Shown in pieces: positions 1 to 51,528 of a DNA stretch of 51,528 nt. Position 1 is the stretch's first letter. The number at the start of each line of letters is the position of its first letter. Location of the stretch: positions 1 through 51,528 of the forward strand of contig CALDYY010000083.1 in NCBI GenBank assembly GCA_937944245.1, read 5' to 3'. The notes under the pieces were generated by a model. It had not been told where the DNA came from. It saw nothing but the letters and a program-made list of their open reading frames with translations, and made no database searches. The DNA is from an uncultured Saprospiraceae bacterium. Lineage in GTDB: Bacteria > Bacteroidota > Bacteroidia > Chitinophagales > Saprospiraceae. A program made the translations under genes and the position numbers.

Positions 1-156
1 AGCTTGTTTAAAAATTTTCTTTAGGTGAAAATCAATAGTTTGTGGTTCTGACAATAGGAAGGCGAGGGAATTTAGCGGGCTAAATGACTAAGCCTTACTG
101 AAGTCAGGTTCATAAAATATTGGTTTTCAGTAATTAAAAATTTAAACATGCTCTAA
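1..156. repeat. MITE-like palindromic repeat, copy 1 (left end cut by window)
   Basis: Matches the copy at 15127-15282 over 156 bases with six substitutions and no gaps. The right end ends in GCTCTAA, the inverse of the TTAGAGC that starts copy 2; here the first four bases lie outside the window. Nested inverted arms make nearly the whole element foldable: 27-37 with 118-128 (one G-T pair), 48-52 with 103-107, 59-63 with 92-96, and 71-75 with 80-84 around a CGGG loop. There is no open reading frame. Terminal inverted repeats, small size and flanking TA suggest a non-autonomous transposable element; the mobilising transposase is not in this window. Confidence 0.75.
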
Positions 157-201
157 AGTAACAAACCTTTAATAGATAAAAATTTACTCTAAAGTAATAA
201 A
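135..201. repeat. Duplicated end-like segment next to repeat copy 1
   Basis: The right end of the repeat (135-161) is followed by a second, slightly shorter version at 176-197. Both contain TAAAAATTTA and CTCTAAAGTAA, and the second lacks the six-base AACATG segment between them. It may be a decayed extra end of the same element or a trace of an earlier insertion. This stretch and the rest of 157-270 hold no gene. Confidence 0.4.
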
Positions 202-229
202 GTTAGTCTGTTGTTTTCATAACCCCTTT

Positions 230-243
230 ACGCTTTTAAGCGT
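230..243. promoter_or_regulatory. Short palindrome in the leader of the OmpA-family gene
   Basis: ACGCTT-tt-AAGCGT is a perfect 14-base palindrome 28 bases before the start codon at 271. It could be an operator or an RNA hairpin near the ribosome binding region (AGAGGTA at 254-260). No clear Bacteroidota promoter was found just upstream, so its role is only a guess. Confidence 0.25.
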
Positions 244-270
244 TTATAAAATCAGAGGTAATATTGGATT

Positions 271-2280
271 ATGGATAAAATGGGAAAATATATCATTGGG
301 TTAGCTGTTTTTATGCATCTTTTTGCAGCAGCTTGTACCTACACGCAAAAAGTAAGAGACGGGAAATTTGCCGTTGAACGAAAACAATATGCTGTTGCTA
401 TTCCAATGCTAAAGAAAGAATACAGCAAAGCAAAAACACGGTTGGAACGTGGTAAAATAGCATTCTTATTGGCGGAATCCTTTAAAGCTACTGGTCAACA
501 AGTAGATGCTATTGATTGGTACAGAGTAGCTTATGATAATCAATATGGTATTGAAGCCTTGAAAGCAAATGCACTGGCATTAAAACAAGCAGAACGCTAC
601 TCGGAGGCAATTGAGGCTTTTCGGCTGCTAGGATTAGAAATTGGAAGCCCTTATGAATATCGGAAAGAAATTGAAGCCTGTGAAAAAGCCATTCAATGGC
701 GTCAACTTGCTTTTAAACCCTACGAAATAGAAATAGTATCATTCAATAGCCGTGCCGCTGACTATGCACCACAGTTGTACAAAGATAATCAACTGGTATT
801 CACCTCTGATAGAAAATTATCAGACAAAGACCCGACTTACAACTGGACAGGCAGATCGTTCTCTAACTTGTTCGTTGTCAATCTTGAGAGCCGTCAAGTT
901 ACCCCTTTTGAACCAGAGTTAAACACTACCAACAATGAAGGATTGGCTGTATTCAATGCGAATTATTCAGAAGTGTATTTCACTCGTTGTTTTGGTGGAA
1001 AATTGGAAGATAGCTACTGCAAATTAATGATGAGTAAATGGGATGGGAATAGTTGGTCTGAGCCATCAATGCTACCTTTTGTAAAAGAGAATATTAACTA
1101 TGGTCAAGTTACTATTTCTAAAGATGGCAAGACGATGTATTTTGATTGCAATGACCCCGAAGGCTGGGGCGGTTCAGATATTTGGATGAGCCAAAAAGTA
1201 GGTAACGAGTGGTCAACCCCTCGCCTATTAGGTAGAAGTATCAATACTAATGGCAATGAGCGTTTTCCATTTCTGGATGCAGATACTTTATATTTTGCTT
1301 CTGATACCCATATCGGAATGGGTGGATTTGATATTTTTCGCTCCTACAAAGTGAATGATAATTGGATACCTGCCGAGAATTTGCAAACACCTATCAATTC
1401 AGGCGCAGATGATTTTGGCTATATCGTTGACCACAAAACAGCACGCAATAGTCAAGAAATTGAACAATTGGGTTACTTTACCTCCTCAAGGGAAGGTGGA
1501 GATGGCAAGGATGATATTTACAGATTTATTAAAAAAGTTCCACCACCGCCACCACCGCTATCACCAGAAGATTCTTTGAAAAAAGTTGAAAAACCATTAG
1601 CTTACAAAATGATTCTGGATGGTTATGTACTAGAAAAAATTTATGAAGTGCCGAATAATCCGAGTAGTCGAGTGCTAGGAAGAAAACCATTAGTAGGCGC
1701 AAAAGTACGCTTGGCAGCTACCACAGGTGAAAGAAAAGATATTGAAGTGGGGGAAGATGGCTATTTTAGTATTGACCTCACTGAAAATGCAGACTATCGC
1801 TTTTTAGCCTCTAAATCAGATTATTTAACTTCGTCAGAAAATTTTTCTACAAAGGATATTGCAAGAAATCCAAATGTACAAGAACAGCGTTTCGAAGTAG
1901 AGATTGTTCTCGAAAAAATATTCATCAATCAAGAAATTGTATTAGAAAATATCTATTACGATTTTGATAAATGGGATATTCGAGACGATGCCAAACCAAC
2001 ACTAGATAAATTAGCCAGTGATTTGCGTTTGAACCCAAATATTATCATTGAGTTATCGTCTCATACCGATTGCAGAGGAAATGACCGCTATAATCAGCAA
2101 CTCTCTCAACGCCGAGCGCAAAGTGCGGTAGAATATCTCATCAGTAAAGGAATTTCACCAGAACGTATGATTGCTATGGGCTATGGCGAAGCAGTATTAC
2201 GTGCAAATTGCGTTTGTGCACGATGTACTGAAGAGGAACACCAGCTAAATCGAAGAACAGCATTCAAGATTGTTAATTAA
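271..2280 (+). CDS. PorE-like OmpA-family lipoprotein (TPR, PD40 propeller, CRD, OmpA_C)
   Basis: Outer-membrane lipoprotein of 669 aa. A signal peptide ends in a relaxed lipobox with the acceptor at Cys22. Residues 30-145 look like TPR helices. Residues 155-420 hold PD40/WD40-like blades, with repeated YF-S-D and GG-D-I-W/F motifs. A proline run (424-429) leads to a carboxypeptidase-regulatory-like domain (445-545). Residues 560-669 are an OmpA peptidoglycan-binding domain with HTDCRGND and LSQRRAQSAVEYL; Asp600 and Arg615 fit the diaminopimelate-binding pair. This is the architecture of the T9SS component PorE, which ties PorP to peptidoglycan, but Bacteroidota carry many paralogues, so the assignment is to type only. 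AGAGGTA at 254-260 may serve as ribosome binding site. An alternative ATG lies at 280. mtnB follows after 16 bases. Confidence 0.85.
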   Translation: MDKMGKYIIGLAVFMHLFAAACTYTQKVRDGKFAVERKQYAVAIPMLKKEYSKAKTRLERGKIAFLLAESFKATGQQVDAIDWYRVAYDNQYGIEALKANALALKQAERYSEAIEAFRLLGLEIGSPYEYRKEIEACEKAIQWRQLAFKPYEIEIVSFNSRAADYAPQLYKDNQLVFTSDRKLSDKDPTYNWTGRSFSNLFVVNLESRQVTPFEPELNTTNNEGLAVFNANYSEVYFTRCFGGKLEDSYCKLMMSKWDGNSWSEPSMLPFVKENINYGQVTISKDGKTMYFDCNDPEGWGGSDIWMSQKVGNEWSTPRLLGRSINTNGNERFPFLDADTLYFASDTHIGMGGFDIFRSYKVNDNWIPAENLQTPINSGADDFGYIVDHKTARNSQEIEQLGYFTSSREGGDGKDDIYRFIKKVPPPPPPLSPEDSLKKVEKPLAYKMILDGYVLEKIYEVPNNPSSRVLGRKPLVGAKVRLAATTGERKDIEVGEDGYFSIDLTENADYRFLASKSDYLTSSENFSTKDIARNPNVQEQRFEVEIVLEKIFINQEIVLENIYYDFDKWDIRDDAKPTLDKLASDLRLNPNIIIELSSHTDCRGNDRYNQQLSQRRAQSAVEYLISKGISPERMIAMGYGEAVLRANCVCARCTEEEHQLNRRTAFKIVN

Positions 2281-2296
2281 CTTTGTCAGTAAAAGT

Positions 2297-2902
2297 ATGA
2301 GCCTTGCAGCACAAATGGTAAAAACCATTCACTTTTTATATTCAAAAGGATGGGGACCAGCCACTTCTTCTAATTACTCTTTTAGACTAGAAGGTGAAAG
2401 TAATTTTTATGTTTCGGAAAGCGGTGTAGATAAAGGAGATTTTAATGTTAATCACTTCTTAAAAGTATCAGCATTAGGCACGCCTATTGCCGATGCACGC
2501 AAGCCCTCCGCAGAAACTGCTTTACATAGTGTAATTTATGAGCTTTTTCCGCATGTACATTGCATATTGCATACACATAGTGTACTAAACACTATTCTAT
2601 CCCAGCATCTTGTGTATGATAAAAGCATTCAACTAAAAAATTACGAAATTTTGAAAGGTTTTGAAGGCATCAATACGCATGAGGTTTTGGTAAAATTGCC
2701 TATCTTTGAAAACACACAAAATATTCCGATATTAGCCTCGAAAATAAAGGACTACACCAAACAAAATTTGGACATGAAAGCTTTTCTAATTGCTGGACAT
2801 GGCATGTACACTTGGGGTAGCACTATTGCCGATGCTAAGCGACATGTGGAAATCATTGAATTTCTATTGGAGTGTGAATACAAAAAATTGTGTTTGATGT
2901 AA
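2297..2902 (+). CDS. mtnB: Methylthioribulose-1-phosphate dehydratase
   Basis: Class II aldolase-fold enzyme of about 201 aa that dehydrates 5-methylthioribulose 1-phosphate in the methionine salvage pathway (cytosol). Family signatures: GWGPATSSNYSFR near residue 18, SAETALH near 71, the metal ligands His92 and His94 in LHTHS, and a third His near 168 in IAGHGMYTWG. The frame is open from a TTG at 2270 that overlaps the preceding stop, but the ATG at 2297 gives the usual MSLAAQ-type start and family length, so it is preferred. It heads an mtnB-mtnD-mtnC run, with mtnD 30 bases downstream. Confidence 0.9.
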   Translation: MSLAAQMVKTIHFLYSKGWGPATSSNYSFRLEGESNFYVSESGVDKGDFNVNHFLKVSALGTPIADARKPSAETALHSVIYELFPHVHCILHTHSVLNTILSQHLVYDKSIQLKNYEILKGFEGINTHEVLVKLPIFENTQNIPILASKIKDYTKQNLDMKAFLIAGHGMYTWGSTIADAKRHVEIIEFLLECEYKKLCLM

Positions 2903-2932
2903 TCATTTTAGAACGAATAAAACAAAATAAAC

Positions 2933-3478
2933 ATGGCTTTTTTAACTATTCCTGATAAAAAAACGGTACTAAGAGAACCTAGTGCGATAAAAGATTTCTT
3001 GAACAAAAGAGGAGTTATTTTTGAGCAATGGGAAGCATCCATTCCTTTCAATGACGATGCGGATATGGATACTATTTTAAATGCTTATGCACATAAGTTA
3101 AAACCTTACATGAATGCTAACGGCTACCAGACAGCCGATGTGATTAATGTAACGCCAAGTACGCCAAATCTGGAAATGCTGCGCAATAAGTTCTTAACGG
3201 AGCATATTCATACAGAAGATGAAGTACGCTTTTTCGTGGATGGCGAAGGAATGTTTTGGTTTAATTTAGAAGGTGAAGAAGATGTATTTTGCGTAACTTG
3301 TGAAGCAGGCGATTTAATTTCCGTTCCAGCAAACACAAAACATTGGTTCGACCTTGGACCAAAAAATTTTGTTAAAGCTATTCGAGTATTCATTGACCAA
3401 TCGGGTTGGGTGCCTCACTATACCAATAGCGGTGTTGATGCACAATACAATGGCAGTGTTCCTTTAGCGGAAGCCTAA
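2933..3478 (+). CDS. mtnD: Acireductone dioxygenase
   Basis: Cupin dioxygenase of 181 aa that cleaves the acireductone intermediate of methionine salvage to the 2-keto acid precursor of methionine plus formate (iron form), or to off-pathway products (nickel form). The metal site is clear: His91 and His93 in EHIHTEDEVRFF, Glu97, and His137 in TKHWFDLG. Length and start are normal for the family. It lies between mtnB and mtnC, so three consecutive pathway steps are clustered. The genes for mtnA, mtnK and the final transaminase are not in the window. Confidence 0.95.
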   Translation: MAFLTIPDKKTVLREPSAIKDFLNKRGVIFEQWEASIPFNDDADMDTILNAYAHKLKPYMNANGYQTADVINVTPSTPNLEMLRNKFLTEHIHTEDEVRFFVDGEGMFWFNLEGEEDVFCVTCEAGDLISVPANTKHWFDLGPKNFVKAIRVFIDQSGWVPHYTNSGVDAQYNGSVPLAEA

Positions 3479-3481
3479 TTT

Positions 3482-3553
3482 TTGAGTAAAAATCATTTGC
3501 TGGATTGGTACAACTGGTTCAGCGAATACCTACCTTATACACACCATGATTAA
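3482..3553 (+). CDS. Possible 23-codon peptide between mtnD and mtnC
   Basis: A TTG-started frame fills almost all of the mtnD-mtnC gap and ends eight bases into mtnC. The predicted peptide is short and aromatic-rich, with DWYNWF and SEYLPYTHH. It could be a translated coupling peptide, a decayed extension of a neighbouring gene, or chance. No family was recognised. Evidence is limited to the open frame and its gene-like composition. Confidence 0.2.
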   Translation: MSKNHLLDWYNWFSEYLPYTHHD

Positions 3554-4232
3554 ATATGTACTCACCGATATTGAAGGAACGACGACAGATATAGCGTTTG
3601 TACATAAGGTTTTGTTTCCTTATGCTTATGAAAAGTTACCTGACTTCATACGCGGTCATCTTGAGGATATTGCTGTTCAGCAGTGTTTGGAAGAAGTAAA
3701 ACAGACCATTTTGGAAGAAAAAAAAATGGTTGCTGATGTAGAAAGATGCATTGAGCAATTATTGGTTTGGATAGAAACAGACCGTAAGCATCCAGCACTT
3801 AAATATCTACAAGGTTTGATTTGGGAAGAAGGTTACAAAAATAATAGTTTCAAAGGACACATCTATCCAGACGTTGTGCCTCAAATTAAGACATGGCGAA
3901 GCAAGGGCATCGGTATTGGCATCTACTCCTCTGGCTCGGTCGGTGCACAAAAATTACTGTTTGGATATAGCGATTACGGCGATTTAAACTATTTATTTGA
4001 CCATAATTTTGATACTAACATTGGGCATAAAAAGGAAGTGGGTTCTTACCAAAATATTGCTAACCATTTGGCATTGCCCCCCCAACAAATTTTATTTCTC
4101 TCGGACGTGGAAGCCGAATTAGATGCTGCTGAATTAGCAGGTTATCATACCATGCAGTTGGTAAGAGCAGGTACACCGACAAGTAAAAAACATACTACTG
4201 TAATTAATTTCCATCAGATTAGTTTCTTATAG
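3546..4232 (+). CDS. mtnC: Enolase-phosphatase E1 (acireductone synthase)
   Basis: HAD-superfamily bifunctional enolase/phosphatase of 228 aa. It converts 2,3-diketo-5-methylthiopentyl 1-phosphate to the acireductone used by MtnD. Motif I is TDIEGTTTD with the nucleophile at Asp8, in the E1-specific form with Glu10. GIYSSGSV is motif II, and LFLSDVEAELDAA holds the motif III acidic residues. Length is normal for the family. It is the last gene of the methionine salvage run; the next gene has its own promoter. Confidence 0.93.
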   Translation: MIKYVLTDIEGTTTDIAFVHKVLFPYAYEKLPDFIRGHLEDIAVQQCLEEVKQTILEEKKMVADVERCIEQLLVWIETDRKHPALKYLQGLIWEEGYKNNSFKGHIYPDVVPQIKTWRSKGIGIGIYSSGSVGAQKLLFGYSDYGDLNYLFDHNFDTNIGHKKEVGSYQNIANHLALPPQQILFLSDVEAELDAAELAGYHTMQLVRAGTPTSKKHTTVINFHQISFL

Positions 4233-4252
4233 GTGATTTTACTCATGTGAAC

Positions 4253-4283
4253 TTTATTTATTTCTCATAAGCTATTAACTTTG
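4253..4283 (+). promoter_or_regulatory. Putative Bacteroidota promoter for the TonB-dependent receptor
   Basis: TTTA at 4253-4256, a 19-base spacer, and TAACTTTG at 4276-4283. The -7 element matches TAnnTTTG fully and the -33 element matches three of four bases. Transcription would begin near 4290, about 23 bases before the ATG at 4313. No Fur-like operator was recognised. Confidence 0.45.
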
Positions 4284-4312
4284 ACGCTTGTTAAGACATA
4301 AACTATTTAAAA

Positions 4313-6499
4313 ATGAAATTCCTGACAACTTTTATCTTTTTTACTGTTGCATTTTTTTATCTTACTGCCCAGACAACCGATACCATAAAACAGCAAGCAT
4401 TGCAAGAAGTTACTATCAAAAGCTATCGTTTTCCACAGCAAGAATTAAGTAATTTACCTGAAGTACAAAAGGCTTACATTAATAGTGGCAAAAAAAATGA
4501 GGTGATCCAACTAGATGGAATGCCAGCAAATATTGTAGAAAAAACAGGTAGGCAACTTTTTGCAAAAATACCAGGTGTCTTTGTCTATGACATGGATGGC
4601 TCTGGCAACCAAATTAATATTGCCACTAGAGGACTTGACCCACACAGAAGTTGGGAATTTAATGTCCGCCAAAACGGTGTAATGACTAACTCTGATGTAT
4701 ATGGCTATCCAGCTAGCCATTACAGCCCGCCTATGGAGGCAATACAAAAAATTGAATTGATTCGTGGAACGGCTTCTCTTCAATACGGAGCGCAATTCGG
4801 AGGTATGATTGATTTTATCACCAAACAAGCCGATACGACTAAAGCATTTAGCTTTGAAAATGTTAGTTCAGTAGGTTCTTATGGTCTCTTTAGTACCTAC
4901 AATGCCATAGGAGGAAAAGTTGGAAAATGGTCTTACTACGCCTACTACCAAAGAAGAGTGTCTGACGGATATAGAGATAATGCAAGTTCCAATGCGCAAG
5001 CACAATTTGGAGCGTTAACCTATCATTTCACACCGAATATGCAACTAAAAGCAGAGATAGGTAGAAGTCAATACATTTATCAAATACCTGGTCCCTTAAC
5101 TGATGAACTATTTCAACAAAATCCAAGACAAAGCACAAGAACAAGAAATTTTTATGAACCTGACATTTATGTTCCTTCACTTACCTACTCTTGGCAAATA
5201 AATGCCCAAACTAGCATTGACTGGATTAGTTCAGCCGTTCTGGGTAGTAGAAATAGCGTTCAATTTATTGGACTTGCTAATATAAAAGATGAAATTAATC
5301 CAAATACTTTACAGTTTAGCAATAGGCAAGTGGATATTGACAAGTTCAATAGCTACACCAGCGAATTAAGATTAACCCATCATTACGAAATTGGTAAAGT
5401 GCAAAGCACCTTGGCAGCAGGCTTTCGCTACATTAATAACGATTTGCATAGAAGGCAAGTTGGTAAAGGTACAACTGGAAACGATTACGACCTAACTGTT
5501 GTAGAACCAAACTTCAGAAGGGATATTCGCTACAAAACAGAAAACGTTGCTTTTTCTGTGGAAAATCTATTTCGTTTGAATCAAAAACTTCAAGTATCCC
5601 CAGGATTTAGAATAGAAAATGGCACTAGTCGAATGCGCGGTGTAATTGCGTATTTGCCAGAAGACAGAGTACCAAATGACATAGAACATAAGTACGCATT
5701 GCTTGGTGTTAGTGCGCAATATCAAATGTTTCAGAATCTTCGACTATATGGCGGATGGTCGCAAGCCTATCGCCCAGTTATTTTTTCTGATGTCATTCCT
5801 CCTACTTTCCTCAATCGGGTGGATGAAAACTTAAAGGATGCTTTTGGGCATAATGCAGAACTTGGGATAAAAGGAAGTTTATCCAATCGTTTGAATTACG
5901 ATATAAACTTTTTTCAAGTCTTGTACCAAAATCGTATAGGGGATGTAGTAGAAACAGATGCTCAAGGCGAGACATTCATTCTAAGAACCAACATCGGCGA
6001 TAGCAGAACCAATGGCTTAGAAATGTATGTTGATTATAAAATTGCACAAAGCAATATCTATCGCTTCTCTATATTTAGTTCCACCTCTTATATGGATGGA
6101 AAATATTTAAGTGGAACGCTCAGAAGTGGCGACAAAAACATAGACCTTACAGGAAATGTATTGGAAACTGTACCAACATGGATAAGTAGAAATGGATTGC
6201 AAATGGCGTACAAACAATTTGCTGCAATTTTACAGTACAGTTACGTTTCAGATAGCTTTTCTGACCCTTTCAATACGACAACGCCAACGCCTGATGGCGC
6301 AAGAGGTATCGTCCCTGCCTATCAACTTTGGGATTTCAATATGTCCTATCGCTTGAACAGCACATGGATGCTACGTTTAGGGGTTAACAACTTTACGAAT
6401 GAGCAGTATTTTACAAAACGACCAGTAGGTTATCCAGGTGCAGGCGTTTGGAACTCCGATGGTAGAAGTATAGTTGCCACAGTGAGTGTAAAATTGTAA
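4313..6499 (+). CDS. TonB-dependent outer-membrane receptor, FecA-like
   Basis: Outer-membrane receptor of 728 aa. A signal peptide (1-20, ending TAQ) precedes a short N-terminal segment with a TonB-box-like stretch (EVTIKS), a plug domain (about 50-165) and a 22-strand barrel. The plug shows TRGLDPHRSWEFNVRQNG and IELIRGTASLQYGAQFGG, as in FecA/FhuA-type ferric siderophore or ferric citrate receptors. There is no N-terminal CarboxypepD_reg domain of the SusC type and no SusD partner, which argues against glycan uptake. The substrate cannot be told from sequence. It has its own promoter and a shared terminator with the convergent small lipoprotein gene. Confidence 0.9.
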   Translation: MKFLTTFIFFTVAFFYLTAQTTDTIKQQALQEVTIKSYRFPQQELSNLPEVQKAYINSGKKNEVIQLDGMPANIVEKTGRQLFAKIPGVFVYDMDGSGNQINIATRGLDPHRSWEFNVRQNGVMTNSDVYGYPASHYSPPMEAIQKIELIRGTASLQYGAQFGGMIDFITKQADTTKAFSFENVSSVGSYGLFSTYNAIGGKVGKWSYYAYYQRRVSDGYRDNASSNAQAQFGALTYHFTPNMQLKAEIGRSQYIYQIPGPLTDELFQQNPRQSTRTRNFYEPDIYVPSLTYSWQINAQTSIDWISSAVLGSRNSVQFIGLANIKDEINPNTLQFSNRQVDIDKFNSYTSELRLTHHYEIGKVQSTLAAGFRYINNDLHRRQVGKGTTGNDYDLTVVEPNFRRDIRYKTENVAFSVENLFRLNQKLQVSPGFRIENGTSRMRGVIAYLPEDRVPNDIEHKYALLGVSAQYQMFQNLRLYGGWSQAYRPVIFSDVIPPTFLNRVDENLKDAFGHNAELGIKGSLSNRLNYDINFFQVLYQNRIGDVVETDAQGETFILRTNIGDSRTNGLEMYVDYKIAQSNIYRFSIFSSTSYMDGKYLSGTLRSGDKNIDLTGNVLETVPTWISRNGLQMAYKQFAAILQYSYVSDSFSDPFNTTTPTPDGARGIVPAYQLWDFNMSYRLNSTWMLRLGVNNFTNEQYFTKRPVGYPGAGVWNSDGRSIVATVSVKL

Positions 6500-6509
6500 A
6501 ATTACTTCT

Positions 6510-6566
6510 AATTGAAAGCATTAGATGAGGTGAACTTTAAATTTGCCTTATCCAACGCTTTCAATT
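6510..6566. terminator. Bidirectional terminator between convergent genes
   Basis: Ten-base perfect inverted arms at 6510-6519 (AATTGAAAGC) and 6557-6566 (GCTTTCAATT), with further G-T-tolerant pairing inside (GATGAGG with CCTTATC) and a T-rich stretch after the right arm. It sits between the stop of the receptor gene and the end of the minus-strand lipoprotein gene. Confidence 0.6.
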
Positions 6567-6586
6567 TATTTTTGTGCTTATTCAAC

Positions 6587-6895
6587 TTACCGCTCTATCT
6601 TAACTTTATTGGTTATTATTTTGATGGTCTCTTCGTAAGTTTCTGGACTGAATGTAATAGTGGTATCCTTCAAAACAATATACTTTCCCAACTGTCTAAG
6701 TTTCTTATTGGAGCGAGTATCAATTTCGTATTCTACGAGATACAAACTTTCTTTGTAAGTTTCTGCATCAAATGTAATAATGGTATCCGTAACAACGCCC
6801 AAGAACGCATCCGGCACTTTTATTTCTACTGCTTTTTTAGACTGGCAAGCCAAAGCCATCCCTGTCAGGAAAGCTAACATTACAATTAATCTCAT
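6587..6895 (-). CDS. Small lipoprotein with an internal duplication
   Basis: A 102-aa predicted lipoprotein of unknown function. A hydrophobic signal ends in the lipobox ALAC with the acceptor at about residue 17, followed by QSKK. The mature part contains two similar units, one with DTIITFDAETYKES and one with DTTITFSPETYEET, so it probably arose by duplication of a ~35-residue unit; the DNA is also alike. The minus strand is preferred over the overlapping plus frame (6512-6877) because only it has a coherent lipoprotein signal. It converges on the receptor gene and diverges from truA. No family was recognised. Confidence 0.65.
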   Translation of the reverse strand: MRLIVMLAFLTGMALACQSKKAVEIKVPDAFLGVVTDTIITFDAETYKESLYLVEYEIDTRSNKKLRQLGKYIVLKDTTITFSPETYEETIKIITNKVKIER

Positions 6896-6975
6896 AAAAA
6901 ACTAATTTTGTGATGAATAAAACAGGTTACTCCTGTCTTTAGAATGCAAAAAAGAAAAATTAGTAACAACTTGAT

Positions 6976-7734
6976 ATGCGATATTTTGCAGAATTGGCAT
7001 ACAATGGAATGAACTATTGCGGTTGGCAGAAACAGCCTAACGAAGCAAGTGTACAAGAAACAATTGAGCAGGCATTGTCCACTATTTTGAGGCAGCCTAT
7101 TGAAATAGTTGGGTGTGGACGTACTGATACAGGTGTTCATGCGAGCCAGTATTTTATCCATTTTGATATAGAAGGCGTATTGCCTGAAGGTTTGATGCAC
7201 CGCCTAAATAAGTTTTTGCCCGATGATATTGCTATCTATCAATTTATGGAAATGCCTGATAACGCTCATGCTCGCTACGACGCATTTTACAGAAAATACG
7301 GTTATTACGTGAACACCCAAAAAAATCCTTTCTCAATAGAAACCGCTTATCATTTTCCTTTTGGCGCACAGCTCAATTTCCAGAAAATGCAAATGGCTGC
7401 CGAGTTACTTCTTGATTACGAAGCCTTTGCACCATTTTGCAAAACTAATACTGATGTAAAAACCATGAATTGTAAGATTATCCAATCAGAATGGGAATGG
7501 ATAGAACACAACAAAAAATTAGTTTACCATATTGCTGCCAATCGTTTTCTAAGAGGTATGGTACGGCTAATTGTTGGAATGTGCCTCAATGTTGGGTTAA
7601 ATAGAATTTCGATTGAAACAGTCAAGCAAAGTTTAGATACGCAGCAGCCACTTGCCAAAAGTTGGAGCGTACCGCCGCAAGGGCTATTTTTAGAAGAGAT
7701 AAAATATCCTTACATCCACACAAAAATTATATGA
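6976..7734 (+). CDS. truA: tRNA pseudouridine(38-40) synthase
   Basis: Cytosolic enzyme of 252 aa that converts uridines 38-40 in the tRNA anticodon arm to pseudouridine. The catalytic Asp51 is in the invariant GCGRTDTGVHA motif. FLRGMVRLIVG near the C-terminal third and the early YNGMNYCGWQKQP segment are also typical. Length is normal. It starts with ATG and lies 80 bases from the divergent lipoprotein gene. The next gene begins 73 bases downstream and could share its transcript. Confidence 0.96.
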   Translation: MRYFAELAYNGMNYCGWQKQPNEASVQETIEQALSTILRQPIEIVGCGRTDTGVHASQYFIHFDIEGVLPEGLMHRLNKFLPDDIAIYQFMEMPDNAHARYDAFYRKYGYYVNTQKNPFSIETAYHFPFGAQLNFQKMQMAAELLLDYEAFAPFCKTNTDVKTMNCKIIQSEWEWIEHNKKLVYHIAANRFLRGMVRLIVGMCLNVGLNRISIETVKQSLDTQQPLAKSWSVPPQGLFLEEIKYPYIHTKII

Positions 7735-7807
7735 ACGAATGCACTTAGTTCAAGTAAATCTCCTAATTTAACCCAAAAATTTAAACACTTCTCAAACATA
7801 GCTCAGT

Positions 7808-10800
7808 ATGGCGGCAATTTACAAGCGAGAACCACTATGGTACAAAGATGCAATCATCTATGAACTGAATATTAAGGGCTTCAAGGACAGCACTGGAAGC
7901 GGTATCGGAGACTTCAAAGGCTTAATTTCTAAATTGGATTACTTACAGGATTTAGGTGTAACCGCTATTTGGATGCTACCTTTTTATCCCTCGCCTTTGC
8001 GCGATGATGGGTACGATATTTCAGACTATTATACCGTCAGCGAAAGATATGGTAATTTAGATGATTTCAAACTACTTTTAGATGAAGCACATCGCCGTAA
8101 TTTAAAGATAATTACAGAGCTAGTTATTAATCATACTTCTGACCAGCACGCTTGGTTTCAAAGAGCAAGAAGAGCTCCCATAGGTTCAGTGGAGCGAGAT
8201 TATTACGTCTGGAGCGATGACCCTAATAAGTACAAAGATGTACGAATTATTTTCCAAGATTTTGAAACTTCCAACTGGACTTGGGACTCAGTGGCTAAGC
8301 AATACTACTGGCATCGTTTCTATTCCCATCAACCCGATTTAAACTACGACAATCCAGCAGTCCAAGAAGAAATTTTTAAAATACTTGATTACTGGACAAG
8401 CATGGGAATTGATGGCTTCCGATTGGATGCTATACCCTACCTGTACGAGCGAGAAAATACCAACAGTGAAAATTTGCCAGAAACGCATGTCTTTCTTAAA
8501 AAATTAAGAAAATTCATTGATGAGCGATACGATAATGTCTTGTTCTTAGCAGAAGCTAACATGTGGCCAGAAGATTCGGCTTCCTATTTTGGCAATGGTG
8601 ATGAATGCCATATGAATTACCACTTTCCATTGATGCCAAGAATGTATATGTCGCTAAAAATGGAAGACCGCCACCCGATAACGGATATTTTTGAGCAAAC
8701 ACCAGAAATTCCTAAAGATTGCCAATGGGCAACTTTCTTGCGCAACCACGATGAATTAACCCTCGAAATGGTAACTGATGAAGAACGCGACTATATGCGT
8801 AAGCACTACGCAGCAGACCCGAAAGCAAGAATCAACCTAGGTATTCGTCGCAGATTAGCCCCATTGCTCGACAACGACCGAAGCAAAATTGAATTAATGA
8901 ATACTTTGCTGTTTTCTTTGCCTGGAACACCAGTATTGTACTACGGCGATGAAATAGGAATGGGTGATAATTATTATTTAGGTGATAGAGATGGTGTAAG
9001 AACACCTATGCAATGGAATGCCAATCAAAATGCAGGTTTCTCAGAGGCTAATCCACAGTCATTGTATTTACCTGTTATTATTGACCCAGAATACGATTAC
9101 AAATATGTGAATGTTGAACGCCAGCAGAGAAATACCAATTCATTACTTTGGTGGACGAAACGAACTCTGGCAACTCGCCAAAAATTTAAGGCTTTTGGTA
9201 GAGGTGATATTGAATTTTTAGCACCTTCCAATCCAAAGGTTTTGGCATTTATCCGAAAATATGAAACAGAAGAAATATTGGTTGTCATTAACCTCTCTCG
9301 TTTCGTAGAGGGCGTTTATTTGGATTTAAACCACTATCAGCATTACATTCCAGTAGAAATATTTGGCGATAGCGAATTTCCAAGAATTGAGTCAACGCCC
9401 TACTTCATCAGCATGGCACCACACGGCTACTATTGGTTTCAACTGAAACCTATTGCACTCTTTTTCATGAATGATGATTCAATAAAAACCCATGAAATAA
9501 ATGCGGCTAGTTTTGAGGCACTTTCTTCACATCCTGACTTTACTAGCGAAGTGTTAGTGAAATACCTATCTAGCGTAAGTTGGTTTGGCAATAAAGACCG
9601 CAAAATTGAGCGCGTGGAAGTAGTAGATTCTATTTTATTGGCTGATAATGAACATCAGTTCAATATATTGATTGTACAAGTTTTTTTTAGGACTGGGATG
9701 CCAGAGCTATTTCAAATTCCAATTACGTTCAAAGAAATTGCTGGAGAAGATGCTATTTGGCAGAAAGATGAGGTAATTGGCATTGCAAATATTGCAGGTA
9801 AGAAAGGCTTAATAATAGATGCTCTATTCAATGAAGCATTTAGACTTAAGATACTCAACAATAACAAGCACTTAGCACAAAACGAAAACATTGTATTTGA
9901 GTTACCAGAAATGATACCTGTAACCAAATCAGAAATACGCCGCTCCACCATTCAATACACCGCAGCAGCTTATCAGGAAGGTTACTACCTCAAATTTTAT
10001 AGAAGAATTGATGTACAACCCAATCCTGATTATGAAATAAATTATTGGCTAACCAAAGAAAGCCACTTAAGTTTTGTGCCTCAACTATTGGGGTCAATTT
10101 TTTACCGCTCTGGTAAATACAATACGTCTTTAGCTATACTGCAACCGCTAATCGCACATCAAGGATACGGTTGGAATTACATTACAGATGCTTTGAAACG
10201 CCTTGTAGCCAATTTGCAGGTAAATTCTATTCCAACCTGGGATGTACCTCAAAGTATATTTGAAGAGTTGTCATTAGAATCACTTTCTGATAATTTGAAA
10301 TTGTTAGTGGATTATGACGTAGTTGAAAAAGTGCAGAAAATGGCACAAAAAACAGCACACATGCACCTTGCACTAATGGACACGCAAGGCAAGGATACCC
10401 CTAATTTTGAGCCAGAATTATTCTCGCTTCATTATCAACGCTCTCTTTTTGCTGCACTCAAGGCATTGGTTCGATCCACATTAACAGAGTTAAAACATCA
10501 AATATCAAACTTACCTATTGAAGATCAACCCATAGCTAAAGAAGTGATGAATTTAGAGAAAGAAGTGATGAATTTTTTCAGTCGCATATATATTCATAAA
10601 TTTGAAGCCACTAAAATTAGAATACATGGCAACTATCACCTAGAACAAATAATGTTGGTAGGCGATGATGTTATGATAGATGACTTTGATGGTACTTTTG
10701 ACCGACCTTTTAGTGAACGAAGACTACGAAGGTCTCCACTCATTGACGTTGCTGCTATGTTGCGTTCCATTCATTATGCGACTACGTTTGCGCGTTTAGA

Positions 10801-11110
10801 ATTGCCTAATGAGAACAAAACATTACTTACCAACTCACTAATAACTTGGCAGACAATAATTTGCAGTTTTTTCTTAAATGCTTACAAAGCAGAAATCAAT
10901 GCTAGTGGTGTCAAGGAATTTATTCCCGATGATGAAGATGATTTTAAGATATTGCTTGAAATATTGATGCTAGAAAGAGCATTTAAAGAATTGCACTATG
11001 AACTGAATTATCATCCTGAACGTGCAGTTATACCTATGCAGGGTATTTTGGATATGCTAAGCATAAAGATACCGAAAGAGAAAACATCCACTATCTGGGG
11101 ATTAAACTAA
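7808..11110 (+). CDS. treS: Trehalose synthase / maltokinase fusion (TreS-Mak), kinase motif altered
   Basis: A 1100-aa fusion. Residues 1-550 are a GH13 trehalose synthase (maltose-trehalose interconversion) with an intact catalytic triad: Asp207 in DGFRLDAIP, Glu249 in FLAEANMWPED and Asp315 in FLRNHDE. The C-terminal half is a maltokinase-like domain, normally making maltose 1-phosphate for GlgE. Here the usual HGD(L/Y)H motif reads RIHGNYHLEQ, with Asn942 (codon at 10631) in place of the catalytic Asp, and the usual IDFEGEP motif reads IDDFDGT (957-963). The downstream ERRLRRSPLIDVAAMLRS segment is well kept. The isomerase half should be active; the kinase half may be inactive or altered. 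No glgE, glgB or other glycogen gene is adjacent. Confidence 0.93.
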   Translation: MAAIYKREPLWYKDAIIYELNIKGFKDSTGSGIGDFKGLISKLDYLQDLGVTAIWMLPFYPSPLRDDGYDISDYYTVSERYGNLDDFKLLLDEAHRRNLKIITELVINHTSDQHAWFQRARRAPIGSVERDYYVWSDDPNKYKDVRIIFQDFETSNWTWDSVAKQYYWHRFYSHQPDLNYDNPAVQEEIFKILDYWTSMGIDGFRLDAIPYLYERENTNSENLPETHVFLKKLRKFIDERYDNVLFLAEANMWPEDSASYFGNGDECHMNYHFPLMPRMYMSLKMEDRHPITDIFEQTPEIPKDCQWATFLRNHDELTLEMVTDEERDYMRKHYAADPKARINLGIRRRLAPLLDNDRSKIELMNTLLFSLPGTPVLYYGDEIGMGDNYYLGDRDGVRTPMQWNANQNAGFSEANPQSLYLPVIIDPEYDYKYVNVERQQRNTNSLLWWTKRTLATRQKFKAFGRGDIEFLAPSNPKVLAFIRKYETEEILVVINLSRFVEGVYLDLNHYQHYIPVEIFGDSEFPRIESTPYFISMAPHGYYWFQLKPIALFFMNDDSIKTHEINAASFEALSSHPDFTSEVLVKYLSSVSWFGNKDRKIERVEVVDSILLADNEHQFNILIVQVFFRTGMPELFQIPITFKEIAGEDAIWQKDEVIGIANIAGKKGLIIDALFNEAFRLKILNNNKHLAQNENIVFELPEMIPVTKSEIRRSTIQYTAAAYQEGYYLKFYRRIDVQPNPDYEINYWLTKESHLSFVPQLLGSIFYRSGKYNTSLAILQPLIAHQGYGWNYITDALKRLVANLQVNSIPTWDVPQSIFEELSLESLSDNLKLLVDYDVVEKVQKMAQKTAHMHLALMDTQGKDTPNFEPELFSLHYQRSLFAALKALVRSTLTELKHQISNLPIEDQPIAKEVMNLEKEVMNFFSRIYIHKFEATKIRIHGNYHLEQIMLVGDDVMIDDFDGTFDRPFSERRLRRSPLIDVAAMLRSIHYATTFARLELPNENKTLLTNSLITWQTIICSFFLNAYKAEINASGVKEFIPDDEDDFKILLEILMLERAFKELHYELNYHPERAVIPMQGILDMLSIKIPKEKTSTIWGLN

Positions 11111-11115
11111 TTAAC

Positions 11116-11150
11116 AAATTTAAGTAGCTGGAATCCAGCTACTTAAATTT
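11116..11150. terminator. Strong bidirectional terminator
   Basis: A perfect 16-base inverted repeat, AAATTTAAGTAGCTGG at 11116-11131 and its complement at 11135-11150, around a three-base AAT loop. The A/T outer arms supply a U-tract in both directions. It serves the convergent treS-mak and DksA-like genes. Confidence 0.9.
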
Positions 11151-11152
11151 AC

Positions 11153-11779
11153 TCATATATTTAGCTCATCATCATCGTCCACTGGGGAGTCATCGTAGCT
11201 ATCAACATCATCATCCCCACTGTCAGAAGAGAAATTGTCAAAATCAAAGTCATCATCAATTAACTTTTCATCTAATGTGAAGTCATCGTCTTCTTCGTCT
11301 AATAATGCAGCCTTTTTGTCCTTTGGTGCATTTTTGTTATCTTTCTTTACTACCTTAGTAATAATGATAGGCTCACTAGGTGTAACCGTCGGTCTTGCTG
11401 GTCGAGGCTTTTTCTCTGGAGTGGCTGTTTTTGCCGTTACGCTTTTAGTTGTGGTGGGCACAGCCAAGAGTCTTCTTTTGTCAATTAATTCACCTGTTAC
11501 AGAGCAAATACCGTAAGTTTTGTTTCCAATTCTCAAAAGTGCATTTTCTAGTTGGTCAATGTACTTTCTTTGGCGGGAAACCATCTCATTCAAGAAGTCA
11601 ATCTGAGAACCGACACTACTGTCTTCAATCCAATCTGTACCGAATCCATCTTCACTACTCTCTGTTACCTCAACTATCTGAGATTGAAGGTCTTCTAATT
11701 GTGCCTTAGCCTTTCCTAGTTTATCTTCAACCAGTACACGGAACTCTTCTAACTCTGCGTCTGAATATCTTATTATCAT
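11153..11779 (-). CDS. TraR/DksA-like regulator with a long acidic C-terminal tail
   Basis: A 208-aa protein. Residues 1-115 resemble the short Bacteroidota TraR/DksA-type proteins: a coiled-coil helix pair (VEDKLGKAKAQLEDLQ, then QRKYIDQLENALLRI) and the segment NKTYGICSVTGELIDKRRL. That segment keeps one Cys of the usual zinc finger, as is common in this phylum. Residues 116-208 are a linker rich in Thr, Pro and Lys, then a strongly acidic Asp/Ser tail that the core family lacks. The family binds the RNA polymerase secondary channel; that role is inferred. Its promoter appears to lie far upstream (12009-12039), giving a ~220-base leader with a terminator-like hairpin. Confidence 0.75.
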   Translation of the reverse strand: MIIRYSDAELEEFRVLVEDKLGKAKAQLEDLQSQIVEVTESSEDGFGTDWIEDSSVGSQIDFLNEMVSRQRKYIDQLENALLRIGNKTYGICSVTGELIDKRRLLAVPTTTKSVTAKTATPEKKPRPARPTVTPSEPIIITKVVKKDNKNAPKDKKAALLDEEDDDFTLDEKLIDDDFDFDNFSSDSGDDDVDSYDDSPVDDDDELNI

Positions 11780-11900
11780 AAAATTAGTAAGTGTGTGAAC
11801 AATGCTTTTCGCTTAAAGACAAAAAACAGAGAAAAAAGTCACAAAGACAACTCTATATTATAGTTTTTTTATTTTTTATTTTTCGAGAGCCATTTAAAGT

Positions 11901-11943
11901 GAAACAAAAAGGTGAGCCTCATTAGAGATAATGAGAACTCACC
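11901..11943 (-). terminator. Intrinsic terminator or attenuator on the minus strand
   Basis: Nested stem: GGTGAG (11911-11916) pairs with CTCACC (11938-11943), and CTCATT (11918-11923) with AATGAG (11930-11935) around a six-base loop. Read on the minus strand, the stem is followed directly by TTTTTGTTTC. It ends either a small RNA or, conditionally, the leader of the DksA-like gene. Confidence 0.6.
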
Positions 11944-12003
11944 ATGTATAACCCCAAAAAACCAAAATCTTTATCTTTTCATTTATTGCTCTTTTCTTTT
12001 AGC
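11901..12003 (-). ncRNA. Predicted ~100-nt small RNA or attenuated leader
   Basis: Defined by a consensus Bacteroidota promoter just upstream and the terminator-like hairpin at its end. On the minus strand it contains a seven-codon frame, ATG GTG AGT TCT CAT TAT CTC TAA, that runs through the ascending arm of the hairpin, so translation could influence folding. No Rfam family was recognised. If readthrough occurs, the same RNA would be the 5' leader of the DksA-like gene. Confidence 0.4.
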
Positions 12004-12008
12004 GATTA

Positions 12009-12039
12009 CAAAGTTATAACTAGATTTTGTATTCGCAAA
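12009..12039 (-). promoter_or_regulatory. Consensus Bacteroidota promoter (minus strand)
   Basis: On the minus strand: TTTG at 12039-12036, an exact 19-base spacer, and TAACTTTG at 12016-12009. This is a full match to TTTG-N19-TAnnTTTG. Expected start of transcription is near 12002, leading into the small RNA/leader and the DksA-like gene. Confidence 0.65.
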
Positions 12040-12191
12040 ATTTATTTCAAAAATAATCAAAGAATATTAACTTTATATAATATCTAATAACCTTGAACTT
12101 GCACTTCGTCCCCAAGTACACTAAACTGTTCACATCTTTTTTGATGTAAAGATAATGTAAATCTTAAATAAATGCAATTTTTTTTTTGAAA

Positions 12192-12223
12192 TTTGAATTT
12201 CTAAATAAACCTGCCTTTCTTTG
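12192..12223 (+). promoter_or_regulatory. Putative promoter of the glutathione peroxidase gene
   Basis: TTTG at 12192-12195, a 20-base spacer and TTTCTTTG at 12216-12223 (one mismatch to TAnnTTTG). Transcription would begin near 12230, leaving only about ten bases before the GTG start, so the mRNA would have a very short leader. Confidence 0.4.
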
Positions 12224-12239
12224 CGTAAAATAATAAACA

Positions 12240-12719
12240 GTGAATCCCTCAATTTACGGATTAAAGTTATTAGGAATAGACGGGAACGAAATCAATTTTT
12301 CTCAGTTCAAAGGGAAAAAGATAATGATTGTTAATGTTGCTTCCAGATGTGGATATACACCTCAATACAAGCAACTACAAGAATTATATGAGCATTTTCA
12401 AGATAAACTAGTGATTATCGGCATACCTTCCAACGATTTTGGAGGGCAAGAGCCAGGAACGCATCAGGAAATCATGGCATTTTGTAGCACTAAATATGAC
12501 GTATCTTTTTTACTCAGTGAAAAAGTAGCTATTAAACCACCACATACACATCCACTATACGAATGGCTAACACAAAAGTCATTAAATGGTGTAATGGACA
12601 GCACAGTAAGGTGGAACTTTCATAAATACCTGATAGATGAAAATGGACAATTCGTTACCACTTATCCTTCTTCCGTAAGTCCGATTGACGAGGTAATTTT
12701 AGAATGGGTACAGCAGTAA
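12240..12719 (+). CDS. Glutathione peroxidase family thiol peroxidase
   Basis: A 159-aa thioredoxin-fold peroxidase of the GPx family, Cys type, reducing hydroperoxides with thioredoxin or another thiol donor. The peroxidatic Cys37 is in NVASRCGYTPQY, the Gln of the catalytic tetrad in PSNDFGGQEPG, and the Trp/Asn in WNFHKYLI. There is no signal peptide, so it is cytosolic. The start is GTG: an in-frame TAA lies two codons upstream, and the next Met is inside the conserved fold. It is divergent from the DksA-like gene and about 100 bases before holB. Confidence 0.92.
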   Translation: MNPSIYGLKLLGIDGNEINFSQFKGKKIMIVNVASRCGYTPQYKQLQELYEHFQDKLVIIGIPSNDFGGQEPGTHQEIMAFCSTKYDVSFLLSEKVAIKPPHTHPLYEWLTQKSLNGVMDSTVRWNFHKYLIDENGQFVTTYPSSVSPIDEVILEWVQQ

Positions 12720-12821
12720 GTGATGAAAGCAAAATAATGAATTTTGTTTCAATCCAATTAAGACTGTCTCTACTCCCCTAAATTTGCTATCGTTTTATGT
12801 TGAGGCATTATCGGAAACAAT

Positions 12822-13934
12822 ATGCAATTCAAGGAAATTGTTGCTCAAGAGGAAGCAAAACAACAGTTGCTTCAAATGGTGAATACGGGTCGCTTACCAC
12901 ATGCCCTACTGCTAATCGGGCAAGAAGGATGTGGTCAGCTTGCTATGGCATTAGCTTTGGCGCAGTATGTACTATGTCAGCAGAGAACAAAAAATGAGCC
13001 TTGTGGCATTTGTCAAGCATGTCTAAAATCATCAAAGTGGATTCATCCAGATATTCATTTTTCTTTCCCTACTATTGGCACAAATAGTAAGAGCGACCAA
13101 TTCTTAGAGCAATGGCGAACGCTACTCGGCGAGCATCCCTACTTTTCAGCATTCGATTGGTTTCAGCATATCGGAGCAGAAAATAAGCAAGGCAATATCA
13201 ATAAGGAGGAATGCCTTAATGTATTCAAAAAATTGAGTTTAAAAACATTTGAAAGTGAATATAAAGTGCTGATAATGTGGATGCCTGAGTATTTAGGTAA
13301 AGAAGGGAATCGCCTATTGAAATTGATTGAAGAACCAACTGAAAATACTTTTTTTATTCTCGTTGCCGAGCGTTCTGAATTAATTTTAAATACTATTCTC
13401 TCTCGTTGTCAATTAGTTAAGCTAAATTTACTTGATGACGATACGATTATCAAATCTTTGGAAAAAAGAGGTGTACCAACCACCAAAGCAAGTAAAATAG
13501 CACCACTAGCAAATGGCAACTTCAATGAAGCCATTAAACTTTCTAAGCAAGCAGATAATGACAATTCTCTACTTTTTTTAGATTGGATGCGAAAATGTTA
13601 TAAAGGAAATGGCATTGAAATGGTAAATTGGGTAGAACGTTTTGCTAGCATGGGCAGAGAACACCAAAAGTTTTTCTTGCAATATGCGTTACACTTTATG
13701 AGGGAATATCTTTGCTTCTTTGTGACAGATGATTTGGCGCGATTGCGTCTTGGAGAAGCGGAACAGCAAACGGCAGTAAAATTCAAGGCAATCATTAACT
13801 TCAAACAAATAGAAGAAATAGTCAATTTATTGAACGACTTAACTTTTTATATAGAACGAAATGCCAGCCCAAAATTATTATTGTTGGATGCCAGCCTTCA
13901 GATTAATAAACTTTTAAAAAACAAGCGTGATTAA
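12822..13934 (+). CDS. holB: DNA polymerase III delta' subunit (HolB-like)
   Basis: A 370-aa clamp-loader subunit that helps load the sliding clamp at primed DNA. The N-terminal AAA-type part has GRLPHALLLIGQEGCG at the P-loop position and a zinc-binding cluster CGICQAC after an upstream Cys. LLKLIEEPTENTFFILVAE and ILSRCQ are family hallmarks (sensor I and SRC-type motif). TAAATTTG at 12779-12786 matches a -7 element, without a good -33 partner. ricT follows after 11 bases, the usual holB-ricT pairing in Bacteroidota. Confidence 0.88.
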   Translation: MQFKEIVAQEEAKQQLLQMVNTGRLPHALLLIGQEGCGQLAMALALAQYVLCQQRTKNEPCGICQACLKSSKWIHPDIHFSFPTIGTNSKSDQFLEQWRTLLGEHPYFSAFDWFQHIGAENKQGNINKEECLNVFKKLSLKTFESEYKVLIMWMPEYLGKEGNRLLKLIEEPTENTFFILVAERSELILNTILSRCQLVKLNLLDDDTIIKSLEKRGVPTTKASKIAPLANGNFNEAIKLSKQADNDNSLLFLDWMRKCYKGNGIEMVNWVERFASMGREHQKFFLQYALHFMREYLCFFVTDDLARLRLGEAEQQTAVKFKAIINFKQIEEIVNLLNDLTFYIERNASPKLLLLDASLQINKLLKNKRD

Positions 13935-13945
13935 ATACAGGGCTT

Positions 13946-15103
13946 ATGAGTTGTCAAGGATGTACAGTGGGCTCCTCCACGAAAGGATGCAAAAGTAATG
14001 GTGGTTGTGCCAGCGGAGGCTGCAATAGATTGAATACCTATGATTGGTTATCACAGCAGTCATTTAACGACCCCGATTTTTACGATATAGTAGAAGTGAG
14101 CTTTAAAAATGGTTCTAGGAAAGAATTTTTCACAAATCCACCACATACCAGAGCTAGCACTGGTGATATGGTGGTAGTCGAAACACCAAACGGATATGAT
14201 ATTGGCAAAATATCGCTTTCAGGAGATTTGGTTCGTTTACAAATAAAAAAGAAACATCTAAGGGAAGATGTAGCTATTACCAGTGTGTTGCGCAAAGCGA
14301 ACGAGCGAGATTTAGAGCGCTTGGATGAAGCCAGAAATGAAGAACGCGAATTGATGATTAAAGCTAGAGCTATTGCACGCTCACTGGATTTGGATATGAA
14401 AATTGGTGATGTCGAATATCAGGGCGATAAGCGCAAAGCCACTTTCTACTATACTGCCGATGGAAGGGTAGATTTCAGAGAGTTGATTCGGCATTACGCT
14501 AAGGAATTTAAAATTAAGATTGAAATGCGCCAAATAGGTGCAAGGCAGGAGTCCGCACGTATTGGAGGCATTGGCTCTTGTGGTCGGGAACTTTGTTGTT
14601 CTACTTGGCTGAGCGATTTCAAATCAGTTTCTACTACGGCTGCTCGCTATCAAAATTTAGCCATAAATCAAACAAAGTTATCTGGACAGTGTGGTCGCTT
14701 AAAATGTTGTCTCAATTATGAGCTGGATACCTACATGGATGCACTTGAAGCGTTTCCTAAAGGAATTGAGCGTTTAGAGACACAAGCCGGTGTAGCGGTG
14801 TTGATGAAAACAGATATTTTCAAACAGACCATGCAATTCGCTTATTCCAAACCGGAGAACAGAGGTCAATTCTACACCTTAACACTAAATCAAGTGAAGG
14901 AAGTATTGATGATGAATAAAAGAAAAGAACGTCCTGTTGATTTGGAATCGCTACAAGTAGTTCCAGCGATACAAGAAGAAATATTTAAGGACTTCGACGA
15001 TGTTACAGGAGCAGTAGAGTTGCCAGCAGAAAAGAAAAAGAAGCGTAACAAAAAAAGAAATCGTCCTAGAAACAGAAAACCTAATAAAGGCGACCAAGCG
15101 TAG
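13946..15103 (+). CDS. ricT: PSP1-domain protein, RicT (YaaT) family
   Basis: A 385-aa cytosolic protein. The PSP1 domain spans about 45-290 and includes the paired cysteine motifs GSCGRELCC and CGRLKCCLNYE, which in the Ric complex of Firmicutes help hold iron-sulfur clusters. The first 26 residues are unusually rich in Cys and Gly, and the C-terminus is a basic Lys/Arg/Asn tail. Its role in Bacteroidota is not well defined; the Ric complex affects RNA processing elsewhere. It follows holB closely, so the two are probably cotranscribed. The gldH gene that often follows this pair is not here; a MITE-like repeat is. Confidence 0.88.
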   Translation: MSCQGCTVGSSTKGCKSNGGCASGGCNRLNTYDWLSQQSFNDPDFYDIVEVSFKNGSRKEFFTNPPHTRASTGDMVVVETPNGYDIGKISLSGDLVRLQIKKKHLREDVAITSVLRKANERDLERLDEARNEERELMIKARAIARSLDLDMKIGDVEYQGDKRKATFYYTADGRVDFRELIRHYAKEFKIKIEMRQIGARQESARIGGIGSCGRELCCSTWLSDFKSVSTTAARYQNLAINQTKLSGQCGRLKCCLNYELDTYMDALEAFPKGIERLETQAGVAVLMKTDIFKQTMQFAYSKPENRGQFYTLTLNQVKEVLMMNKRKERPVDLESLQVVPAIQEEIFKDFDDVTGAVELPAEKKKKRNKKRNRPRNRKPNKGDQA

Positions 15104-15106
15104 GAC

Positions 15107-15307
15107 TTAGCGTTGCGCCAAGTTAGAGCTTGTTTAAAAATTTTCTTTAGGTGCAAATCAATAGTTTGTGGTTCTGACAATAGGAAGGCAAGGGAATTTA
15201 ACGGGCTAAACGACTAAGCCTTACTGAAGTTAGGTTCATAAAATATTGGTTTTCAGCAATTAAAAATTTAAACATGCTCTAACGTGAAATTAATTGCACA
15301 ACGCTAA
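15107..15307. terminator. Convergent-gene inverted repeat split by a repeat element
   Basis: TTAGCGTTGCGC (15107-15118) and GCACAACGCTAA (15296-15307) are inverted arms with one mismatch in twelve. They flank repeat copy 2 exactly between ricT and the GH3 gene, and the right arm covers the GH3 stop codon. Without the insert the arms would form a hairpin with a ~20-base loop, as expected of a terminator for convergent genes. Confidence 0.5.
15123..15282. repeat. MITE-like palindromic repeat, copy 2 (complete)
   Basis: Full 160-base copy with terminal inverted repeats: TTAGAGCTTGTTTAAA at the left and the complement of TTAGAGCATGTTTAAA at the right, one mismatch in 16. It differs from copy 1 at six positions in 156. 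Ends of the form TA-GAGC...GCTC-TA are compatible with duplication of a TA target. It has no coding capacity and would fold into one long hairpin. Confidence 0.8.
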
Positions 15308-16836
15308 TTAAAATGTTCCTTCTCTGCTAAAAAACTACGCAGGTCATCAGCGTAAGTTCTATGATTTGCTAGGCGAGGTACTTTCACCTGACTGCTATAT
15401 TTTCCTTTTGATTTCAACCATTTGATAAAAGTACCTTTAGGTAAAGGATGTACCATTAGTCGCTGCAAAGCCATGTTTTTATAACGTTTGGCTTGATAAT
15501 CTGAATTAATTGCCTGCAAATTTTGGTCGAGTAATTCGGCAAAGTGCTTGGTATCTTTTGGGATTTGCTCAAACTCAATAAACCACTCGTGCCCTCCTTT
15601 ACCTTCCTCCATAAAGATAGGTGCAGCCGAGTACTCTAAAGCAATTGCACCTGTTTGTTGGCAAGTTTGAGCGAGTGCTCTATCTGCATTTGCTACAATA
15701 ACTTCTTCCCCAAAGGCATTGATAAACTGTGTTGTTCTACCCGCGATTTTGAATTTATAAGGTGTCGTTGAAGTAAACGTAACAGTATCCCCTGGCAAGT
15801 AACGCCAAAGTCCAGCGTTGGTACTTATGACAATAGCATAAATTTTACCTACTTCTACCTGCTCTAACTGAATAGTTTTAGGATACTCTTTTTCCCATTC
15901 TTCCATTGGTAAAAACTCATAGAATACGCCATTATCTAGCAAAAGTAGCATATCATTAGTCTTAAAATCATTTTGTACACCAAAATAACCTTCAGAAGCA
16001 TTGTACACTTCTTGATAGCTAACTTGCTCGGCAGGTAAGAATCGCTGAAATTGCTCACGGTAAGGTAAAAAACTAACGCCACCGTGTATGTAAAATTGAA
16101 AATCAGGCCATACTTCTAGTATGTTATCTTTTCCTGTTATTTCCAAAACTTTTCTAAACAGCACAATGACCCAAGTCGGCACTCCACCAATGGCAACAAT
16201 ATCTTTTAATTGACTGGTCATTTGTGCTGTTCGTTCTATCTTTTCTTCAAAATCCTCTAATAAAGCAGTCTGAAAATCAGGAGCAAAGAAAGGAATTGCC
16301 ATTCTTGGCATTCTACTGACCATAATTGCTGAAACATCTCCAATTCTAGTGCTCGGATAAGGCTGAAAACGTTGCAAACTACCCGCCATGAGTAGTGTTT
16401 TTAACTCAAAAATACGCGCGTCAGGACGTTGGTCATAAAGAAAAGTCATGGCATCCCAAGAACCTCTGAGATGGCAGCGATCTAAATTTTCATCCGAAAC
16501 AGGAATAAATTTACTGTGGTCATTGGTTGTTCCAGATGATTTTGAAAACCATCGCACTCTACCAGACCAAAGTACATCGCGTTCACCATACATCATACGC
16601 AAAATATCTAATTTGATGTCTTCATAACTACTAATGGGAAGGCGCGCTGCAAATTCAACCGGGTTTTTAATATCCTGAAAATCATATCTTTTTCCCCACT
16701 CTGTATGTTTTGCCTTAAAAAGTAGCTGCTTAAATATTTTTTCTTGAGTTTCTATCGGATAGCGCATCACACGCTCTACTTGGCGCATGCGCACTTTGTA
16801 ATATGACTTAAATGCTTGATTGACGAACCTCCGCAT
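15304..16836 (-). CDS. GH3 family protein (acyl-acid-amido synthetase-like)
   Basis: A 510-aa member of the GH3 superfamily, best known from plant enzymes that adenylate acyl acids such as jasmonate or auxin and join them to amino acids. Bacterial members are common in Bacteroidota but their substrates are unknown. Visible features are the ATP-site segment WFSKSSGTTNDHSKFIPVS, EVYNASEGYFG, and LWRYLPGDTVTF followed by KIAGRTTQFINAFGEEV near the C-terminal domain. Length is slightly below plant members and normal for bacteria. There is no signal peptide. It is divergent from the Ig-like lipoprotein gene and has its own promoter. Confidence 0.88.
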   Translation of the reverse strand: MRRFVNQAFKSYYKVRMRQVERVMRYPIETQEKIFKQLLFKAKHTEWGKRYDFQDIKNPVEFAARLPISSYEDIKLDILRMMYGERDVLWSGRVRWFSKSSGTTNDHSKFIPVSDENLDRCHLRGSWDAMTFLYDQRPDARIFELKTLLMAGSLQRFQPYPSTRIGDVSAIMVSRMPRMAIPFFAPDFQTALLEDFEEKIERTAQMTSQLKDIVAIGGVPTWVIVLFRKVLEITGKDNILEVWPDFQFYIHGGVSFLPYREQFQRFLPAEQVSYQEVYNASEGYFGVQNDFKTNDMLLLLDNGVFYEFLPMEEWEKEYPKTIQLEQVEVGKIYAIVISTNAGLWRYLPGDTVTFTSTTPYKFKIAGRTTQFINAFGEEVIVANADRALAQTCQQTGAIALEYSAAPIFMEEGKGGHEWFIEFEQIPKDTKHFAELLDQNLQAINSDYQAKRYKNMALQRLMVHPLPKGTFIKWLKSKGKYSSQVKVPRLANHRTYADDLRSFLAEKEHFN

Positions 16837-16914
16837 TGTAATTTTTTTTACTTGTTTACAGGATATTGGCGTTAGTCATGTTTCGCTAATGCACCAAGAA
16901 TTTTAAGATTAAAC

Positions 16915-16948
16915 CAAATATAAAAATTTTACTTCACAAAATGGCAAA
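16915..16948 (-). promoter_or_regulatory. Putative promoter of the GH3 gene
   Basis: On the minus strand: TTTG at 16948-16945, a 22-base spacer and TATATTTG at 16922-16915. The -7 element is a full match; the spacer is slightly longer than the usual 19-21. The leader would be about 70 bases. Confidence 0.4.
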
Positions 16949-16978
16949 TAACAATAAAAAGTGAATAATCAGTATTCT

Positions 16979-17010
16979 TTTGGCTAACCAAATAGACCTT
17001 ACTAACTTGC
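16979..17010 (+). promoter_or_regulatory. Putative promoter of the Ig-like lipoprotein gene
   Basis: TTTG at 16979-16982, a 20-base spacer and TAACTTGC at 17003-17010, which matches four of the six fixed positions of TAnnTTTG. The leader would be about 13 bases to the ATG at 17030. Confidence 0.3.
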
Positions 17011-17029
17011 CGTCAGAAAATAATTATGA

Positions 17030-18688
17030 ATGTTTGAACGAATCATTTATCGCATTTCAAAGTGGCTATTCAATAGCATTTTCTTTGTATTTATTGTATT
17101 TTTATTGGTTTGTATGAGTTGCGCCAATCCAGGACAACTTACGGGAGGACCGAAGGACGAAGTACCACCTAAAATTGATACGCTCCGCTCAACACCTAAT
17201 TTTTTAACAAATTTTAATCAGAAAGTGATTGAAATTACATTCGATGAGTGGATAAAACTAGAAGATGTTGTTAATCAAGTGATTATTTCGCCACTTGTTA
17301 CGCCTCGTCCCCAAGTAACGCTACGCAAAAAAACGGTATTCATTACTTTCGATGATGCTACTAAATTTAGAGAAGGTGCTACTTATACCATTAACTTTGG
17401 TACTGCGGTAAAAGATTTAACCGAGAACAACGTTCCAGAAAATTTGAGATACGTTTTCTCAACAGGAGATTACATTGATTCGTTGGAAATTTCTGGCGTA
17501 GTAACAGATGTGTTAACCAAAGAGCCTGTCGAAAAATTATTGGTCATGCTATATGATAATTTAGCAGATAGCGTTGTGCGGAAAGAGAAACCTTTTTACT
17601 TTACTAGAACCACTAAAGAAGGTACTTTTAGGGTACAAAATATTAGACCTGACACATTCAAAATATTTGTGTTAGAGGATAAAAATGCCAATTACTTATT
17701 TGATGGAACAAACGAACGCATTGGTTTTTTAGATAGTTTACTTATTATTAACGATAGTGTTCAATACGAACTAAAATTTAATTTATTTCAGGACGAAGTT
17801 CCTTTAAAAATATTAACGACTAATAAGACTCAATATGGTTTATTGAAATTTACGTTCAACCAGCCACCCGAAGATTTAACATTTCGTTACGAAGCGGATA
17901 TTCCCATCGTTTTGTTTGATTATGAAATGGATACGCTACGATTGTGGTACAATTTAGGAGACTCCAGCAATTGGAGTATCGTCCTTAGTAAGGATTCCTT
18001 GTTTTCAGATACCGTTAGCGTAAATGTAGCACAAAAAGCAGCATTTTTGGAAAAGAGTGCCTTAATGTTGAAAACTGATGTCAAGAACATAGCTAACTTG
18101 AATCCAATTAAACCATATGAACTAGCTTTCAATCATCCCTTGTTGACCATAGACACTAGCTTAATTCAACTGTTTGAAAATAAGGATTCGGTTGATATTC
18201 CTGTCAATCCAATATTGGAATTAGATTCTACTAGCACTTACAAGAAATTGATTATTAATCACAAATGGAATCCAGAAACAAAGTATAATATCATCGTTCA
18301 ACCCGATGCATTAACAGACTTATTTGGATTTAAAAATAAAGATACGATTGAGCAACAAATTAATATTCGCTCGCTAAAAGAATTTGGTAATTTAGATTTG
18401 ACTATTAACGGTCTTGATACTTTGCACCAATATGTGTTTAGATTGGAGCAGAACAAAAAAATAATTCAAACTTTTAAAGTTGCTGATACGAAAACATGGA
18501 AACAAAAAATTGTGGCACTGCCTCCCGGAAAATATGAATTAGTGATTATTACTGACGTCAATCGAAATGGAAGATGGGACACTGGGAACTACGCACAAAG
18601 ACGACAACCCGAACCCATCATCACTAAAGAATTGGAGGCGTTGAGGGCTAATTGGGATGTGGAAGCGATGCTAGATATTTCACAATAA
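17030..18688 (+). CDS. Ig-like domain lipoprotein (SbsA-type Ig domain)
   Basis: A 552-aa envelope protein with an N-terminal hydrophobic segment ending in a Cys-rich lipidation region (Cys28 or Cys31), then NPGQLTGGPKDEVPP. This opening is typical of a family of Bacteroidota lipoproteins with an SbsA/Ig_5-type domain at about 45-150 (EITFDEWIKLEDV, INFGTAVKDLTENN). Later parts are beta-rich, including a segment with KIFVLEDKNANYLFDG and a C-terminal TDVNRNGRWDTGNYA, both Asp/Asn-rich loops. Function is unknown; an envelope role is inferred from location. lptB follows after 17 bases, so an envelope-assembly link is possible. Confidence 0.8.
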   Translation: MFERIIYRISKWLFNSIFFVFIVFLLVCMSCANPGQLTGGPKDEVPPKIDTLRSTPNFLTNFNQKVIEITFDEWIKLEDVVNQVIISPLVTPRPQVTLRKKTVFITFDDATKFREGATYTINFGTAVKDLTENNVPENLRYVFSTGDYIDSLEISGVVTDVLTKEPVEKLLVMLYDNLADSVVRKEKPFYFTRTTKEGTFRVQNIRPDTFKIFVLEDKNANYLFDGTNERIGFLDSLLIINDSVQYELKFNLFQDEVPLKILTTNKTQYGLLKFTFNQPPEDLTFRYEADIPIVLFDYEMDTLRLWYNLGDSSNWSIVLSKDSLFSDTVSVNVAQKAAFLEKSALMLKTDVKNIANLNPIKPYELAFNHPLLTIDTSLIQLFENKDSVDIPVNPILELDSTSTYKKLIINHKWNPETKYNIIVQPDALTDLFGFKNKDTIEQQINIRSLKEFGNLDLTINGLDTLHQYVFRLEQNKKIIQTFKVADTKTWKQKIVALPPGKYELVIITDVNRNGRWDTGNYAQRRQPEPIITKELEALRANWDVEAMLDISQ

Positions 18689-18705
18689 TTAAAAATAGAT
18701 GAGTG

Positions 18706-19449
18706 ATGATAAAATTGAGAAGTGAAAACTTAATCAAAGTATATGGAAGCCGACAGGTGGTTAAAGGCGTTTCTATTGAAGTAAATCAAGGAGAAATTGT
18801 TGGTTTGCTTGGTCCAAATGGAGCAGGAAAAACAACTACTTTTTATATGACTGTTGGTTTCATTAAACCCAATGAGGGTCGTGTTTACTTGGAAGATACG
18901 GATATTACGGAGTTGCCGATGTATAAAAGAGCGCAGTTGGGTATTGGCTATCTGCCTCAAGAACCCTCTGTCTTTCGAAAACTTAGCGTAGAGGACAATA
19001 TCAAGGCAGTGCTAGAAATGACTAAATTATCTAAACCAGAACAAAAAGAAAAACTAGAATCGCTTATTGGTGAATTTAACTTGGAAAAAGTACGCAAAAA
19101 TAACGGCGATACGCTTTCTGGTGGAGAACGTCGGCGCACAGAAATTGCTCGAGCTTTAGCTACTAATCCAAAATTTATTTTACTTGATGAACCTTTTGCA
19201 GGTATTGACCCCATTGCAGTAGAGGACATTCAGTACATTGTTGCTAAACTGAAAACTAAAAATATTGGTATTCTCATTACGGACCACAACGTGCAAGAAA
19301 CGCTTTCTATTACCGACCGAGCTTATTTAATGTTTGAAGGAAACATTCTAAAATCAGGTACTGCTGAAGAACTGGCGGCGGATGCAATGGTAAGAAAAGT
19401 ATATTTAGGGAAAAATTTTGAACTTCGCCGAAAGGTAATTGATGTATGA
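18706..19449 (+). CDS. lptB: LPS export ABC transporter ATP-binding protein
   Basis: A 247-aa ATPase of the LptB2FG complex, which extracts lipopolysaccharide from the inner membrane. Walker A is [11 protein letters not shown], the Q-loop is in [14 protein letters not shown], the signature is [15 protein letters not shown], Walker B is [12 protein letters not shown] and the switch His is in [13 protein letters not shown] in frame at 18703 directly precedes the ATG at 18706; the ATG is preferred. It is probably cotranscribed with the Ig-like lipoprotein gene. lptF/G are not in the window. Confidence 0.96.
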
Positions 19450-19478
19450 GTAAAAAAAATTGTTATAAACCCATACCT

Positions 19479-19520
19479 AAAAGGATTTGCCAAAACTTAA
19501 TTTAGTTGACAAATCCTTTT
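19479..19520. terminator. Bidirectional terminator between lptB and the PorP/SprF gene
   Basis: Perfect 11-base arms AAAAGGATTTG (19479-19489) and CAAATCCTTTT (19510-19520), with A-runs and T-runs at the outer ends that give U-tracts in both directions. It lies between two convergent stop codons. Confidence 0.85.
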
Positions 19521-19529
19521 ATTTTCTTA

Positions 19530-20501
19530 CTAAAAGTTAGGTATTCTAGCTTTTGAACCTGTTTGCCCACCAAAATTAAATCCAATGGTTACCTCATGTC
19601 CACCTCCATTATATTCTTGGAATTTCATAAAAGAAACATCGTAAGCGTAATAAATTCGGAAAGTAGATACTTTAAAACCTAATAAGCCCGCTCCATGCGC
19701 CGTTAAACCATCATCAAATGCAGTTTGCATATGACGAAAGGAAACACCAATGGTAAATGCTTCTTGCAAAAATTTTACTAACAAATTAGCATCTATTCGG
19801 AGTGGTACATTTTCCATTTTTAGGAAAAAAAGCGAAGGCTCAATTTGAAGATTATCATTAATGAAAAATTCATGCCCTAGTTGTGCCGTCAAGGAACTCA
19901 TAAAAGATAACTGGTTGGTTGATGTATCTGTTGCCAGCTTAATATCACTTAATTTTGCAGTTACCAGATTTGGTAAACTCACCCCTGCATAAGTACTACC
20001 CAACTGCGCAAATACACCAAAAGTAGCATCAAAAAAGCGCGATCTATCAATGTTTCCTTCCACAATAGGATCACCAGGTTGATAAAATTCATTGTCTAAT
20101 ATTCCACTAGAAACACCTCTTTGACTAATTTCTCCTGTCAAGCCTGCACTAATCGTGAAGTCATCTGTAATTTTAAATCGTCCGCCAAGTCCGCCTTGAA
20201 ATCGCTGATTTGTAAGTGCGGCAATGTTTTCTGCCATTACACTACCTCCAACTGTAAGTACATTACCTATCCTACCGCTACCCGATACAGCGTAAGTAAT
20301 GGGTGCACCTGGAAAACCAGTCCATCCAGAACGAATATTTAGAAATACTTGATTACCACTTGCTCCATATGCACCTGGGTTAACCAATGCTGGATTGACG
20401 TGGTAATGTGTGAAAATAGCTTCCTCTGTAAGTTGAGCTTTTGTAGCAAAATGAAGCAATGCAATGATAATCGTAAAGAATGTTTTTTTCATGTTATTCA
20501 T
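19530..20501 (-). CDS. PorP/SprF family outer-membrane protein of type IX secretion
   Basis: Outer-membrane beta-barrel protein of about 323 aa. A signal peptide ends in ATKAQ, followed by the family hallmarks FTHYHVNPALVNPGAYG, RSGWTGFPGAP and a C-terminal strand YAYDVSF. PorP/SprF proteins anchor or assist cargo bearing type B sorting domains and are usually encoded beside it, as here. The frame is open to 20531, but MNNMKK (20501) or MKK (20492) gives a proper signal peptide. It lies 52 bases downstream of the multi-cohesin gene and is probably the last gene of that operon. Confidence 0.93.
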   Translation of the reverse strand: MNNMKKTFFTIIIALLHFATKAQLTEEAIFTHYHVNPALVNPGAYGASGNQVFLNIRSGWTGFPGAPITYAVSGSGRIGNVLTVGGSVMAENIAALTNQRFQGGLGGRFKITDDFTISAGLTGEISQRGVSSGILDNEFYQPGDPIVEGNIDRSRFFDATFGVFAQLGSTYAGVSLPNLVTAKLSDIKLATDTSTNQLSFMSSLTAQLGHEFFINDNLQIEPSLFFLKMENVPLRIDANLLVKFLQEAFTIGVSFRHMQTAFDDGLTAHGAGLLGFKVSTFRIYYAYDVSFMKFQEYNGGGHEVTIGFNFGGQTGSKARIPNF

Positions 20502-20553
20502 ATTTGATGCCCAATCAAGCAGACTGGGCAAATCGGTTGTGGGAAAACTTATT

Positions 20554-23500
20554 TTATTCTGTTAATATAGTTACACTTCCTTTTTCCTGCTTCATCACAT
20601 TGCCATCCAAGTAGTGCAGTACAAAAAAGTAAGCACCATCAGGCAGGCGATTACCGCTCATGTCTGTTCCGCTCCAAGAACCATCATAATCCTCTGAGGT
20701 GAACACCATATTTCCCCAACGAGTATATACCTCAAGGCGTTTCTGCTCGAATATATTTAAGCATTTGATTTCCAGCGTTTCATTTCTTTCATCGCCGTTA
20801 GGTGTGATAATAGCACGGCTAGACAAACACAAATTGCGACTAAATACTTGAGTTAGTACAGTATCCTTACACCCTTGAATATCTGTTACAATAAGTTGGT
20901 AGTTCGTTTCTATTGTTACCCCACTAATGGCTCGCGTGGTTTGAATAGGATTTGTTACAGTAGTTAAATCTATCCACTGATAAGTATAATTAGGGGTACC
21001 TCCTTTTACTAAGGCTTCCACACCTCCACCTTGTTGCTCAGTGAAAGGTATGACCTCTAAAGAAATACTTAATGGTTGAGGCTCTGAAATCTCAAAAGAT
21101 TTTGTAGTAACACAGCTATTGTCATCACGAACACTAACTTGGTACATTCCAGGTCTAAGATTGCTTACTGCTGAAATGTTGAGTGTGGAATCAAAACTCC
21201 ATCTAAATCTGTAATTTCTACCTGCACCACCTGAAGGTGCTGCTAACACCTCCCCATTGCCTGCCCCTGCACAAGGAATATCAACTACGTCTAGTGTTAA
21301 CTCCAAAGCTGGTGGCTCTGTTACAATAATGGTAGAGGAAGCGCGACATTGCTGATCATCTGTTACCACTACTCGATAAGTACCAACCCCCACACCAGAG
21401 AGTGAATTTCCCATACCTAATTCTTCGTTTGCAATATTGAACCAACGATAAGAAAAATTCTCTCCATTTCTACCCATCGCCCTCAACATCGCATCTTTAG
21501 CCCCGTTACAACTGACACCAAAGCCGTTATAATTTGCCCCAAAACTAGGCACTACCTCTAATAGAGAACTAGAACCAATCTCAAAACTTCTCGTAATAGA
21601 AACACCTGAAGATTCTGTTATTTTCACCGTAAATTTTCCTGCCTTAGCGTTGATTAAATCTTTTGTGGTACTTATCAAATCACCCGCCTGATTGCGCCAT
21701 TCATAGGTGTAATTAGGTTGACCACTTTCCACTGTTAATGTAATACTACCCGTAAAATCATCTTCTGGGCATTTAGCATTGGTAATTACACCACTAGCAT
21801 TTAAATGCTCCACTCGAAAAGTATCTATTTGCGTGCAACCTACGGCATCAGTGATAGTTACGGTATAATTACCCGGACAAATAGAACCAATATCTTTAGT
21901 TGTCTGATTGTTTGACCAACGATAAGTATAATTACCACCACCGCCACTAACTGCCAAATTAATTCGACCATTACAAGGTGCTAGAATTTCGGTAGAAGAG
22001 AATCTAGTAGGCACTACATTAAATATTTGTGGGGCAGCAATCGTAATTTCATCAGGAAAAGTATTGCCGTTACCATCTCGAATCATCAAACGATAAGTGC
22101 CCGGTGCAAGATTATTAAATTCAAATCTCGGGTTGTGTGTTTCTGCTGTAAGCATTACAGTATCCGTAACACTCATCAACATCACTTGAAAACCAGGGTC
22201 GCCACAAGGAATGTTAAATGAAATTGTACCATCCGTAAAACCAGAACAGGTGACTGGTATAATTTGATAGTTAGCAGGTTGTGGCAAATTTGGTTCAAAT
22301 TGAACAACGGCTGTATCTCTAATTTCACAACCTACCGAATCGCGCACTACAAAAGGATAACGACCGCTACTTAGGTTGGTTAAATTACTAACACCAGCAG
22401 GTAAAGTATCATTTGCCCATGCTAGAGTAAGTCCACCGAATCCACCAGAAATTTGTAAGTTAATTGCTCCATTGTTTGTGATGGCATTACAGGTTTCATT
22501 GGTAATATTTTTAGTAGCAATAATGGCTGGCGCATTTGGAATAGTGTAAGTGGCAGAAGTGCTTTCTCCTTCTGCGTCAGTGATGGTTACACTGATGTCG
22601 CCTGGTCTTAAATTAGACAATTCGGGGCTAGTTTGTCCATTGCTCCAAATGTACGTAAAGGGCGTAAATCCACCAATCACGTCCAATTGAATACCTCCAT
22701 CTTGTCCTGTTCCGCAGGCAAATTTAATCGTTGGTTGCGCTAAAGCCAGTGGCAGTGGCACTCTAAACTTTTGATTAGTCGTACAACCTTTTTGGTCAGT
22801 AATCGTTACTGCATATTCACCAGGCAGGGTCAAATTATTAAGGTCCTTTGTATTTGCCCCTTCAAATCCTTGAGGACCTGTCCAGTTGTAAGTATAAGCA
22901 GCTTGTCCTCCAGCCACAGTTATAACAACTGAACCAGGGTTACCTGTTTCTATTTTTTTCACTGTGGATTGTGTAATGCGCAATGGATCGCCTGTGCTGG
23001 TAATGACTATACTTGCAGAAGTGGTACAGTTATTGCCATCTGTGATGGTTACGGCATAAGTTCCTGCTGCCAGTTGGCTTCTTCTGAACATGCGCAAAGT
23101 GTCGTTGTCCATCCAACGTACCGTATAATCTGGTGTGCCTCCTCGAACAGTCAAGTCTATTGCTCCTGTCGCTTCTCCAGCACAATTAATATCTGTTTTA
23201 TTCGTCGTTATTTCTAATGCTTGTCTGGGTCCTTGCACAGTGATGCTATCTAGCTCAATAGAACAGTTGTTAGCATCTGTAACTGTTACTGCGTACATTC
23301 CCGCAGGCACTCTTGTTGGATTTGCACCAGTCAATGCTGGATTATCCCAACGGTAAGTCAATGTGCCTGTACCACCGCCTGCATTTACGTTAATAGATGC
23401 ACCTCCATCACCAAAGCAAGCTACTCGCCCAACTACATTAGCAGAAAGTGTGATACCTGCTGGTTCTGTAATGGTAAAAGAGCGCGTTTGATTAAATTGG

Positions 23501-25959
23501 CAAGCTGCATTTGTAACCGTAACGGTGTAATTGCCCGCTCTTAAATTTCTTGGATTTGCCCCCGAAATACCTGTTTGAGACCAGACATAAGTATAATTGC
23601 CATCGCCACCTTGAACAGCAACCGAAATTTGACCATTATTGCCACCTTGACAAGATATGTTTGTTACATTACCGTTAACAGTGAGCGGTGCGCAAGCCTC
23701 TCGAACGGTAACAGAACCTTCTCCCCCTCTGAAATTAAGTTCATTAAGGCTAGAATTAATGACTTCAATAGGACTAGTTGGAGATAGGTCTTGGTAACCA
23801 ATTAATGATGTACCTATTGCTCTTGCAGTATAACAAATGCGAAACAACTCTGTATCATTGGCTATAGTTACACCTGCTGAAGTAACATCTTCAAAATTAA
23901 AGTTAACCTGTCCATCATTGGTAAATAATCCAAAATTACCTTCTAAGTTAAGGTTTAATGGGTTATTACCTAACCTAATTTCTTTATACGTCAGAATATC
24001 TGCATCAAATTTTATCGCAAACTGCGCACTAATAATTCTGTTGAAATTTTGAGCCGTTATGCGTGTACAAACCTCTTCACCAACACTCGCTGTTTCTTTG
24101 GAAGCACAAACAGGTAAAGCATTTTGATCGCAAGCAGCGGGTAGTGGCGTTCCAAAAATATTGACTCGCCCTATTGTTTGTTTAAAAGGAAGAAATTGTT
24201 GAGACGCAGTAATAATTTCTATGGCACGCGGTTGATTTGTGAACTCGACGACACTATTTTGACCCGATGTGCCAATTGCATCGAAGCAAATTTGGTAAAT
24301 AACCGTACCATCATTTAAGCTGACGCCCCTTGAATCGTCCCAAGACATTAGTAAACGCCCCATATTAGCTTCAGCAGTACCAAAATTTGTTACTGCCAAA
24401 CCAGTTAAACTTGGATTAAACTCTTCTAAACCCGCAAATCGAAGTACAGCAGGATTCCACCTCATGCTATATTGAAGCCCTGCAATATTCCTGAATCCAG
24501 TTACACTTACATTTAAACAAATTCTACTATTGGGCGGGGTAGTTAATGTAGGCATATTTAAACTAAACTCATTAGAAATGCCACCACCTTGCACCGTAAC
24601 ACTACTCGGTGTGGTAGTGATTTGTGTGGGAGCGTTATTCCTAGTGGCTTCTGTGTTTGTACCGCCACCAAATCCAATAGTGGCTGTACCAGTTCCTACA
24701 ACATTAAAGCAAACTTCAAAAATAGTTGTATTATTGGGGACACTGGTGGAACTACCTGTCGGATCTGTCCACGCTAGAATAATTCTACCTTCTGCTATAC
24801 TTGGTGGTGTGCCAAAATTAGTAGCAGATAAGCCTGCCAAGTTAAAACCTCTAATGTTGTTAAACCTTAAAATAGTAGTGTTATAAGTAATGCCAAATTG
24901 AACCCCCTCAATTTGTGAGAAATTCTGGACAGTAAAAGGTACACATACCTGCTGACCTATCTGCCCATTTGCACTGCCCGCTACAATAGTAACTGGTCCA
25001 GTTGGTGTAGGGTCGTCAGGTTGAATGGTTACGTTGCCATTCACTGCATTAATCTGCACTACCCCAACGTTGGCTCGGCGTGCCTCTAATGAAATCCTAT
25101 CGCCAGCAACGGATACAATAGTGCTAGGCTGGTTACTAGATATAATCGTAAAAACAAGTTCAAATATTTTTGTTCCATCAGGGACAGTAGTAGAAGAAGA
25201 TGCCATATTTGACCACGCCATCGTAATTTCTCCTGCGTCAATATTAGGGTTAGCTGGTGTACCAAAGTTACCTATGGTAAGGTCTTGCAAGTTCAAGGCA
25301 TCAATGCGCACAAATTGTAACAAAGCAGGATTATATCGAAAGCCAAATTGAATAGCTTCCATATTTACAAAGTTGGATACGGTAACAGGTACTCTAATCT
25401 CCTGCCCTACACGCCCAGTTGTATTGCCAATTGTAATGCTTACAGGAGTATTATTTACAGGTGTTCCACTACCTACTGTTACGTCTTTGCTATCGGGTTG
25501 CATACGGAACTCTGTATTGCTATCTGGAATACCATATACGCCAGCAACTACTTCTATTTTAGAACTACCATTCGCCTTAGCTCTTAAAGTTACCGTTAAT
25601 AACCTTGTTTGGTTTGGTAAATTATTCGCAGCAAGATTATTATCCAACCAAGAAACAGCTATGATTCCTCTGTTAGTATTTGGCGGTGTATTACCGATAC
25701 TACTTGCAGGTGTAAAGCTAGGCAACATTGCTGTGGAGATAATATTATCAGTAGAAACATACTCAAAAATATTAGGGTTCCACTTGATTTCAAATCCAAT
25801 AGCAATTAGATTAGTAAAGTTAGTCGTCAATACATCTACTGTAATTGTTTCGCCAACTTGAGGATTAGTGTTGGAGATGTTAGTACTGATGAAAGGTGCT
25901 TGAGCCATCATCATAAAATGGCTCAAGGCAATACAAATAAATAATAAGATTTTTTTCAT
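20554..25959 (-). CDS. Scaffoldin-like T9SS protein: five cohesin-like domains, SprB repeats, type B sorting domain
   Basis: Secreted protein of about 1801 aa from MKK at 25959, with a signal peptide ending MMAQ. Five cohesin-like domains lie at about 25-165, 170-315, 320-460, 462-605 and 612-755. Each has the pattern VGQ..VPVTV.NF..(I/M)EA.QF...YNP..L.F and later G.I...W...S..V.(D/N)(G/N)T.IF.(L/I/V)CF. About twelve SprB/PKD-like repeats follow (757-1690), with C.G...G.I...V.GG...YTY.W and G.Y.VT(V/I)TD motifs. Residues 1711-1801 are a type B (gliding motility-associated) sorting domain with ITPNGDERNE and YTRWGNMVF. An earlier TTG at 26031 would overlap the next gene and precede the signal, so it is rejected. 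Expected role: a large cell-surface scaffold. Confidence 0.9.
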   Translation of the reverse strand: MKKILLFICIALSHFMMMAQAPFISTNISNTNPQVGETITVDVLTTNFTNLIAIGFEIKWNPNIFEYVSTDNIISTAMLPSFTPASSIGNTPPNTNRGIIAVSWLDNNLAANNLPNQTRLLTVTLRAKANGSSKIEVVAGVYGIPDSNTEFRMQPDSKDVTVGSGTPVNNTPVSITIGNTTGRVGQEIRVPVTVSNFVNMEAIQFGFRYNPALLQFVRIDALNLQDLTIGNFGTPANPNIDAGEITMAWSNMASSSTTVPDGTKIFELVFTIISSNQPSTIVSVAGDRISLEARRANVGVVQINAVNGNVTIQPDDPTPTGPVTIVAGSANGQIGQQVCVPFTVQNFSQIEGVQFGITYNTTILRFNNIRGFNLAGLSATNFGTPPSIAEGRIILAWTDPTGSSTSVPNNTTIFEVCFNVVGTGTATIGFGGGTNTEATRNNAPTQITTTPSSVTVQGGGISNEFSLNMPTLTTPPNSRICLNVSVTGFRNIAGLQYSMRWNPAVLRFAGLEEFNPSLTGLAVTNFGTAEANMGRLLMSWDDSRGVSLNDGTVIYQICFDAIGTSGQNSVVEFTNQPRAIEIITASQQFLPFKQTIGRVNIFGTPLPAACDQNALPVCASKETASVGEEVCTRITAQNFNRIISAQFAIKFDADILTYKEIRLGNNPLNLNLEGNFGLFTNDGQVNFNFEDVTSAGVTIANDTELFRICYTARAIGTSLIGYQDLSPTSPIEVINSSLNELNFRGGEGSVTVREACAPLTVNGNVTNISCQGGNNGQISVAVQGGDGNYTYVWSQTGISGANPRNLRAGNYTVTVTNAACQFNQTRSFTITEPAGITLSANVVGRVACFGDGGASINVNAGGGTGTLTYRWDNPALTGANPTRVPAGMYAVTVTDANNCSIELDSITVQGPRQALEITTNKTDINCAGEATGAIDLTVRGGTPDYTVRWMDNDTLRMFRRSQLAAGTYAVTITDGNNCTTSASIVITSTGDPLRITQSTVKKIETGNPGSVVITVAGGQAAYTYNWTGPQGFEGANTKDLNNLTLPGEYAVTITDQKGCTTNQKFRVPLPLALAQPTIKFACGTGQDGGIQLDVIGGFTPFTYIWSNGQTSPELSNLRPGDISVTITDAEGESTSATYTIPNAPAIIATKNITNETCNAITNNGAINLQISGGFGGLTLAWANDTLPAGVSNLTNLSSGRYPFVVRDSVGCEIRDTAVVQFEPNLPQPANYQIIPVTCSGFTDGTISFNIPCGDPGFQVMLMSVTDTVMLTAETHNPRFEFNNLAPGTYRLMIRDGNGNTFPDEITIAAPQIFNVVPTRFSSTEILAPCNGRINLAVSGGGGNYTYRWSNNQTTKDIGSICPGNYTVTITDAVGCTQIDTFRVEHLNASGVITNAKCPEDDFTGSITLTVESGQPNYTYEWRNQAGDLISTTKDLINAKAGKFTVKITESSGVSITRSFEIGSSSLLEVVPSFGANYNGFGVSCNGAKDAMLRAMGRNGENFSYRWFNIANEELGMGNSLSGVGVGTYRVVVTDDQQCRASSTIIVTEPPALELTLDVVDIPCAGAGNGEVLAAPSGGAGRNYRFRWSFDSTLNISAVSNLRPGMYQVSVRDDNSCVTTKSFEISEPQPLSISLEVIPFTEQQGGGVEALVKGGTPNYTYQWIDLTTVTNPIQTTRAISGVTIETNYQLIVTDIQGCKDTVLTQVFSRNLCLSSRAIITPNGDERNETLEIKCLNIFEQKRLEVYTRWGNMVFTSEDYDGSWSGTDMSGNRLPDGAYFFVLHYLDGNVMKQEKGSVTILTE

Positions 25960-25993
25960 AATAATCGGAATTTGGATAACAGTTCGATGGTTG

Positions 25994-26758
25994 CTATTCT
26001 CGCAAGACTGCCAGTTTCTTTGTTGTTGCATAGTTCTTAGTCAATAATTGGTAGTAGTACACTCCAGATACTGGAAAAATACTACTATCTATTTCAAGAT
26101 AATTTTCGCCACTCAAAAGCGGCAATATGGATGTTTTAATTTGTTTACCTTCTTTTGTCCATAGTTTCAACTCGGCATATTGTGCTTCTGCTGCTACTAT
26201 GACTATTCTTGTGCTTTCTTTAAATGGGTTAGGATAGTTGTCCGATACCTCAATGCTAATGCTATTGAACCACTCTTTAGTGGAAGTGCTAGTATCAGCC
26301 CCAACAAAAATGGTACCATCAGATGTATTTACATTTACTATTTTCTCATTTTTATCCAGCACTTCTATTTTTGCAGGCAAATCCGTAAACCTCAATTGAG
26401 TGCTTGCATCTTTAAAGGCTGCTCGAAACTTTATAGAGAAAATGGTGGTGCTGTCGTTTACAGTTATTCCACTGAGTCCATCATCAATCCAAGCAAAACG
26501 CACTATTCCATTAAAAAGGCCGAACCTATCGTTTCTTACGCCTTGCAATCCAAAGTTTTCTACGCCAATCAACTGCAACAAGGTGGAATCCCAAACAATA
26601 GAAAACTGTGTACCGATAATGTCTTTAAACCCAATAACTTTTACGTTTGCAGTAAAGACTTCCCCTTGTTTTACTTGATGGCTAGTAGTTAGTAGTGTTA
26701 CTTGTGCATTTGCTTGAGCCAAGTAACCAATCAAAAGCATGGCTATTATTATTCTCAT
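25994..26758 (-). CDS. Single-cohesin T9SS protein (type A sorting domain)
   Basis: Secreted protein of about 254 aa. The signal peptide ends QANAQ. A cohesin-like domain spans about 20-155, with GEVFTANVKVIGFKDIIGTQFS and DSTTIFSIKFRA. Residues 170-254 are a type A C-terminal sorting domain with SDNYPNPFKESTRI, GVYYYQLLT and the basic end segment. The ATG at 26758 is preferred over the adjacent GTG at 26761. It lies 34 bases before the multi-cohesin gene and downstream of the dockerin gene. Type A cargo is usually released or attached to A-LPS, so this could be a small cohesin unit on the surface. Confidence 0.88.
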   Translation of the reverse strand: MRIIIAMLLIGYLAQANAQVTLLTTSHQVKQGEVFTANVKVIGFKDIIGTQFSIVWDSTLLQLIGVENFGLQGVRNDRFGLFNGIVRFAWIDDGLSGITVNDSTTIFSIKFRAAFKDASTQLRFTDLPAKIEVLDKNEKIVNVNTSDGTIFVGADTSTSTKEWFNSISIEVSDNYPNPFKESTRIVIVAAEAQYAELKLWTKEGKQIKTSILPLLSGENYLEIDSSIFPVSGVYYYQLLTKNYATTKKLAVLRE

Positions 26759-26923
26759 CACGTTAATTTTTACTAAGAGTAGCTGTTTTTGTTTCAGAAA
26801 TTAAGGGCGAAATTCTAACTTTTTCAGGTTAAATTCTAATAACCTTTCCCAAGTAAATGATTTTTGCCCTTTAACTTCTTTCGTGATGAATTTAATCCAA
26901 ATTTGGTTATCCTTAAAAAGCAG

Positions 26924-26946
26924 GAAACTTTCTATAAAAAAGTTTC
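26924..26946 (-). terminator. Weak terminator after the dockerin-protein gene
   Basis: On the minus strand GAAACTTT (26946-26939) pairs with AAAGTTTC (26931-26924) over a seven-base loop, followed by CTGCTTTTT. It lies 21 bases past the stop of the 1781-aa gene and could reduce readthrough into the cohesin genes. The rest of 26759-26966 holds no gene, and I found no clear promoter there. Confidence 0.4.
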
Positions 26947-26966
26947 TACTCAAAGCACATATTATC

Positions 26967-29900
26967 TTATTCCTCTATCAAAATCATTTTTTTTGTTTCG
27001 CTGTATGTTCCTATGGAAATTGTGTAGAAATAAATGCCAGCAGAAGGCAATTCTTTTCGCCCCACATTTATTTGATGTGTCCCAGCAGGATATGTAGCTG
27101 AAGTATGCCATATCATTTTTCCTGTAATGTTGCGTATGCTTATCTGCACCAAACCTTCTTCTGGCATCCAAATAGGAATTTGTGTTTGTACCGTAAAAGG
27201 ATTTGGCGTATTTTGACCTATTATCGGCTGTTGTTGTGCTAGCAATAACTTTGGCTTTAGTTGTAACAACCGCATTTCATCCTGCAAATAGACCTCGGCT
27301 GGAAGTGAAGCAGCTAATGTTAATTCGCTTTGCAAGTTAATATTCTCATTATTGAGTTCAAAGTAAGCGTAAGCTATTGGCACACTTTCCTCAAAGTATT
27401 GCGCTGTTGTATTCCACCAAATTATACGTAGCGTGCCGTCTTCAGCCTTCCAATCTTCTGATGTCAACCAATCAGATTCCAAATGGATTAAACGCATCTT
27501 TGCTGAAGGATAAGCCAACGCCATTTGAAATCCAGCGATAGCTCGGTCTTGCTCGAAATAGAGCGGCACTCGGATTTTATTTTTTGCTAGCGATTGTACC
27601 TCAAAAGTTATACCAAGTGTGGAAAGTGCATTCCTACCTTCCACATCTATTGTATTGGCGATGGCAGTGTAATTCACGTCCCCAATCTTAATAGCAATGA
27701 AATTAGCCTCTTGCGCATCTGCCGATAAATCATTGATATTAATAGCTTCTGGAAATTCCTCTGCCCAAGGATTTTGAGGATTAGGAAATTGATAATCCGC
27801 TGGCACAAATCGCCATGAAGTATTATTTGTGAACTCTCGGTCGTAGTCGAGTAATAATCGTCTCAATAAAATAATATCTAATGTAGTGATTGTCTTAGAG
27901 TTATTCACATCTGCAGCAATCATTTTGTATGGACTATCCAGTGGTGCTGTCCCTAAAATATGTTTACTTATTAAAATTATATCAAAAGTAGAAATACCGT
28001 TGAGCGGATCGTTATTTTTTTCGGGTTGCAAGGTGTAATCGTAGCCTAGTTCAATATTTGGAAAAGCAAATTCACCATTGGTATTGGTCATGCGCATATC
28101 GTTGTTGATGCCACCTAAGTTGACTTCTACATCTTGTACTCGTTTATCCATTTCCGTAAAAATCATGCCTGCAATTGTGCTACCTTGCGCTGCACAGGCA
28201 TCTTGCCGAAATGGCGTAATGTTAATGACCGTTTCACAGAAGCTTACATTTTTAGCAGCATCCATTGCCCAAATGGTAACGGGGACAATGCCAATTTCTT
28301 CTTGCACACATCGGAAAGTTCTTTTAGTAGAGTCAGGAAACTGCAACGGATTTGCAAAAGTGAATACTAAATCACTCCTTGATGTGCAAAAATCCAGTGT
28401 ACCAGCATCAAAATGACTAGCAGAAAATGTCAACTCACCCTGTGCAGACATAGCTGAACTTAATCCTGATTTGCAAACTATTAAAGGCGCTTTACAATCC
28501 TTTACTTCAAATGAAATTTCTATGGATTTTCGATTGCCACAGCCATCTTCAGCTTCCACCACAAAAACATGTTTTGCGGATAATCCATTGTTGTTCAAAG
28601 GATAATTGCCTGCTATGCGAAATTTACCATTTCCTAGCGAAGTCAAATTACCAAACAAATCTGCAGTAGCTGCACCTTCAAACGGTTTCAATTTGTAAGA
28701 GATATTAATATTTTCCCAAGCAGTACAGCCATCTGCCACAGTAAATGTGATATTGACAGGAGCGGTACACGCGCCAGCATTAGCGGGTTGCTCCTCCCCT
28801 CCACAGAAGGCGTTGTAAGCATCCACTGTTATTTCAGGGGCAGTATTGTCTTTCACTTTAATAATTTGACGGTATAAAATATTGCCATAGGCTTGGGCAC
28901 TTACATACGTTTCGGTTTGCTTTGAAAATTGAGAAATAGCTTGATAAGTCGTCACTCCAGAAGGGCGATTATTATTATCAATCACTACAAAATCAGCGTC
29001 AAAAGTCAAAGAAGTTACATCATAAATGTCAAACTCAACTGCCTCTGCTACGTCTTTTATTTTGAAAGGTCCCTCGCGGTCGTAAATGTAAATACCGTTT
29101 GCGTTTTCGTCGCCGTCATCAATATCGTTGATACCATCGTTATTGGCGTCTAAGTAGCGAAGGCTTACTTTAAAGTTGCGAGAAATTAAAGAATCGGGGC
29201 GTTCCACTACTGCAATTTCTGTATTGCTTGGATTCCAAGTACACCAGTTGATGAAGTTGTAAGTATTCACAATTTTGAAGCAAGCATCTGCTTCTTGGTT
29301 AAAAATATCTTGTTTTACATTCAATCCCCAATTATCGCAACCGTTGTTAGTCAAAATATCGCTGATGTTGGCAGGTGCAGTGGCTAAGGCTTCTGCTGAT
29401 GTGCAAAATAATTCTTTATCTGTTGGGAAGGTCATTGTCCAATCACTAGCACTTTTTACTTCGATTGCACCAGCATAAATGAGCGAACTATTGCCGCAAA
29501 GGTCAATCAAGCGGTAGCGGTAGCTTACTTCTCCGCCGCCGCAACCTTCGCGTAGGCGATTAAAGTCGGCATCTGTAATTCTAATAATTAGCGAATTAGC
29601 ATTAGCACAGTTATCCACAGCATTAATCTTGCCGATGTTGTTGCTGCGCATGAGTAATTGCCCTAGTTTTTCTATTCTTTCAACAATATTCAAATTCTTT
29701 TTTAAAGCAACTAATTCTGCGAATATAGGGTCAGCGCAAGTAATGGTTTCTGCTAGGTTATTTGCTGTCGGCGACAATTTATCTTGCAATTCTACCCTTG
29801 TCATACAATAATTGACGTTACCCTTGCCATCCGTAGCTCTAAGTACAACTTGAACAATTTGATTGCAAGATTCACCTAAATCTGCTCTTACGAATTGGAT

Positions 29901-32312
29901 GGTTGGCTTAAACTTTTCACTTGCTGGAATAGTGCTTCCTACTTCCATGCGAGCAACAGCAAAAGTAATTTGACCACAATTATCAAAACTACCATCATTA
30001 AAAGATTCTGCTTGTACTATTGCCTCGCAAGTCAGCCCTACCGCCACTACTCTTTTAGCCTCACAAATAACAGTTGGCGGCACACTATCCTCAAAAGTTT
30101 CTTTTTTAGTTTGTCGAGCAATATTACCACAGGCATCTCTTGCTATTAATTCAATCGTAACTTCCTCATCCACAGGAATATCTGGCATGACAAGTGTACT
30201 ACTTTGAAACTCGCGTTCAAGCGTACCAATCTTGATGCGTAAGGTAACAACTCCCTTGCAATCGTCCTCCACTTCGGGGCGATTAAAAGTAACGTTGACT
30301 TTACATCCTTGACTGGCACCGCCTGAAACTTGATAACTCAAAGGTGTCAATATAGTGGGTGCTTGGGTATCTCCAACTTGAATCACTTGTGGCAAAATAC
30401 CAATTAAAACAAGTTGACCATCACACCAGTCGTAAACTGTCCATGTTCTGAAAATCTTAAAACTCTCTCCACAAACAGGAATTTTATTGGAATCCTGCCA
30501 ATCCACAGCGTAGCCACAATCAATATTGCTTACATCCATAGGCACTTCATCACCAGAGCCGTTAGTGATATAATACTGTGGAAAATCAATCGGTGTAGGG
30601 TCAAAATTAGGGAGAAAGGCAGCGTATTCTCTTCTTGGGTCATTGGCTGGGCGACCTGCACGCACCCAATCTATCCAAGATTTTCGCAAATCTTTTGGGT
30701 CGGCACTCACATTGCAAGCCACTTTGAACTCGGGTAGTGGTGCAGAGATAGCAGGCTGATAAACATAAACCCTTTGTTCTTGAATGGCTTTATTGTTGCA
30801 TTTGTCACTAACAGTGAACGTTCGTTTGTAATAGCCAAAAGTGGCTGCTTGAAAAGAAACGCCATTCCAATCTGTTAACGTTCTTTCTTGTCCACAAGGT
30901 TCTTCCACAAATTCCCACTTAGAAGCAGCTACTCCCCATGAACAATTTTCCAGTACCTCCAACTGCTCTGCACCTTGCAAGAACAAATTAGCATTCGCTA
31001 AAGGCAAATATATCGTGCCGCCATTGCCACGCAAATTAGGGTCAAGAATATTTAATTTAGCTAAAGTGCCTGTTGGGTCATATGATTTCTCAAAGCAAGG
31101 AATGGCTAAATCTTTAGGTGCTTTAACAATAATTGGCGGTGTTTTATCTTCAATCATGATGCGTCCCCAGCAGAGATTGACAATTGGTACATCATCTATG
31201 GCTGTGCCATTAAATAATTTTCCGTTGCAATTAGAATCGTTTAAAACTGTTTTAATGATTCTCACATCAAATTTTGCGCCACAAGGTGCTTTACTAAAAT
31301 CTACAATAGGATAGTTTTCAACGGTGTAGCCCAATATTTCATATTGTGCTGAGTTAATCAATTCAACGGTATAGCTAACTACTGGAATTTGTGCGCCATC
31401 TACTGGTCGAGTTACAAACGCAGTAGAGCATTCATTTTTGAGAATAATATTTGGAGTGATAATGACAATACAATCATTAGAGAGCGAAACATTTACTTCA
31501 TCGTTGCAACTGGTCGTAGGTGCAAGAACTTGAATAACAGCTTCGCATTTTAAATCGGGATATTTAGAGGAAGCAAAAGTAACGGTGTGCGTACCAATTG
31601 GAAATGTACCTTCAATAAAACCTACTCCTGTACCGTCCACTGTGCTAGGCAAAGAGACGCTACAACTACTGCTGACACTGAGTTTACCTGTTGTACCACA
31701 ATCAGTAAAGCGAGGAATTGGAATTTGTACTTTTTGCTTGTTATCGCTACAAGGCGCAACAGCAAAATATTTGCCTGTACTACCATTGAAAGCATCAATA
31801 CGGCTGCAATCCAAAGCAGTGCCTACTCTTGGCGAGCAGCTTACCCGTCCACGAAAGCCAGCACCTCTTATGCGGTCGCCATTCACCGTCAATGCTAAGG
31901 TGATACAACCACTTTGATTAAAACAAGAGGCTTGGAGGATACCTCCACCAGGCGCATCCGAAACAGACGCACCTATTCCCGTACCCGCAGGAGCAGTAGT
32001 GGAAAAGAGCGGAGCACTGGTATTTGTACCATCGTAAGCTAAAAGTTGATCGCCTGGAGCCACATCAAATTGAGTAAATTCAATTCTGATGACGCTACTG
32101 CTAGCAGTGGTAGGGCAAATGGTGGCTATATCGGTTCTTGCGCCAATGTCATCGTTGTAGGAAGCGATTTCTCCACCATCATCGAATACGAATCCATCGC
32201 ATTGTTTTACTTGTTTTGCCTGCCCATTGGTGGGTAATAATGTAATAGTTTGTCCGTAAATACCGCCTAAATATAAAATAAAAATAAGTATAATTGTAAA
32301 ACTCTTTTTCAT
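26967..32312 (-). CDS. Large T9SS protein with dockerin-like module, HYR/Ig-like domains and type A sorting domain
   Basis: Secreted protein of 1781 aa; the signal peptide ends GIYGQ. Residues 30-155 are CUB-like (FDDGGEIASYNDD, GDQLLAYDGT). Residues 160-1370 are HYR/Ig-like beta domains, many with paired Cys and segments such as DSVPPTVICEAK. Residues 1370-1430 are carboxypeptidase-regulatory-like (TNTNGEFAFPNIELGYDY). Residues 1433-1490 form a dockerin type I-like pair (27843-28016): NNDPLNGISTFDIILISK and AADVNNSKTITTLDIILL, each with an Asp/Asn calcium loop and following helix, plus KIGDVN at about 1543. Residues 1555-1685 look like another, diverged cohesin. Residues 1695-1781 are a type A sorting domain (GQNTPNPF). 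It heads the cohesin cluster. Confidence 0.88.
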   Translation of the reverse strand: MKKSFTIILIFILYLGGIYGQTITLLPTNGQAKQVKQCDGFVFDDGGEIASYNDDIGARTDIATICPTTASSSVIRIEFTQFDVAPGDQLLAYDGTNTSAPLFSTTAPAGTGIGASVSDAPGGGILQASCFNQSGCITLALTVNGDRIRGAGFRGRVSCSPRVGTALDCSRIDAFNGSTGKYFAVAPCSDNKQKVQIPIPRFTDCGTTGKLSVSSSCSVSLPSTVDGTGVGFIEGTFPIGTHTVTFASSKYPDLKCEAVIQVLAPTTSCNDEVNVSLSNDCIVIITPNIILKNECSTAFVTRPVDGAQIPVVSYTVELINSAQYEILGYTVENYPIVDFSKAPCGAKFDVRIIKTVLNDSNCNGKLFNGTAIDDVPIVNLCWGRIMIEDKTPPIIVKAPKDLAIPCFEKSYDPTGTLAKLNILDPNLRGNGGTIYLPLANANLFLQGAEQLEVLENCSWGVAASKWEFVEEPCGQERTLTDWNGVSFQAATFGYYKRTFTVSDKCNNKAIQEQRVYVYQPAISAPLPEFKVACNVSADPKDLRKSWIDWVRAGRPANDPRREYAAFLPNFDPTPIDFPQYYITNGSGDEVPMDVSNIDCGYAVDWQDSNKIPVCGESFKIFRTWTVYDWCDGQLVLIGILPQVIQVGDTQAPTILTPLSYQVSGGASQGCKVNVTFNRPEVEDDCKGVVTLRIKIGTLEREFQSSTLVMPDIPVDEEVTIELIARDACGNIARQTKKETFEDSVPPTVICEAKRVVAVGLTCEAIVQAESFNDGSFDNCGQITFAVARMEVGSTIPASEKFKPTIQFVRADLGESCNQIVQVVLRATDGKGNVNYCMTRVELQDKLSPTANNLAETITCADPIFAELVALKKNLNIVERIEKLGQLLMRSNNIGKINAVDNCANANSLIIRITDADFNRLREGCGGGEVSYRYRLIDLCGNSSLIYAGAIEVKSASDWTMTFPTDKELFCTSAEALATAPANISDILTNNGCDNWGLNVKQDIFNQEADACFKIVNTYNFINWCTWNPSNTEIAVVERPDSLISRNFKVSLRYLDANNDGINDIDDGDENANGIYIYDREGPFKIKDVAEAVEFDIYDVTSLTFDADFVVIDNNNRPSGVTTYQAISQFSKQTETYVSAQAYGNILYRQIIKVKDNTAPEITVDAYNAFCGGEEQPANAGACTAPVNITFTVADGCTAWENINISYKLKPFEGAATADLFGNLTSLGNGKFRIAGNYPLNNNGLSAKHVFVVEAEDGCGNRKSIEISFEVKDCKAPLIVCKSGLSSAMSAQGELTFSASHFDAGTLDFCTSRSDLVFTFANPLQFPDSTKRTFRCVQEEIGIVPVTIWAMDAAKNVSFCETVINITPFRQDACAAQGSTIAGMIFTEMDKRVQDVEVNLGGINNDMRMTNTNGEFAFPNIELGYDYTLQPEKNNDPLNGISTFDIILISKHILGTAPLDSPYKMIAADVNNSKTITTLDIILLRRLLLDYDREFTNNTSWRFVPADYQFPNPQNPWAEEFPEAININDLSADAQEANFIAIKIGDVNYTAIANTIDVEGRNALSTLGITFEVQSLAKNKIRVPLYFEQDRAIAGFQMALAYPSAKMRLIHLESDWLTSEDWKAEDGTLRIIWWNTTAQYFEESVPIAYAYFELNNENINLQSELTLAASLPAEVYLQDEMRLLQLKPKLLLAQQQPIIGQNTPNPFTVQTQIPIWMPEEGLVQISIRNITGKMIWHTSATYPAGTHQINVGRKELPSAGIYFYTISIGTYSETKKMILIEE
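27843..28016 (-). other. Dockerin-like module within the 1781-aa protein
   Basis: Two F-hand-type units of about 22 residues separated by ~12 residues. Unit 1 has NDPLNG-S-D followed by IILISKHIL; unit 2 has DVNNSKTITTLD followed by IILLRRLLL. The paired calcium-loop-plus-helix layout is the signature of type I dockerins. This is a reading of motifs, not a profile search. Confidence 0.75.
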
Positions 32313-32779
32313 CGGATTACTTTGATTACCAGTAAATTAATAGGTGAATGAATCGCACAGGGCGATTAAAGAGGTAAATCGTAAAACAGCATGAGGGTAG
32401 TGTCTTTAAAGAAAGAAACTAAGTTCTTATTGGAATAAAACCTAACTGATGAAAAGGAGACAAATATTGAAGTGTCTTTGCACTAACTTCTGCACAAAGG
32501 CAGATATAAAAGGGAACTAAACGTACACTTACAGACTTTAATCGTGTCATGGGATGAATTTTATAATGCTTCTTCGAGAAGCAGCACCACTTTTATAAAA
32601 CAGACTTTTTTCAAAAATAACTATATTACAAATGTACGGCATTCCTCAAGGAATGTTATCCCTAGAACAAGGTATTTTAATTTTTTAACATATCTAGCTC
32701 AATAAGTATGTGAATATTATTTGTGCTGGGTAAGAAACTAATGTAAAAATTCATTTCCTCAGCATATTATTCAGTATTA
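32313..32779. other. 467-base intergenic region upstream of the dockerin gene
   Basis: No gene was found on either strand. There are two short stem-loops: TGCTTCT-tcg-AGAAGCA near 32567-32583, and CATTCC-tcaa-GGAATG near 32640-32655. CAAATGTA at 32629-32636 would be a full TAnnTTTG -7 element on the minus strand, but it has no matching -33 element. The region should hold the promoter of the dockerin-led cluster; I cannot place it with confidence. Confidence 0.4.
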
Positions 32780-33421
32780 CTAACTAGCTAAAGTTTGGGC
32801 TTGATAAATTAATCGGACAAGGTCTCTTGTTGTGCTTACGCCTATTTTTCGCATGATGTTTTTGCGGTGTACACCAACCGTTTTGTCGCTAATTTCAAGT
32901 TGATTGCCAATTTCTTTATCCGATTTTGCGGTAGCTATCCAGGCTAGTATTTCTTGTTCTCTTTTTGTAAGTGGATAGCTTTTAGCTACCAATTTCAGGT
33001 CTTCTTCTGTCCAAATATCGTTGATAGCAATACCTTTTCCCCAGTAGGATTTACCTTGTAAAACGTTAGCAATAGCTTGCGGAATTTCATCTAAATGATT
33101 GGTTTTCAACAAATATCCATTTACGCCAAGTTCGAGTACCTCTTTTACAATAGCTGCTTCATTGTGTTTGGTAAGTACCAATATTTTGAAGGGATAATCT
33201 TTTCTCTTCAGATTTTGTAGCACTTCAATACCTGTCTGATTGGGCATATCCAAATCAAGGAGGAGTAAATCAAACGTCAGTGTAGAAAGGAGTTGAAGCA
33301 GTGTTGTACCATCCAGTGCAGTTGCCACAATTTCTACGTATGGCATTTTATTCAGAAAGGCACTTAGCCCGCTCAAATAAACAGGATGGTCGTCAGCAAG
33401 AACGAGTTTGTATATTTTCAT
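32780..33421 (-). CDS. NarL/LuxR-type response regulator (orphan)
   Basis: A 213-aa two-component regulator. The receiver domain (1-120) has the acidic pair Asp10/Asp11, phospho-acceptor Asp56 in LLLLDLDMP, Thr84 and Lys106, so it should be phosphorylatable. A LuxR-type helix-turn-helix occupies 145-210 with LTKREQEILAWIA and KEIGNQLEISDKTVGVHRKN. No histidine kinase is nearby. TACCTTTG at 33490-33483 is a good -7 element without a -33 partner. It lies just upstream of the long region in front of the dockerin cluster, so it is a candidate regulator of that cluster by position only. Confidence 0.92.
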   Translation of the reverse strand: MKIYKLVLADDHPVYLSGLSAFLNKMPYVEIVATALDGTTLLQLLSTLTFDLLLLDLDMPNQTGIEVLQNLKRKDYPFKILVLTKHNEAAIVKEVLELGVNGYLLKTNHLDEIPQAIANVLQGKSYWGKGIAINDIWTEEDLKLVAKSYPLTKREQEILAWIATAKSDKEIGNQLEISDKTVGVHRKNIMRKIGVSTTRDLVRLIYQAQTLAS

Positions 33422-33541
33422 GTGTTTCTAGCAGTGGTTGACTATGGTTTCTTCTAATCAGTAGAAGTTACCCATCAACAAACAAAGGTAAAACACATTT
33501 TTAAAATAAATATATTTTTAATAAAAATTTATCACAGTACC

Positions 33542-34816
33542 TTATAATAATCTGATCGCTACTGCGTTTCGGTGAGCCTCAAGTTGTTCAGCACTTGCCA
33601 TAGCTTCCACCGTAGCAGCGATATTGGCTAAACCTTCTTTTGATAATTTTTGATAAGTAATTTTTTTCACAAATGAATCGAGTGAAACACCGCTATAAGC
33701 TCTTGCGAATCCATTAGTAGGTAAGGTATGATTAGTGCCAGAAGCATAGTCACCAACAGACTCTGGAGTATAATTGCCTAAAAAGACTGAACCCGCATTG
33801 ATGATACCTTCTGCAAATGCTTCCACTTCTTCTACTGCCAAAATTAAATGCTCTGGCGCATAGGTATTGATAATGGCTTGAGCGGCAGTTCTATTTTCCA
33901 AAATAACTGCTACGCTATTAGCTAAAGCCTTGATTGCCATTTCCTTTCTAGGCAATCGTTGTAATTGCTGCTCAATTTCTTGTTCTACAGCTTTCACAAA
34001 TTGATGGTCAAAAGCAATAAGCACTACTTGGCTATCTACACCATGTTCTGCTTGCGATAATAAATCGGCAGCCACAAATGCAGGATTTGCGGTGTGATCT
34101 GCACAAACCAATACTTCTGAAGGACCTGCTGGCATATCTATTGCAACACCTTCTTTGTTGACCAACTGTTTAGCTGTGGTGACGTATTGATTGCCTGGAC
34201 CAAAAATTTTATACGTTGCCGAAATGGTTTCTGTTCCAAAAGCCATAGCTGCAATAGCTTGTGCGCCACCTACTTTAAAAATGCGATTTACGCCTACTAA
34301 ATCAGCCGTAAAGAGGATAGCAGGGTGAATTGTACCATCCTTTTGGGGTGGTGTACAAAGCACAATTTCTTGACAACCCGCAATTTTAGCAGGTACACCC
34401 AACATCAAAATAGTAGAAAACAACGGAGCTGTCCCTCCTGGAATGTACAAACCCACTTTTTCGATAGGTACACTTTTGCGCCAACATTGTATGCCAGGCA
34501 TTGTTTCTATTACTTCGACTGCTGATGTTTGTTTACTGTGAAAAGCACTTATATTGTGGTGCGCCGTTTGAATAGCTTTTTTCAAACCAGGTGCTACTTG
34601 AGCTACCGCCAATGCGATTTCTTTAGGTTTGACTTCGAGGTCGCTCAAGGTAACTTGGTCAAATTTCAGCGTAAAATCTCTTAGTGCCTTATCACCACCT
34701 GTCTTCACGGCTTCGATTACTTCGGATACCACTCGTTCCAAATGTTGTGTACTCATCATTGGGCGGCTCAGTAGCTCAGACCATGTATTTTGAGGTGGAT
34801 TGTTGTAAATTTTCAT
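33542..34816 (-). CDS. hisD: Histidinol dehydrogenase
   Basis: A 424-aa NAD-dependent zinc enzyme that oxidises L-histidinol to L-histidine, the last step of histidine synthesis. Recognisable segments include GLYIPGGTAPLFST, VGGAQAIAAMAFGT, IFGPGNQYVTTAK, MPAGPSEVLV, LLSQAEHGVDSQV (zinc/active-site Gln-His), YAPEHL and SGTNHTLPTNGFAR. Length and start (ATG at 34816) are normal. No other his gene is present. It appears to be the last gene of a run with an MscS channel and two unknown proteins, spaced 12-21 bases apart. Confidence 0.95.
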   Translation of the reverse strand: MKIYNNPPQNTWSELLSRPMMSTQHLERVVSEVIEAVKTGGDKALRDFTLKFDQVTLSDLEVKPKEIALAVAQVAPGLKKAIQTAHHNISAFHSKQTSAVEVIETMPGIQCWRKSVPIEKVGLYIPGGTAPLFSTILMLGVPAKIAGCQEIVLCTPPQKDGTIHPAILFTADLVGVNRIFKVGGAQAIAAMAFGTETISATYKIFGPGNQYVTTAKQLVNKEGVAIDMPAGPSEVLVCADHTANPAFVAADLLSQAEHGVDSQVVLIAFDHQFVKAVEQEIEQQLQRLPRKEMAIKALANSVAVILENRTAAQAIINTYAPEHLILAVEEVEAFAEGIINAGSVFLGNYTPESVGDYASGTNHTLPTNGFARAYSGVSLDSFVKKITYQKLSKEGLANIAATVEAMASAEQLEAHRNAVAIRLL

Positions 34817-34837
34817 GTTTGTTTATCTCTTGTTTAC

Positions 34838-35485
34838 TCAATTTGGCGTGTAAGTACGCAAAAATTGCGACAGCTTAATGAACTGCTCCAGTGCTTTAGA
34901 AGTTGCTGCTCTAGTTTCAAATCCTTGTAAATATTCCTCAACAAGTTGATCTAAATTGGGTTCAAAAACAAGTTTAGCAGCAACAATACCCCTCAAGGCT
35001 CTATTGGTATAGTTCAATGACCAAGTACAGGAATCTTGTGGATGCTCATTTAGCACTTGATGTATATTTTTAATATCTTGTAAATCAGATAACTGCGCTA
35101 ATCCTTCTCGAATTAGGTAGTTGTGAATGGCATCCACTATTTCCACTGCGTCTTTTGGCGACGATAATTTGTATTTCTGATAAGGTTGTTCTTGTAAATG
35201 ATGAATAGAAGAAATTAAAGTATTACTGTAAGGTTGAAAATCAATCCATCCCGTAGTAAATGGATAAGCCAAACTTTCTATCGCATTGTGCCGAATACCG
35301 ATGAAAATATCTACCCAATTTTCATCTTCATAATGCGTGATGCTGTACAATAAATTTTGAAAACCAAAAGCGGTTTCTTTTCTAAATTGCTGATAATGGG
35401 GTATGTGCTTAAAATCTAAACTTTGCATCATTTCCCCTAATCGAGATAAGCACCAATAATTTCTTTGTTGAAATATTTTGTCCAA
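34838..35485 (-). CDS. Unknown protein (215 aa)
   Basis: Not recognised. A soluble protein of mixed character with no signal peptide or membrane segment, rich in aromatic residues (NYWCLSRLGEMM, TTGWIDFQPYSN, CTWSLNYTNRALRG). It lies 12 bases downstream of the 132-aa gene and 21 bases upstream of hisD, so cotranscription is likely. A DUF4304-like assignment was considered but there is no clear motif to support it. Confidence 0.7.
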   Translation of the reverse strand: MDKIFQQRNYWCLSRLGEMMQSLDFKHIPHYQQFRKETAFGFQNLLYSITHYEDENWVDIFIGIRHNAIESLAYPFTTGWIDFQPYSNTLISSIHHLQEQPYQKYKLSSPKDAVEIVDAIHNYLIREGLAQLSDLQDIKNIHQVLNEHPQDSCTWSLNYTNRALRGIVAAKLVFEPNLDQLVEEYLQGFETRAATSKALEQFIKLSQFLRTYTPN

Positions 35486-35497
35486 GTTACTGCTCTT

Positions 35498-35896
35498 TTA
35501 TTTCAGTTGCTGTCTTATCCAATTTATTCTATCCTCGCGCTCCATTGAATAAACCTCGCTATGTTGCTGCGCGTATTCCAGCAAAAGAAGAAGTTTGGCA
35601 AGAAACATTTTATAGTCTTCCTTATCTGATTGGTCATGCGTTTGACGTGCTTCAAAGAAAAACAGTTCAGCTAATGCCTCGATTTGAGGAAGTTGGCATT
35701 TCTTTTCGATTAGCAGCCAACTCATAAAATTTGCTATTGGCTGCGAATTTGCTTCTGCCCTGTCAAAAGGTAAGTAACTGATGTAGGCTTGCTCCAACAG
35801 AGGCAGCGTCTCTTTCCAATCTTTGTTAAATATCAATTTAGCAAGCACTTTGGTAATATCTTGTACTAATCTCTCAAAATAATCTTGCTTTATCAT
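35498..35896 (-). CDS. Unknown small helical protein (132 aa)
   Basis: Not recognised. The whole sequence looks alpha-helical with TPR-like spacing and acidic surface residues; it begins MIKQDYFERLVQDITKVLAK and ends with a basic helix. No signal or membrane segment. The MscS-type channel gene ends 20 bases upstream and the next unknown gene starts 12 bases downstream. A plus-strand frame at 35545-35727 overlaps it and is taken as a shadow. Confidence 0.7.
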   Translation of the reverse strand: MIKQDYFERLVQDITKVLAKLIFNKDWKETLPLLEQAYISYLPFDRAEANSQPIANFMSWLLIEKKCQLPQIEALAELFFFEARQTHDQSDKEDYKMFLAKLLLLLEYAQQHSEVYSMEREDRINWIRQQLK

Positions 35897-35916
35897 AATT
35901 GTCGAAAGAGCGTGGT

Positions 35917-36765
35917 TTAACTATTTTCCTCTTTGTATGGTATCACTTCGATAGTTTCTGTATCTAACAAGCTCAAAGGAATAATAATTTTGCTTCGGTT
36001 GTCTTCGGCTAACAATGTAAGCGAAGTGCTATCCATTTTCTCAACAACTCCTTTTTTATCGTTTAGTTTTATGATGTCGCCAATATTAATTTTTTTTCGA
36101 TTATAAAAATAAGCAATGTGGTTGGACATAATAGTTTTAGAGGCTAAACCGTAACCAATGGAAAAGGCTAAAACAATGCCTGCTAGAATAATAGATAAGT
36201 TAGCAGTAATAAAATCAGTATTTATTTTAGCCTGTTCCAATGCTAACATTAACACGTTGAGTAGAATAAAGTAAAAGATAAAACCCGATACAAATTTAGA
36301 AGCGGGCACGTTAAGTGATTGCAGTGCAGCAAGGGAAACATCTTGCACAAAATCAGCAATAATCAAGCCTATTGCCAATAGCATCATAGCTGTAACCAGC
36401 GAAGGAACGTAATTAACTGCCTCTTTTACTAAATTGGAAACAGCATCCATCTTCAGAACATCCGTAGCAGCCACCAACACAATCAATAATCCCAAATAAT
36501 AAACAATTTGAGCCAATAATTTGCTAGGCTTAACCGCTATATCATTTGCTGCTAAAAAATCAATTTTGTTAATGCTATTGTCTGCCAATTTATCAATACC
36601 TATCTTTTCAAGTACCTTGCGCACAATTCGAGAAAGCACCTTAACAATAATGAACCCAGCTAAGACAATAACTAATGCTCCTAGAATGTTTGGAGCAAAT
36701 TGCGCAAATTGCTTCAGCAATTCGTTGAGCACATTAAATGTTTCTACTTGTAGTCCTATTTGCAT
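35917..36765 (-). CDS. MscS-type mechanosensitive ion channel
   Basis: Inner-membrane protein of 282 aa. Four to five transmembrane helices are visible: about 25-50, 85-105, 120-145, 158-178 and 188-213. The last contains a pore-helix-like segment SIILAGIVLAFSIGYGLASK. A short beta domain follows (KINIGDIIKLNDKKGVVEKM, then SKIIIPLSLLDTETIEVI). This is the TM-helix/MscS arrangement used for osmotic release. The C-terminal MscS domain is shorter than in E. coli MscS. It lies 47 bases after a small gene linked to a sigma factor. Confidence 0.85.
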   Translation of the reverse strand: MQIGLQVETFNVLNELLKQFAQFAPNILGALVIVLAGFIIVKVLSRIVRKVLEKIGIDKLADNSINKIDFLAANDIAVKPSKLLAQIVYYLGLLIVLVAATDVLKMDAVSNLVKEAVNYVPSLVTAMMLLAIGLIIADFVQDVSLAALQSLNVPASKFVSGFIFYFILLNVLMLALEQAKINTDFITANLSIILAGIVLAFSIGYGLASKTIMSNHIAYFYNRKKINIGDIIKLNDKKGVVEKMDSTSLTLLAEDNRSKIIIPLSLLDTETIEVIPYKEENS

Positions 36766-36812
36766 TTGAGTGTTCTTTATATATTCTTGAATACGAATTT
36801 CAGGGTTAAGTG

Positions 36813-37040
36813 CTATTGTTCTTTTACTTCATTTATTATGCCTTGTGTGGGTGATTCTTCAACGCCTCCCCCCATGTTTACTAGTGTATCTTTAAAATGG
36901 ATAAGATAAAGCTCTAACGTTTTGCTCAAAAATTGATAGAATCCAATTTTCCCTGCAATGTCTTTTTCTATTTTCTCTGCCATGCCAGAAGCAAAAAAAT
37001 TATTGGCGTGTTCTTCTTCAATGAGTTTAAATGATATCAT
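36813..37040 (-). CDS. Small unknown protein coupled to an ECF sigma factor
   Basis: A 75-aa soluble protein whose ATG overlaps the sigma factor stop (ATGA), so the two are translationally coupled. It has no membrane segment or HCC zinc motif, so it is not a standard anti-sigma factor. Residues 10-55 look helical (NNFFASGMAEKIEKDIAG, FYQFLSKTLELYLIHFKD), followed by a Gly/Pro linker. A role modulating the sigma factor is inferred only from position. Confidence 0.65.
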   Translation of the reverse strand: MISFKLIEEEHANNFFASGMAEKIEKDIAGKIGFYQFLSKTLELYLIHFKDTLVNMGGGVEESPTQGIINEVKEQ

Positions 37041-37612
37041 AATTGTTTAGTTTTTTTTACTGTTCCCTTTTCAGCAGCAGTGCTGCGAATGGATTGCGCC
37101 TTCGCCTTTGCTCTTTTTAGCCGCATCTTTATAGCACTTTCTGTTTTATCTAGCATTTCAGCAATTTCTTTTATGGATAAATCATCTTGATATTTCATCA
37201 GGAGTATCGCTCTATCATCAACAGGCATTTCATCTAAAACCCTTTTAAGTTGAGTAACACTCAATTCAAAAAGCTCTTTTTCATTCAAATCGTCATCTGG
37301 CAAGTCAGGAGCTTTCTCAATATCATCAGAAAACAAGTCCTTCTGCTTTTTCTGCTTCCTCAAGTAGTCTATGCAATAGTTATAGGTGATAGAATAAACC
37401 CAAGTAGAAAACTTTGACCTTTCACCAAATCGCGATAGACTAATAAAAATTTTCGTAAAAATCTCTTGAGTAGCATCTTGAGCTAGTACCTCATCTTTGA
37501 GCAAAGAGATACATTTGCTATATACTTTGCCAGCATACCTGTTATAAAGTATGCTGAAGCATAGGGGTGCTTCTCGTGCGAGGTGATTCTTAATTACCTC
37601 ACTGTCTTCCAT
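37037..37612 (-). CDS. RNA polymerase ECF sigma-70 factor
   Basis: About 191 aa from ATG 37612; a TTG eight codons upstream is less likely. Region 2 spans 25-95 (ILYNRYAGKVYSKC, DATQEIFTKIF, FSTWVYSITYNYCIDYLRK). Region 4 spans about 115-175 (LKRVLDEMPVDDRAILLMKY, LSIKEIAEMLDKTESAIKMRLKRAK). A basic tail ends the protein. It is the first gene of a run into a small protein, an MscS channel, two unknowns and hisD, which may form its regulon or operon. The classic transmembrane anti-sigma partner is absent. Confidence 0.93.
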   Translation of the reverse strand: MEDSEVIKNHLAREAPLCFSILYNRYAGKVYSKCISLLKDEVLAQDATQEIFTKIFISLSRFGERSKFSTWVYSITYNYCIDYLRKQKKQKDLFSDDIEKAPDLPDDDLNEKELFELSVTQLKRVLDEMPVDDRAILLMKYQDDLSIKEIAEMLDKTESAIKMRLKRAKAKAQSIRSTAAEKGTVKKTKQL

Positions 37613-37783
37613 TTTCGCATTACAAGGCTTGTTCAAATCAATTTATTTTGGTCAAGCAAGAATGCCCGAAGATAGGAAGTTTAATAGCAAAAAATCAAAG
37701 ACGAATACGAAAAAAAATGCACTGTTAATTAATATTTGACGTAAAGGCTTGTAAAAAGTATCGTTTTGAGTGTATTATTTTTT

Positions 37784-38503
37784 TTATTTTAACACTTCTC
37801 GTAAGATGAGATGTGCCTGAATCTCAGAAAGATGCTCAATGTGTAATTGATAATAAGTCAATAGGGCTTTCAAAAGATGTGCTCGGGCTGCATTATTGAT
37901 GATAATTTCATGTGATTGCTCAATAGGTGTAGTACACAACTGAGCCAATAAACGGCTTGCTGCCTCATCTAAAGCATATTTTATGGGTAAAGCATCCACA
38001 AAGTTGCCTTCTTGTAGATCGAAAAATGGCGTCCCTGAAGTACAATCACCGCTTGGGGCAAAACCAAGAAATTGACTCAGTTTGACCAAAAAACAAAGAT
38101 GAATATTTACTACAGAGTGTGGGCTTTTATCCAGCCACTCGAAAGTGTGATATAAAAAATCGAACAAATCCTCATTTTGTTCCGTTTGACTCAAACATTT
38201 TTGCGCAACCTCAACTATGAATAAGCCTATACCACTACGTTTTATTTCAAAAGGAATTCGCTGGTAAATATGTGCTGGCTTAATTTCTTTTAGCCTATTC
38301 AAATCGCGGTCTTCCCTATCATAAGCTACAATTTCGACTAATGACATCACTTGCAGCAAACCCGCACTAACTTTTGATTTTTTAGCTCGAACACCAGAAA
38401 TAATATACTTCTTCACTCCTTGTGCTTCTGTGAATATTTCTGTTATGATGCTAGTTTCCGCATATTTAAAAGAACGCAGAACGATTCCTCGTGTTTTTAA
38501 CAT
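37784..38503 (-). CDS. recO: DNA repair protein RecO
   Basis: A 239-aa recombination mediator that works with RecR/RecF to load RecA. The N-terminal OB-fold starts with KTRGIVLRSFKYAETSIIT, the usual opening of the family, and SGVRAKKSKVSAGLLQ matches the DNA-binding loop. The middle helical part contains FLVKLSQFLGFAPS and a CTSG segment, with one Cys at the zinc position typical of Bacteroidota forms. Length is normal. It lies between the glycosyltransferase and sigma factor genes on the same strand. Confidence 0.93.
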   Translation of the reverse strand: MLKTRGIVLRSFKYAETSIITEIFTEAQGVKKYIISGVRAKKSKVSAGLLQVMSLVEIVAYDREDRDLNRLKEIKPAHIYQRIPFEIKRSGIGLFIVEVAQKCLSQTEQNEDLFDFLYHTFEWLDKSPHSVVNIHLCFLVKLSQFLGFAPSGDCTSGTPFFDLQEGNFVDALPIKYALDEAASRLLAQLCTTPIEQSHEIIINNAARAHLLKALLTYYQLHIEHLSEIQAHLILREVLK

Positions 38504-38576
38504 GATGGTTAGCTTACGTTACTTTTCATAAAAGTGCAATTATTATTTTGAATGTTAATTGAAGCAAAACACTCTT

Positions 38577-38592
38577 AGAGAACTTATTCTCT
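38577..38592 (-). terminator. Weak hairpin after the glycosyltransferase gene
   Basis: AGAGAA and TTCTCT pair around a four-base loop; on the minus strand this is followed by a T-rich stretch (GTGTTTTG). It is short for a terminator and may only contribute to 3'-end formation before recO. Confidence 0.3.
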
Positions 38593-38602
38593 TGCACTAA
38601 GT

Positions 38603-39334
38603 TCACTTTCGATAGCTGCTAAAAAAGCTACGCCATTTCATTTCCAATACACCCAATATGGCTTCGTTGACAATTTTACCTGACATTTTAGATACGCCCT
38701 CCACGCGGTCTGTAAAAGTAATAGGAATTTCTTTTAGTTGGAATCCGAGTTGATGTGCTGCAAATTTCATTTCAATTTGAAAGGCATAACCAATAAATCG
38801 TATTTTATCTAAGTCAATCGTGCTCAATACTTTATTGGTGTAACAAACAAAACCAGCCGTAGGGTCTTTTACAGGCATCCAAGTTACCAAACGCACGTAA
38901 AGCGAAGCACCGTAAGAAAGAAAAATGCGGTCGAAGGGCCAATTCGTTACCTTCCCACCTTTAATGTAACGCGACCCGATAGCAAGGTCAGCTTTTTTTT
39001 CATGGCAAGCCTCGAATAGACGAACAAGGTCGCTAGGACTATGAGAAAAATCGGCATCAATCTCAAAAAAATAGTCATAATTACGTTCCAAACCCCATCT
39101 GAATCCAGCAATATAGGCAGTGCCAAGCCCTAATTTACCAGAGCGTTCTAGCAAATGCAGCCGATTAGGATAAACCGTTTGAAGTTGTTTAACAATAGCT
39201 CCTGTACCATCTGGTGAGCCATCATCTACCACTAAAATATCAAATGATACTGGTAAATCAAAGATAGCTTCAATGATTCTTTTAATATTTTCCTGTTCGT
39301 TGTAAGTTGGTATAATTGTCAGATTCCTTATCAA
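38603..39334 (-). CDS. Polyprenol-phosphate glycosyltransferase (GT2, dolichyl-phosphate mannose synthase-like)
   Basis: A 243-aa cytosolic-face enzyme that probably moves a mannose-type sugar from a nucleotide donor to polyprenyl phosphate. GT2 motifs: IPTYNEQENI, VVDDGSPDGTG, the DXD-type EIDADFSHSP, and GSRYIKGG. No C-terminal GtrA membrane part is present, so it is the soluble form. The start is TTG at 39334: the reading frame has no ATG before the first motif and meets a stop codon 14 codons upstream. It is divergent from the next gene across a 345-base region. Confidence 0.9.
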   Translation of the reverse strand: MIRNLTIIPTYNEQENIKRIIEAIFDLPVSFDILVVDDGSPDGTGAIVKQLQTVYPNRLHLLERSGKLGLGTAYIAGFRWGLERNYDYFFEIDADFSHSPSDLVRLFEACHEKKADLAIGSRYIKGGKVTNWPFDRIFLSYGASLYVRLVTWMPVKDPTAGFVCYTNKVLSTIDLDKIRFIGYAFQIEMKFAAHQLGFQLKEIPITFTDRVEGVSKMSGKIVNEAILGVLEMKWRSFFSSYRK

Positions 39335-39679
39335 TGCTATGGTTATAAGATTAAATAGTTTACAAACGCTACGAAATCAAAAATAATACGTTCAATAATT
39401 TCAGCATAAACATCCCACCGAGTTCGTGCTGAATATTTTTAACTGTTGCTTGATTTTATTTTGGCAAGCCAGTTAGTTTCAAAGGCGAAGATAAGAGGGA
39501 TTTTCAAAACTTAGGAAAGGGTAATGACCTTTCAAAGAATTATTAGACGGCAAGTTGTAATTTACCCCTGTTTTATGGATTGTAATGTTTACTTTTGCAA
39601 TTAAGATGCCAAATCTGTAACTTATAAATGATTAATTTAAGTTCGTGAAGCAAATCTTAAAACTAAAGCATCTTTTATT
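39335..39679. other. 345-base divergent intergenic region
   Basis: No gene was found. TACTTTTG at 39590-39597 is a full -7 match on the plus strand, about 83 bases before the ATG at 39680; the -33 position (39567-39570, CCTG) matches poorly. GAAAGG-gtaatga-CCTTTC around 39515-39533 forms a small hairpin. The minus-strand promoter for the glycosyltransferase is not clear. Confidence 0.4.
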
Positions 39680-40675
39680 ATGAGTAGATTAATGAAAATT
39701 TCGATTGCTTTGATAACAGGCTTAATTATCATAGCAGCACTTTCCTACCAAAACAAAGATTACATTAGTAGTTTCTTCTTTGGTGAGGCAGTGCCAACCA
39801 CTCCAATAGAGAACAACAATGCTGTGTATGTGGAAAATGAGCCTTTAGCTATCAAGGAAGTTACTGTTCCAAAGCATAATTGTACGTTAACGGGTGAAGT
39901 ATTGGAGGGCAACCAAAAGTTCTTCCACACCAAAAATAGATTAATTGCTATCCTTGCCAACAAAAGCACGTTTGACGAGTCGTTAGGAGAAAGTCATCGA
40001 GTATTTGTGGTATATAACACAGAAACTTGCGAACAAATACTCACACAAACACTACCTATTAACTTTAGCCCTGATTATCCTTATTATCTCACTAAAATTG
40101 ACTCTGTTAATGGTGAATTGGTTGGCGTTATTGGCGTAGATAAGTTTTATGTGTATGATGTCTCCAATAATTTACTTTCCCCTGCTTTGAAGCCAAAATT
40201 CAAGGGAGAACGCTACATGGAAGATGGGCAATCAGGAGCTATTGTAAGCCTTGAGCCATGGGGGCGCTACGTCATTGGCTACGCCCAAGACCAAGGAATA
40301 TTTGCCTACAATATGACCATTCCGCGAAGCCCAAAACAAGTTGACCCCATAGCTGAATTTGAGCAAGCAAATGAAAGCCATTCCACACTTTTTTTGCTGA
40401 GTATGCGAGGACAAAACGACCAAGCCGTACTACCGCAATATGATGCCAACACTAAAAAAATGGAATTAAACCCGCTTGTAGAAGAATCACAGGGCATTAC
40501 TCAACAAGTAACCAAGCGAGCAGGAAATAGACGGTATGTTGTTTTAAGATTGAATAATAAGTCTAAAATACCAGTAGCTGTGGATATGCAAACAGGCAGA
40601 CGCATTGAACTAACTGAAGACCTTATCAATAGCAGCGATGCAGCTATTGAAGCATTTTTGGAAAAGCAGAAATAA
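39680..40675 (+). CDS. Unknown membrane-anchored protein upstream of xylB
   Basis: Not recognised. A 331-aa protein with one N-terminal membrane segment (residues 6-22, KISIALITGLIIIAALS) and a large extracytoplasmic part. That part looks like a short beta-propeller: repeated strand-turn units such as NRLIAILANKS, VFVVYNTETCEQIL, FYVYDVSNNLLSP and GIFAYNMTIPRS. It ends 25 bases before xylB, so cotranscription with the xylose genes is possible. The link to xylose is by position only. Confidence 0.65.
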   Translation: MSRLMKISIALITGLIIIAALSYQNKDYISSFFFGEAVPTTPIENNNAVYVENEPLAIKEVTVPKHNCTLTGEVLEGNQKFFHTKNRLIAILANKSTFDESLGESHRVFVVYNTETCEQILTQTLPINFSPDYPYYLTKIDSVNGELVGVIGVDKFYVYDVSNNLLSPALKPKFKGERYMEDGQSGAIVSLEPWGRYVIGYAQDQGIFAYNMTIPRSPKQVDPIAEFEQANESHSTLFLLSMRGQNDQAVLPQYDANTKKMELNPLVEESQGITQQVTKRAGNRRYVVLRLNNKSKIPVAVDMQTGRRIELTEDLINSSDAAIEAFLEKQK

Positions 40676-40700
40676 ACAAAAAACAAAACCAACTTTTATT

Positions 40701-42185
40701 ATGCTAAGTTTAGGAATTGACGTTGGAAGTTCGTCAGTAAAAGTAGCTATTTACGACCATAAATCAGGAAGAGTAGTAGCCTCAGGACAATACCCTAGCA
40801 AAGAAATGACCATCATAGCCCATCAAGCAGGTTGGGCAGAGCAAGAACCCGACTGGTGGTGGCAAGCGTTTTTAACTGCTTACCAAAAAGCTATTGAACA
40901 AAGCACCATTGATACCCTTGATATTCAAGCCATTGGTATTTCTTATCAAATGCACGGATTAGTGTGTCTGGATAAGCATGGCAAACCGCTCCGTCCATCT
41001 ATTATTTGGTGTGATAGCCGTGCAGTAGGAATTGGTCAATCCGCCTTGCAAGCACTTGGTGATGACTATGCTTTTAATCATTTACTCAACAGTCCTGGCA
41101 ACTTCACCGCCTCTAAACTCAAATGGATAAAAGATAATGAACCCAATATTTTTGAGCAAATACATAAAATATGTTTACCCGGCGATTATATTGCCTACAA
41201 ATTGACTGGGCAGCTTACCACGACCATCACGGGACTTTCCGAAGGCATTTTTTATGATTTCAAAGCAAAGATGCTTAGTCAGCCTTTGTTAGAACATTAT
41301 GGGTTTTCATCGGATTTATTTCCAATTATCAAAAACTCCTTCGACCATCATGGTACATTGGTTGCTTCAATGGCGGATGAATTGCGCCTTTCTCATCAAG
41401 TGGAAGTAACCTATAAAGCAGGCGATCAGCCTAATAATGCCTTGTCGCTCAATGTGTTAAATGCAGGTGAAATTGCAGCAACCGCTGGTACTTCAGGCGT
41501 GGTGTATGGCGTAAGCGATGATTTATTCATTGACTATACTCAACGAGTTAATAGCTTTGCGCATGTGAATTATCAGTTTGACCATCCTAAAATTGGTATT
41601 TTGCTCTGCATCAATGGGGTAGGAATTGCTAATGCTTGGGCAAATAAATGGACAAAGGCAGAAAGTTATGCCCAAATGAATGACGATGCCATGAAAATAC
41701 CAATGGGGAGCGAGCAGTTGCAATTCTTACCTTTTGGTAATGGAGCAGAACGAATGTTAGGCAACGCCGCCATTGAAGCCAATTTAATAGGCATTAATTT
41801 TAATAGACATACGCCAGCACATCTCTATCGTGCGGTACAAGAAGGCATTGCATTTGCCTTTATGTTTGGTATGGAGGCTTTCGATGAAAATAATATTTCG
41901 TTGAGTGTTATTCGTGCAGGTTACGCCAACATGTTTCTTAGTCCACTTTTTGGCGAAATTTTAGCTACACTAAGTGGTGTAGAGATTGAATTATATGACA
42001 CGGATGGCGCACTAGGCGCTGCAAGAGGTGCATTAGTGGGAGCAAAACTCACTGATTTACAGGAGGTATTCAAAGGATTGAATAAAATAAAAACCTATGA
42101 ACCTAAGTTGAATGACCAAGTTGAGTATCGCACATATTACCAAAAGTGGAAACACCTATTAGACCAACGACTTCATAACTTATAA
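40701..42185 (+). CDS. xylB: Xylulokinase
   Basis: A 494-aa FGGY carbohydrate kinase that phosphorylates D-xylulose to xylulose 5-phosphate. The ATP-binding opening is GIDVGSSSVKVAIYD. MHGL and WCDSRA match the substrate region, the catalytic Asp242 is in KAGDQPNNALS, and TAGTSGVVYGVS is the nucleotide-binding motif. The frame is open from 40638, but the ATG at 40701 starts directly before the kinase fold and outside the previous gene. xylA follows after 25 bases. No xylose transporter or regulator is in the window. Confidence 0.95.
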   Translation: MLSLGIDVGSSSVKVAIYDHKSGRVVASGQYPSKEMTIIAHQAGWAEQEPDWWWQAFLTAYQKAIEQSTIDTLDIQAIGISYQMHGLVCLDKHGKPLRPSIIWCDSRAVGIGQSALQALGDDYAFNHLLNSPGNFTASKLKWIKDNEPNIFEQIHKICLPGDYIAYKLTGQLTTTITGLSEGIFYDFKAKMLSQPLLEHYGFSSDLFPIIKNSFDHHGTLVASMADELRLSHQVEVTYKAGDQPNNALSLNVLNAGEIAATAGTSGVVYGVSDDLFIDYTQRVNSFAHVNYQFDHPKIGILLCINGVGIANAWANKWTKAESYAQMNDDAMKIPMGSEQLQFLPFGNGAERMLGNAAIEANLIGINFNRHTPAHLYRAVQEGIAFAFMFGMEAFDENNISLSVIRAGYANMFLSPLFGEILATLSGVEIELYDTDGALGAARGALVGAKLTDLQEVFKGLNKIKTYEPKLNDQVEYRTYYQKWKHLLDQRLHNL

Positions 42186-42210
42186 ATGAACATTCAAAAC
42201 TAATTCAAAC

Positions 42211-43521
42211 ATGAAAACATTTTTTCCAACCGTAGAAAAAATCCCTTATGCGGGAGCGCATTCCAAAGAAATATTAGCTTTTACTCATTACAATGAAAAC
42301 CAAGTGGTGATGGGCAAAACTATGAAAGAGCATTTTCGATTTGCAGTAGCCTATTGGCACAGCTTTTGCGGAACAGGTGCTGACCCATTTGGTCCAGGCA
42401 CTCGCCCTCTGCCTTGGGATGAAAACAACGACCCTTATCAGAGAGCGACAGACAAAATGGACGCTGCCTTTGAATTTATTACCAAATTAGGCGTTCCCTT
42501 TTACTGTTTCCACGACGTAGATATTATTGACGAAGGTAAAACGATTGATGAAACGGCTAATAGAATGCGCTTTATCACTGATTATGCTTTGCAAAAACAG
42601 CAAGAAACAGGCGTAAAACTACTTTGGGGAACTGCCAATTTATTTTCTCACCCCCGATACATGAATGGTGCAGCCACCAATCCAGATTTTCATGTCGTTG
42701 CTTATGCAGCCTCACAAGTGAAAAATGCGTTAGATGCTACCATCAAATTGGGAGGCGAAAACTATGTTTTCTGGGGAGGTCGAGAAGGATATATGTCCTT
42801 ATTGAATACCGACATGAAGCGAGAAAAGAAACATTTAGCTCAATTTTTGACTACCGCTAGAGATTATGCGCGCGCCAATGGCTTCAATGGCACATTTTTG
42901 ATTGAACCAAAACCAATGGAGCCATCCAAACATCAATATGATTTCGATGCTGCTACTTGTATCGCCTTTCTTCAAGAATTTGATTTGATGGCTGATTTTA
43001 AACTAAACATCGAAGTCAATCACGCTACTTTGGCTAATCATACTTTTGAACATGAATTGCAAGTGGCAGCCGATAGTGGTGTATTGGGTAGCATTGATGC
43101 CAACAGAGGCGACTATCAAAATGGTTGGGATACTGACCAATTTCCTATTGATTTATATGAACTCACTCAAGCTATGCTTGTCATTGTCGAAGCAGGTGGA
43201 TTGGGTAAAGGAGGAGTAAACTTTGATGCTAAAGTTCGCAGAAACTCTACGGATTTGGAAGATATGTTTATTGCACATGTAGCGGCAATGGACACTTTTG
43301 CTAGAGCATTGCTTGTTGCAGCCGATGTATTGGAAAAAAGCGATTACAAAAAAATGCGCACAGAGCGTTATGCCTCTTTCGATTCAGGTTTAGGAGCTGC
43401 TTTTGAAAAAGGGCAAACTTCTCTGGATGATTTAGTTCGTTATGCGCAAACCAACGGCGAACCTCGTCAAATTAGTGGTAAGCAAGAATTGTATGAGCGT
43501 TTGATTAGCTTGTATTTGTAA
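42211..43521 (+). CDS. xylA: Xylose isomerase
   Basis: A 436-aa TIM-barrel enzyme that converts D-xylose to D-xylulose with two divalent metals. The active site is intact: [13 protein letters not shown] (His101, Asp104), [33 protein letters not shown] and [20 protein letters not shown]. Length matches the long (class II) isomerases typical of Bacteroidota. It follows xylB closely and ends at a strong terminator, so xylB-xylA, perhaps with the 331-aa gene, form one unit. Confidence 0.97.
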
Positions 43522-43534
43522 ATATTTACGCTTA

Positions 43535-43580
43535 GGAAAGGGGTAGATAATTAGTCAACCCCTTTCTACTTTTTATCTTT
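43535..43580 (+). terminator. Rho-independent terminator after xylA
   Basis: GAAAGGGGT (43536-43544) and ACCCCTTTC (43558-43566) pair perfectly, extended one base by a G-T pair, around a 13-base loop. A T-rich tract follows to about 43580. It lies 13 bases past the xylA stop. Confidence 0.85.
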
Positions 43581-43650
43581 CCTATGGTTTTGCTGCAACT
43601 AATGTACCTTCGTAACTGTAAATTAGATTATAACACATCAAATTACAGTT

Positions 43651-44832
43651 ATGCAAAAAGTATATATTTTATCTGCGGTTAGAACGCCACTAGGCAGTTT
43701 TGGTGGTATGTTTACAGAAATTTCCGCTACCCAACTAGGTGCAAAAGCGATTATTGGTGCTATTGAAAAAGCAAGTATTTCTGCCGAATTGATAGAAGAA
43801 GTATTCATGGGCAATGTTTGCTCCGCTAATCTAGGTCAAGCCCCTGCTCGTCAAGCAGCTATTTACGCTGGTTTAAGCAATCGTATTCCTTGTACAACCA
43901 TTAATAAAGTTTGCTCTTCAGGGGCAAAAGCAATTATGCTAGGCGCACAAACGATCATGCTGGGGCATGCAGACGTAGTGCTGGCAGGCGGTATGGAAAA
44001 TATGTCGCAAATTCCCTACTACATTCCCAATGCTCGTTGGGGTTATAGATACGGCAATGCTAACATTTTGGATGGCTTGGAAAAAGATGGATTAACAGAT
44101 GCTTATCACCATTTTCCGATGGGCGTTTGTGCGGATAGAACAGCAGAAAAATATGCTATCAGTAGAGAGGAACAGGATGCTTTTGCCATTCAATCGTACA
44201 AAAGAAGTGCGGCGGCAACGGAAAATGGCTATTTCAAGGATGAAATTGTAGGAGTAGAAGTACCGCAGCGCAAAGAAAATCCTATTGTAATGACAGAAGA
44301 CGAAGAATACAAAAAAGTATTTTTTGATAAAATTCCTTCTCTGCGACCTGCCTTTACCAAAGATGGAACGGTAACGCCAGCGAACGCTTCAACCATAAAT
44401 GACGGTGCAGCCGCTTTAATTCTAATCAGTGAACGAAAGATGAAAGTATTAGGACTAAAACCTATGGCTAGAATCGTCAGTTTCGCAGACGCAGCCCATG
44501 AGCCAGAATGGTTTACCACTGCACCTACTTTGGCAGCACCTAAAGCACTAGAAGCAGCAGGCATGACGTTTGCTGATGTAGATTACTTTGAAGTGAATGA
44601 AGCTTTTGCCGTAGTGCCTTTGGCATTTAACAAATTGCTAGGCATTGACAATGAAAAAGTGAATATTTTTGGCGGTGCGGTTTCGTTAGGTCATCCGTTA
44701 GGAGCATCAGGAGCAAGAATTGTAACGACATTGAATAATATATTGCAGCAAAAGAATGCAACCATAGGTTTGGCGGCAATCTGCAATGGCGGTGGCGGTG
44801 CTTCAGCAATTATTATTGAACGCGCGAATTAG
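43651..44832 (+). CDS. Acetyl-CoA C-acetyltransferase (thiolase)
   Basis: A 393-aa thiolase II family enzyme that condenses two acetyl-CoA or cleaves acetoacetyl-CoA. The nucleophile Cys88 is in NKVCSSGAKAIMLG. VNEAFAVVPL, GHPLGASGAR (catalytic His) and CNGGGGASA (second Cys) complete the active site, and the last is the usual Bacteroidota form. There is no signal peptide. The next gene, for an HlyD-type adaptor, starts 19 bases downstream, but a functional link is not evident. Confidence 0.95.
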   Translation: MQKVYILSAVRTPLGSFGGMFTEISATQLGAKAIIGAIEKASISAELIEEVFMGNVCSANLGQAPARQAAIYAGLSNRIPCTTINKVCSSGAKAIMLGAQTIMLGHADVVLAGGMENMSQIPYYIPNARWGYRYGNANILDGLEKDGLTDAYHHFPMGVCADRTAEKYAISREEQDAFAIQSYKRSAAATENGYFKDEIVGVEVPQRKENPIVMTEDEEYKKVFFDKIPSLRPAFTKDGTVTPANASTINDGAAALILISERKMKVLGLKPMARIVSFADAAHEPEWFTTAPTLAAPKALEAAGMTFADVDYFEVNEAFAVVPLAFNKLLGIDNEKVNIFGGAVSLGHPLGASGARIVTTLNNILQQKNATIGLAAICNGGGGASAIIIERAN

Positions 44833-44851
44833 TTTGACCAAAAAAGTCAAC

Positions 44852-46156
44852 ATGAACGATATGGAAATCAGAAGTGATGAAGTACAAGAAATTTTAGGCA
44901 CGCCCCCAAAGTGGATTATCCGTTGGGGGACGGGCGTTATTTTCTTATTACTTCTTTTGCTCGTTTGGGCAAGTTGGGTATTTAAGTATCCAGAGCGTGT
45001 GGAAGCACCAATTCAAATTACTTCTTCCATTCCGCCTACCAGTATTATTGCACAAACAACTGGTTACATTGACCGCTTGTTTGTCAAAGAAGGCGACACC
45101 GTAAAAACAGGTGGTTTGCTCGGCATTATTCAAAATCCTACCAATTATGAAGATGTCATCAAATTGGATGATTATCTATCTAGTTTTGACATCACGAGTG
45201 GCGATGCAACGCTGGAAATACCTGTACCTGTCAAAAATCTTACTTTGAGCGACGTATTGCAACGTGCTTACTCTAGTTTTTTACAAGCCTACGAAGGTTA
45301 CGAATCAAGCATTGGAAGTAGTGCGCAAGTGCAAACAGAAGGACGACTGCGACGACAAATTTCGCGACTTATGGAAAGCAATAAAATAAGTGAAGACCGA
45401 AAAAAACAAACAGAGCGAAGAATAGACCAACTCAAAGAACTAATGAGTGATAAGCAAGACCGTTATGTGAGAGGCTTAATTCCCATTTCGGAAGTAGAAA
45501 AAACTTCAGAACAACTGGAAACCCTACGCCGCGTAATTGATAGCTACGACATAAAAATCAATGAGAACGAGTTGGAGATAGAGCGTTTGCGCAGTCAAAT
45601 TTATGACAATGTACAACGCTTGAAAGGTGAAAACATCAGTAGTTACGCTGCTTTAGTGGAAAGCATCAAACAACTTAAAAGCACCATCGAAACTTGGAAG
45701 CAACGTTATATTTTGATGGCTCAACGCGACGGTTTGGTCACTTTTTACAATTCCACAGAAGCCACCAAACGCTATTTTAATGTAGGAGAAACTGTGATGA
45801 CGATTTTGCCATTGGAAGCCACCCTAAAAACAGGCGATAATCGCATTATTGGTGAGGTGCTCATTCCAATTGAAGGCTCGGGGAAAGTAGAAAAAGGGCA
45901 GGTTGTAAAAGTGGACTTCAACAGCTATCCTGCTTATGAATATGGACTAGTACTTGGAGAAGTGGCGCAAAAATCGCGCTTGCCCAGAGAAGACCGTTAC
46001 ATCGTGAATGTTCATTTCCCTCAAGGGCTTATCACTTCCAAAAATAAGAAATTGAGTTTCGACCAGCAAATGACAGGAAAAGCCATTATCATCACTAAAG
46101 AAAAACGATTTATAGAACGTATTTTTGAGCGATTTATCAGTATTTTTAAGTCTTAA
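44852..46156 (+). CDS. HlyD-family membrane fusion protein (secretion adaptor)
   Basis: A 434-aa periplasmic adaptor anchored by one membrane helix (residues 24-44). The biotinyl-lipoyl-like segment is split around IAQTTGYIDRLFVKEGDTVKTG and MAQRDGLVTFYNS. Between them is a long coiled-coil (about 150-300, EDRKKQTERRIDQLKELMS). A beta-barrel near 320-400 (FNVGETVMTILP, GQVVKVDFNSYPAYEYG) resembles NHLM-type and bacteriocin exporters. The frame opens at 44786 inside the thiolase gene; the ATG at 44852 is preferred. The peptidase-ABC exporter normally encoded beside such proteins is absent. Confidence 0.87.
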   Translation: MNDMEIRSDEVQEILGTPPKWIIRWGTGVIFLLLLLLVWASWVFKYPERVEAPIQITSSIPPTSIIAQTTGYIDRLFVKEGDTVKTGGLLGIIQNPTNYEDVIKLDDYLSSFDITSGDATLEIPVPVKNLTLSDVLQRAYSSFLQAYEGYESSIGSSAQVQTEGRLRRQISRLMESNKISEDRKKQTERRIDQLKELMSDKQDRYVRGLIPISEVEKTSEQLETLRRVIDSYDIKINENELEIERLRSQIYDNVQRLKGENISSYAALVESIKQLKSTIETWKQRYILMAQRDGLVTFYNSTEATKRYFNVGETVMTILPLEATLKTGDNRIIGEVLIPIEGSGKVEKGQVVKVDFNSYPAYEYGLVLGEVAQKSRLPREDRYIVNVHFPQGLITSKNKKLSFDQQMTGKAIIITKEKRFIERIFERFISIFKS

Positions 46157-46354
46157 TCTTCTTGTTTCCATGCCCATCTACATTGTTTTAAAATCAGTTT
46201 AGTGTGGTAGAAAAAATTAGAAATAGTCATTTTTTCTCTTTTAATAAAATCAAGCTACAACCTTTTCTTGTAAAAACTACTCCTTACTATACTTGTTAAC
46301 TCATGTTAGGCAAGCGAGTTCGATTGTTCATAAATTACGCCTAATTACTTTGAA

Positions 46355-46897
46355 ATGTCTTTTACTACTAGCATGACGGAGGCTGAACTTATTCGGGCTT
46401 GTCTTGATGACGACCGACTAGCACAAAAAGCATTGTATGAGCGGTACAAAACTGCGATGTACACTACGGCATATCGCATCACCAATGACTTTGAGTTGGC
46501 AAATGATGTACTGCAAGAAGCATTTGTTAAAGTGTTCAAAGGATTGAGCAGTTTTCGCAAGGAATCTACGCTTGGGTCATGGATAAAGACGATTGTAGTA
46601 AGGACTGCTTTAGGTAAACTTAGGAAAATTAATTTGACAGAATCCATTGAAGAAGCGAATGTTAGCGAAGTGACGATAAAGTGGGAACATCATTTGGACG
46701 CAGAGTATCTGGAACAAGCTATTCAAGCATTACCTGATGGTTACAGAACTGTGTTTTTGATGGTTGAGGTAGAAGGATATTCCCATAAAGAAGTGGCAGA
46801 TATGCTTGATATTTCAATAGGTACTTCAAAATCGCAGCTTTTTTATGCAAAAAAAAGGCTAAGAGACTCTTTAACGAAATATGGCTATGGAAAATAA
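46355..46897 (+). CDS. RNA polymerase ECF sigma-70 factor
   Basis: A 180-aa ECF sigma factor. Region 2 has ALYERYKTAMYTTAYRITND, DVLQEAFVKVFKGL and LGSWIKTIVVRTALGKLRK. Region 4 has IQALPDGYRTVFLMVEVEGY, HKEVADMLDISIGTSKSQL and YAKKRLRDSL. A TTTG element lies only three bases before the ATG at 46355, so the second ATG at 46373 (MTEAEL) may be the true start if that element is a promoter. It overlaps the anti-sigma-like gene by 17 bases, a sign of tight coupling. Confidence 0.93.
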   Translation: MSFTTSMTEAELIRACLDDDRLAQKALYERYKTAMYTTAYRITNDFELANDVLQEAFVKVFKGLSSFRKESTLGSWIKTIVVRTALGKLRKINLTESIEEANVSEVTIKWEHHLDAEYLEQAIQALPDGYRTVFLMVEVEGYSHKEVADMLDISIGTSKSQLFYAKKRLRDSLTKYGYGK

Positions 46898-47480
46898 CAA
46901 AGAATATCATCTAAAAAAAGCAATAAAACAACTACCTGACTATCAACCTAATGACATAGTTTGGAGTAATATTGTTGCAACGATGGAACTTGAAACCTTC
47001 TTAGAAAAGAATGTTACCCAATTACCTCAGTATGAACCAACTCCTATAATTTGGGAAAACATAGCCACGCAGTTGCCAATAAAGAATAGGAGAACCATCA
47101 GTTGGCGTTGGCAGATAGGTATTGCAGCTACTTTTGCAGTGCTATTGATAGCCGCAGCAGGTATTTATCAAAGAAAGCAACCAAAATTTGTTTTACAAAA
47201 TAGTACGGAAGCGCACCTACCAGCATTTTTAGTCGCTGACTGGGATGAAGATACAGCAAGTTATGCTTTAGTAGAGGACTTATGCCAGCAATATCCATTT
47301 TTTTGTGAGCAAGAAATAGTCCAGATTTTAAAAACAGAAATCACAGAATTAAACGTCGCAAAGTTAGAAATAGAACAAGCAATAGCACAATATGGGAAGC
47401 AAGCAGTATTCATTCATCAAATGAAAAAGATAGAGCAAAGCCGTGCCGCAGCCTTGAAGCAGTTGGTGGCGATGCTATAA
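46881..47480 (+). CDS. Anti-sigma factor-like single-pass membrane protein
   Basis: A 199-aa protein with one membrane helix (about 79-95, IGIAATFAVLLIAAAG), a cytoplasmic N-terminus and a helical C-terminal domain. The cytoplasmic part holds two copies of one motif: IKQLPDYQPNDIVWSNI (residues 15-31) and VTQLPQYEPTPIIWENI (45-61). There is no HCC zinc motif. Overlap with the upstream ECF sigma gene and this topology make it the likely anti-sigma factor, with the repeated motif a candidate sigma-binding element. ATG codons at 46881 and 46887 are both possible starts. Confidence 0.78.
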   Translation: MAMENNKEYHLKKAIKQLPDYQPNDIVWSNIVATMELETFLEKNVTQLPQYEPTPIIWENIATQLPIKNRRTISWRWQIGIAATFAVLLIAAAGIYQRKQPKFVLQNSTEAHLPAFLVADWDEDTASYALVEDLCQQYPFFCEQEIVQILKTEITELNVAKLEIEQAIAQYGKQAVFIHQMKKIEQSRAAALKQLVAML

Positions 47481-47531
47481 GCGTAAAAAAGATAAGCGAT
47501 TCTACTAATAATGATTTAATGTGTAATTGAT

Positions 47532-48428
47532 ATGAGAGTTTTCAGCTTCCTTTTTATATTTTTTATGTTTACTAATTTTCTGCTTTCACAAGAAAAAGAG
47601 AAAATACATGTCATTACAAAGCGCATCAACAAAGTATTTCCTTACGCAGAAGGTTTTGAAGTAAATGTGGAGGGCAATAATGCAGAAATCTTTATTCAAA
47701 CTTGGAAGGAAGACAAAATAAGTGTGGAAATAGAACTTATTTCCAAGCACCCTGACGAAGCGATTGCGTTAGAAGATTTAGAGCGAATCAAGTATTTAAC
47801 AGAGCGGGTAAAAAAGAAGATTTACTTACGAAACTATGTTACTACCGAAGAAGGTAAGCCTACAAAATCGGTACTTAAAGCAAAATACATTATTTACGTT
47901 CCTGAAGAATGCCCAGTTTATTTAAAAAATCACTTTGGTAGTACCAACGTACAAGATTTAGTCAATCAACTGCGTATTTTTAGCAATTACAGCCCTATAA
48001 ATTTGGATAATATAAAGGGTTCAGTGGAAATGCGTACCCATTTTGGAGATATTTCTGGTCAATCGCTCAATGGGAACTTCGACATCAAAGCCAATCGCTC
48101 TAATATTGACCTTCAAGAAATTGTGGGCAATTATAATATTTCTGCTAATTATGGCTCAATTAATTTAATGGCTGGCAATGGCTTGATTGATTTGAACATT
48201 GATGGTATGAAAACAGATGTTAAACTGTGGAACATAGACCCTGATACCCACCAACATCAATTAGTCGTCTATCATGGAAACGTGAAGTTGCCAAATGGAT
48301 TACAATTTCAGTTTACAGAAAACACGCCAGAAGTAAAAAGAATATTTTTTAAACCAACCAAAGAATATTCTGCAACTATTACCGTCAATGTATCTTTTGG
48401 GAATTTAACAGTAGAAAAGAAGAAGTAA
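47532..48428 (+). CDS. Secreted DUF4097-like beta-helix protein
   Basis: A 298-aa exported protein; the signal peptide ends in FLLSQ. The mature part has the repeated short-strand pattern of DUF4097 putative adhesins: VEMRTHFGDISGQSLNG, FDIKANRSNIDLQEIVG, YNISANYGSINLMAGNG and a final VNVSFGNLTVEKK. It is 51 bases downstream of the anti-sigma-like gene. ECF sigma, anti-sigma and DUF4097 trios are common in Bacteroidota, suggesting an envelope-response operon. There is no sorting domain, so it is probably periplasmic. Confidence 0.75.
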   Translation: MRVFSFLFIFFMFTNFLLSQEKEKIHVITKRINKVFPYAEGFEVNVEGNNAEIFIQTWKEDKISVEIELISKHPDEAIALEDLERIKYLTERVKKKIYLRNYVTTEEGKPTKSVLKAKYIIYVPEECPVYLKNHFGSTNVQDLVNQLRIFSNYSPINLDNIKGSVEMRTHFGDISGQSLNGNFDIKANRSNIDLQEIVGNYNISANYGSINLMAGNGLIDLNIDGMKTDVKLWNIDPDTHQHQLVVYHGNVKLPNGLQFQFTENTPEVKRIFFKPTKEYSATITVNVSFGNLTVEKKK

Positions 48429-48609
48429 GTCAATAAATATAATGATTTGACCTATAAATGTTTTGTTCTTACTAAACAAATAGTCATGTTAACTTAATGG
48501 CTTTTGTAATGACTAAGTAAAAAAAGTCTTAAAATTTTTAACATTTAAGCGAACTTAATCTTTGTACAAACATTTATATTGCTTTAAATCATAAAAATCA
48601 CTTTGTATT

Positions 48610-49290
48610 ATGAACAATGTTTTGAAATTTGGATTATTCCTAATGTTATCCGTAGTGCTTTTTTCTTGTAAAAAGAAAGATGCAGTAGAAGCAAGAGACG
48701 CAACTAGCGATGCAGCAGCAGCAACAGAAGCAGCAACAGTTTATGCGGTAAACACTACCTCAAGCGTAATCAACTGGGTCGGTAAAAAGTCTTTTATACC
48801 AGATCAACACAATGGCACGATTAAATTATCTAGTGGTAAATTGGCTTTAGAAAACGGTAAATTAGTAGCGGGCGAGTTTGAAATTGACATGAACTCTATC
48901 GTTGATGAAGACCTCAAGAAAGAGGATATGAATGCTAAATTGGTAGGTCATTTGAAGTCAGACGATTTCTTCGCCGTACAAACATACCCAACAGCTAAGT
49001 TTGAAATTACCAATGTAGAAGTGCTAGAGGGTAATCCTAGCGCAACGCATAACATTACAGGTAATTTGACCATGCGTGGCACTACAAAAGAAATTACCTT
49101 CCCTGCAAACGTAGCTATCGCTGATGGTAAGTTAACGGGTGTAAGTTCTGAATTTACTATTGACCGTACCAACTGGAACGTAATGTACAATACTGAGAAG
49201 GCGGGTATTGTAAACTTGGCTAAAGACAAAATTATTAGTGATGCCATTACGTTGAGAATTATGTTGAATGCGGAAAAGACAATGATGTAG
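48610..49290 (+). CDS. YceI-family lipoprotein
   Basis: A 226-aa lipoprotein; the lipobox LFSC has its acceptor at Cys20. An Ala/Thr-rich linker (about 30-42) leads to a YceI lipocalin-like domain (43-226) with STINWVGKK-type opening (here SSVINWVGKKSF), GEFEIDMNSI, HLKSDDFFAVQTYPTAKFEI, GNLTMRGTTKEITFP and FTIDRTNWNV. The family binds long isoprenoid lipids. It is a single-gene unit: 181 bases lie upstream, and a strong terminator follows. The 48429-48609 gap has a near-match -7 element (AATCTTTG at 48557-48564). Confidence 0.93.
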   Translation: MNNVLKFGLFLMLSVVLFSCKKKDAVEARDATSDAAAATEAATVYAVNTTSSVINWVGKKSFIPDQHNGTIKLSSGKLALENGKLVAGEFEIDMNSIVDEDLKKEDMNAKLVGHLKSDDFFAVQTYPTAKFEITNVEVLEGNPSATHNITGNLTMRGTTKEITFPANVAIADGKLTGVSSEFTIDRTNWNVMYNTEKAGIVNLAKDKIISDAITLRIMLNAEKTMM

Positions 49291-49317
49291 TTCATACTTA
49301 CCTATATTAGGTAGTAC

Positions 49318-49353
49318 AAAGCCTGCTCCTCGATTGAGAAGCAGGCTTTTTTT
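49318..49353 (+). terminator. Rho-independent terminator after the YceI gene
   Basis: AAAGCCTGCT (49318-49327) and AGCAGGCTTT (49340-49349) pair perfectly over a 12-base loop and run into seven T residues (49347-49353). It separates the YceI gene from the convergent LytTR regulator gene. Confidence 0.92.
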
Positions 49354-49402
49354 GTTATTCTTAGGGTAATTATTGTTCTTTCCTCTTAAAACTACGTTGA
49401 TA

Positions 49403-50137
49403 TTAGCTGATAATTTTTAAAGCGTCCATTAATTGAGATTTATAAACTCGACCAATAGGCAACGTAATATTTTGAAGTTGTATCTCTAGATTAGTCAAAT
49501 CTATGGTTTCAATTTCATCTATTTGCACCACATATCTTTTGTGGATTTGCAAAAATTCTTGTTTGGAAAAATGCTGAACAAACTTAGATAAGGATATCTT
49601 TAATACATATTTTTCTCTTTTCGTTACCAAAGTGCAATAATTTTTATCTGATTCGATATAAAATATGCTTTTTACTGGAATTTTGCAAAGTAAATTTCTC
49701 TTCTTTACAAAAAGATTACCGCCGACAATCAAAGTAGCTTCTGTTTGTTCTGTTACTTTGTTTCCGCTTAATTTTCGTAAGGCATATTCTAAAGAACTTC
49801 CTAAATTGTTAGCCACAATAGGTTCTAGTACATACCCAAAAATAGTGTTATTATCTTTGATAGGTAAAGTATCCGAGCTATTAACATCAGAAAGGAATAA
49901 AATGGGAAGTTGCTCACTTTTGAAAAAATGTACAAGGGCATTGTCTTCAGAAGCTTCCATCGGCATTATAACAAAGTCAAAATCTACTTTTCTAAATCCA
50001 TCTGGGCTTTTCTTAAAGTGAAGTGCATCTCTATAATTTACTCTTAGTAATTGACAGTCAAGCTTTTCAAGGATTTTACTTACCTGTTCTGCAAAATCCA
50101 TACCGTCTTCAACAATTAATACATTTGTTTTTCTCAT
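49403..50137 (-). CDS. LytTR-type regulator with a degenerate receiver domain
   Basis: A 244-aa regulator. The N-terminal half (1-115) has a receiver-like fold (VLIVEDG, FDFVIMPMEA, LPILFLSDV, GYVLEPIV). The expected phospho-acceptor is replaced by Pro59/Met58, and the conserved Lys before Pro is Glu105. The C-terminal LytTR DNA-binding domain (about 140-244) is intact, with VKSIFYIESDKNYCTLVT and FLQIHKRYVVQI. It is therefore probably not controlled by phosphorylation. No sensor kinase lies nearby. The 238 bases upstream (50138-50375) contain no other gene and no clear promoter. Confidence 0.88.
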   Translation of the reverse strand: MRKTNVLIVEDGMDFAEQVSKILEKLDCQLLRVNYRDALHFKKSPDGFRKVDFDFVIMPMEASEDNALVHFFKSEQLPILFLSDVNSSDTLPIKDNNTIFGYVLEPIVANNLGSSLEYALRKLSGNKVTEQTEATLIVGGNLFVKKRNLLCKIPVKSIFYIESDKNYCTLVTKREKYVLKISLSKFVQHFSKQEFLQIHKRYVVQIDEIETIDLTNLEIQLQNITLPIGRVYKSQLMDALKIIS

Positions 50138-50375
50138 AAGTAGGTTAGTTGTGCAAGTAATCGGTTAAGTGTTTAGGTTTCAAAATTTTTCAGACGCCAA
50201 TAATAAATAAATAAAAAACACTATTTAGTTAATAAAGTATCAATAGGTTTTAAAAGCTTATCATCTACAATGATTAGTGTACAAAGTGACTAGTACATTT
50301 AACATTGCCTGTCATAAAATCAATGTAATACATTTTTTTTAATTTACTCTAACAATTTTATCGTCATCATATCAA

Positions 50376-51527
50376 TTAAACGATAAAACTTTCTAGTTCT
50401 TTCATCAGAGACTGTCTATCAGAATAGTCAAAACGGAATTTTCTAATCAACTCCATTGCTATTTGCTTTGCACCAATATCAAACAAATGCTCTATTTTTT
50501 GTCTTATTTTTTTAGAAGGGACACGCCCTACATGATGTTTAATGTAGTCCTCCAATAAATCACGATAGAGCTGAAATACTTCATCTTTAAATATTTTTAC
50601 TAAATATTGGTCAAATTGTTCCAGTATATCTAATGATTTTAATTTTCTGATGTAGGCGAATAAATCCTCCCAATTTTCTTCCTCTGCATATAATTTGGCG
50701 ATAAAATCACGCTTAGCAATAGAAAAAGGAATGGTTTCTAAATCTTGTAGCAGTTGCTGAAAAGTCTTTGTCCAATCCTCTTTTGACTCCGTGTTACGTT
50801 GAGTTACAATACGCTTAAATACTTGAAAATGAACCAAGTCAAATGTTTGTAGTAGTAAATTCCGAGCTAGTGGGGCGGCAAGCGTTAAGTCATTTTCCTG
50901 CTGAGCAATATCTAGTCGTATTGTCACAAAATGTTGATGAATAAACGATGGGAAATTAGCCTCTAAGCCCAAATTAGCAAGGTATTTCAGTTGTTTAATA
51001 TCTCCTTTCTGCTTGGCTTGTTGTAAGGCATGAAGCAGTAATTCGGGGTTATTCATGTTTTGCTTCACTATAGCTTGTGCTTGTTCCGAATAATTCATTT
51101 TCTCTAATAAAATCATTTTAGCAATGAGCAAGCGAGTATAGTTTTTTTCACTGTAAGCCGATTGTAAAGAAAAGTCATCGAAAAAAGAGAGCAATTCCGC
51201 CTCTTGACCTAGCTTTTCTGCAAGTAAAGTAAGTAACTTGTAGAAATAAGGCATTACCTCATTAATCCGATAAGTAATTTTTGAGGATTCCAGTAATGCG
51301 TAATTCCATAAATCTTTTGTCAGTGAAGGAGAGATAGGAGAATGGACAATATTACTTAATTGGGTAAATGCCGCTTCAATAACTAAAAGTAAATCATTTT
51401 GCTGATTCGTTTTACGCAGTATAGGCGTAAACTTCTCAATTAAACTTTGAGCTATGAAAATACCTGTGGTATAATACTGCTGCAAAAATGCAGTTTCTAG
51501 TTGTTGAAGCAGTTCTTTGGCTACTTT
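50376..51527 (-). CDS. Helical protein, partial (start beyond window), possibly C-terminal part of a SWIM zinc-finger protein
   Basis: The reading frame runs to the window edge with no stop, so only the C-terminal 384 or so residues are visible; the TTG at 51485 is not a convincing start. The sequence is an all-helical solenoid. The C-terminal third (WEDLFAYIRK, LDILEQFDQYLVKIF, LLEDYIKHHVGRVPSKKIRQ, GAKQIAMELIRKF) resembles the helical tail of SWIM zinc-finger family proteins, but the SWIM motif itself would be outside the window. That identity is a guess from pattern memory. Confidence 0.55.
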   Translation of the reverse strand, partial: KVAKELLQQLETAFLQQYYTTGIFIAQSLIEKFTPILRKTNQQNDLLLVIEAAFTQLSNIVHSPISPSLTKDLWNYALLESSKITYRINEVMPYFYKLLTLLAEKLGQEAELLSFFDDFSLQSAYSEKNYTRLLIAKMILLEKMNYSEQAQAIVKQNMNNPELLLHALQQAKQKGDIKQLKYLANLGLEANFPSFIHQHFVTIRLDIAQQENDLTLAAPLARNLLLQTFDLVHFQVFKRIVTQRNTESKEDWTKTFQQLLQDLETIPFSIAKRDFIAKLYAEEENWEDLFAYIRKLKSLDILEQFDQYLVKIFKDEVFQLYRDLLEDYIKHHVGRVPSKKIRQKIEHLFDIGAKQIAMELIRKFRFDYSDRQSLMKELESFIV

Positions 51528-51528
51528 T

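Follow-up and report, generated by a model that had tools for sequence, protein, structure and literature searches.

Comparison with described cohesin-dockerin systems

The pairing of cohesins with dockerins is best known from polysaccharide-degrading cellulosomes. The locus described here lies on a 51,528-nucleotide stretch of DNA from an uncultured Saprospiraceae bacterium (contig CALDYY010000083.1; hereafter the window) and resembles the clostridial cellulosomes in having a non-catalytic multi-cohesin scaffold; judged by sequence, its dockerins appear related to those of 4uyp/4uyq and 4dh2, and its cohesins to 4ums, 3l8q, 1g1k and 2vn5. However, type IX secretion system (T9SS) tails and a PorP protein are found here, while SLH or sortase anchors are given for the clostridial systems in the available part of PMC9012536. 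Furthermore, the proteins scanned in this study contained no glycoside hydrolase, peptidases are among the cargo, and the dockerin carries a conserved extension and, in most cases, lies next to a cohesin of its own.

Several other systems share individual features with this locus. A cellulosome-like complex has been predicted for the Cloacimonadota 'Ca. Stygibacter', with a scaffoldin carrying CBM2/CBM3 and a cargo that includes glycoside hydrolases; the consulted sections of that report (PMC8542988) also describe tandem cohesins and a C-terminal surface-attachment domain in the scaffoldin and C-terminal dockerins on peptidases, as in the present system, but contain no mention of a PorP neighbour, SprB repeats or a cassette of a dockerin followed by a cohesin (DOC-COH). 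The ANME archaea, as presented in the excerpted text of PMC9012536, likewise have a non-cellulosomal system with a proposed surface role and with dockerin and cohesins within one protein, although theirs comprises S-layer and substrate-binding proteins without T9SS. The SprB-SprF pair of Flavobacterium, as far as it is covered in the accessible parts of PMC9143113 and PMC12618676, shares the SprB repeats (the Pfam name), the type B tail and the adjacent PorP-like gene, whereas in the window scaffold a cohesin array takes up approximately 700 residues, and single-cohesin and dockerin genes are linked to it. Finally, an earlier sighting in Bacteroidetes comes from marine metagenome-assembled genomes of Posidonia banquettes, where 65.7% of the cohesin- or dockerin-related proteins found belonged to Bacteroidetes; these were interpreted as modules of a cellulose-degrading cellulosome, and neither a gene cluster nor a connection to the T9SS nor DOC-COH pairing is reported in the portion of PMC8547425 consulted. 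The present system was not found described in literature combining cohesin or dockerin with Saprospiraceae, Lewinella, T9SS or gliding Bacteroidetes, a search made mostly at title and abstract level with subscription papers outside its scope. Dockerin genes are present in Lewinella cohaerens DSM 23179 and Phaeodactylibacter xiamenensis KD52.

Organization of the locus

Four genes on the reverse strand occupy positions 19530-32312 of the window, encoding a dockerin protein, a single-cohesin protein (Coh1), a type B scaffold with five cohesins and SprB repeats, and PorP/SprF. A preliminary description had proposed these same-strand genes and products, and the open reading frames (ORFs) together with Pfam and NCBIfam scans bear it out; the HMM searches that it suggested matched cohesin, SprB and the type A and B tails. 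A scan for promoters and terminators returned sites no more commonly than in shuffled sequence.

The dockerin protein (26967-32312, 1781 aa) has paralogues in its own genome and ends in a type A sorting tail at 26982-27206 (TIGR04183, 33.6 bits against a cut-off of 23), which also resembles the C-terminal domain of PorU (6za2_A; VIA Z 11.1, 88 residues aligned, rmsd 2.2). Coh1 (25994-26761, 255 aa, likely start at 26758), whose orthologues were collected with profile A3, combines one cohesin at 26297-26704 (PF00963, E 4.2e-9, 37.2 bits against a cut-off of 24.1) with a type A tail at 26006-26236 (TIGR04183, 27.9 bits against 23), in keeping with its first designation as a single-cohesin protein. 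The scaffold gene spans 20554-25959; its listed ORF of 1825 aa begins at 26031, and Met25 of that ORF, at 25959, is the likely start. Within it, PF00963 matched five stretches (E 9.9e-44, 149.4 bits against 24.1), and with a profile HMM the cohesins were placed at 25468-25890, 25018-25446, 24586-24996, 24151-24570 and 23698-24120; compared with the PDB by sequence only, they matched 3l8q_A at E 3.1e-10. These are followed by SprB repeats at 20827-23697 (PF13573, E 9.3e-51) and a CHU_C or type B sorting domain at 20566-20814 (PF13585, E 1.3e-20, 73.8 bits; TIGR04131, E 1.5e-11, 44.3 bits against 35). The five cohesins first proposed for the scaffold were thus recovered, but Pfam recognized 10 SprB stretches rather than about twelve repeats, and the sorting tails attributed to all three secreted proteins were each found. 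The Pfam scan revealed no carbohydrate-binding module on the window scaffold; another scaffold (C8) had a CBM_56 match of 14.8 bits, below the cut-off of 27.

The scaffold adjoins the PorP/SprF gene (19530-20531; PF11751, E 1.2e-42; TIGR03519, 164 bits), an arrangement like that of the SprB-SprF pair. By analogy with that pair, as treated in the parts of PMC9143113 and PMC12618676 consulted, PorP/SprF is expected to shuttle or anchor the type B scaffold. The locus had been said to sit with gliding and secretion machinery, which holds for PorP but for nothing else among the window ORFs scanned; SprA is encoded on another contig.

The dockerin and its adjoining cohesin

The dockerin, with an extension of approximately 60 residues, corresponds to residues 1431-1553 of the 1781-aa protein (27654-28022) and is modelled by AlphaFold2 as three helices. 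Preceding it, a CarboxypepD_reg-like beta-sandwich was modelled at residues 1376-1432 (28017-28187; model residues 1-57); Pfam CarboxypepD_reg matches paralogues of the protein but did not match the protein itself. In the Pfam scan, Dockerin_1 (PF00404) reached only E 0.0021 and 18.7 bits, below the cut-off of 22.9. The dockerin is nevertheless taken as real on sequence grounds, because the same site scored 24.9 bits in a profile search of the genome and a profile of 22 relatives matched solved dockerins (4uyq_B, E 2.4e-8 over the whole sequence and 1.2e-5 for the best stretch); the dockerin-like pair proposed earlier is therefore upheld.

The calcium ligands of type I-like dockerins are loop positions 1, 3, 5 and 12 of both repeats. 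Across 99 aligned modules, which all share a single pattern, loop 1 has D/N at position 1 in 96 and at position 3 in 80 and D at position 12 in all 99, while loop 2 has D at position 1 in 99, N at position 3 in 95 and D at position 12 in 99. Thr occupies position 10 in 98 rows for loop 1 and 86 for loop 2. Position 5 is Ser in 85 rows of loop 2 and Leu in 65 rows of loop 1, the latter being a counterpoint to docking.

Directly after the dockerin lies a second module absent from the preliminary description, a cis cohesin at residues 1564-1691 (27240-27623). Its identification comes from a profile match to 4ums_A (E 2.2e-6) and from VIA fold comparisons with 4ums (Z 12.9, 134 residues aligned, rmsd 3.6; in a second comparison Z 12.9, 124 aligned, rmsd 2.6) and 1ohz_A (Z 12.5, 118 aligned, rmsd 2.5). 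The PF00963 scan of the 1781-aa protein did not list it, while the paralogue on C125 scored 33.1 bits. Foldseek returned many Ig-like proteins alongside cohesins for these models, and the VIA lists were filled by cohesin and tail matches, such that the dockerin part was barely compared with known folds, a circumstance that does not count against the dockerin. The DOC-COH order was found in every dockerin protein whose sequence continues for over 150 residues past the dockerin (124/124, comprising 100/100 and 24/24 in two sets; 122 distinct). Modelled alone with AlphaFold2, DOC-COH gave a pTM of 0.88 and a pLDDT of 91.5, compared to a pTM of about 0.50 by a simple estimate for two free domains, and the two modules are accordingly predicted to fold as one unit. 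The spacing from the GD motif to the Gln varies little (46-58 residues), and the Gln of the 'GxQ' strand, a strand that binds dockerin in known cohesins, is present in 100% of 113 cis, 84% of 26 Coh1 and 68% of 159 scaffold cohesins. Since the dockerin has its own cohesin beside it in a predicted single unit, pairing of the 1781-aa protein in trans with the cohesins of the locus may need exchange, or may not occur.

Distribution within the Saprospiraceae

Among 20 family loci picked by a Coh1 match, Coh1, scaffold and PorP are contiguous in 19, the contig of the twentieth ending within the scaffold gene, and a dockerin protein stands beside them in 16. The scaffold has five cohesins in the window and 3-10 across the 20 loci, one of which is cut. 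By hand count among the matches listed, stand-alone Coh1-like genes occur in 58 of 150 genomes. This count used profile A3, which matched 149/150 genomes, and took only listed full-length matches in frames of approximately 260-330 residues; the Coh1 protein as a single query (148/150 genomes) was discarded as unspecific because its sorting tail was included.

Dockerin modules were present in 58/58 genomes with a listed Coh1 and in 77/92 others (Fisher 4.9e-4), and full-length matches to the dockerin-bearing protease described below in 43/58 and 27/92, respectively (Fisher 1.1e-7), both comparisons being hand counts of the matches listed that ignore shared ancestry. Thirty of the 70 protease matches were inspected for the dockerin, and all 30 had it. 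By the same kind of hand count, PF00963 matches and dockerin modules were both present in 132 of the 150 genomes and both absent from 7, with dockerin only in 3 and cohesin only in 8 (for example, seven PF00963 matches without dockerin modules in genome G128). This co-occurrence was dropped as proof of pairing in trans because dockerin proteins carry their own cohesins. The protease matches in genomes without a listed Coh1, and the 8 of 150 genomes having cohesins without dockerin modules, are further counterpoints to docking.

Dockerin proteins beyond the locus

A genome-wide search for further dockerin proteins, as initially recommended, identified eight by profile in this genome, that is, seven besides the 1781-aa protein. 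A single-contig relative (G062) has 33 dockerin genes, 28 of them with a cohesin. Two kinds were distinguished, the first having a large body, dockerin, cohesin and type A tail, and the second a naked C-terminal dockerin without cohesin or known tail. Naked dockerins account for 5/33 genes in G062 and 2/8 rows in genome G031. The bodies of the dockerin proteins scanned consist of HYR/Ig-type repeats, and no glycoside hydrolase family matched the own-genome dockerin proteins scanned or six relatives. The original statement that carbohydrate-active enzymes are lacking thus holds for the proteins scanned, but the putative cargo is not purely adhesive, as an M43-type peptidase and a lysyl endopeptidase (4nsv_A, E 3.5e-34) with a naked C-terminal dockerin (C142) are included.

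The lysyl endopeptidase and 29 orthologues end 0-28 residues past the dockerin (30/30 loci), with no cohesin within the fetched locus in any of them. Of these 30 dockerin-bearing enzymes, 20 were scanned for T9SS sorting domains and none (0/20) had a match with an E-value of 1 or less, compared to TIGR04183 matches above the cut-off in 10/10 dockerin-free homologues (34.5-58.1 bits against 23).

Possible functions

Of the roles first suggested for the cluster, the one best supported on sequence evidence is that of a platform on which dockerin proteins from other loci would dock, given the seven other dockerin proteins and the two peptidases among them. With slightly better than even confidence, we regard the cluster as the display unit of a T9SS-borne, non-cellulosomal cohesin-dockerin assembly, common in the family, for the putative docking of proteases and adhesins, which would operate in the manner of a cellulosome scaffold. 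PorP would hold the scaffold at the surface with its unoccupied cohesins presented, and proteins of the second kind, chiefly the lysyl endopeptidase, would be retained there by dockerin-cohesin binding. Proteins of the first kind would exit the T9SS self-docked, each dockerin seated on the cohesin of the same chain. Such a closed state would keep them from clumping too early, and by opening, or by exchange with neighbouring proteins, it might give rise to a mixed adhesin/protease coat. Should the dockerins of the first kind all be occupied in cis, only the rarer naked dockerins would be left as partners for the free cohesins, one of them in this genome (C142), a point against the docking reading.

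The strongest rival, rather unlikely but of real weight, is that there is no docking in trans: DOC-COH would be a fixed internal joint that stiffens the stalk beside the sorting tail, while the cohesins of the scaffold would serve only as Ig-like spacers in an SprB-type adhesin. The invariable cis order and confident joint fold, the repeat-rich bodies, the SprB repeats and type B tail of the scaffold, and the 77 genomes, out of 135 carrying dockerin modules, for which no Coh1 gene is listed are all consistent with this structural role. However, it fits poorly with naked C-terminal dockerins on an enzyme and other proteins, with the conserved calcium-loop positions, and with retention of the 'GxQ' Gln in free cohesins too. 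Somewhat more doubtful again is the possibility that the naked dockerin substitutes for the T9SS signal, whereby tail-less proteins would be exported, or kept at the outer membrane, by docking to a cohesin of a tail-bearing partner, and DOC-COH would be the same plug-socket pair in a closed form that is safe for secretion. It is distinctly improbable that opened proteins of the first kind link each dockerin to the cohesin of the next molecule, forming fibres nucleated and anchored by the scaffold and Coh1; one plug beside one socket in each such protein examined, the single dockerin pattern and the abundance of such genes in G062 would suit a polymer, but the closed state is confidently predicted as a single unit, and swapping may be strained because linker length varies little. 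A true carbohydrate-degrading cellulosome with overlooked enzymes, despite the multi-cohesin scaffold and numerous dockerin proteins, is rejected as most improbable, given that the window scaffold has no binding module by Pfam and that no carbohydrate-active protein occurred among the dockerin proteins scanned, which are a minority of those in the family.

If the docking assembly favoured here is true, it would offer fresh plug-socket pairs for engineering, and the rule of a dockerin instead of a sorting tail would serve to find surface proteins without a known export signal. It would also account for the way in which Saprospiraceae cells come to be covered by multi-domain proteins of very large size.

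Organization and Conservation of the Gene Cluster

All four genes of the cluster on contig C83 (the window, one of 147 contigs in a genome of 3.80 Mb) lie on the minus strand, as the preliminary description had it. Pfam and NCBIfam bear out its PorP/SprF and agree with its single-cohesin protein (Coh1; type A tail), its five-cohesin protein with SprB repeats (the scaffold; type B tail), and its 1781-aa dockerin protein with a type IX secretion system (T9SS) tail (Doc, 26967-32312; type A). By eye, residues 35-160 or so in the N-terminal part of Doc appear CUB-like, with no Pfam match there. Elsewhere in the window, 7808-11110 encodes a trehalose synthase with a fused maltokinase-like domain (TIGR02456; TIGR02457 short of its cut-off), an ordinary metabolic gene.

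Twenty loci from Saprospiraceae genomes were read, each chosen for a Coh1-like match. The genes for Coh1, scaffold, and PorP were contiguous in 19, the contig of the twentieth (L114) stopping within the scaffold gene, and scaffolds carried 3-10 cohesins. A dockerin protein was found beside this block in 16 of the 20 loci: directly upstream in eight (at L119 the contig includes no more of it than the cohesin and tail), upstream across a 3-kb gap in one, and downstream of PorP in nine, two of which have dockerin genes on both sides. In the four loci without an adjoining dockerin gene (L114, L123, L124, L127), one side is truncated by a contig end that falls in the block or at most about 2 kb from it. 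The same block was found on further contigs (e.g., L139, L149, L174).

Two scaffold-like loci were also observed in the window's own genome. On contig C8 (L047:4848-11788), PorP adjoins a 1954-aa cohesin/SprB/CHU_C protein, and on contig C125 (L040:2965-18201) a dockerin-cohesin protein is accompanied by a 2947-aa HYR-rich CHU_C protein, whose cohesins were detected only by our own profile or below the Pfam cut-off, PorP, and a PorE/OmpA-like protein.

Dockerin Module and Cohesin in Cis

The dockerin of Doc scored 18.7 bits in one scan (Pfam cut-off 22.9) and 24.9 bits in another, and a profile of 22 relatives matched the solved dockerin 4uyq_B (E 2.4e-8 for the whole sequence, 1.2e-5 for the best stretch), as well as 4uyp_B and 4dh2_B. 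The dockerin unit comprises 124 residues, with three helices and an extension of conserved pattern (W-R-F ... F-P-E ... F-V-A-I-K-x-G-D-V-N); taken whole, the unit in Doc had no match in Pfam or NCBIfam. Across 99 aligned rows, loop positions 1, 3, and 12 are conserved in both repeats; loop 2 has Ser at position 5 (85/99), and loop 1 mostly Leu (65/99).

The preliminary description was right about this dockerin and missed a cohesin behind it, which is indicated by paralogues, profile, and predicted fold. The Pfam scan lists no PF00963 cohesin in Doc, and three paralogues from its own genome have PF00963 matches after the dockerin (C125, 33.1 bits; C25, 18.2; C50, 15.4; cut-off 24.1). Farther along the same module, the 22-relative profile matched the solved cohesin 4ums_A (E 2.2e-6). 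In an AlphaFold2 model of Doc residues 1376-1781 (86-row alignment; pLDDT 93.8, pTM 0.80), model residues 189-316 resemble cohesins 4ums (Z 12.9, 134 aligned, rmsd 3.6), 1ohz_A (Z 12.5, 118 aligned, rmsd 2.5), and the archaeal 2xdh (Z 11.3, 122 aligned, rmsd 3.2), and residues 319-406 resemble the PorU C-terminal domain (Z 11.1, 88 aligned, rmsd 2.2).

Among proteins whose dockerin is followed by over 150 residues, a cis-cohesin sequence model found this domain in 100 of 100 from 79 loci; an earlier, stricter search gave 98 of 100 on the same loci. The later model drew most of its input sequences from these very proteins, and the query that ranked the loci itself contained the cohesin, so the count is not blind. 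Further loci, including those of the own genome, gave 24 of 24, and the 124 dockerin sequences include 122 distinct ones. Four dockerin ORFs with shorter downstream sequence were left out: L046 runs into a contig end, L118 and L122 run off the fetched stretch, and the protein on C142 (L045) genuinely stops after its dockerin.

The model of Doc residues 1431-1695 alone (99 rows; pTM 0.88, pLDDT 91.5) appears to keep dockerin and cohesin in fixed contact, as judged against our own simple estimate of pTM (0.50 if free domains carry a 25 A error relative to each other; 0.80-0.90 if the whole is a single rigid body). The Gln of the "GxQ" motif is present in 100% of 113 cis cohesins and aligns by profile with Gln in cohesin 3l8q and Asp in 4ums; in "GxITxSW", Thr reaches 81% and Ser 92%. 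The GxQ strand is what we take to be the dockerin-contacting strand of known pairs, and this conservation would be consistent with the classical cohesin face as the cis contact.

Scaffold cohesins (window 24586-24996 and relatives) carry a cysteine pair, perhaps a disulfide staple, at two alignment positions (86% and 86% of 159); Coh1 and cis cohesins do not have cysteine as a common residue at these positions. Own contig C44 (L048:9926-10414) encodes a lone cohesin of 162 aa for which Pfam shows no sorting tail, and several Coh1-profile matches elsewhere are similar short frames that stop soon after the cohesin.

Cargo and Naked Dockerins

The bodies of the dockerin proteins scanned contain HYR, Ig-type, PKD, LTD, and SprB-type repeats; the enzymes among them were an M43-type peptidase (C94) and a lysyl endopeptidase, with no glycoside hydrolase. 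The lysyl endopeptidase, a 641-residue protein on own contig C142 (4nsv_A, 3.5e-34), ends right after its dockerin, making it a naked dockerin (C-terminal, with neither cohesin nor known sorting tail following). Thirty of 70 protease matches were read for dockerin (the own locus and the best 29), and the dockerin was terminal in all 30, most with 0-3 residues after it (range 0-28), although these loci are selected for dockerin as best matches to a dockerin-including query. No cohesin was found in the fetched DNA of any of the 30, nor any T9SS sorting domain in the 20 scanned (NCBIfam, E up to 1). In contrast, ten homologues whose match stops before the dockerin, eight of them from genomes without dockerin modules, all lacked the dockerin and all carried the type A sorting domain TIGR04183 (34.5-58.1 bits; cut-off 23).

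The T9SS translocon SprA (2364 bits) is encoded on own contig C55. Directly downstream of it (L046:1-12503), the contig end truncates a dockerin protein that exceeds 1500 residues.

Distribution

Module matches were found in 135 of 150 Saprospiraceae genomes and PF00963 matches in 140 (138 above cut-off). Of 296 genomes drawn across the phylum, 24 matched the module at 1e-10: five in Saprospiraceae, two from two different further families in the same class (both E < 1e-40), and 17 weak matches elsewhere (1e-11 to 1e-16). The proposed genome-wide search, done by profile, brought the dockerin proteins of the own genome to eight with Doc included, one of them truncated at a contig end. In genome G062, which is a single contig, 34 dockerin rows were counted as 33 genes since two look like one interrupted gene; 28 have a cohesin, and the five naked ones are the protease, a protein judged by eye to be HYR-type, a protein of 323 aa, and two frames, 200 and 250 residues long. 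Genome G031 has eight rows (five with cohesin, two naked, one fragment).

By hand count among the matches listed, 58 of the 150 genomes have a stand-alone Coh1-like frame (about 260-330 residues) and 70 a protease match (frame length 560-705 residues, match extending at least to residue 572). The 70 include G008, with an in-frame stop, and exclude the short G067 and G118, as well as G127, an 824-residue frame in a genome without dockerin modules. Among the matches listed and ignoring kinship, dockerin modules occur in 58/58 Coh1 genomes compared to 77/92 others (Fisher 4.9e-4), and the protease in 43/58 compared to 27/92 (Fisher 1.1e-7).

Possible Mechanism and Relation to Known Systems

Published work describes PorP-like proteins as binding type B substrates on the cell surface (PMC9143113) and as shuttling them (PMC12618676); by analogy, the scaffold would present open cohesins there. 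Naked-dockerin proteins are the likeliest putative clients of these cohesins. Proteins that combine a dockerin with their own cohesin are less certain to pair in trans, given that the prediction has this dockerin already engaged. Against docking on the scaffold, the own genome has one naked client, those 27 protease genomes have no listed Coh1 gene, and eight genomes have cohesins (one with seven PF00963 matches) and no dockerin module.

Cohesin-dockerin pairs outside cellulosomes are already known from ANME archaea (PMC9012536). For Cloacimonadota, there is a published prediction of a cohesin scaffold whose C-terminal domain would attach it to the surface (PMC8542988), and work on Bacteroidetes metagenomes has recorded cohesin and dockerin genes, read there as parts of cellulosomes (PMC8547425). 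No description of the Saprospiraceae system was found in the accessible literature on cohesins or dockerins with Saprospiraceae or T9SS (subscription papers lying outside it).
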